Shown here one piece after another: positions 1 through 33,408 of a stretch of DNA of 33,408 bases. Location of the stretch: assembly GCA_902587325.1 (NCBI GenBank), contig CACIKV010000014.1:1-33408 (forward strand), given 5' to 3'. The first letter of the stretch is position 1; each line of letters starts with the position of its first letter. This DNA comes from an uncultured Bacteroidota bacterium (GTDB lineage: Bacteria; Bacteroidota; Bacteroidia; Flavobacteriales; Flavobacteriaceae). Made by a program: the position numbers and the translations under genes. Below the pieces are notes generated by a model. That model had not been told where the DNA came from. It did not search any database and was given only the letters and a program-made list of their open reading frames with translations.

Positions 1-25
1 AAAAAGGTAATTTAGCCTAGTGTTG

Positions 26-2104
26 ATGAGAAAAATAGTTCCTGAAATCCTTAGTAAAAAAATATTATCACTTTTCGTTGAAAATAAAAAGAAAACGTAT
101 AATATAAAGCAAATCAGATTTTTTTTACATTACGTTATTGATTTTAAAGTATTAAAAAATATTCTTTATGATTTTGTTAAATATGGACATATTATAAATA
201 CTGGTAATGATAAATTTAAATTTAACCCCAGTCTTAATCTATTAAAAGGAAGAATTGAAAGAAGATTATTAATTGATATTGATACAGGTATAGAATTTAA
301 GCCAAAAAGAAGAGAGTTTAAAGGAGTATTTGATAAAGAAATAGTTTACTATTATATAGATAAAAAAAGTAATGTTAAAATATTTTCTCATACGCCTAGA
401 AATGAAATAAGATATGTGGGTAAGGTAATAGAAGATCATCATCTTTCATATGTAAAAATTCCAAAAAAAGATTTTAAAATTATAATTAATGAAAATCAAT
501 CATATGAAAATGAATTAGTTGTTGTAATTGTAAATGATTGGATTTTTGAGAATCCAGATGGTAAAATAATTAAAACATTAGGGGATGAAAAAGAACATAA
601 CACACAAATTCATGCCATTTTAGAAGAATTTAATTTACCATATGTTTTTCCTAAAAATGTATTAAAAGAAGCTAAAAACATTAAAGTAGAAAATGATAGA
701 AAAAAAAGAGTAGATTATAGAAAGGAGTTAACTTTTACTATTGACCCTGTTGATGCTAAAGACTTTGATGATGCAATATCTTTTAAAATAAAAAAAGGGA
801 ATTTTGAAGTTGGGATACACATAGCAGATGTTTCTCATTACGTTTTAAAGGATTCGATTTTAGATAAAGAGGCTATAAAAAGAGCAACAAGTGTATACCT
901 CTCTGATAGAGTTGTTCCAATGCTTCCAGAAGTTCTTTCTAATGATAAGTGTTCTTTAAACCCTCACGAAGAAAAAAATGTTTTTTCTGTATTTATAACT
1001 TTTGATAGTGCATTTAATATTGTTAAAAAAAGTATTAATAAGAGTATAATTGTATCTGATGAAAGATTTTCTTATCAAGAGGCACAGTTTATAATTGATA
1101 ATGAAACAAATAAAATATCTAAGGAAAAAACTATTTTAAAAGAAGAAAAAGTAGTAAAAAAAGAGATAGTTAAAGCTATAAAAACCCTTAACAAAATTGC
1201 AGAGAATTTGAAAAGAAAAAGAGCGAGTAAAGGATCTATTTTTTTTAATAAAGAAGAAGTAAGGTTTAAAGTAAACAACAACGGAGAGCCTACAGGTTTT
1301 TATGTTAAAAAACAGAAAAAGGCAAATTTTCTCATAGAGGAATTAATGTTATTAGCAAACGTTACTGTAGCTGAAAAAATAATAGAAAGCAAAAAAAGAG
1401 GAGTATTTAGAATACATGACAAGCCAGATGAGAAGAAAATAGCTGAAATAGACTCTTTTATTAAAAAGCTAGGATATAGAATTAATATTTCTAATTCAAA
1501 AGAACCAAATAAAACAATAAACAAACTATTAGAACTAATTGAAGGAAAACCAGAAAAAAATATTATTGATATGATGGTAATTAGAGCTATGAGTAAGGCA
1601 AAGTATAGTTCTAAAAATATTGGACACTTTGGTTTGATGTTCGAAAATTATACGCATTTCACATCTCCAATTAGAAGATACCCCGACCTAATAGTTCACC
1701 GTCTAATTAACGATATAATTAATAAAAAAAATATCACTATAAATGATTTAGAATCTTTGTGTTTGCATTGCAGCACTATGGAAGAAAGAGCAACAAAAGC
1801 AGAAAGAGCATCTATAAAATTAATGCAGGTAAAATATATGTCAGACAAAGTTGGATACAGCTATGATGGTGTTGTTTCAGGAATTAATGAGAGAGGTCTT
1901 TTCGTAGAAATAAAAAATAATAAATGCGAAGGTTTTGTCAGAATGAAAGATATTCCAAATGATTTTTTTGATTTTAACAGAAAAACAAATACTATTATTG
2001 GACAAAACACACTCGAAGAGTACTCTTTGGGAGATGATGTAAGGATTGAGGTCATAAAAACAAATGTCGAAAAAAAACATATTGATTTTAAAATACTTGA
2101 TTAG
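26..2104 (+). CDS. rnr: Ribonuclease R (RNB family 3'-5' exoribonuclease)
   Basis: Processive 3'-5' exoribonuclease that degrades structured RNA, and rRNA and mRNA fragments, in the cytoplasm. The N-terminal part (about residues 1-200) fits the winged-helix and cold-shock OB domains. The RNB catalytic domain follows, with the acidic signature IDPVDAKDFDDA at about residues 239-250, whose aspartates bind the catalytic metal, and the later motif HFTSPIRRYPDL. A C-terminal S1 RNA-binding domain begins near residue 620 (GVVSGINERGLFVEI). At about 692 aa it is shorter than the 813-aa E. coli enzyme but has the full domain order. The frame opens with GTG at 20 and TTG at 23, but ATG at 26 gives the most ordinary N-terminus. 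A LysE-type gene follows on the same strand after 40 bases and is probably co-transcribed. RNase II is less likely because the N-terminal and S1 parts match RNase R. Confidence 0.95.
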   Translation: MRKIVPEILSKKILSLFVENKKKTYNIKQIRFFLHYVIDFKVLKNILYDFVKYGHIINTGNDKFKFNPSLNLLKGRIERRLLIDIDTGIEFKPKRREFKGVFDKEIVYYYIDKKSNVKIFSHTPRNEIRYVGKVIEDHHLSYVKIPKKDFKIIINENQSYENELVVVIVNDWIFENPDGKIIKTLGDEKEHNTQIHAILEEFNLPYVFPKNVLKEAKNIKVENDRKKRVDYRKELTFTIDPVDAKDFDDAISFKIKKGNFEVGIHIADVSHYVLKDSILDKEAIKRATSVYLSDRVVPMLPEVLSNDKCSLNPHEEKNVFSVFITFDSAFNIVKKSINKSIIVSDERFSYQEAQFIIDNETNKISKEKTILKEEKVVKKEIVKAIKTLNKIAENLKRKRASKGSIFFNKEEVRFKVNNNGEPTGFYVKKQKKANFLIEELMLLANVTVAEKIIESKKRGVFRIHDKPDEKKIAEIDSFIKKLGYRINISNSKEPNKTINKLLELIEGKPEKNIIDMMVIRAMSKAKYSSKNIGHFGLMFENYTHFTSPIRRYPDLIVHRLINDIINKKNITINDLESLCLHCSTMEERATKAERASIKLMQVKYMSDKVGYSYDGVVSGINERGLFVEIKNNKCEGFVRMKDIPNDFFDFNRKTNTIIGQNTLEEYSLGDDVRIEVIKTNVEKKHIDFKILD

Positions 2105-2144
2105 AATAAATAAAAGGCTAATTTTAAATAAATGAAAACTAAAA

Positions 2145-2759
2145 ATGACTGATTATATAGACGCAGTAGTATTTGGATTCATTTTGTCTTTTTCTTTTGG
2201 CCCTATTTTTTTTATTCTTTTAGAAACCAGTATTACAAGAGGAATTAAACAAGCACTTTTTATGGATTTTGGGGTCATTATTTCTGACCTTCTTTTTTTT
2301 AGTATAGCATATTTTGGAGCAAGCAAAATAGCTACAGAAGAAAATCAGCCGGCCCTTTTTTTGTTGGCTGGGGTTATACTTTCGGTTTACTCTATAGTAT
2401 CTTTTATTGGTAACGCATCCAAAAAGAAAAAAACAAAAAAAGTAAAAGCCGTAGAGGAATCCAGGCTTTTTAAGTACGCAATAAAAGGATTTTTACTTAA
2501 CATCATTAATGTTTCCTGTTTTATAATTTGGACTGGAGTTATAGTTTGGTTTGGACCAAAGGTTGGAATGAGCCCATTAAAGATATGGACTTTTTTTGTA
2601 GTTGCTGTAGCAACCTACTTGTTGGTAAATGTTTTAAAGTTTATGCTGTCTAGTAGGCTTAAATCCAAGCTTACTGATAAGGTTTTGTTTTATATTCGTC
2701 AGGGCTTGAATATTTTAATATTAATTTTTGGGGTTGTCCTGGTTTTTAAAGGAATATAA
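2145..2759 (+). CDS. LysE/RhtB-family membrane exporter
   Basis: Integral membrane protein of 204 aa with about six hydrophobic segments, the size and topology of LysE-type transporters, which export amino acids or related small molecules. The N-terminal segment has the family-like pattern SFGPIFFILLETSITRG followed by ALFMDFGVIISD. A charged cytoplasmic loop rich in lysine (KKKKTKKVKA) lies near residue 95. The substrate cannot be told from sequence. It follows rnr by 40 bases on the same strand with no promoter box seen between them, so it is probably read from the rnr transcript. A hairpin lies directly after its stop codon. Confidence 0.85.
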   Translation: MTDYIDAVVFGFILSFSFGPIFFILLETSITRGIKQALFMDFGVIISDLLFFSIAYFGASKIATEENQPALFLLAGVILSVYSIVSFIGNASKKKKTKKVKAVEESRLFKYAIKGFLLNIINVSCFIIWTGVIVWFGPKVGMSPLKIWTFFVVAVATYLLVNVLKFMLSSRLKSKLTDKVLFYIRQGLNILILIFGVVLVFKGI

Positions 2760-2785
2760 AAACCCCCATCAAATTAATAGGGGTC
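2757..2785 (-). terminator. Rho-independent terminator for tRNA-Cys
   Basis: A G/C stem, ACCCC (2762-2766) against GGGGT (2780-2784), has an A/T-rich 13-nt loop. Read on the minus strand it is followed at once by a run of five T, the classic intrinsic terminator form, ten bases beyond the 3' end of tRNA-Cys. On the plus strand the T-rich tail is weaker (CTATATTTTG), but it may also stop the rnr-lysE transcript. Confidence 0.6.
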
Positions 2786-2794
2786 TATATTTTG

Positions 2795-2865
2795 AGGCAC
2801 CGAGCGGATTCGAACCGCTGTACAAGCTTTTGCAGAGCTCTGCCTAGCCACTCGGCCACAGTGCC
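2795..2865 (-). tRNA. tRNA-Cys (GCA)
   Basis: On the minus strand the sequence folds as a cloverleaf. The acceptor stem GGCACTG pairs with CGGTGCC (one G-T pair). A D arm with GGCCGAGTGGCTAGGC follows. The anticodon stem is GAGCT/AGCTT with loop CTGCAAA, giving anticodon GCA at 2831-2833. The T arm contains GGTTCGAATCC. The unpaired base after the acceptor stem is U, the discriminator base characteristic of tRNA-Cys. The 3' CCA is not encoded (the next bases read CA), so it must be added after transcription. A promoter box lies 10 nt upstream and a terminator 10 nt downstream, so this is a single-gene transcript. Confidence 0.97.
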
Positions 2866-2875
2866 TTAAGGATTG

Positions 2876-2883
2876 CAAAATTA
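2876..2883 (-). promoter_or_regulatory. TAnnTTTG -7 promoter box of tRNA-Cys
   Basis: TAATTTTG on the minus strand, 10 nt before the 5' base of the tRNA. It matches the Bacteroidota -7 consensus TAnnTTTG exactly. No clear -33 TTG element was seen at the expected distance. Because a tRNA must be transcribed, this copy supports the other boxes called in the window. Confidence 0.65.
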
Positions 2884-2894
2884 TAATAATTTAA

Positions 2895-3257
2895 CTAATA
2901 AGATTGTTTTTTTTCAATTTCTACTTTAACGCTCTCAACATCACCATCAATTGGAGGGTTTATTTTTTTGACAGACACTTTAACTTTTTGGATTTTCTTT
3001 GAGACTTCTATAACACTATCGCAAATTTTTTCACACACTGTTTCTATCAGCTTACAGGGAACTGACATATGGTCTTCAACTATTTTAGTTACTACACAGT
3101 AATCAATAGTTTGATTTAAATCATCACTTCCTTTAAGCTCTTTATTATTCAACAGAACAATAACATCAACCCTGTAGTTTCCACCAATAATGGTTTCTTC
3201 AGGCAAGCAACCATGAAAAGAGTGACAACGAATATTTTCAACAAAAATTTTGTACAT
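2895..3257 (-). CDS. folB: Dihydroneopterin aldolase
   Basis: Folate-pathway enzyme that cleaves 7,8-dihydroneopterin to 6-hydroxymethyl-7,8-dihydropterin and glycolaldehyde. The 120-aa protein starting MYKIFVENI has the family pattern: HSFHGCLPEE with the conserved glutamate, TIDYCVV with the conserved tyrosine, and a C-terminal lysine before NPPIDGD. The length is normal for FolB. The open frame extends 32 codons further upstream, but that extension is lysine/phenylalanine-rich and antisense to the glnS start. ATG at 3257 lies 4 nt after an exact promoter box, so the shorter form is preferred. It is divergent from glnS with 54 bases between starts. Confidence 0.9.
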   Translation of the reverse strand: MYKIFVENIRCHSFHGCLPEETIIGGNYRVDVIVLLNNKELKGSDDLNQTIDYCVVTKIVEDHMSVPCKLIETVCEKICDSVIEVSKKIQKVKVSVKKINPPIDGDVESVKVEIEKKQSY

Positions 3258-3261
3258 ATAG

Positions 3262-3269
3262 CAAATATA
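3262..3269 (-). promoter_or_regulatory. TAnnTTTG -7 box of folB
   Basis: TATATTTG on the minus strand, ending 4 nt before the folB ATG. The transcript would begin at or next to the start codon, so a leaderless mRNA is expected. It lies back to back with the glnS box 27 bases away. Confidence 0.6.
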
Positions 3270-3296
3270 ATTTTTAAACAGCAAGAAGAATTTAAT

Positions 3297-3304
3297 TAAC
3301 TTTG
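3297..3304 (+). promoter_or_regulatory. TAnnTTTG -7 box of glnS
   Basis: TAACTTTG ending 7 nt before the glnS ATG. There is no room for a Shine-Dalgarno sequence between the predicted transcript start and the ATG. Confidence 0.6.
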
Positions 3305-3311
3305 AATTTTT

Positions 3312-4979
3312 ATGAAAAAGTCTAAAAATTTTATTGAACATATTATTGATCAAGATCTTAGAAACGGCTTTGACAAAAAAAAATTAAGGTTTAGGTTTCC
3401 ACCTGAACCTAATGGCTATCTTCACATAGGACATGTAAAAGCCATTGTTCTTAACTTTGAGCTTGCCAAAGAGTACTCTGCTAAAATCAATTTGCGCTTT
3501 GACGATACAAATCCAGAAAAAGAGGAACAAAAATATATTGATGCAATAAAAAAAGATATTAAATGGCTTAATTACAAATGGGATGAAGAGCTTTATGCTT
3601 CCGATTATTTTGACATCCTTCATTCATGGGCTAAAGACTTAATTACCTCTCAAAAAGCATATGTTGATTCACAAAATTCCGATGAAATAGCTTCTCAAAA
3701 AGGAACTCCTACTGAGCCAGGATCTAACAGTCCATATAGAGAGAGATCAGTTGACGAAAATCTTTTAATCTTTGACAAAATGACAAGTGGAGAATATGAT
3801 TCAGGACAACACGTATTAAGAGCAAAAATTGACATGTCCTCTCCAAATATGTTAATGAGAGACCCTGTAATTTATAGGGTTATAAAAAAGTCACATCCTA
3901 GAACTAAAGACAAGTGGGTTGTTTATCCAATGTATGATTGGACACATGGAGAATCAGATTATATTGAGCAAATTTCTCATTCCCTTTGCACTCTTGAGTT
4001 TAAGCCCCATAGGGAACTGTATGATTGGTTTTTAGATCAGGTTGTAGATCAAAATAAAATTAGACCAAAACAAAGAGAGTTTGCTCGCTTAAACCTTAGT
4101 CATACAATTACTTCCAAAAGAAAGTTACTTTATTTGGTTGAAAATAATTTTGTTGACGGCTGGGATGACCCAAGAATGCCGACTATTTCAGGGCTAAGAA
4201 GAAGAGGCTATTCGCCCGATGCTCTAAAAAAGTTTGTTCAAAAAGCAGGGGTTGCAAAGAGAGAGAATATTATAGAAATGTCTTTGCTTGAGTTTTGTGC
4301 AAGAGAAGATTTAAATAAAAAATGTAATCGTTTAATGGTTGTTCAAAATCCAATAAAAATCACTTTAACCAACTATAGCCTCGAAGAAGAAAAGCTAGAT
4401 CTCATAAACAATCCGGAAAATGTAAACGCAGGGTCAAGAAAAGTTTCCTTCTCAAAGCACCTGTATATTGAAAAAGACGATTTTATGGAAAATCCGCCAA
4501 AGAAGTTTTTTAGACTTTCATTAGGCAATGAGGTCAGGTTAAAAGGGGCCTACATAATAAAAGCAAACAATGTAATTAAAAATGATAAAGATGAAGTTGT
4601 TGAGGTAGAATGTACTTATGACCCAAAAAGTAAAAGCGGAAGTGGCTCACCAGAAAGTCAAAGGAAAGTCAAAGGAACTCTACACTGGATATCTCAAAAC
4701 CATTCAGTAAATGTTGAAATTAGAGAATATGAAAGACTGTTTAACGACGCCTCGCCTGGAGATTATGATATGTCTGAATTTAAAAACATAATCAACACCG
4801 AGTCTGTTAAATATCTTAATGGTTATGGAGAAAAAATACTTCAAAAATCATTACCGGGCGAACCCTTTCAGTTTCAAAGAAAAGGGTACTATGTTTCGGA
4901 CCTGAGCTCTACCAAAGACAAATTAATCTTTAACAAAACTGTTGGACTAAGAGATAATTACAAGAAAAAACCTGTCTAA
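3312..4979 (+). CDS. glnS: Glutaminyl-tRNA synthetase
   Basis: Class I aminoacyl-tRNA synthetase that charges tRNA-Gln with glutamine directly. The 555-aa protein is almost the E. coli length (554). The N-terminal PPEPNGYLHIGH carries the HIGH motif at residues 38-41. LRFDDTNPEKEE follows near residue 61 and YPMYDWTHGESDYIEQ near 205. The KMSKS-like loop reads TSKRK at 267-271. DGWDDPRMPT and the C-terminal anticodon-binding beta barrels complete the protein. GlnRS rather than GluRS is shown by the PPEPNG start and the C-terminal barrels. Its stop codon overlaps that of the convergent SPFH gene by 4 bases. Confidence 0.97.
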   Translation: MKKSKNFIEHIIDQDLRNGFDKKKLRFRFPPEPNGYLHIGHVKAIVLNFELAKEYSAKINLRFDDTNPEKEEQKYIDAIKKDIKWLNYKWDEELYASDYFDILHSWAKDLITSQKAYVDSQNSDEIASQKGTPTEPGSNSPYRERSVDENLLIFDKMTSGEYDSGQHVLRAKIDMSSPNMLMRDPVIYRVIKKSHPRTKDKWVVYPMYDWTHGESDYIEQISHSLCTLEFKPHRELYDWFLDQVVDQNKIRPKQREFARLNLSHTITSKRKLLYLVENNFVDGWDDPRMPTISGLRRRGYSPDALKKFVQKAGVAKRENIIEMSLLEFCAREDLNKKCNRLMVVQNPIKITLTNYSLEEEKLDLINNPENVNAGSRKVSFSKHLYIEKDDFMENPPKKFFRLSLGNEVRLKGAYIIKANNVIKNDKDEVVEVECTYDPKSKSGSGSPESQRKVKGTLHWISQNHSVNVEIREYERLFNDASPGDYDMSEFKNIINTESVKYLNGYGEKILQKSLPGEPFQFQRKGYYVSDLSSTKDKLIFNKTVGLRDNYKKKPV

Positions 4980-5917
4980 GCAGACTTCTCTTCATCTTCT
5001 TTTTCTTTTGCAGCTTTTTTCATTTGTTCACCAATCTGATTACTAGCAGTAAATGATGCTACCATGTTGTTCAGCATGTCAGAACCAGATTGAGGAGAAT
5101 TTGGCATTAAAATTAAATTACTATTACTTTCTGAACCAACTGACTGAAGAGTGTCATAATGTTGTGTTACAACAATAAGAGCGGAAGCCTCTTGAGAATT
5201 TATATCAACACCATTTAATACTTTAACTGAATCTTCAAGACCTCTTGCAATTTCTCTCCTTTGGTCTGCAATCCCTTGTCCTTGAAGCCGCTTGCTTTCT
5301 GCTTCTGCCTTAGCCCTTTCTACAATTAAAATTCTTTGAGCATCTCCTTCAAATTGAGCAGCAACTTTTTCTCTTTCAGATGCATTAATTCTATTCATGG
5401 ACTCTTTTACCTGAGCATCAGGATCTATATCAGTAACGAGTGTTTTTATAATATCGAATCCATAATTTTTCATAGCATCATTTAATTCTCCTTTAACCGC
5501 TATGGCAATGTCATCTTTCTTTTCAAAAACATCGTCAAGAATCATTTTTGGAACTTCAGCCCTGACAACATCAAAAACATATGATGTAATCTGGTCTTGA
5601 GGAAAATCAAGCTTGTAAAAAGCATCATAAACCTTGTCTTTAATAACCTTGTACTGAACAGAGACTTTAACTTTTACAAAAACGTCGTCTTTTGTTTTTG
5701 TTTCAACAACAACATCTAGTTGTTGGATTCTCAAACTCAATCTTCCAGCAACGGAATCAATTATAGGAATTTTTATTTGAAGCCCTGAATGTCTAACACT
5801 AGTAAACTTACCAAACCTTTCTACAACTGCTGCCGACTGTTGTTTTACAATAAAAAAAGTTCCGAAGAGTAAAAAAATAAAAATAAAAGCAATGATGGGA
5901 ACAATAAAATAACTCAT
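4976..5917 (-). CDS. SPFH/Band 7 (stomatin-prohibitin) membrane protein
   Basis: Membrane-anchored protein of 313 aa. A single N-terminal membrane segment (about residues 3-23) leads into the SPFH domain: QQSAAVVERFGKF, SGLQIKIPIID, then beta strands ending RVQYKV-like text and DPDAQVKESMNRI. A long helical, charged coiled-coil segment (about residues 175-230, EREKVAAQFEGDAQRILIVERAKAEAE) is typical of stomatin-like oligomers. Family members form ring or cage scaffolds in the membrane and often modulate proteases or lipid domains; the partner here is unknown and no NfeD or protease gene is adjacent. The protein ends in a lysine/glutamate-rich tail. No exact promoter box was seen; TACATTTA, one mismatch, lies 3 nt before the ATG. 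Confidence 0.88.
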   Translation of the reverse strand: MSYFIVPIIAFIFIFLLFGTFFIVKQQSAAVVERFGKFTSVRHSGLQIKIPIIDSVAGRLSLRIQQLDVVVETKTKDDVFVKVKVSVQYKVIKDKVYDAFYKLDFPQDQITSYVFDVVRAEVPKMILDDVFEKKDDIAIAVKGELNDAMKNYGFDIIKTLVTDIDPDAQVKESMNRINASEREKVAAQFEGDAQRILIVERAKAEAESKRLQGQGIADQRREIARGLEDSVKVLNGVDINSQEASALIVVTQHYDTLQSVGSESNSNLILMPNSPQSGSDMLNNMVASFTASNQIGEQMKKAAKEKEDEEKSA

Positions 5918-5996
5918 ATATAAATGTATTTAATGGTATTGTGTTATACCAGGTAATAAAATTATAAATTTTTTAGTAGTTGAACAGTTTTGTTCA

Positions 5997-7493
5997 TTAA
6001 ATTTTTGTTAAAATATCTTGAAGTAATGAAAGTCTTTTGGTTGTTTCGTTTATTCCTAAAAACTTAATAAGATCAAACAGGTCTGGACCTTCTAGCTTTC
6101 CAACCAAAGCAACTCTAATAATAGGCATTGCTTTCCCTGGCTTAATACCGCTGTCAGAAAGTTTACTGAACATTTTGGATTTTAGCTTAGAGATCTCCGT
6201 TTGTTTGTTTTCCATAAAAAAATTGGATATAATAACTAGTATGTTTTCTGTCTTCTCATTAGATATTTTAGAGAGACTTTTTTGATCAATAGTAGGCTTT
6301 TCTATTAAGTAACTAAAAGCTTTTTTTATGTTTGTTATTTTTTCAAGGCGTGGTTTTATCATCCTTGATATTTTTAATGAATCTTCAGTCTTAGTTCCCA
6401 TCTCCTTAGAAATAATTTTTGAAAGATCTTGTTCATCTATCAGCTGAATGTGCTGAAAATTTAGCCATAGTAGTTTTTCAGGATCAAACTTTGCACCCGA
6501 GCTGTTAATATCATTAATTGAGAAATCATTAATCAGCTCTTTAATAGTATAAACTTCTTTTTCATCTGCATTGTTCCATCCTAAAAAAGCCATGTAGTTA
6601 TTTATAGCTTCTGGAAGATACCCTTCTTCATTGAATCCTTTATAAATAGTATTGTTATCCTTCCAGCTGATAGGATAAATAGGAAACCCAAAAGTAACAC
6701 CATCCCTTTTGGATAACTTACCTTTCCCAGTTGGCTTTAGTATTAATGGTAAGTGAGCAAAATGTGGCTTTTCGAAATCTAAAGCTTCATATAATAATAC
6801 ATGTAGCGCAAGTGATGGAAGCCACTCTTCGCCTCGTATAACATGGCTTATCTTCATTAGATGATCATCTACTACATTGGCTAGATGATATGTTGGCATG
6901 CCATCACTTTTGAACAGTATCTTATCGTCGATTTCTTTTGTTGAAACTGAAACTTTACCTCTAATTAAATCCTGGCACTTAACAGTGCTATTTTCTTTTG
7001 TTTTGAAGCGTACAACATAGCTTTTTTCATCAAGTTTTTTTTTCAGCTCTTCTTTACTCAAGTTGAGAGAATTATTTAATTTATTTCTGTTATGAGAGTT
7101 GTATATAAAAGTTTTTCCTTTTAATTCGTGATTCTTTCTGTGTGAGTCTAGCTCTTCTTTTGTGTCAAACGCATAATAAGCTGCACCCTTTTTTATTAGA
7201 ATTTCTATGTATTTAGAATAAATTTTTTTTCTTTCGCTTTGCTTGTATGGTCCGTAAGCCCCTCCTTTCTTTGGAGATTCATCGCATTTTATTCCAGCCC
7301 ATTTTAGAGAATCTTCAATGTGTTTTTCGCTTCCTTTAACAAGTCTAGTTTGGTCGGTATCTTCAATTCTTAAAATAAGACTTCCTTTCATTTTTTTAAC
7401 AATTAAATAATTAAATAATGCAGTTCTCAGACCACCTATATGCAATGGTCCAGTAGGGCTTGGAGCAAACCTTAATCTTATTTTTTTATTCAT
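5997..7493 (-). CDS. gltX: Glutamyl-tRNA synthetase
   Basis: Class I synthetase that charges tRNA-Glu. The 498-aa protein begins with RLRFAPSPTGPLHIGG (HIGG at 18-21), then LRIEDTDQTR at 41-50 and the KMSKS-type loop KLSKRDG at 259-265, followed by an alpha-helical anticodon-binding C-terminus. The length is normal. The start ATG at 7493 lies 9 nt after an exact TAnnTTTG box. It is downstream of alkB on the same strand (44-base gap), but has its own promoter box. With a dedicated GlnRS gene 1 kb away, a discriminating GluRS is expected, though this cannot be verified here. Confidence 0.97.
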   Translation of the reverse strand: MNKKIRLRFAPSPTGPLHIGGLRTALFNYLIVKKMKGSLILRIEDTDQTRLVKGSEKHIEDSLKWAGIKCDESPKKGGAYGPYKQSERKKIYSKYIEILIKKGAAYYAFDTKEELDSHRKNHELKGKTFIYNSHNRNKLNNSLNLSKEELKKKLDEKSYVVRFKTKENSTVKCQDLIRGKVSVSTKEIDDKILFKSDGMPTYHLANVVDDHLMKISHVIRGEEWLPSLALHVLLYEALDFEKPHFAHLPLILKPTGKGKLSKRDGVTFGFPIYPISWKDNNTIYKGFNEEGYLPEAINNYMAFLGWNNADEKEVYTIKELINDFSINDINSSGAKFDPEKLLWLNFQHIQLIDEQDLSKIISKEMGTKTEDSLKISRMIKPRLEKITNIKKAFSYLIEKPTIDQKSLSKISNEKTENILVIISNFFMENKQTEISKLKSKMFSKLSDSGIKPGKAMPIIRVALVGKLEGPDLFDLIKFLGINETTKRLSLLQDILTKI

Positions 7494-7502
7494 ATTTAAT
7501 TA

Positions 7503-7510
7503 CAAAAGTA
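7503..7510 (-). promoter_or_regulatory. TAnnTTTG -7 box of gltX
   Basis: TACTTTTG on the minus strand, ending 9 nt before the gltX ATG. Confidence 0.6.
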
Positions 7511-7537
7511 AGTTCTAGAGTCTAAATTCTAAGTATT

Positions 7538-8581
7538 CTAAATCTTTTTCATTTTTTCTGGCACTAGTGGATTCATAATCGAAAACCATAGCGGCGGTAC
7601 AAAACTCAAAAGGATTGAAGCTGGGTAGCCAAAAGGTAATTGAGGGCTATCATCATGGCAATCTAATAATTGATATTTTTTCGAGGACTTAAAATGATGA
7701 TCACTATGTCTTGTAAGTTCATATAAAACAATTCTTCCAATGCTGTGGTTAGAGTTCCACGAATGAAAAGATTGAACTCTTTCATATCTGCCAGATTCAT
7801 TTTTAAACCTTCTTAACCCATAATGTTCTATGTAGTTAATACATTCTAAAAAAAGAAAAGCTATTGTACCGATAATTATTGCAAAAACCATTATTTTCAG
7901 TGAAAATAAAAGAGCTATACTTAATAAATAAGATGGCTGTATTAAATGATACCAAAACATATCATTTTTAAGTGAAAAAAAACTCCTGTTTTTTAATTTT
8001 AAAAGCTGTTTTTGTTTTTTCCAGGCATCAATGTATTGTTTTGTAACCGAACTTAACCAAAAAGAATATAAAGACTGCTTATATTTAGCAGTTGCCCCAT
8101 CTTCAGATGTAGCAACATTTATGTGGTGACCAAAATTGTGTTCTATATAGAAATGCATGTATAAGCAGGGCATAAAAAGAGCTTTTCCAATAAACTTTTC
8201 GTAATATTTTTTCCTATGACAAAGTTCATGGGCAACATTTATAGCGTTAGTAGCTAGTAATATTCCTGCAGATAGTAAAATACCTATAGTTTCAGCCACT
8301 GAATATTCAATGTTTTCAAGCCTATTAAAAACAACCCACAGTAAAACAAAGACTATTGGAAGATTTATGTACAACATCCAGTCAAAAACTTTGTTTATTT
8401 TTTTGTCACTTATCTGATTTTGATCTAAGTTTCCTTTATTCTGTTTTAAAACACTATCTAGTAGAGGAATTATTACAAATGCATATAAAACAGTTATATA
8501 CGTTCCAACCCCAAAGGACATAAAAGAAGCATATGCAGATAATGGAATTGTATATGCAAATAAATACTTAAAATCTTTCAC
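7538..8581 (-). CDS. alkB: AlkB-type alkane 1-monooxygenase (membrane di-iron hydroxylase)
   Basis: Integral membrane non-heme di-iron enzyme of the fatty-acid-desaturase superfamily, expected to hydroxylate the terminal carbon of medium-chain alkanes or a related alkyl substrate. All AlkB histidine signatures are present (numbering from the GTG): HELCHRK at 118-124, EHNFGHH at 147-153 followed by VATSEDGATAK, NYIEHYGLRR at 249-258, and LTRHSDHH at 289-296. About six hydrophobic helices surround them. The usual HELGH glycine is cysteine here. The frame could open at a TTG at 8638, but that codon is upstream of the promoter box. GTG at 8581, giving VKDFKYLFAYTIPL, lies 4 nt after the box and matches the usual N-terminus. 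No rubredoxin or rubredoxin reductase gene is in the window. Confidence 0.88.
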   Translation of the reverse strand: MKDFKYLFAYTIPLSAYASFMSFGVGTYITVLYAFVIIPLLDSVLKQNKGNLDQNQISDKKINKVFDWMLYINLPIVFVLLWVVFNRLENIEYSVAETIGILLSAGILLATNAINVAHELCHRKKYYEKFIGKALFMPCLYMHFYIEHNFGHHINVATSEDGATAKYKQSLYSFWLSSVTKQYIDAWKKQKQLLKLKNRSFFSLKNDMFWYHLIQPSYLLSIALLFSLKIMVFAIIIGTIAFLFLECINYIEHYGLRRFKNESGRYERVQSFHSWNSNHSIGRIVLYELTRHSDHHFKSSKKYQLLDCHDDSPQLPFGYPASILLSFVPPLWFSIMNPLVPEKMKKI

Positions 8582-8585
8582 ATCG

Positions 8586-8593
8586 CAAATATA
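8586..8593 (-). promoter_or_regulatory. TAnnTTTG -7 box of alkB
   Basis: TATATTTG on the minus strand, ending 4 nt before the GTG start proposed for alkB; the mRNA would be leaderless. Its position decides the start. Confidence 0.55.
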
Positions 8594-8626
8594 TAAATTT
8601 TGATTTTTTCTTTTATGACCTAATAG

Positions 8627-8634
8627 TATCTTTG
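8627..8634 (+). promoter_or_regulatory. TAnnTTTG -7 box of ybeY
   Basis: TATCTTTG ending 9 nt before the ybeY ATG at 8644. The TTG at 8632-8634 that would open the longest reading frame is the end of this box, so it is not the start codon. Confidence 0.6.
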
Positions 8635-8643
8635 CCAAGAATA

Positions 8644-9066
8644 ATGTGTATTGAATTTATATCCAATATTGATTTTGTTTTGTCTAAGAAGAAAAAACAC
8701 ATAAACTGGTTAATGAACGTAGCAAACTTAGAGGGATATAAGATTAAAAACGTTGTTTATGTTTTTTTAAGTGATGATGAGCTTAAGTCTCTTAATGTCA
8801 AGTATTTAAAGCATGATTATTATACAGACGTTTTATCTTTTAATGATTCAATTGGCAAGGAAATTAAAGGTGATATAGCTATATCTATTCAACGAGTAAA
8901 GGAAAATGCTAAACTGTATTCACCATCTTTCGATGAAGAGCTTAGGAGAGTTATGGTACACGGCTTACTTCATTTTATGAATTACAAAGATTCAACAAAA
9001 GAAGAAATTGCTCTTATTAGAGCTAAAGAAGAAAAAATGTTAGGTTTGTTCCACGTGAAACAATAA
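8644..9066 (+). CDS. ybeY: rRNA maturation endoribonuclease YbeY
   Basis: Metal-dependent RNase family involved in 16S rRNA 3'-end maturation and ribosome quality control. The 140-aa protein has the family strand YYTDVLSFN, then GDIAIS, and the metal-binding motif VHGLLHFMNYKDSTKEE. The canonical third histidine (HGxLHxxGYDH) is replaced by KD, a form I recognise from Bacteroidota YbeY. ATG 8644 is chosen over TTG 8632 because the latter lies in the promoter box. The last codons (FHVKQ) are read from a parS-like site, and the stop is 2 bases before mnmG, so the two genes form an operon. Confidence 0.92.
   Translation: MCIEFISNIDFVLSKKKKHINWLMNVANLEGYKIKNVVYVFLSDDELKSLNVKYLKHDYYTDVLSFNDSIGKEIKGDIAISIQRVKENAKLYSPSFDEELRRVMVHGLLHFMNYKDSTKEEIALIRAKEEKMLGLFHVKQ
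9047..9062. promoter_or_regulatory. parS-like ParB-binding site, copy 1
   Basis: TGTTCCACGTGAAACA, a 16-bp near-palindrome identical to the bacterial chromosomal parS consensus TGTTNCACGTGAAACA. It lies inside the last codons of ybeY, just before mnmG. A second identical copy is at 10957. ParB dimers load at such sites and spread along DNA to drive origin segregation. Confidence 0.85.
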
Positions 9067-9068
9067 GT

Positions 9069-10940
9069 ATGTTCCAAAATAAATACGATGTTATTGTAGT
9101 AGGTGCAGGTCATGCCGGTAGTGAAGCTGCGGCTGCGGCAGCCAATATGGGAAGCGCTACTCTTTTAATAACAATGAATCTCCAAAATATAGCGCAAATG
9201 TCTTGTAATCCAGCCATGGGCGGAATTGCAAAAGGACAAATAATTAAAGAAATTGATGCTCTAGGCGGGTACAGTGGTCTCGTTACAGACTATAGTGCTA
9301 TACAGTTTAAAATGCTAAACAAATCAAAAGGACCAGCGGTTTGGAGCCCTCGAGCTCAATCTGATAGAATGATGTTCTCTACGAAATGGAGAGAAATGTT
9401 AGAATCGACACCAAACCTTGACTTTTATCAAGATTCTGTAGTCAGTATGTTAGTTGAAAATTCTACTGTTGTAGGTGTCGTAACCCAACTGGGCATTAAA
9501 ATATATTCTAAATCGGTCATTTTAACCAGTGGAACTTTTCTAAATGGTTTAATACATGTTGGTGAAAAGCAGTTTGGAGGAGGAAGGGCTGGCGAAAAGG
9601 CATCAATTGGGGTTACGGAAGATCTTGTAAGTTTTGGTTTTGTTTCAGGCAGAATGAAGACTGGGACTCCACCACGGGTTGATGGAAGATCACTTAACTA
9701 CAATAAAATGGAGGAACATCCGGGGGATATTAATCCTGGTAAGTTTTCATATTTACCCTCCTCTCCTAAACTAACAAAACAGCGAAGTTGTTATGTTACT
9801 TATACAAATTTAAAAACGCATGATTTATTAAGAGAAGGTTTTGATAGGTCTCCAATGTTTAATGGAAGGATAAAGTCTGTTGGGCCGAGATATTGTCCAT
9901 CCGTTGAAGACAAGATAAACCGATTCTCAGAAAAGGATAGGCACCAGATTTTTGTAGAGCCTGAAGGTTGGAATACTGTTGAAGTTTATGTCAATGGGTT
10001 TTCTACATCACTTCCTGAAGAAGTACAGTTTAAAGCACTAAAGTCTGTTCAGGGCTTTGAAGATGTAAAGTTTTTTAGACCTGGCTATGCAATTGAATAT
10101 GATTACTTTCCTCCTACACAGCTTAAACATTCTTTAGAAACAAAACCAATAGAAAATCTCTTTTTTGCCGGACAAATTAACGGTACTACTGGATATGAAG
10201 AAGCTGCTGCTCAAGGTTTAATGGCCGGTATAAACGCTCATTTAAAAATCAATAATAAGCCAGAGTTTATATTAAAAAGAAATCAAGCTTATATTGGTGT
10301 ATTAATAGATGACTTAATAACGAAAGGAACGGATGAACCCTATAGGATGTTTACATCCAGAGCTGAATTTAGAATGTTACTTCGCCAAGACAATGCAGAC
10401 ATTAGGCTATCTGAACTTTCCTACTCTATAGGTCTCGCAACAAAAGATCGGTACACATTAGTTAAAAATAAGCTTAAAAAAACACAAGAATTAATTCACT
10501 TTATTGAAAACTTAAGTGTTTCCCCAAAGGAAATCAACCCTATTTTAGAAAACAAAAATTCAAAGACGATTGATCAGTCCATGAAATTAAAGAAACTTTA
10601 CAGTAGGCCAAACATTGTTTTTGAAGATGTTGTAAAAATTAATTCTCTTAAGGAATTTGTTGATAATAATAATATAAATGAAGAGGTCATTGAGCAAGCT
10701 GAAATACAAATTAAATATTCTGGCTATATTCAAAAAGAAAGTGCCAACGCTGATAAGTTAAACAACCTTGAATCAATTAAAATTCCAGAAATGTTTGACT
10801 ATAGCGCTCTTAAGTCAATGTCATCAGAAGCTAAGTCAAAACTTGAGGAAATAAGACCTAAAACTCTTTCACAAGCATCGAGAATTAGCGGGGTTTCGCC
10901 CGCAGATATAAGCGCGATGCTCGTTTTTATGGGTAGATAG
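9069..10940 (+). CDS. mnmG: tRNA uridine-5-carboxymethylaminomethyl modification enzyme MnmG (GidA)
   Basis: FAD-dependent subunit that with MnmE makes cmnm5U at the wobble position (U34) of certain tRNAs. The 623-aa protein opens with the dinucleotide-binding GAGHAGSEAA (about residues 12-21). It continues with SCNPAMGGIAKGQI near 45, the FAD/substrate motif KTGTPPRVDGRS near 197, GTTGYEEAAAQGLMAG near 370 and SRAEFRMLLRQDNADIRL near 429, then the helical C-terminal domain. The length is normal. It sits 2 bases after ybeY and 2 bases before a methyltransferase gene, and is bracketed by two parS-like sites. No ParAB, MnmE or RsmG gene is in the window. Confidence 0.98.
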   Translation: MFQNKYDVIVVGAGHAGSEAAAAAANMGSATLLITMNLQNIAQMSCNPAMGGIAKGQIIKEIDALGGYSGLVTDYSAIQFKMLNKSKGPAVWSPRAQSDRMMFSTKWREMLESTPNLDFYQDSVVSMLVENSTVVGVVTQLGIKIYSKSVILTSGTFLNGLIHVGEKQFGGGRAGEKASIGVTEDLVSFGFVSGRMKTGTPPRVDGRSLNYNKMEEHPGDINPGKFSYLPSSPKLTKQRSCYVTYTNLKTHDLLREGFDRSPMFNGRIKSVGPRYCPSVEDKINRFSEKDRHQIFVEPEGWNTVEVYVNGFSTSLPEEVQFKALKSVQGFEDVKFFRPGYAIEYDYFPPTQLKHSLETKPIENLFFAGQINGTTGYEEAAAQGLMAGINAHLKINNKPEFILKRNQAYIGVLIDDLITKGTDEPYRMFTSRAEFRMLLRQDNADIRLSELSYSIGLATKDRYTLVKNKLKKTQELIHFIENLSVSPKEINPILENKNSKTIDQSMKLKKLYSRPNIVFEDVVKINSLKEFVDNNNINEEVIEQAEIQIKYSGYIQKESANADKLNNLESIKIPEMFDYSALKSMSSEAKSKLEEIRPKTLSQASRISGVSPADISAMLVFMGR

Positions 10941-10942
10941 CT

Positions 10943-11794
10943 ATGTGTAAACCTAATGTTCCACGTGAAACAAAACAAATTGAAACTAAAGATTACTTGG
11001 TATCAAATGAACACTTTATTTTAAAGGAATTTGAGAAAGGACTTTTAAAAACAACTCCTAATATATCAGATTCTGAAATTTATAAATATTATAGTTCGGA
11101 TGACTATCTCTCACACAACAGAACGGTTTCTTTTCTCTCTTTGATATATACTTTTGCTTCAAAATATATGCTAAAAAGAAAGGCTAATCTAATCTCGAAA
11201 TATATTGATCAAGGGTCTTTTTTTCTTGATTTTGGGTGTGGTATTGGTGAGTTGGTTTTGAAAATGAAATCTAGAGGTTTCGTGTCCCATGGTGTTGAAA
11301 ATAATTTAAATGCATATAACGCTTGTTTGAAAAAGAACATAAGTGTTTTTAAAGATCTCAAAAGCTTAAAATCAAAATTTGATTTAATTTCCTGTTGGCA
11401 TTCTTTGGAACATTTATCAGATTTTGCCGCAACATTGTCTAAGTTTAATAAGTCAATAAACAATAACGGGTATTTAATAGTTGCTGTTCCAAATCATGAA
11501 TCTTTTGATTCAAAATATTATGGTAAATTTTGGGCAGGGTATGATGTTCCAAGGCACAGATTTCATTTTAGTAAAGATGCACTAATACGGAATGTAGAAG
11601 ACTCTAACTTTAAGCTGGTTGATTCTTCACCAATGTTCTTGGACGCTTTTTATATTTCAATATTGTCAGAAAAATATAAAAAGAATTTTTTCAGTTTTTT
11701 TAAAGGCGTTTTAATTGGGGCTGTTTCCACTTTCGCCTATTTAATAACAAAAAACGCAAGTTCACATTACTTTGTGTTTAAAAAGTCAAAATAA
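10943..11794 (+). CDS. Class I SAM-dependent methyltransferase
   Basis: Protein of 283 aa with a Rossmann-type methyltransferase fold. Motif I, FLDFGCGIGE, lies at about 95-104 and binds S-adenosylmethionine. It is followed by an acidic loop (HGVEN), then FDLISCWHSLEHL and the post-motif NNGYLIVAVPNHESFDS. The C-terminal third has a short hydrophobic segment (about residues 248-270). This arrangement resembles the methyltransferase 11/23 families; the substrate is unknown. It is read with ybeY and mnmG as a tight three-gene unit. Its first codons run through the second parS-like site (NVPRETK), in a different reading phase from the one used by ybeY. Confidence 0.85.
   Translation: MCKPNVPRETKQIETKDYLVSNEHFILKEFEKGLLKTTPNISDSEIYKYYSSDDYLSHNRTVSFLSLIYTFASKYMLKRKANLISKYIDQGSFFLDFGCGIGELVLKMKSRGFVSHGVENNLNAYNACLKKNISVFKDLKSLKSKFDLISCWHSLEHLSDFAATLSKFNKSINNNGYLIVAVPNHESFDSKYYGKFWAGYDVPRHRFHFSKDALIRNVEDSNFKLVDSSPMFLDAFYISILSEKYKKNFFSFFKGVLIGAVSTFAYLITKNASSHYFVFKKSK
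10957..10972. promoter_or_regulatory. parS-like ParB-binding site, copy 2
   Basis: Second perfect copy of TGTTCCACGTGAAACA, 1,910 bp from the first and in the same orientation. It lies in the first codons of the methyltransferase gene. The two copies are translated in different phases (FHVKQ and NVPRET), so the identity is kept at the DNA level. Confidence 0.85.
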
Positions 11795-11888
11795 AGCTCT
11801 CTAATAGACTTTTTGTTTTACTGATAAGTCAATAATTGACTTTAAGATAATTCGTTATTAAAACCAAAATATGAATGTTGTTTTTTTA

Positions 11889-11923
11889 ACAAACTTGTTG
11901 TATTTACAACAACTAGTGTTTGT
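11889..11923. repeat. Inverted repeat between convergent genes
   Basis: Inner arms TTGTTGTA and TACAACAA are separated by 2 bases (11895-11912). Outer arms ACAAAC (11889-11894) and GTTTGT (11918-11923) sit beyond a 5-base bulge on one side. It lies between the ends of the methyltransferase and holB and covers the holB stop codon. It has no T-run on the 3' side of either strand, so it is not a typical intrinsic terminator, but a transcript-end role is plausible. Confidence 0.5.
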
Positions 11924-12911
11924 GAATCGCTTTTGTGAGTTTAAGCGCAAGGCTTGTCATTATCATTGTTGAGTTTCCATTTCTGCTTGTTTGATAAAAA
12001 GCTTTTTCAAATTCATCTGTAAGGTCTTCAACATTATTTTTAGTTACAAATTTCGAAAACGAAAAAAAGTTAAACTCTGTCTGTGGCTCAAAAACAACTT
12101 GGCTATCTGCGTTAATATTTTTTAAAAAAGCTTGTCTTATGATTTCTGTTGAGAATTTAAAAAAGTCCTTTTGAATTTCTTTATCCAATTTAGCTGCATT
12201 CTTTGACCATTCAATAATTTTTGATCCATATGAAATATCTTTTTTAATTTGAAATGCATTTCTTAGTAATTCGCTAAATAATAGCTCAAACTCTGTAGAC
12301 ATTAAATCAAAATCTTTTATGCCATTAAAATTGATAGTTTGACAGCGTGAAACTAGTGTTGGTATTATTTTGTTTATTTCATCCGTAATAAATACAAAAG
12401 TTGTGTCTTTTCCTGGTTCTTCAACCATTTTTAAAATTTTATTGCTAGCTTCAGAATTCATTCTATCGGCACACCAAAAAACAACCAGTTTGTGTTTCCT
12501 TTCAAAAGACGATAAGGATAATAACCTTGAAAGAGGTTCAACAGCCCCAACACCAATAAAAGGCTGTTTATTGCCACACTTAAGTTCATTTCGCCAGCCT
12601 TTAATTGTTAAATTTTCTGTATTTAATGAGAGGAAGTCCCTCCATTTATCATTATAAAAATTACATGAATTTTCATTAGGTTTTGATGATGAGGGAATTG
12701 GAAATATAAAATGTAAATCAGGGTGAGAATAGGAATCACAAATTTTTTCCAGTCTTCTTTTTTTTTCTCCTTCCTCATTAGAGCTTAAAATGTTTTTGCA
12801 AAAACTTAATGCTGTTTTTAATTTATTCTTTCCTTTACCGTAAAGCAGTATAGCGTTAGGAATTCTTTTACTTTTTGAAATTTCCCTTAACTCTTCACTC
12901 GCTGATAGCAT
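11913..12911 (-). CDS. holB: DNA polymerase III delta' subunit
   Basis: Clamp-loader subunit that helps open the sliding clamp at replication. The roughly 332-aa protein has the AAA+ delta' layout: RIPNAILLYGKGKNKLKTA in place of a canonical P-loop, the Bacteroidota-type segment SHPDLHFIFPIP near residue 65, KLVVFWCADRMNSEASNKILKMVEEP, and the SRC motif in LVSRCQ that marks delta' and gamma subunits. The P-loop is degenerate and there are no zinc-finger cysteines, consistent with a non-hydrolysing delta' rather than gamma/tau. The frame opens with GTG at 12920, three codons before ATG at 12911; the ATG is preferred. It is divergent from pgk. Confidence 0.88.
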   Translation of the reverse strand: MLSASEELREISKSKRIPNAILLYGKGKNKLKTALSFCKNILSSNEEGEKKRRLEKICDSYSHPDLHFIFPIPSSSKPNENSCNFYNDKWRDFLSLNTENLTIKGWRNELKCGNKQPFIGVGAVEPLSRLLSLSSFERKHKLVVFWCADRMNSEASNKILKMVEEPGKDTTFVFITDEINKIIPTLVSRCQTINFNGIKDFDLMSTEFELLFSELLRNAFQIKKDISYGSKIIEWSKNAAKLDKEIQKDFFKFSTEIIRQAFLKNINADSQVVFEPQTEFNFFSFSKFVTKNNVEDLTDEFEKAFYQTSRNGNSTMIMTSLALKLTKAIHKH

Positions 12912-12963
12912 TTTTTCCACTTTTTAAAAGTATTAAAATAAACCTTAATTTTTATAAATAACA

Positions 12964-12971
12964 TATCTTTG
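12964..12971 (+). promoter_or_regulatory. TAnnTTTG -7 box of pgk
   Basis: TATCTTTG ending 8 nt before the pgk ATG. Confidence 0.6.
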
Positions 12972-12979
12972 AGCAGAAA

Positions 12980-14161
12980 ATGAAAACAATTGACAAATTC
13001 GATTTTAATAAAAAAAAGGTAATTATTAGAGTTGATTTTAACGTACCAATTGAAAACAATATTGTTACTGATAACAGCAGAATTTTAGCGGCTAAAAATA
13101 CAATTGATAAGGTTCTTGATGATGGTGGCTCTTGTATATTAATAAGCCATTTAGGAAGACCAAAAGGTTTTGACATTAATTTTTCTATGTCAATAATTCA
13201 TTCAGAAGTTGAAAAAGTTTTAAGTAGAAAAGTAATTTTGTCTAAAGATGTTATTGGTGAAGACGCTTTAAATAAATCCAATAATTTATTGCAAGGACAA
13301 ATACTTCTAATCGAAAATTTAAGGTTTCACCCAGAAGAGGTTAGCGGAGAAATAAATTTTGCTAAAAAGCTTTCATCAATGGCTGATTGTTATATAAACG
13401 ATGCTTTTGGAACAGCGCACAGGGCTCACGCTTCTACTGCTGTAATAGCTCAATTTTTTAAGGAAAAGTTTTTTGGGTTATTATTACAAAAGGAAGTGAA
13501 CTCAATTGATAAAGTAATGAAGAATGGAGAAAAACCCATTTTAGCAATACTTGGTGGCGCAAAAATTTCATCAAAGATTCCAATAGTTAATAATATTATT
13601 GATGTAGTTGATCATATAATAATCGGAGGAGGAATGTCATTTACTTTTATAAAAGCTCTAGGTGGAAAAATTGGCTCTTCTATATGTGAAGATGAAATGA
13701 TGCCAATTGCTCTAAAAATTTTAAAAACAGCTAAAAATAAAAATGTAAAAATTCATCTTCCATCCGATGTAATTTGTTCAAAAGAATTTAGTAACGAATC
13801 AGAATCTAAAACTTTTGAAATATCTAATATTCCCAATGATTTTCAAGGGATGGATGCCGGCAGAAAAACTATTGAAAATTTCTATGAAATTGTAATTAAG
13901 TCAAAAACAATTTTATGGAATGGACCTGTTGGAGTTTTTGAGTTTTCAAACTTTTCTAATGGCACAAAACAATTGGGTAATGCAATTGCCAAAAGTACAG
14001 CTGAAGGAGCCTTTTCTTTAGTTGGTGGAGGTGATTCTGTGGCTGCTGTTAAAAAGTTTGGACTTCAATCAAAAGTAAGTTATGTTTCAACAGGCGGAGG
14101 TGCTATGTTAGAAAGTTTAGAAGGTAAAATTTTACCAGGGATTAAAGCTTTACAGAATTGA
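12980..14161 (+). CDS. pgk: Phosphoglycerate kinase
   Basis: Glycolytic enzyme that transfers phosphate between 1,3-bisphosphoglycerate and ADP. The 393-aa protein is family length. Signatures in order: VIIRVDFNVPI at about 14-24 with the substrate-binding RVDFNVP, SHLGRPKG near 55, LLIENLRFHPEE near 110, INDAFGTAHRAHAS near 138, and the nucleotide-binding C-terminal domain with ILGGAKISSKI, WNGPVGVFEF and VGGGDSVAAVKKFG. A DUF4837 lipoprotein gene starts 3 bases after its stop and is probably co-transcribed. Confidence 0.98.
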   Translation: MKTIDKFDFNKKKVIIRVDFNVPIENNIVTDNSRILAAKNTIDKVLDDGGSCILISHLGRPKGFDINFSMSIIHSEVEKVLSRKVILSKDVIGEDALNKSNNLLQGQILLIENLRFHPEEVSGEINFAKKLSSMADCYINDAFGTAHRAHASTAVIAQFFKEKFFGLLLQKEVNSIDKVMKNGEKPILAILGGAKISSKIPIVNNIIDVVDHIIIGGGMSFTFIKALGGKIGSSICEDEMMPIALKILKTAKNKNVKIHLPSDVICSKEFSNESESKTFEISNIPNDFQGMDAGRKTIENFYEIVIKSKTILWNGPVGVFEFSNFSNGTKQLGNAIAKSTAEGAFSLVGGGDSVAAVKKFGLQSKVSYVSTGGGAMLESLEGKILPGIKALQN

Positions 14162-14164
14162 AAG

Positions 14165-15139
14165 TTGAAAAATAAAATCATTATTTTAATTTCTCTTATT
14201 TTTTTTTCGTGTGAAAATGAAAAAAACAATTATAAACCAATTTCATCTGGAAGAATAAATTCTATTTCTGTAATTATTGATAAAGTTGATTGGGATTCTA
14301 ATATAGGAGACGAAATCAGAAATTCTTTTGCATCAGAGTTTAAAGGGCTCCCTCAAATTGAAGAGGCATTTAATTTAAATCAAATACCTTACGAAGCATT
14401 TACTGGATTTGGAAGAACAGCAAGAAATATAATTTTTATAAATCAAAAAAAAGACGATAAACCAAAGATGGTTAGAGACAAGTTTGCTAGACCTCAGTTA
14501 TTTTTAGAAATATCCGGAACTGATCAGCAAACTATAATCAAAAACCTAAAGAATGTTACAAATTTTTCAATTAATGAATTTCAAAAAGGCGAAATAGCAG
14601 AAAATAAAAGAAGAATTCTAAAATCAACTTTAAATAAAACAAACTTAGAAGAGCTTTTATTTTTAAGCTTAAAAATACCCTCAGCATATTCAATTTTTAA
14701 ACAAGAAAATAAAACGATTTGGTTTCAAAAACTTTTAAAAAATGGTAGCTCAAATATTATTGCTTCTGAATTAAACATCAATAAAGAAGTTTTTGAATCT
14801 TTTGGCCTTAGAGATGCAATTACTTTAAGAGATTCATTGAATAAGTCCTTTGTTCCTGGCAGAAATGAAGGCAGTTATATGATAACAGAGCAAGCCTACA
14901 TGCCTTATTTTAGTCCAGTTAAAGTAAATGGATTTTCAGCTAAAGAAACCAGAGGAACTTGGGAGGTTAATGGGGATTTCATGGGCGGGCCATTTGTAAA
15001 TTACATTGTTAAGGATTCCATTAATAATAGGATTTTATATTTCGAAGGATTTATTTTTTCACCCTCTCAAAGAAAAAGAGATGGAATTATCGAGGTTGAA
15101 TCAATAATCAAGTCGCTAAAAATTTTTGAAAAGAATTAA
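14165..15139 (+). CDS. DUF4837-family lipoprotein
   Basis: Protein of 324 aa with a lipoprotein signal peptide: KNKIIILISLIFFSC, with the lipobox cysteine at about residue 16, so it is likely anchored in the envelope. The mature part has the pattern FKGLPQIEEAFNLNQIPYEAF near residues 60-80 and a repeated-looking strand region ending EGFIFSPSQRKRDGIIE. I recognise this as the DUF4837 family of Bacteroidota, whose function is not established. The start is TTG at 14165, the only codon giving a complete signal peptide, 3 bases after the pgk stop. It converges on tatA with a 6-base gap. Confidence 0.75.
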   Translation: MKNKIIILISLIFFSCENEKNNYKPISSGRINSISVIIDKVDWDSNIGDEIRNSFASEFKGLPQIEEAFNLNQIPYEAFTGFGRTARNIIFINQKKDDKPKMVRDKFARPQLFLEISGTDQQTIIKNLKNVTNFSINEFQKGEIAENKRRILKSTLNKTNLEELLFLSLKIPSAYSIFKQENKTIWFQKLLKNGSSNIIASELNINKEVFESFGLRDAITLRDSLNKSFVPGRNEGSYMITEQAYMPYFSPVKVNGFSAKETRGTWEVNGDFMGGPFVNYIVKDSINNRILYFEGFIFSPSQRKRDGIIEVESIIKSLKIFEKN

Positions 15140-15145
15140 AAGTAT

Positions 15146-15322
15146 TTATTCCTCTTTTTCTTTTTCTTCCTCTTTAGAAGCATTTTTGAATTCTTTTATA
15201 CCTGACCCAAGCCCTTTCATTAGTTCTGGAATTTTTCTACCCCCAAACAATAAAAGAACAACTAATAGTATTAAAAAAATTTGTCCTGGACCCAAAGCAA
15301 ATAAAACAAAAGATGTATTCAT
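15146..15322 (-). CDS. tatA: Sec-independent translocase subunit TatA/TatE
   Basis: Short gene (58 codons) on the minus strand. The product begins [17 protein letters not shown] single membrane helix (about residues 12-26, ending VVLLLF) is followed by the FGG hinge, the amphipathic helix [18 protein letters not shown] and a Glu/Lys-rich tail. This is the exact TatA layout: membrane anchor, F-G hinge, amphipathic helix that lines the twin-arginine translocation pore. It would export folded proteins with TatC, which is not in the window. A promoter box lies 14 nt upstream. The plus-strand open frame over the same bases is a shadow. Confidence 0.9.
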
Positions 15323-15336
15323 AAATCTAATTTAAG

Positions 15337-15344
15337 CAAAAGTA
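15337..15344 (-). promoter_or_regulatory. TAnnTTTG -7 box of tatA
   Basis: TACTTTTG on the minus strand, ending 14 nt before the tatA ATG, in the 92-base gap shared with the divergent M23 peptidase gene. Confidence 0.55.
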
Positions 15345-15399
15345 ATAATAAATTAGTTTTTAAAGTTTAATACAAGAAAATTTATAATTTTTTGATGAT

Positions 15400-15407
15400 T
15401 ATCTTTG
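15400..15407 (+). promoter_or_regulatory. TAnnTTTG -7 box of the M23 peptidase gene
   Basis: TATCTTTG ending 7 nt before the ATG at 15415. Confidence 0.6.
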
Positions 15408-15414
15408 TTATTAA

Positions 15415-16269
15415 ATGGATGAAAAAAAGATTTCAAAAAAAAGTAAAAATAGTCCAAGTAATTATAGGTTGGTAGTTTTAAATGAGGAAACTTATGAGGA
15501 GAGATTTTCTTTAAGGCTGTCTAAATTAAATGTATTTGCATACATAGTTTTTATCGCCCTTTTTATTATGACTATAACAACTTTTATTATTTTTTTCACG
15601 CCAGTTAAAGAATATGTTCCAGGTTATGACACTACCGCAATAAGGGTTCAGGCAATTGATAATCTTCAAAAATTAGACTCAATTTTTTATGCTCTAGAAA
15701 ACAACGAGCAATATATTTTATCTTTAAAAAGCTTATTATCGGGTGAAGAATTTGACAATAAATATCAGTCAAATTCAGAAGTACCTAAAGTTGATCTTTC
15801 AGAGCTTGATGTAAAGATCAATATTGAAGATTCTATTTTAAGAAAATTTGTTGAAAGGGAGGATAGATTTAATATTATTGAATCAGAATACAACCCTTTA
15901 GACATTACTTTAGAATCACCTGCTGTGGGTTTTATTTCTGAAAAATTTTCTGTTAGTAATAAACATTTTGGTATTGATATTGTTTTAAAAGAAGACACTC
16001 CTGTCAAATCAGTTGCAGATGGGATTGTTATATTTTCAGAGTGGACAGTGGGGTCTGGACATACAATTATTTTATATCACAAAAATAGACTAATGACAAT
16101 TTATAAACACAACAAATTATCAAAGGTTTCTCAGGGAAAGTTTGTAAAGTCTGGAGAGGTAATTGCTCTTTCAGGCAACACAGGAGAGTTCACTACTGGC
16201 CCTCACTTGCATTTTGAATTGTGGGATGACAAAGGGCCAATAAACCCTCAGGATATAATAACTTTTTAA
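15415..16269 (+). CDS. M23-family (LytM-type) peptidoglycan endopeptidase, membrane-anchored
   Basis: Zinc metallopeptidase of 284 aa expected to cut peptide cross-bridges in the cell wall. A short cytoplasmic N-terminus leads to one membrane helix (about residues 41-61), then a periplasmic linker with helical character (about 75-160) and the catalytic domain. The zinc ligands are present: HFGID (H184, D188), KH near H232 and GPHLHFELW (H264, H266), so it is probably active rather than a degenerate regulator. It is paired with a GH3-family gene that starts 2 bases after its last base. Confidence 0.9.
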   Translation: MDEKKISKKSKNSPSNYRLVVLNEETYEERFSLRLSKLNVFAYIVFIALFIMTITTFIIFFTPVKEYVPGYDTTAIRVQAIDNLQKLDSIFYALENNEQYILSLKSLLSGEEFDNKYQSNSEVPKVDLSELDVKINIEDSILRKFVEREDRFNIIESEYNPLDITLESPAVGFISEKFSVSNKHFGIDIVLKEDTPVKSVADGIVIFSEWTVGSGHTIILYHKNRLMTIYKHNKLSKVSQGKFVKSGEVIALSGNTGEFTTGPHLHFELWDDKGPINPQDIITF

Positions 16270-16270
16270 T

Positions 16271-17752
16271 ATGTTAAAAAGATTTTTTGCAAAAGTTTTT
16301 GCTTTTATAATTGTAAGAAAAATTGAAAACACTTATTCAAAGTCATTTAAAATTCAAGAAAAAATTCTTTTTTCACTTTTAAAAAAAGCTTCTAATACTC
16401 AATTTGGAATAGATCATAATTTCAATAAAATAGACAACTATGAGTTTTTCAAAAAAAACGTTCCTGTCAGAGATTATGAAGAGTTTTCAACTTACATTTC
16501 CAAAATCAAAAAAGGTAGCAGAAATATTCTTTGGCCCGGTAAGCCTCTTTATTTTGCAAAAACTTCTGGGACAACAAGCGGTTTAAAATATATTCCAATA
16601 ACTAAAGAGTCAATGCCTAATCATATTAATTCATCAAGAAATGCTTTTTTATTTTATATAAATAAAACCGGAAAAACAAATATTTTAGATGGTAAAGCTA
16701 TTTTTATTCAAGGCTCACCAATTCTGGAAGATTTAAATGGTATAAGGGTTGGAAGACTGTCAGGAATTGTTGCACATTATGTTCCCAGATATTTAAATAA
16801 TAATAAAATGCCATCTTGGGAGACTAATTGTATAATTGACTGGGAAGAAAAAATAGAAAAAATTTGTGAAGAGACTTTAAATGAAAATATGACTGTTATA
16901 GGGGGAATTCCATCTTGGGTAAAAATGTATTTTGAGAAACTTATTAAAAAGTCAAATAAAAAAACATTAGCTGAAATTTTTAAAAATCTATCATTGTATG
17001 TTTTTGGGGGAGTAAATTATGAACCATATCAAAAAACATTCAATAAGCTAATTGGAAAAAAAATTAATACAATTGAATTCTATCCCTCATCAGAAGGCTT
17101 TTTTGCTTATCAAAATGATCAAAATGACAAGTCTTTACTACTTCAATATGACTCTGGAATTTACTACGAGTTTGTAAAACTTGAAAATTTTGAAAATGAA
17201 AATTCAAAAAGATATAATCTTTCGCAAGTTCAAATAGGAATAAACTATGTTTTAATAGTTTCTACAAATGCAGGGTTGTGGGCTTACAATACTGGTGATA
17301 CAGTTACTTTCACATCACTTGATCCTCCAAAAATTTTAGTTACAGGAAGATATAAACATTTTATTTCTGCTTTTGGAGAGCATGTTATCGTTACAGAAGT
17401 TGAGCAAAGTTTAGCCGAAACATCCAAATATTTTAATGAACTAATTGCTGAATTTACTGTAGCTCCTAAATTAAACAATGATGGAAAATTACCTTGTCAT
17501 GAGTGGTTTATAGAGTTTAAATCAGATATAAAAATATTAGATCAATTTGAAAAATATCTAAACAAAGAACTGTGTAAAAGAAATGTTTACTATAAAGATT
17601 TGATAGAGGGAAAAATTTTAAAAGAATTGGAAATTGTTTTAGTAAAAAAAGGAGGTTTTAACAGACACATGAAAAGCATCGGGAGACTTGGAGAACAAAA
17701 TAAAGTTCCAAGGCTTTCTAATAACAGAGATTTTATTAAAGGATTAAAATAA
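16271..17752 (+). CDS. GH3-family acyl-adenylating enzyme
   Basis: Protein of 493 aa in the GH3 family, named for plant enzymes that adenylate a carboxylic acid hormone and join it to an amino acid. The ATP/AMP-binding motif FAKTSGTTSGLKYIPIT lies at about 95-111 and YPSSEGFFAYQND near 274, with a C-terminal region containing RYKHFISAFGEHVIVTEVE that resembles the adenylate-forming superfamily. Bacterial members are common in Bacteroidota, but their acid and acceptor substrates are not established. The gene follows the M23 peptidase gene with a 1-base gap and has no promoter box of its own, so both should be on one mRNA. Confidence 0.82.
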   Translation: MLKRFFAKVFAFIIVRKIENTYSKSFKIQEKILFSLLKKASNTQFGIDHNFNKIDNYEFFKKNVPVRDYEEFSTYISKIKKGSRNILWPGKPLYFAKTSGTTSGLKYIPITKESMPNHINSSRNAFLFYINKTGKTNILDGKAIFIQGSPILEDLNGIRVGRLSGIVAHYVPRYLNNNKMPSWETNCIIDWEEKIEKICEETLNENMTVIGGIPSWVKMYFEKLIKKSNKKTLAEIFKNLSLYVFGGVNYEPYQKTFNKLIGKKINTIEFYPSSEGFFAYQNDQNDKSLLLQYDSGIYYEFVKLENFENENSKRYNLSQVQIGINYVLIVSTNAGLWAYNTGDTVTFTSLDPPKILVTGRYKHFISAFGEHVIVTEVEQSLAETSKYFNELIAEFTVAPKLNNDGKLPCHEWFIEFKSDIKILDQFEKYLNKELCKRNVYYKDLIEGKILKELEIVLVKKGGFNRHMKSIGRLGEQNKVPRLSNNRDFIKGLK

Positions 17753-17757
17753 ATAGA

Positions 17758-19221
17758 TTAACCTTCTTTGATAATTATATTTTTATTTAATATATAATTC
17801 ATTTGTCTTGAGTCTTTTTTTGATTTTTCAATTAAAAATAAATTTGTATTGAAAAGGATCAAAAAGCGTTTATTTAGAGAAGAAGTGATTCTATTTTTTC
17901 TTTTAATGGCATAGTCTTTTGTTTTAGATTTTTCAATAAATAGAGACATTACCTGTGCATTTGAAACAATCTTTTCTTTTAGAAAGTATTTAATAAACAA
18001 TAACTCTTCTTTTGTTAATCCAATAGACCCTTTAGAATGAATTATTTCTTTTTTTGTAAGTACATATTTTCGATTGTTTAAGCTAAAGAAAATCCAAAGG
18101 AAAATAATTATAGATATAAGTAGAATAAACCCACAAATTAAAAAAATGTAAAAATTATCTGTACTTCTGTATAAGTATTCATCAATTATACCTTCTCTTT
18201 TTTCTAATCCTGTTAAATTAAAATAGGCAATAGAAATCTTTCCAGTTGAAAAATTTTTAACTACTCTGGCTAATTCATTATTTTTAATTAAAGACTTTCC
18301 TGTGCTTTTGTATAATAACAAATCATTAGGAATAGTTTTGAAGCTATTATTTTCTGGGTCAATTAAATAAAGATTTGGATTATTAGCAATACTTAATAGT
18401 AGATTTTTCCCAAGTCGAAGGCTTTTGTTACTGAGATTAATTGGAATATCGTTTAAAATAGGATTAAGAACTCCTTTTTTTTCCCAATTAAAAGAAATTT
18501 TTTTATCAATTTCACCGAGATCGTTAAATTTTGGTAAACTTAAAACATACAGGTTTTTTTCTTTGAAAGATTTTTGAGTATTAGATGTTCTTTTTAAAAA
18601 GCCAAAAGCATACAATTTATCATTTTTAATTAAAAAATTTCCTTGGTCAATTCCCTCAGGAATTTGACCAGTCGTATTTACATAATCCCATTCTCCTGAG
18701 CTAAAATTAAATTTTGTTAATAGTGATTTTGTTTCCCAAAATCCATATCCACCAAGCAGATAAAGATCTTTTCCATGAGAAAAAAAATAACCTGAATATT
18801 GATTTCTGTGCGCAAAAGACCTATCAATTCTAGTTATAGAATTATCACTTTCACTAAATTTAAATAAAATACCGCCGCCTGGGTATAATAGATAGCTATT
18901 CGAACCCATTTGAACTTGTGAAAGAGCTTGAAGCTCAACATTAATTTCTTTTGGGATAGATTTTGAATACTTTCTGTATGCAAATTGATTTTTTGAAAAA
19001 GGACCAGTTAAAAAACCTTCTCTTAGTAGAATATGAAAATAGTTTTTGCTGCTCTCAATAAATAGATAATCTTCATTGTCAAGTAATTCTGAAATATTAT
19101 CACCATTGATAATTGAGTCATAAGTAACATTTTCTATTAATAAATTATTATTAATTGTTATTGCAGGCTCTTGACTATTAATTATGCAAATGAAAAATAA
19201 AAAGGATATTTTTTCGATCAT
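17758..19221 (-). CDS. Kelch-like periplasmic sensor with one membrane segment and putative cytoplasmic winged helix (paralogue A)
   Basis: Unrecognised protein of 487 aa. It has an N-terminal signal-peptide-like stretch (about 1-17), then a beta-rich extracytoplasmic region with kelch-like repeats (about 135-210; HRNQ at 138-141 and GGYGFW at 157-162). One strongly hydrophobic helix follows (about 357-381). The 106-residue C-terminal domain contains LTKEELLFIKYFL, SNAQVMSLF and a basic helix DYAIKRKNRITSSLNKRF, ending in strands; this helix-helix-strand order suggests a winged-helix DNA-binding domain. It is a divergent paralogue of the protein at 20269-21675. It overlaps the end of the upstream wecA-like gene by 4 bases, so it is translated from that transcript. 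Inference: a membrane one-component regulator; galactose-oxidase activity is unlikely. Confidence 0.6.
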   Translation of the reverse strand: MIEKISFLFFICIINSQEPAITINNNLLIENVTYDSIINGDNISELLDNEDYLFIESSKNYFHILLREGFLTGPFSKNQFAYRKYSKSIPKEINVELQALSQVQMGSNSYLLYPGGGILFKFSESDNSITRIDRSFAHRNQYSGYFFSHGKDLYLLGGYGFWETKSLLTKFNFSSGEWDYVNTTGQIPEGIDQGNFLIKNDKLYAFGFLKRTSNTQKSFKEKNLYVLSLPKFNDLGEIDKKISFNWEKKGVLNPILNDIPINLSNKSLRLGKNLLLSIANNPNLYLIDPENNSFKTIPNDLLLYKSTGKSLIKNNELARVVKNFSTGKISIAYFNLTGLEKREGIIDEYLYRSTDNFYIFLICGFILLISIIIFLWIFFSLNNRKYVLTKKEIIHSKGSIGLTKEELLFIKYFLKEKIVSNAQVMSLFIEKSKTKDYAIKRKNRITSSLNKRFLILFNTNLFLIEKSKKDSRQMNYILNKNIIIKEG

Positions 19222-20252
19222 TTAAAAATTAAATAAAATAGTATTAATAGATATATCAATATAAAAAATATAACAAGACTCAATGAAAAATACATAGATA
19301 GAAAGAACCCAATTGTTAATATTGAAATTGAAGTTAATAGTATTATAAGAGTTGCCTGCCAATGATTAAGACCTTTTTTGTCAATCAATCTATGGTGTAA
19401 GTGAACTCTGTCCGCTACAAATGGAGATTGTTTTTTATATGCTCTAATTGCAAAGGCACGTAAAGTATCGACTAATGGATAAATTATCATTAAAACTACT
19501 AATAAGGGTCTTGAAATAATATCATCCGTAATAATAAAACTTCTGTCATCTAGAATGTAGAAAATATAAAAAGCAATTACTGAGCCTAATAATAATGAGC
19601 CAGTATCTCCCAAAAATACTTTTTTATAAGGATTCATATTATACAATAAAAAGCCTATGAGAGCACCTACTACGGATGGTACTACAAGCTCCATTTCTCT
19701 GGACGAAACAGATAAAATTGCTCCAATCACTATAAAAAACTTTATACAAAGTAATGCCGCAAGACCATCAATTCCATCTATTAAGTTTAGTGAGTTTACT
19801 ATAACAACAAAAACAAAAATTGTGACCAAACTACCAACCAAATATGGAATTTCATAAATTCCAAAAATGCCATGAAAATTATTTATATAAACCTCACTTT
19901 GTAATAAAACAACACCCGCAAATACTTGGACATAAAATTTTTCTCTGTACTTTATTGAAAAAAGATCATCTGCAACACCAATTAAGGCAACGAAGCAAAA
20001 TGCTAAAAGAGCATATAGATTAACGTTAATAAGTCCAAGTGCCTTCCCAACACCATAACATATACAAAATGTTAAAAATAATGCAAGCCCACCTGATCTT
20101 GTAGCTTTTTCTCTGTGAGAAGACCTGGCAGTCACTGGATCATACATTTTATTTAGATTAAAAGCAGTATTTAAATAACCATTTAAAAAACCTGATAGGC
20201 CAGCAGCTAAAAATAAAAACAAAAAATAATAAACTAATAATTCGACTTCCAT
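19218..20252 (-). CDS. WecA/TagO-family undecaprenyl-phosphate sugar-1-phosphate transferase
   Basis: Polytopic membrane enzyme of 344 aa that starts glycan assembly by moving a sugar-1-phosphate (commonly GlcNAc-1-P) from UDP-sugar to undecaprenyl phosphate. Family motifs are intact: the metal-binding ADD at 94-96, NSLNLIDGIDG at 153-163, FLGDTGS at 213-219 and the cytoplasmic loop DRVHLHHRL at 281-289 that separates WecA/TagO types from MraY. About ten hydrophobic helices. It is the first gene of a two-gene unit with kelch-like paralogue A and is divergent from paralogue B, with only 16 bases between start codons, so their promoters must lie within each other's coding sequence or in that gap. 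No exact TAnnTTTG box was found there. Confidence 0.9.
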   Translation of the reverse strand: MEVELLVYYFLFLFLAAGLSGFLNGYLNTAFNLNKMYDPVTARSSHREKATRSGGLALFLTFCICYGVGKALGLINVNLYALLAFCFVALIGVADDLFSIKYREKFYVQVFAGVVLLQSEVYINNFHGIFGIYEIPYLVGSLVTIFVFVVIVNSLNLIDGIDGLAALLCIKFFIVIGAILSVSSREMELVVPSVVGALIGFLLYNMNPYKKVFLGDTGSLLLGSVIAFYIFYILDDRSFIITDDIISRPLLVVLMIIYPLVDTLRAFAIRAYKKQSPFVADRVHLHHRLIDKKGLNHWQATLIILLTSISILTIGFFLSMYFSLSLVIFFILIYLLILFYLIFK

Positions 20253-20268
20253 TTACTAACTTGGCATT

Positions 20269-21675
20269 GTGAAAAAAATACTTTCATTTTTGTTTTTTTT
20301 GATATTTAATTTTATTTCAGGACAAATAAATTTACCTGTTTTCGATAGTGTCACAAACTTCTTGTTTGCAAAATCAGAGAATGATAAAATTAATTTGATA
20401 ACTAAAAATGGCATATTTGAGCTAAATAATCAATCTTGGGATTATTATAAATTTCAGACTAAATCTTTTAAAAAAGAGATTGGTAAAATTGGAGTTGAAT
20501 TTTCACACAAAGAGTATTTATCGATTCAAAATTCAAAGGATCAATTTATAGTTTCAATTGGTGGCGGACCAGTTTTTAAAAGAGTCAAAAATGAATATAT
20601 AAGAATAGACAATACCCATCTCCACCGAAATCAAGTTTGGGGATCTTTTTTTACATATAATGATAAAATCCATATTTACGGTGGTTATGGTTTTTGGTCA
20701 TTTAAAGATTATATTACTTTTTTTGATTCAAATATTAAACAATGGGATATAGTTTATAATGAAAGTGAATATATACCAAAAGGAAGGGGTAAAGCTATTA
20801 GTTTTGTCTCAAATGACTCTAAGCTTTTTATAATTGGTGGCACTACAATTTCTAAAAACGCCTTATATAATAAAGATAATGATGATGTTTTTTACTTTGA
20901 TTTGATTGAAAAAAAATTTGTGCACATTGGCAAACTTGCTACGCCCCTAGTCTCAAAACACACTCTATTTAAATTACCCTCTATTAATGACAATGCATTT
21001 CTGATGGAAAAAGACTCAATTGTTAAGTTTGATTTCAATAGAATGAACTTCACATCGTATAAAAAAAATAATTTTAATATAAATATTGATAATAAATTTC
21101 CAACTTATATAATTGATGAAAACCTTTATTTTATGTCTTTAGAAAACGAAAAAAACGCATTAGAATCTATAAATCTTAATTCTTTGGACTCATCTGACTT
21201 TATATCATCTTCATTTCCTATTATTGAACAAAAAAGAGATAGATCTTTTGAGGTAATATTAATTTCTGTACTTGGTTTTCTTTTCTTTTGGATTATTTTA
21301 AAATTATTTTTATACAAAGATCATTTAAAGGGCCTTCTGCTGTTTGATGACAAAATAATATTTTTTAAAAATAAATCAATTAAGGCAACATCAACGGAAA
21401 TAAATTTTATTTCAGACCTTTCTAATAATAACTTTATCTCTGCACAACAAATAAATAAAATAATATCCTCAAAAAAATATAGCAAGTCTCACTTAACATC
21501 TATAAGAAATAATTTCATTGATAAAATTAATTCTAAGCTTTATCATCTGACTGGCGAAAAACAATCGATTATTGAAACTAAAAACCCATATGACAATAGA
21601 ATAAAAGTTTACAAAACAAATATCACTTACTTTAAGCCTAAAACTAGCTTTATAAAATTTTTATTTAAGTTCTAG
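20269..21675 (+). CDS. Kelch-like periplasmic sensor with one membrane segment and putative cytoplasmic winged helix (paralogue B)
   Basis: Unrecognised protein of 468 aa, paralogue of the 17758-19221 product. It begins with a clear signal peptide (KKILSFLFFLIFNFISG). The kelch-like region (about 113-192) shares HRNQ..G.FF and GGYGFW with paralogue A. A membrane helix lies at about 326-347, and the last 121 residues contain TSTEINFISDL, SAQQINKII and the basic helix KSHLTSIRNNFIDKINSKL, a likely helix-turn-helix with wing. The start is GTG at 20269, the only codon that gives the full signal peptide. A near-promoter box (TAACTTGG, one mismatch) lies 4 nt upstream. Function unknown. Membrane-bound regulation of the neighbouring polysaccharide gene is the working guess. 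Confidence 0.6.
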   Translation: MKKILSFLFFLIFNFISGQINLPVFDSVTNFLFAKSENDKINLITKNGIFELNNQSWDYYKFQTKSFKKEIGKIGVEFSHKEYLSIQNSKDQFIVSIGGGPVFKRVKNEYIRIDNTHLHRNQVWGSFFTYNDKIHIYGGYGFWSFKDYITFFDSNIKQWDIVYNESEYIPKGRGKAISFVSNDSKLFIIGGTTISKNALYNKDNDDVFYFDLIEKKFVHIGKLATPLVSKHTLFKLPSINDNAFLMEKDSIVKFDFNRMNFTSYKKNNFNINIDNKFPTYIIDENLYFMSLENEKNALESINLNSLDSSDFISSSFPIIEQKRDRSFEVILISVLGFLFFWIILKLFLYKDHLKGLLLFDDKIIFFKNKSIKATSTEINFISDLSNNNFISAQQINKIISSKKYSKSHLTSIRNNFIDKINSKLYHLTGEKQSIIETKNPYDNRIKVYKTNITYFKPKTSFIKFLFKF

Positions 21676-21730
21676 TTTGAATATAGCTTCGCTACTCATC
21701 TCACATTAAATGCTAAATAATTTATTTGAT

Positions 21731-22207
21731 TTAAGCAGCAACAAGATTGTTTTTGCTTAATACAAACTTCACATTTAGAGACTTTAATATTATAGTTACA
21801 TTTTTATTTGTTACTTTCTCAATAACCCCATTTTTGAAAATCATTGGGCCAGAATTCACCTTCACTTTCTCACCAATTTTAAAAGATAATTTATGGATAT
21901 TTAAATCTCCGTTGAAATGATTTTTCAATACACTTATCTCATTGTTAGTAATAACAGCTGGGCCTCCTGATGTATTTCTAACAATATTTTTTGTATAAGG
22001 GTTTAAATTAATAAGACTATAATTTAATTTACTGGTTCTAAAGAAAACATATCCAGGTAATGCAGAGACTCTTACTTTTTTAATCCTGTCTGACCAAACT
22101 CTTTTAGTTTTATAATAAGGCGCATAAGATTCAATATTAAATGATAAGAAAAAATCACGAGCCTTCAGCTCACTTTTAGGTCTTGTCTTAATTGCAAACC
22201 AATTCAT
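21731..22207 (-). CDS. UpxY/RfaH-like NusG-family transcription antiterminator
   Basis: Protein of 158 aa with the NusG N-terminal domain (about 1-100: NWFAIKTRPKSELKARDFF, YAPYYKTKRVWSDR, LPGYVFFR) and a C-terminal KOW domain (GEKVKVNSGPMIFKNGVIEKV). Such specialised paralogues bind RNA polymerase and allow it to read through long polysaccharide operons; Bacteroides UpxY proteins are the known example. Housekeeping NusG is unlikely: this protein is short, divergent and not next to secE or ribosomal protein genes. Unusually, no polysaccharide operon follows directly. Its transcript runs antisense into paralogue B and, if not terminated, reaches the wecA-like gene 1.5 kb further on. Confidence 0.82.
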   Translation of the reverse strand: MNWFAIKTRPKSELKARDFFLSFNIESYAPYYKTKRVWSDRIKKVRVSALPGYVFFRTSKLNYSLINLNPYTKNIVRNTSGGPAVITNNEISVLKNHFNGDLNIHKLSFKIGEKVKVNSGPMIFKNGVIEKVTNKNVTIILKSLNVKFVLSKNNLVAA

Positions 22208-22395
22208 AACAAATGCTAATATAAAAATAATATTTAATGAATAGTTCGTTTTTTTGTATTCTATTTATAAAAACTTGTTTTTCAGCATTTTATAGTAAAA
22301 CAAAAAAAATGTTAAGATTTTTATAAAAAAATAAAATACAACTTTCTTTACTTTTAAATTTTTATAATCATTAAATTAAAAATTAATTTTAAGAC
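22208..22395. other. A/T-rich divergent intergenic region
   Basis: Longest gap between protein genes in the window (188 bases), between the starts of the NusG-like gene and purD. It is almost entirely A/T with poly-A and poly-T runs. No exact TAnnTTTG box was seen. A one-mismatch TAATTTTA lies 4 nt before the purD ATG, and on the other strand TA-GCA-TTTG (one base too long) lies 2 nt before the NusG-like ATG. No RNA structure or repeat was recognised. Confidence 0.4.
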
Positions 22396-23664
22396 ATGAA
22401 TATTCTGGTTATTGGCTCTGGAGCAAGAGAGCATGTTTTTTTTAATCAATTATTAAAATCTAATGCTCAAATTTCACTATTCTCAATTAATCCTAATGCA
22501 GCTATTTCAAAATTTACAAAATCTTATTACATAGAATTTAATTTTTATAACCTAAAAAAAATCTTAGTTAATGAATTAATTAATCTTGTGTTAGTAGGTC
22601 CTGAGATTCCACTGATAGATGGAGTATACGACTTTATTAAATCTGACCCTGATACTCATGACATAATTGTAATTGGTCCCTCAAAAAGAGGCTCAATGCT
22701 AGAAGGAAGTAAAGATTTTGCTAAAGGATTTATGAGCAGATATAACATACCTACTGCAAGATCCAAGTCCTTTACTAAAGATACCTACGATAAAGCTATT
22801 GACTATTTGAAAACCCAATCACCACCATTTGTTTTAAAAGCAGATGGTCCTGCTGCAGGTAAAGGTGTAGTTATATCTCATAACCTAAATAACGCTTTAG
22901 CAGTATTAAAAAAAATGCTAATTGATAATAGCTTTGGAAAATCTTCTGAAAAAGTTGTAATTGAGGAGTTTTTAACTGGAATTGAAATGTCTTGTTTTGT
23001 TCTTTTTGACGGTAAAAACTATAAGACTCTGCCGTACGCTAAAGATTATAAAAGAATCGGAGAAGGTGACGTCGGCTTAAATACTGGAGGAATGGGTTCA
23101 GTTTCACCTGTATCTTTTATTGATATTGAACTAAAAAAAAAGATTGACACTCAAATTATTAGACCAACAATTAAGGGCCTAATTGAAGAAAAGATTGACT
23201 ACAAAGGTTTTATTTTTATAGGTTTAATTAATGTAAATGGGGACCCCTTTGTTATTGAATATAATGTTAGGATGGGAGATCCAGAAACCCAAGTTGTTTT
23301 ACCAAGAATAAAAAATGATTTTTTAGAAATATTACTTGCCATTGAAAATCAAGATCTTGATAATTTAGATTTGGACGTTGATAATAATCATTTTGTTAAT
23401 GTTGTTTTAGCATCTGAGGGCTATCCTGATTCTTACACAAAAGGCTTTGAAATTAATGGACTTGAAAGAGTTCATGACTCAATAATTTATCACGCAGGAA
23501 CTACTTTAAAGGATAATAAAGTGGTAACTAATGGTGGTAGGGTAATTTCTGTTGTTTCATCATCAGATGATTTTAAGAAAGCACTTTTAAGCAGTTATAA
23601 TTCTATTAAAAAAATTGGATTTAAAGGAAAGAAATATCGAAGGGATATTGGGTTTGATTTATAA
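22396..23664 (+). CDS. purD: Phosphoribosylamine-glycine ligase (GAR synthetase)
   Basis: Second step of purine synthesis: ATP-dependent joining of glycine to phosphoribosylamine. The 422-aa protein starts MNILVIGSGAREHVFF, the PurD N-terminal dinucleotide-like motif. It continues with VGPEIPLIDGV near 74, the ATP-grasp segments FVLKADGPAAGKGVVIS and VVIEEFLTGIEMS, GLNTGGMGSVSPV near 231, and VIEYNVRMGDPETQVVLPR near 290 with the metal ligands. The family length is normal. Its last 6 bases overlap the end of the convergent small membrane protein gene. Confidence 0.97.
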   Translation: MNILVIGSGAREHVFFNQLLKSNAQISLFSINPNAAISKFTKSYYIEFNFYNLKKILVNELINLVLVGPEIPLIDGVYDFIKSDPDTHDIIVIGPSKRGSMLEGSKDFAKGFMSRYNIPTARSKSFTKDTYDKAIDYLKTQSPPFVLKADGPAAGKGVVISHNLNNALAVLKKMLIDNSFGKSSEKVVIEEFLTGIEMSCFVLFDGKNYKTLPYAKDYKRIGEGDVGLNTGGMGSVSPVSFIDIELKKKIDTQIIRPTIKGLIEEKIDYKGFIFIGLINVNGDPFVIEYNVRMGDPETQVVLPRIKNDFLEILLAIENQDLDNLDLDVDNNHFVNVVLASEGYPDSYTKGFEINGLERVHDSIIYHAGTTLKDNKVVTNGGRVISVVSSSDDFKKALLSSYNSIKKIGFKGKKYRRDIGFDL

Positions 23665-23883
23665 AAATGAATGTGCTGTGACTTCATTTTCTTTTCCTTC
23701 TTTTTTATCATAGTTTATTAGCTCCATAGTCCAATAAACTAGCGCTGCTGAAATAAGAAAAATAAAACTAAAGTTTATAGCATTCTGAATAAACCAATTT
23801 GTAATATCAAGGCGAATAAAATCAAAGGGGAAGAATAAAATATCAACAAACAAAAACTCAATTGCTTCAAAAAATTCTTTCAT
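23659..23883 (-). CDS. Small membrane protein, DUF6341-like
   Basis: Protein of 74 aa. An N-terminal amphipathic part (FFEAIEFLFVDILFFPFDFIR) is followed by a membrane segment (about residues 38-54, SFIFLISAALVYWTMEL) and a charged tail ending AHSFL. I recognise the overall pattern (VD-LF-PFDF.R, TNW, YW..EL, terminal HSFL) as a short protein conserved in Flavobacteriia beside purD and DUF4254 genes; the DUF number is from memory. Function unknown. An exact promoter box lies 7 nt before the ATG, which supports it as a real gene despite its size and antisense overlap with purD. Confidence 0.72.
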   Translation of the reverse strand: MKEFFEAIEFLFVDILFFPFDFIRLDITNWFIQNAINFSFIFLISAALVYWTMELINYDKKEGKENEVTAHSFL

Positions 23884-23890
23884 TATACTT

Positions 23891-23898
23891 CAAAGATA
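23891..23898 (-). promoter_or_regulatory. TAnnTTTG -7 box of the small membrane protein gene
   Basis: TATCTTTG on the minus strand, ending 7 nt before the ATG at 23883. Confidence 0.6.
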
Positions 23899-23947
23899 AT
23901 AACAATATTTATTTTTGTTGAACTTAGTTTAATTATATTTAAAATCT

Positions 23948-24553
23948 ATGACAGTTTCTAAAGAATGCATTTCAATTTTTAAAAAATCAATTGAAGATTA
24001 TCATATACTTGATTCTGTTGATCAAGAATTTAAAAACCCATTCTCTAAAAATGAAGTCTTTAAAAAAAATATTTATAAAAAGTCATGGATTGATACTGTT
24101 CAGTGGCACCTTGAAGATATAATTAGAAAACCTTCCATTGATCCTAATAAAGCATTAAAGATTAAAAGAAGAATTGACATAAGTAATCAAAATAGAACAG
24201 ATATGGTTGAAGTTATAGATGACTATTTTTTCAGTAAATTTTCACATGTTAAGGTTATTGATGGATTTAATATCAATACTGAAACTCCAGCATGGGCAAT
24301 TGATAGACTCTCAATTTTGGAGTTAAAAATCTTTCATATGGATATTGAGGCAAACAGGCCCACAGCTGATCAAAAGCACAGACTCTCTTGTTTTAATAAA
24401 TTAGAACTTTTAAAACTCCAAAGAAAAAATCTTTCTAAAGCTATAGATCAACTTATCGAAAACATTTCCCAAGGAAAAATAAAGGCACTCACTTATAAGC
24501 AAATGAAAATGTATAATGATGATAAGTTGAATCCTGAATTATACAAGGATTAG
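23948..24553 (+). CDS. DUF4254-family protein
   Basis: Soluble, mostly helical protein of 201 aa. Recognisable family features are the early DYHILDSVDQEFKNPF, SWIDTVQWHLEDIIR near residue 46, the basic stretch KALKIKRRIDISNQNRTDMVE near 72, and AWAIDRLSILELKIFHM near 115. Its biochemical role is not established. It lies 2 bases before the GT9 gene on the same strand, and in Flavobacteriia the two usually travel together, so a function linked to envelope glycan synthesis is a reasonable inference only. Confidence 0.72.
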   Translation: MTVSKECISIFKKSIEDYHILDSVDQEFKNPFSKNEVFKKNIYKKSWIDTVQWHLEDIIRKPSIDPNKALKIKRRIDISNQNRTDMVEVIDDYFFSKFSHVKVIDGFNINTETPAWAIDRLSILELKIFHMDIEANRPTADQKHRLSCFNKLELLKLQRKNLSKAIDQLIENISQGKIKALTYKQMKMYNDDKLNPELYKD

Positions 24554-24555
24554 TT

Positions 24556-25578
24556 ATGAAAAAAACACTCATTCTAAGGTTCTCATCTTTGGGTGATGTA
24601 GTTATGACAGTACCTATAATTAGATGTTTGTGTGAAAGATATCCAAATGATCAATTTGTCGTAGTTTCAAGAAAAAAATTTAAACCATTTTTTGAAGAAT
24701 ATCAGAATCTTACATTTTTCCATGTTGATTTTGAAAACAGACATAAAGGGCTTTTTGGTATTTTTAGACTGTTTAAAGACTTAAAAAAAGTTAAACCAAA
24801 TAAAGTTGCTGACTTGCATAATGTTTTAAGAACAAAAATAATTTCTTTTTTATTTCAATTATGCTTTTTTAATGTAAAGACATTGGATAAAATGAGATCT
24901 GAAAGAAAAAAACTTACTCGCTCTAAAAATAAAGTTTTTAAACCCTTAACTCCAATTCATTTTAAATATCAAGAAGTATTTAATAAGTTAGGTTATCAAA
25001 TCGATCTTATAAAAGATCATAAATTCCCTACACCAAAGGCTTTAAATTCAAATGAGTTTTTTTATAATAAACAAAAAGTTGGTATTGCACCATTTGCAAA
25101 GCATAATGGCAAAGTTTATCCTCTTGATTTAATGCAAAAAATAATTGCTTATCTGTCTCAAAATAATCAAGTTTTTTTATTTGGATTTGGTGATGAACTT
25201 AAAATTTTAGAAAAATGGGAAAGCTCTTATAAAAATGTAGAATGCCCATCAACAAACTTAAACTTTAGCGAAGAAATACAGTTGATTTCTAATTTGGATT
25301 TAATGATTTCGATGGATTCTGCTAACGGCCATATTGCTTCTATTTATAATGTCCCCGTTATTACTATATGGGGATTAACCCACCCATATACTGGCTTTTC
25401 AACATTTAACTCGGTTAAAGAAAATCAATTTACAGTTGATAGGACTAAATTTCCTTTGATACCAACCTCTATATATGGAAATAAAAAAATTAATGGTTAT
25501 GAAGAGTCAATGAGATCAATTGATTTAAATGGGATAATCTATAGAGCCAATCAAATCTTAAATCAGATATCATCATAA
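24556..25578 (+). CDS. Glycosyltransferase family 9 (heptosyltransferase-like)
   Basis: Protein of 340 aa of the ADP-heptose:LPS heptosyltransferase family (GT9, GT-B fold), which adds sugars to the lipopolysaccharide inner core at the inner face of the cytoplasmic membrane. The start KTLILRFSSLGDVVMTVPI is the family signature. The C-terminal half carries VGIAPFAKHNGKVYPL and the donor-binding region LDLMISMDSANGHIASIYNVPVITIWGLTHP. The exact donor sugar and acceptor are not predictable. It overlaps the 3' end of the convergent ferredoxin gene by 16 bases. Confidence 0.88.
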   Translation: MKKTLILRFSSLGDVVMTVPIIRCLCERYPNDQFVVVSRKKFKPFFEEYQNLTFFHVDFENRHKGLFGIFRLFKDLKKVKPNKVADLHNVLRTKIISFLFQLCFFNVKTLDKMRSERKKLTRSKNKVFKPLTPIHFKYQEVFNKLGYQIDLIKDHKFPTPKALNSNEFFYNKQKVGIAPFAKHNGKVYPLDLMQKIIAYLSQNNQVFLFGFGDELKILEKWESSYKNVECPSTNLNFSEEIQLISNLDLMISMDSANGHIASIYNVPVITIWGLTHPYTGFSTFNSVKENQFTVDRTKFPLIPTSIYGNKKINGYEESMRSIDLNGIIYRANQILNQISS

Positions 25579-25847
25579 TCTATAGTGATTTCTTCAGAAT
25601 TTGGTTTTGAAATACATGTAAGAATTAATCCCTCGCCAATCTCCTCGTCAGAAAGCATTCCTGGATCATCCATTTGAGCTTTTCCATTAGTAACTCTTCC
25701 AAGACAAGTCATACAAATTCCACCTTGACAAGAGTGTGGTGCATCAATTCCATTTGAAAGTGCCACGTCAAGAATAATATCATCATTATTCATATTGAAC
25801 TTATGGTGCTCTCCGTCCAAAATTAACGTTATTTTTGTAGTATTCAT
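25563..25847 (-). CDS. Plant-type 2Fe-2S ferredoxin
   Basis: Small electron carrier of 94 aa. The iron-sulfur ligands are C40, C45 and C48 (SCQGGICMTC) and C78 (LILTC), the C-x4-C-x2-C-x29-C spacing of plant-type ferredoxins. The domain resembles the C-terminal ferredoxin part of phenylacetate-oxygenase reductases (PaaE type) but stands alone here. The partner is unknown; alkB lies 17 kb away and no reductase is adjacent. A one-mismatch promoter box (TATTATTG) ends 8 nt before the ATG. Its coding end overlaps the GT9 gene by 16 bases. Confidence 0.9.
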   Translation of the reverse strand: MNTTKITLILDGEHHKFNMNNDDIILDVALSNGIDAPHSCQGGICMTCLGRVTNGKAQMDDPGMLSDEEIGEGLILTCISKPNSEEITIDYDDI

Positions 25848-25891
25848 TTTGAATGCAATAATATGAAATATTAATTTTTTTTAATTAAAAT

Positions 25892-28162
25892 ATGATCAAA
25901 AAATTTAAATATATCTTAATCTTAGTTTTTATTTTTTCATGCAAAACAGCTGAAGAAAAAATCAAGGTGAACTCACTGAAGGTTGAATACAATATATTGT
26001 TTAATGGTGAAAATTATTTTAATGAAGGCTTAAGTATTTTAGAAAATAATTACTATGAAAATTATTGGGAAATTATTCCTTTGATTAAAAGCTTAAAATA
26101 TTCAGATCAGTCATCTTTATTGCCTACAAAAAATTTTGAAAAATCCGAGGAAAAAGCAATAAAAGCCATTCAAAAATCAAAAAAAGAACAAGTAAAAATT
26201 CAAGATAAAGCTTATTTGCTTTTAGGTAAATCTAGATTTTATGATCAAAAATATATTTCTGCACTTCAAGCTTTTAACCAGATTGATGAAAAAAAATCAG
26301 AAGCTATTTTATGGAAAACAATGATTTATCTTAAACTTGATCAACCTGATATCGCATTAAGAAAAGCAAAAGAAGAAGTCCAAAAAATCGGACTAAAATC
26401 TAACGATTTAAATATATTAAAATCTATTACACAAACTGAAATTATTAATAATAATTATGATGAAGCTCTAGCTGGTTTAAAAAAAATTTATAAACAAACA
26501 AATGATAAACAGCTAAAATCAAGATCAAGTTTTATATCAGCTCAAATTTATTCTGAGCTTAACAAGATAGATTCTGCAAAAGCCTTTTTTTCTAAAACTA
26601 TTAATAGTGGAATTAATAAATCTTCTGAAATTTATTTAAGGTCAAAATTAAAGATTATGTCTTTAAGCGATGGCTATAAAACTGAAGATTATCAAAAACT
26701 TATTAAAAGTGAAAGGTACCCAGATAAAGAAGCTTTAATATTATATTATGAGGCATTGAGCTATTTAAAAAATAACCCTGATAAGGCTGCACACATTTTT
26801 AAAAAGTCTTTAACATTAAAGGATGAAGACAAGTTTCTTAAACTTAAAACTTACAGAAAACTATTAGATATAAATTATAATAAAAGCAATTATTTGATTG
26901 CATCAACCTACATAGATTCTTTGTTAATTTATGAAGATAAATCTTCAAAAAATTTTTTTGATTTAAAAAACTTAAAAAACAGACTATCAAATATTATCGA
27001 ATTAGAAGAAAAAAATATTCAAATTGATTCACTAATAATGTTGTCAAATCTAAGCGATAAAGAAATTGAAAAGATTTTTAAAAAGCCTGATCTAGTTTTT
27101 AACAAAGTTTCAGAAAACAAGACAACAAAAATAAATAATGGAATATTTTATTATAACAATGAGGCTGCTATAGAAAAAGGGATTTTAGAATTTAGAAAAA
27201 AATGGGGAAAAATAAAGCTTGAAGATAACTGGAAAATGAATCCAAATTATGATGTAAAGATCGAAAATAATTCAAATAATTATACAGTTAAGAACTATTT
27301 GCAAGAAAATTTAAACTTCAAACTAAATAAATCTGAAACAGATAGTTTAAACAAAATTTATAATAAAAACTTATTGTTGTTAGGTATTTATTACAACGAA
27401 TTTTTTAAAGACTTTAAAAAATCAAATGAAAAAATAGAAAAAATTGATTATAAATTTTTGATTCCTGAAGAAATAGCGCAATCTAAATATTACAAATATC
27501 TCTCATATTTTGAAAAAAATGACGTTAACTATATAAAAATTAAAAAAGACATCCTAGACAATCATCCAAACTCAATTTATGCAAAAAAAATTATTCAAAG
27601 TAATTCAATCATAATACAGGATTTAGACGAATCTATTGACTCAATTAGGTCTTTGTTGTTGAAAAATAAATTTTTGACTGCATCAAACATATTGGACTCA
27701 TTATTAAATCTATCAATCAAAAGAGAAGATTTATATAAGTTAAAAATGATTCAGTCTGATATAGTTGTAAAAAGGGAAAGTGTAGATAGTTATTTAAAAT
27801 TTTTGAAAAATTTAAAATTAGAGTTTCCTGAAAATAAAAGTGAATTAGAAAAAATCATCAATATTGTCGGAGATATTCAGTCAAAGAAATCATTGGATTT
27901 TAAAGATGAATCTTTAGTATTGGGATTCTTTATTAATAAAAATATCGATTTTAATTATAAAGGTTTTAAAAAAGAATATTATGATGATAAAATAGACTTA
28001 ATTGTTAAATATGGCTTTAGTAAATTAGAACAAGCTGAATATGAAGCTGAAGAATTAGTGAAAAATGATAAAAGATTGCTAAGTAATAAATATTTTGTAA
28101 TTTCAACATCCCAATTCATTAATGCATTGGTTTTTAAAACGTTAGATAAATTAAATAAATAG
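25892..28162 (+). CDS. sprE: SprE/PorW-like TPR lipoprotein of the type IX secretion/gliding system
   Basis: Lipoprotein of 756 aa. Signal peptide with lipobox FIFSC (cysteine 17), then mostly helical TPR-like repeats. The N-terminal 110 residues closely follow the SprE/PorW pattern as I recall it: VEYNILFNGENYFNEGL, YYENYWEIIPL, FEKSEEKAIKAIQKS, then KAYLLLGKSRFYDQKYISALQAF. In Flavobacterium johnsoniae and Porphyromonas, SprE/PorW is needed for type IX secretion and gliding. This copy is shorter than the roughly 870-aa F. johnsoniae protein. No other type IX gene is in the window. A bactofilin gene follows after 3 bases. Confidence 0.78.
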   Translation: MIKKFKYILILVFIFSCKTAEEKIKVNSLKVEYNILFNGENYFNEGLSILENNYYENYWEIIPLIKSLKYSDQSSLLPTKNFEKSEEKAIKAIQKSKKEQVKIQDKAYLLLGKSRFYDQKYISALQAFNQIDEKKSEAILWKTMIYLKLDQPDIALRKAKEEVQKIGLKSNDLNILKSITQTEIINNNYDEALAGLKKIYKQTNDKQLKSRSSFISAQIYSELNKIDSAKAFFSKTINSGINKSSEIYLRSKLKIMSLSDGYKTEDYQKLIKSERYPDKEALILYYEALSYLKNNPDKAAHIFKKSLTLKDEDKFLKLKTYRKLLDINYNKSNYLIASTYIDSLLIYEDKSSKNFFDLKNLKNRLSNIIELEEKNIQIDSLIMLSNLSDKEIEKIFKKPDLVFNKVSENKTTKINNGIFYYNNEAAIEKGILEFRKKWGKIKLEDNWKMNPNYDVKIENNSNNYTVKNYLQENLNFKLNKSETDSLNKIYNKNLLLLGIYYNEFFKDFKKSNEKIEKIDYKFLIPEEIAQSKYYKYLSYFEKNDVNYIKIKKDILDNHPNSIYAKKIIQSNSIIIQDLDESIDSIRSLLLKNKFLTASNILDSLLNLSIKREDLYKLKMIQSDIVVKRESVDSYLKFLKNLKLEFPENKSELEKIINIVGDIQSKKSLDFKDESLVLGFFINKNIDFNYKGFKKEYYDDKIDLIVKYGFSKLEQAEYEAEELVKNDKRLLSNKYFVISTSQFINALVFKTLDKLNK

Positions 28163-28165
28163 TTT

Positions 28166-28570
28166 ATGGCAGATAATAAATTCTTTTCATCACCCTCAGT
28201 TGATGTTATTGAAAAGTCGACAAAAATTATTGGAAATATTTTTTCAAAAGCCGATTTCAGAATTGATGGAGAAGTTGAAGGCAATATAACTACATCCGGA
28301 AAAGTAGTTGTGGGAAATAATGGTAAAATTTCAGGAAAGCTTAACTGCTCTAATGCAGATATTTCAGGGAATATTTCAGGGAATATTGAGGTTAATGAAA
28401 CACTTTCTTTAATGTCAGATTCATACGTTCAGGGTGAAATAATAACTGGTAAACTTTCAGTTGAAGAAGGAGCTCAAGTAGATGCTACAATTTCGATGAA
28501 ATCATCCAAAAAACTTAAAGTTCTAGATACTGAACAAAATAACAGCTCACAATCTGAAAAAACAGCCTAA
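28166..28570 (+). CDS. Bactofilin (polymer-forming cytoskeletal protein)
   Basis: Protein of 134 aa whose core is a right-handed beta helix of short repeated strands (about residues 20-115: TKIIGNIFSKADFRIDGEVEG, then GKVVVGNNGKISGKLNCSNADISGNISGN, YVQGEIITGKLSVEEGAQVDA). Flexible polar ends lie on both sides. Bactofilins form filaments without nucleotide and position cell-wall or envelope machinery. It is read with the SprE-like gene (3-base gap) and overlaps the AtpZ-like gene that follows, so one transcript may join secretion, cytoskeleton and ATP synthase genes. Confidence 0.9.
   Translation: MADNKFFSSPSVDVIEKSTKIIGNIFSKADFRIDGEVEGNITTSGKVVVGNNGKISGKLNCSNADISGNISGNIEVNETLSLMSDSYVQGEIITGKLSVEEGAQVDATISMKSSKKLKVLDTEQNNSSQSEKTA
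28361..28384 (+). repeat. 12-bp perfect tandem duplication in the bactofilin gene
   Basis: ATTTCAGGGAAT occurs twice in a row and encodes ISGNISGN, two adjacent strand turns of the beta helix. It is a small in-frame duplication that keeps the coil repeat. Confidence 0.7.
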
Positions 28571-28757
28571 CCCTATTAAAATATTTCTTTTGATTAGTTT
28601 TGAAATGGGGATTACGATATTTCTATTTTCAAGACTAGGCAAATGGCTTGATTCTATTTATACTCAGACCAAGACTTTCACATTTTCCTTAACCTTACTA
28701 GGATTTTTATTAGCATTTTATTTAGTTTATACACAGGTAAATAAATTAAATAAATAG
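28554..28757 (+). CDS. AtpZ/AtpI-like small membrane protein, non-ATG start
   Basis: Open frame of up to 67 codons from a CTG at 28554, in the +1 frame relative to the end of the bactofilin gene and ending at TAG 28757. The product has two hydrophobic helices separated by a polar loop: FLLISFEMGITIFLFSRLGKWLD and FTFSLTLLGFLLAFYLVYTQVNKL. The FEMG...F...GKWLD pattern matches the AtpZ/AtpI-like protein (putative F0F1 ATPase accessory subunit) that precedes atpB in Flavobacteriia. No ATG lies before 28605, which is inside the first helix. Possible starts are CTG 28554 or TTG 28590; an error in the sequence or an ATA start cannot be excluded. The family and position before atpB make it a real gene. 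Confidence 0.72.
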   Translation: MKKQPNPIKIFLLISFEMGITIFLFSRLGKWLDSIYTQTKTFTFSLTLLGFLLAFYLVYTQVNKLNK

Positions 28758-28780
28758 CTTTCATTTTACTTTTAAAATTT

Positions 28781-28788
28781 TAACTTTG
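28781..28788 (+). promoter_or_regulatory. TAnnTTTG -7 box of the atp genes
   Basis: TAACTTTG ending 30 nt before the atpB ATG at 28819, giving a leader of about 25 nt. The TTG at 28786 that would open the longest atpB frame is the end of this box. Confidence 0.55.
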
Positions 28789-28818
28789 CGAAATCACTTT
28801 AATTGCTTTAATAAGTTA

Positions 28819-29904
28819 ATGAAGCCGGCAAAATTTTTTATTCTTTTTTTTATTTTTTCGTCTCTGTCTTTGTATTCATTTGCTTCGAACAAAAATCTTG
28901 GAGAAAGTGAGGACATAAAATCTGAAATTAAAAAATATATCAAGCATCATTTAAAAGACTCTCACAGTTTTTATCTCACAAGTTTTACAAATAATGATAC
29001 TGGAAAAAAAACATACATTGAAATTCCAATGCCTGTGATATTATATGATAATGGATTTAAATTTTTTATGTCTTCAGATTTTAAACATGGTAAAGAGATT
29101 GTTATTGATAATGAAACTTATTATAGAATGAATTATGATAATAATAAGATTTATAAAACCAACAGTGATGGACTCATTAATATTTCGAATGAAGGAAAAG
29201 TTTTAAACGAAAAGCCACTCGACTTTTCAATTACTAAAAATATTGCAACAATTTTATTAGTATCAATTTTAATGTTTTTTCTATTTGTATCATTGGCAAA
29301 GTCGTACAGGACTAACAACGGAGTTTCTAAAGGTATTGGAAGGTTTTTCGAACCAATAATTTTATTTATAAGAGACGATATAGCCATTCCAAATATTGGA
29401 CTAAAAAAGTATAAAAACTATATGAGTTTTTTACTAACTGTATTTTTCTTTGTATGGTTTTTAAACATGCTAGGTCTAACACCTCTTGGAGTGAATGTTA
29501 CTGGTAATATTGCTGTTACATTTTCTTTGGCTTTACTAACATTTTTAATTACGAATTTAACTGCTAATAAAAATTATTGGGGACATATCTTTTGGATGCC
29601 TGGCGTTCCTGTTGCAATTAAAATAGTTTTAGCTCCAATTGAGTTTTTAGGAGTTTTTATAAAGCCTTTTTCACTATTGATTAGGCTTTATGCTAATATT
29701 CAAGCTGGTCACATAGTTTTATATAGCTTGATAGGTTTGATGTTTATTTTTAAAGCTTGGATTGGGAGTAGCTTGTCTTTCTTTCTGGCCTTTTTTATCG
29801 CTATAATTGAGATACTTGTAGCATTATTACAAGCGTATATCTTCACAATGCTATCTGCATTATATTTTGGTTTTGCGGTAGAAGATCATAGTGAAGCACA
29901 TTAA
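28819..29904 (+). CDS. atpB: F0F1 ATP synthase subunit a
   Basis: Membrane subunit that forms the proton half-channels beside the c ring. The 361-aa protein begins with a signal peptide (KPAKFFILFFIFSSLSLYSFAS) and an extracytoplasmic N-terminal domain of about 110 residues, an extension typical of Bacteroidota subunit a. Six or so membrane helices follow. The essential arginine is R289 in SLLIRLYANIQAGHIVL. ATG 28819 is preferred over TTG 28786, because the TTG lies within the promoter box and the ATG gives a proper signal peptide. First gene of the series atpB-E-F-H-A-G. Confidence 0.95.
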   Translation: MKPAKFFILFFIFSSLSLYSFASNKNLGESEDIKSEIKKYIKHHLKDSHSFYLTSFTNNDTGKKTYIEIPMPVILYDNGFKFFMSSDFKHGKEIVIDNETYYRMNYDNNKIYKTNSDGLINISNEGKVLNEKPLDFSITKNIATILLVSILMFFLFVSLAKSYRTNNGVSKGIGRFFEPIILFIRDDIAIPNIGLKKYKNYMSFLLTVFFFVWFLNMLGLTPLGVNVTGNIAVTFSLALLTFLITNLTANKNYWGHIFWMPGVPVAIKIVLAPIEFLGVFIKPFSLLIRLYANIQAGHIVLYSLIGLMFIFKAWIGSSLSFFLAFFIAIIEILVALLQAYIFTMLSALYFGFAVEDHSEAH

Positions 29905-29921
29905 TAAATGAAAAAGTTTAA

Positions 29922-30128
<207 letters not shown>

Positions 30129-30171
30129 TTCGTATAAATAATTTAATTACTATTGATCTAAATTATTAATA

Positions 30172-30672
30172 ATGGAAAAACTAATTGAAGAATTTTCAAT
30201 TGGCCTATTTTTTTGGCAAACAGTAATTTTTGTTTTACTAATTTTTTTACTAAAAAAGTATGCCTGGGGTCCAATTTTAAAAGCTGTTAATGACAGAGAA
30301 CAAGGCATTAAAGATGCTTTACAATCTGCTGAATTAGCAAAGGAAGAGATGGAGTCTTTAAAAGCGGATAATGACAAGATTATGAAGCAAGCAAGAGTTG
30401 ACAGAGATTCTCTACTAAAAGAGGCTCGAGATTTAAAAAACTCTATTGTTTCTCAAGCTAAAGATGAGGCTAAGTTTGAGGCTCAAAAAATTATAGAAAG
30501 CGCTAACGAAGCGATTAAAAATGAGAAAAATGCAGCTGTTACAGATATTAAAAAACAAGTTGCTTCATTATCAATTGAAATTGCTGAAAAGCTACTAAAA
30601 GAAAAGTTGTCGGATGATAACAAGCAAATGCAAATTGTTGAAGAACTTTTAAAAGACGTAAAGCTTAAATGA
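30172..30672 (+). CDS. atpF: F0F1 ATP synthase subunit b
   Basis: Stator subunit of 166 aa. One N-terminal membrane helix (about residues 11-28, FFWQTVIFVLLIFLLKK) is followed by the conserved YAWGPILKAVNDREQGI and a long charged coiled coil (about 40-140) that dimerises and reaches the F1 head. The last codon overlaps atpH by 4 bases (ATGA), a translational-coupling arrangement. Confidence 0.95.
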   Translation: MEKLIEEFSIGLFFWQTVIFVLLIFLLKKYAWGPILKAVNDREQGIKDALQSAELAKEEMESLKADNDKIMKQARVDRDSLLKEARDLKNSIVSQAKDEAKFEAQKIIESANEAIKNEKNAAVTDIKKQVASLSIEIAEKLLKEKLSDDNKQMQIVEELLKDVKLK

Positions 30673-31217
30673 TTTACAATAGGGCTGCACATAGATACGC
30701 AAAAGCAACACTTGAATCATGTCTTAAAGATAAGAAGGAGTTGGATTTGGTTTTCCAGGACATGAAAAATATTTCTGTATCTTTTGAAAACTCTAAAGAA
30801 CTTAAATTGTTTGTTGACAGTAAAGTTGTCAAAGACCTTAATAAGCTTAATGCTCTAAAAGCTGTATTTAAAAATTCATCAAATAAAACAAAGGATTTGA
30901 TGGAACTTTTAATGAACAATAAAAGGATTGATTTATTTGATGATGTAGCAAATAGTTTTATAATGCTTTACAATAAATACGCTCAAAATCAAGAGGTTGT
31001 ATTAACTTCGTCCTCTCATCTTAGACCATCAACAATTAAAGAAATTGAAAATAAAGTTAGAAATATCACTAGTAAAAATATAACTCTTTTAAACAAAATT
31101 GACGTAAACATAGTTGGAGGTTTTATTTTGCGTGTAGGTGATTTACAATATGATGCTAGCTTTAAAAATCAATTAAATAAGTTAAAACAAGATTTTATTA
31201 ATATTTCAATACAATAA
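30669..31217 (+). CDS. atpH: F0F1 ATP synthase subunit delta
   Basis: Stator subunit of 182 aa that joins subunit b to the top of F1. It is helical at the N-terminus (NRAAHRYAKATLESCLKDKKEL), with a conserved C-terminal strand region near residue 150 (NIVGGFILRVGDLQYDASFKNQLNKLKQDF). The start overlaps the atpF stop and atpA follows after 3 bases, the standard F1F0 gene order. Confidence 0.94.
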   Translation: MIYNRAAHRYAKATLESCLKDKKELDLVFQDMKNISVSFENSKELKLFVDSKVVKDLNKLNALKAVFKNSSNKTKDLMELLMNNKRIDLFDDVANSFIMLYNKYAQNQEVVLTSSSHLRPSTIKEIENKVRNITSKNITLLNKIDVNIVGGFILRVGDLQYDASFKNQLNKLKQDFINISIQ

Positions 31218-31220
31218 ATT

Positions 31221-32798
31221 ATGGCAGATATTAAGCCTGCTGAAATATCAGCGATTATTAAAAAACAATTAACTGGAAGTGATGTTTCTCCATCACTTGA
31301 TGAAGTAGGAACTGTTCTTCAGGTTGGTGATGGGATTTCAAGAGCTTATGGACTTTCTAATGTTCAATATGGAGAATTAGTTCAATTTGAAAATGGAATG
31401 GAAGGAATTGTACTAAATCTCGAAGAGGACAATGTGGGTATTGTATTATTAGGCCCATCAAAAGAAATAAAAGAAGGAGATATTGTCAAAAGGACAAAAA
31501 GAATTGCATCTATCAATGTCGGGGAGGGCGTTGTAGGCAGAGTTGTAAATACTCTTGGTCAACCAATTGACGGAAAAGGTAAAATTGAAGGTGAAATGTA
31601 TGAAATGCCTTTAGAAAGAAAAGCACCTGGGGTGGTTTACAGGCAACCAGTAAATGAGCCTTTACAAACCGGTATCAAGTCAATTGATGCAATGATTCCA
31701 ATTGGAAGAGGCCAAAGAGAACTTGTGATCGGTGATAGACAAACTGGAAAAACTACAGTTTGCATTGACACAATCCTCAACCAAAAAGAGTTTTATGACG
31801 CAGGCAATCCTGTATATTGTGTATATGTTGCTGTAGGACAAAAAGCTTCAACTGTTGCAGGAATCGCTAAAACTCTTGAAGATAAAGGAGCCTTAGCTTA
31901 TACAACAATTGTTGCCGCTAATGCATCCGATCCTGCGCCAATGCAAGTTTATGCTCCTTTTGCTGGAGCTGCCATTGGCGAATACTTTAGAGATACTGGT
32001 AGACCAGCTTTAATCATATATGATGATTTGTCGAAACAAGCAGTAGCTTATCGTGAAGTCTCTTTATTGTTAAGAAGACCACCTGGAAGAGAAGCTTATC
32101 CCGGAGATGTTTTTTATCTTCATTCAAGACTACTTGAAAGATCTGCAAAAGTTATTAATGATGATGATATTGCAAAGACTATGAATGATTTGCCTGATGC
32201 ATTAAAACCTATTGTAAAAGGGGGAGGGTCTTTAACAGCACTTCCAATTATTGAGACTCAAGCAGGTGACGTTTCCGCATATATACCGACTAATGTTATT
32301 TCAATTACTGATGGACAAATATTTTTAGAATCTGATTTATTCAACTCTGGTGTACGCCCTGCTATTAATGTAGGAATTTCCGTCTCAAGAGTCGGAGGAT
32401 CTGCTCAGATTAAATCAATGAAAAAAGTAGCCGGTACACTAAAGCTTGATCAAGCTCAGTTTAGAGAGTTACAAGCCTTTGCTAAATTTGGATCAGACCT
32501 AGATCCTGTTACCCTTGGTGTAATTCAAAAAGGTATGCGTAATGTTGAAATATTAAAACAAGCTCAAAATGATCCCTTCACTGTTGAAGATCAAGTTGCT
32601 ATTATATATTTAGGATCAAAAAACTTGTTGAAATCAGTTCCTGTTGATAAAGTAAAAGATTTTGAAAAGAAATTTTTAGAACTAATGAATTTAAAATACA
32701 GAAAAACTTTAGATACAATTAAAGATGGAAAATTAACGGATGATGTAATTTCTACTATAGAAAAAGTTGGGTCTGAAATTAGTTTATCATACGAATAG
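31221..32798 (+). CDS. atpA: F0F1 ATP synthase subunit alpha
   Basis: Non-catalytic nucleotide-binding subunit of the F1 head, 525 aa. Features in order: N-terminal beta barrel ([14 protein letters not shown] near 32), LGQPIDGKG near 112, P-loop GDRQTGKT at 171-178, [28 protein letters not shown] near 290, and the ATP synthase signature region [10 protein letters not shown] near 389. Full length. Followed by atpG after 3 bases. Confidence 0.98.
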
Positions 32799-32801
32799 TA
32801 A

Positions 32802-33408
32802 ATGGCAAATTTAAAAGAGATAAGAAATAGAATTTCTTCAGTAAATTCAACAATGAAGATTACTAGTGCGATGAAAATGGTTTCTGCAGCAAAACTAAAA
32901 AAAGCTCAAGACGCTATAACAGCTATGAGGCCCTATTCTGAGAAATTAACTGAATTAATGTCAAGCTTTTCTCAGATAATTTCTTCATCAAGTATTTCTT
33001 ATCTATCAGAATCTAGGCCATTAAAAAATATTCTTGTAGTTGTAATTTCTTCTAACAAAGGTCTATGTGGAGCTTTTAATTCTAATGTGATTAAACAATC
33101 AATTTTACTTAAAAATTATGAAAAATTTAGTAATTCGAATTTTAGTTTTTTAGTTATAGGAAAAAAAGCAAACGATGTCTTATCAAAAACAGAGAATGTA
33201 ATAGGAAATTACAGCTCTATATTTGACGAACTGACATATCAAGAGTCTTCAAAAATCACAGAAAAAATCATTAAAGAATTTAGTTCGGGTAAATTTGATC
33301 ACGTTGAAGTTGTTTTCAATAGCTTTAAAAATGCTGCAAATCAAATTGTTCAAACTGAACAGTATTTACCAATAGTCTGTAGTGATGAATCTGAACAATT
33401 ATCTGATT
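32802..33408 (+). CDS. atpG: F0F1 ATP synthase subunit gamma (partial, cut by window end)
   Basis: The first 202 codons of the central rotor-shaft subunit. The product begins MANLKEIRNRISSV, then the conserved N-terminal helix STMKITSAMKMVSAAKLKKAQ, and VVVISSNKGLCGAFNSNV near residue 77, the usual gamma motif. The frame is open to the last base, so the truncation comes from the window and not the gene. atpD and atpC are not present here; in many Bacteroidota they lie elsewhere. Confidence 0.97.
   Translation, partial: MANLKEIRNRISSVNSTMKITSAMKMVSAAKLKKAQDAITAMRPYSEKLTELMSSFSQIISSSSISYLSESRPLKNILVVVISSNKGLCGAFNSNVIKQSILLKNYEKFSNSNFSFLVIGKKANDVLSKTENVIGNYSSIFDELTYQESSKITEKIIKEFSSGKFDHVEVVFNSFKNAANQIVQTEQYLPIVCSDESEQLSD

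Follow-up and report, generated by a model that had tools for sequence, protein, structure and literature searches.

The window analysed here, a stretch of 33,408 nucleotides, carries two exact copies of a 16-bp word that bracket the mnmG gene. We consider it very likely (with a probability of about 0.93) that these are chromosomal parS sites and provide the DNA component of a ParABS segregation system; by comparison of genome sequences, they would then belong to a conserved parS-mnmG-parS layout that is set apart from parAB and dnaA. The evidence consists of the sites themselves, the genes for ParA and ParB, the specificity residues of ParB, the retention of sites beside mnmG in related genomes, and their proximity to skew-inferred origins in some relatives.

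Two copies of a 16-bp word around mnmG

The word, TGTTCCACGTGAAACA, occurs at positions 9047-9062 and 10957-10972, exactly where an earlier note on this DNA had placed it. The sites and the genes that hold or separate them are arranged as follows:

8632..9066, + strand: ybeY (Pfam YbeY, residues 26-137 of 144); its 3' end holds site 1
9047..9062, + strand: predicted parS site 1, TGTTCCACGTGAAACA, exact match; in the last ybeY codons, 6 bases ahead of the mnmG start codon
9069..10940, + strand: mnmG (gidA; Pfam GIDA, 1.9e-162); bracketed by the sites
10943..11794, + strand: SAM-dependent methyltransferase (Pfam Methyltransf_23); its N-terminal extension holds site 2
10957..10972, + strand: predicted parS site 2, TGTTCCACGTGAAACA, exact match; in the first methyltransferase codons, 16 bases past the mnmG stop codon

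Site 1 lies wholly within ybeY and encodes its end (L-F-H-V-K-Q-stop, with the stop codon at 9064-9066). Given the extent of the Pfam YbeY match, this site-encoded tail falls outside the domain. Site 2 starts 17 positions past the last base of the mnmG stop codon and 14 bases past the ATG at 10943, and is read as N-V-P-R-E-T, in a phase that differs from that of site 1. The difference in phase had been claimed in the earlier note, as had the lack of any further CACGTG, and both hold: the two 16-mers account for every CACGTG in the 33,408-nt window. The claim that chance is an unlikely source is equally well founded, as 4.5e-6 copies are expected under a first-order Markov model, with a probability of ~1e-11 for two or more, and the four matches observed when up to 3 mismatches were allowed were equalled in 0 of 100 shuffles.

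As contig C14, the window belongs to a 51-contig draft genome (1.475 Mb, 84.8% complete). A search of the whole draft for the word, which the note had proposed as a check, returned exact copies only at these two places, 1.9 kb apart, rather than scattered ones; the runner-up, with two mismatches, lies on contig C2 in a gene that we read from its ORF as nqrB-like. At the sites, no Rfam RNA was found, the sole match being one tRNA elsewhere, and the skew in the window itself is ambiguous.

Sites at mnmG in related genomes

The word was searched in 60 genomes of the order (Flavobacteriales, in the phylum Bacteroidota, according to named mnmG matches); the window's own genome is among them, and many of the 60 are incomplete. 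Allowing at most one mismatch, 42 of the 60 have a site, and 50 have mnmG. Of the 50 genomes with mnmG, 42 have a site no further than 500 bp from one end of the gene (39 upstream, 29 downstream, 26 both); the 10 in which mnmG was not found have none. Counted by site, 71 of 75 in the 60 genomes fall within this distance, and none inside mnmG; the sites are thus clustered and not scattered. Within the genus, both sites are present in all 14 genomes with mnmG (the window's own included), and there are none in the 9 without it. The exact 14-bp core is found on both sides of mnmG in 30 of 30 relative loci (the best 30 of 50). In this sample, a pair of predicted sites flanking mnmG on both sides is the usual layout in the order.

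Eight genomes have mnmG and no nearby site with at most one mismatch (G024, G041, G044, G046, G047, G050, G051, and G059), and six of these have a ParB match. G051 (0.3 Mb, rated 100% complete) has kept mnmG, with neither a ParB match nor a site. Sites without a ParB match are present in G007 and G025 (82% and 80% complete), and G013 has a site together with a weak ParB match, so that ParB matches and sites do not go strictly together.

A further set of named loci was taken by MnmG similarity alone, as the best 80 of at least 591; these lean to close relatives, and some end at contig ends. A site lies within 500 bp in 75 of the 80, on both sides in 65, and 172 of their 190 sites are in the flanks, with 1 within mnmG (at one mismatch or fewer) and 17 elsewhere; the reversed pattern, used as a control, gave 0 matches in the same loci. 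Since the first or last base is changed in 50 of the 60 one-mismatch variants, the constrained core is GTTYCACGTGRAAC. This core is found exactly in 77 of these best 80 of at least 591 loci, on both sides in 65, and conservation drops to A/T bias immediately beyond the word. Exact core sites within mnmG number 0 both in this set and in the best 30 of 50 relative loci, and 1 in 30 deeper loci. In L061, one of the named loci, ten site-like words lie upstream. A third conserved site, TCTTCCACGTGAAACA, lying 4.5-5.5 kb downstream in five relatives (L039, L047, L050, L052, and L066), was considered and rejected: it is a coding decoy within the conserved L-P-R-E-T-A-G-Y motif of a protein that is lytic-transglycosylase-like by our reading of its sequence.

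For greater depth, 30 genomes were chosen from 118 so as to spread over families, 16 at the level of the class and 14 at that of the phylum. With at most one mismatch, a site is near mnmG in 23 of the 30, and 42 of 67 sites are located there; the exact core is near mnmG in 12 of the 16 class genomes and 13 of the 14 phylum genomes. Both-sided sites were seen in one genome of the class set and five of the phylum set. Three genomes without a site at one mismatch (G062, G131, and G061) nevertheless have core sites adjoining mnmG. In three others (G123, G096, and G072), sites are only far from mnmG, while the R and G of ParB discussed below are kept. G150 has no site with at most one mismatch and is the sole genome whose ParB has A for G at a specificity position; a search for an altered palindrome near its mnmG or parB led nowhere.

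The genes around mnmG vary over this distance. Among 20 flanking ORFs from 12 loci, taken as the longest ORF per flank and so possibly not the immediate neighbour, mnmE is upstream in four, and rsmG is downstream in three of those. Elsewhere, the flanks hold SoxY and a polymerase-B-like protein, SpoIIE-like and BadF-like proteins, or ABC and Big_5 proteins, and both flanking ORFs of L278 matched nothing. As the genes flanking mnmG differ, the sites stay with mnmG and not with a fixed gene order. Across the phylum sample, predicted sites commonly adjoin mnmG.

Segregation proteins and the replication origin

A parA-parB operon is located on another contig, C1, with parB at G000:C1:57982-58845 and dnaA 54 kb further along. 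ParA (253 aa, with an AAA_31 domain) is encoded directly upstream of parB. ParB has ParB_N and HTH_ParB domains, finds its best match among solved ParB and Noc chains in 4umk (E 7.9e-44), and contains the motifs GERRLRA and ENIQRRDL, which we take to serve CTP binding. When aligned to Noc and numbered as in PMC7383237, with an equivalence of positions that is our own reading, it has R, Y, K, and G at the positions equated with 173, 179, 184, and 201. In PMC7383237, R173 and G201, as against Q and R, separate a parS-type ParB from Noc. The R is kept in 43 of 43 aligned ParB loci and the G in 42 of 43, own locus included, these being the loci fetched, from 30 of the 55 genomes with ParB matches and from 13 more. 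The earlier note had asked for a parB gene and its DNA-binding domain. The parAB operon, a ParB with the parS-type R and G, and the clustering of sites at mnmG together support its reading of the words as parS.

Loading of SMC-ScpAB is another known job of ParB-parS. ScpA, the one member of SMC-ScpAB that was searched (profile PF02616), was found in 0 of the 60 order genomes and, as a control, in 9 of 14 named genomes. Because ScpA was not found, such loading is probably not in play at these sites, and the lack of a usual partner counts against the parS reading. The ScpA result is in line with PMC10197239, where two Bacteroidetes are described as being without known condensins, and where Hi-C in two gut Bacteroidetes raises the question of ParB-parS action without SMC-ScpAB.

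The proposal that the locus lies close to the origin was judged in relatives, from sampled 20-kb stretches and, for G116 and Polaribacter sp. BM10 (G060), also from contiguous 10-kb bins. In these two complete chromosomes, GC3 skew switches sign around the sites, from negative to positive, with one discordant stretch each, away from the change. The cumulative skew minimum of G116 is at 2.54-2.55 Mb and its core sites begin at 2.5666 Mb, 17-27 kb off; that of G060 is at 2.45-2.46 Mb and its words are at 2.4483 and 2.4502 Mb, ~10 kb off. The first of the G060 words has a changed centre and the second outer changes only, so that the core is intact in one of the two. Coarser or weaker agreement was obtained for G036, where the skew changes between 0.80 and 0.92 Mb and the site is at 0.932 Mb, and for G053, where a weak change, in the GC3 mean only, lies between 2.52 and 2.90 Mb and the site is at 2.764 Mb. 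In the distant G089, the change at 2.47-2.70 Mb is offset from the sites by 0.17-0.4 Mb, and there is a discordant stretch at 1.35 Mb. The skew of G049 gave no clear placement. No cluster of three DnaA boxes (TTWTNCACA) within 600 bp was found in the window or in the origin regions of G116 and G060.

The genes mnmE, rsmG, parAB, and dnaA are not at this spot in the window, and the earlier remark that parAB, dnaA, and rsmG are lacking here is correct. For parAB and dnaA, such distance is usual for the order: in five chromosomes (G036, G049, G053, G060, and G116), the sites are separated from dnaA by 0.75-1.42 Mb and from parB by 0.80-1.29 Mb. For G038, both distances are ~1.2 Mb. Deeper genomes vary: in G089 a site is 28 kb from dnaA, in G062 mnmG is ~15 kb from it, and in G065 the distance is ~1 Mb. 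Given the distances in the five order chromosomes, dnaA is a poor origin marker in this group.

Interpretation and comparison with known systems

If the two words are parS, ParB from the unlinked parAB operon would load at each site as a CTP-loaded clamp, and, as known ParABS biology suggests, the clamps would slide outwards across mnmG and its neighbours. One partition complex would then form near the replication origin, at a position in this genome that the relatives only indicate, and ParA would move it to the daughter cells.

The earlier note had stressed that both sites lie in coding sequence. That is so in the window, but as a peculiarity it does not stand, since coding placement is neither rare nor required among the 104 upstream and 68 downstream core sites in the best 80 of at least 591 named loci. 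Upstream, 39 sites lie within ybeY and 63 in the gap, with 2 unjudged; downstream, 38 lie outside the next gene, 7 inside, 6 are ambiguous, and 17 unjudged. The idea that coding placement is peculiar to this compact genus was dropped, as these counts disagree with it. The same counts bear on whether the words persist through selection on the encoded F-H-V-K-Q and V-P-R-E-T, which we hold to be extremely improbable. The 39 upstream sites within ybeY are in keeping with such protein-level conservation, as is the genuine coding decoy in five relatives, and among 13 fetched congeners the upstream site has the same place and phase in the ybeY tail in 12 of 12 that are readable (the contig of G020 ends there). 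Against it stand the 63 upstream and 38 downstream sites that are non-coding, and the change of downstream phase within the genus: in 13 of 13 congeners, the downstream site begins 1-17 positions past the stop codon of mnmG, in several phases or uncoded. Only in the window and in G003 and G022, two congeners that share the V-P-R-E-T extension, is it clearly within the methyltransferase. In addition, the codons used are uncommon in the window, with TTC making up 12% of Phe and GTG 5% of Val codons in F-H-V-K-Q (joint 0.0013), and CGT 2.8% of Arg codons in V-P-R-E-T (joint 0.0027). Because phase and peptide vary, non-coding copies exist, and the window's codons are uncommon, selection acts on the DNA.

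A regulator, possibly ParB, might instead control mnmG transcription from the flanks, with segregation secondary or absent. The sites do sit close to mnmG: in the congeners read, 6 or 8 bases separate the upstream one from the start codon, and the sites remain with mnmG where other neighbours differ. However, a promoter role for mnmG is not obvious in the case of the downstream site, the word equals a known parS consensus in a genome that encodes a parS-type ParB, L061 has its ten site-like words upstream, and sites lie near skew-inferred origins in some relatives; we therefore think this explanation improbable. An origin of the words by chance or as a mobile repeat, for which nothing was found to speak, was rejected and has hardly any likelihood left, in view of the ~1e-11 estimated for two copies, the position kept across the phylum sample, and the lack of a third exact copy in the genome.

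Read as parS, the sites offer a landmark for the centromere, and probably for the origin too, in a group where dnaA marks the origin poorly. They also point to a tight link between centromere and housekeeping gene that outlasts changes of neighbourhood, and to a setting in which ParB-parS may act without SMC-ScpAB. G150, with its altered ParB, may be a natural case for co-evolution. More tentatively, and in our view rather doubtfully, parS and mnmG may form an ancient linked unit in Bacteroidota (as named by the matches): the centromere would move together with mnmG and hold it at the origin, the bracket would have a role in its own right, and segregation would proceed without SMC-ScpAB. For example, ParB clamps loaded at both ends might enclose mnmG, and its transcription and the building of the partition complex might then affect one another.

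Among the matches listed, no title or abstract reported parS at mnmG in Bacteroidota, which is weak evidence of absence. The predicted parS sites are ordinary in kind, but their placement on both sides of mnmG, away from parAB and dnaA, was not found described among those matches.

Chromosomal parS has a degenerate consensus in use, given in PMC10197239 as TGTTTCACGTGAAACA, from which TGTTCCACGTGAAACA differs by one base. Further likenesses are the few copies, the encoded parS-type ParB and ParA, and the nearby skew-inferred origins in some relatives. The differences are the sites on both sides of mnmG, parB and dnaA 0.75-1.42 Mb off in five chromosomes of the order, and ScpA, found in 0 of 60 genomes. 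Noc-binding sites (NBS; PMC7383237) likewise pair a related HTH protein family with a palindrome. The ParB here shares K at position 184 with Noc, but it has R and G in place of the Q and R of Noc, and the word has parS bases.

The window lacks mnmE, rsmG, parAB, and dnaA at this spot, and mnmG keeps its sites regardless. In the classical cluster, mnmE-mnmG-rsmG lies near oriC with parAB. The two arrangements are alike in having parS words close to mnmG and, going by some relatives, mnmG near the origin; four deep loci with mnmE upstream, three of these with rsmG downstream, have parS words flanking mnmG.

ParB and candidate parS sites in the relatives

At the position equated with 201, the ParB specificity residue that is normally glycine, alanine replaces glycine in the ParB of one relative (genome G150, ParB locus L333), the sole such case among 43 aligned ParB proteins. 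No parS site was detected in this genome at up to one mismatch, nor was a substitute palindrome found in its stretches around mnmG and parB (L264, L340, and L341). The profile for ScpA, the partner in the SMC-ScpAB condensin that is loaded at parS elsewhere, matched none of the 60 Flavobacteriales genomes (PF02616; search with the ScpA profile alone).

Clustered parS-like words upstream of mnmG

Upstream of mnmG, parS-like words were clustered in groups of 4-10 in locus L061 and likewise in L036, L043, L053, and L060. In the L061 cluster, TGTTCCACATGGAACA occurred 4 times, at a spacing of 116-118 bp. L036 (JASGCW010000006.1) is titled Limnohabitans sp., a betaproteobacterium, while its mnmG region resembles Flavobacteriaceae loci; it is probably a misbinned contig.

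Other genes of the window

A GH3-family protein is encoded in this small bacterial genome, and a transferase-like ORF sits between two similar-looking ORFs on opposite strands:

16271-17752, +, GH3-family protein (Pfam GH3, 3.5e-39)
17758-19221, -, ORF with a weak Kelch match
19218-20252, ORF of MraY/WecA-type transferase appearance, on our own reading of the sequence
20269-21675, +, ORF resembling that at 17758-19221

A parS look-alike in coding sequence

A parS look-alike, TCTTCCACGTGAAACA, was found in a lytic-transglycosylase-like ORF in five fetched loci:

L039, 17422
L047, 17306
L050, 17311
L052, 16998
L066, 16405

It is kept because of the conserved protein motif that it encodes, LPRETAGY, and in this ORF it acts as a decoy when scanning for parS.
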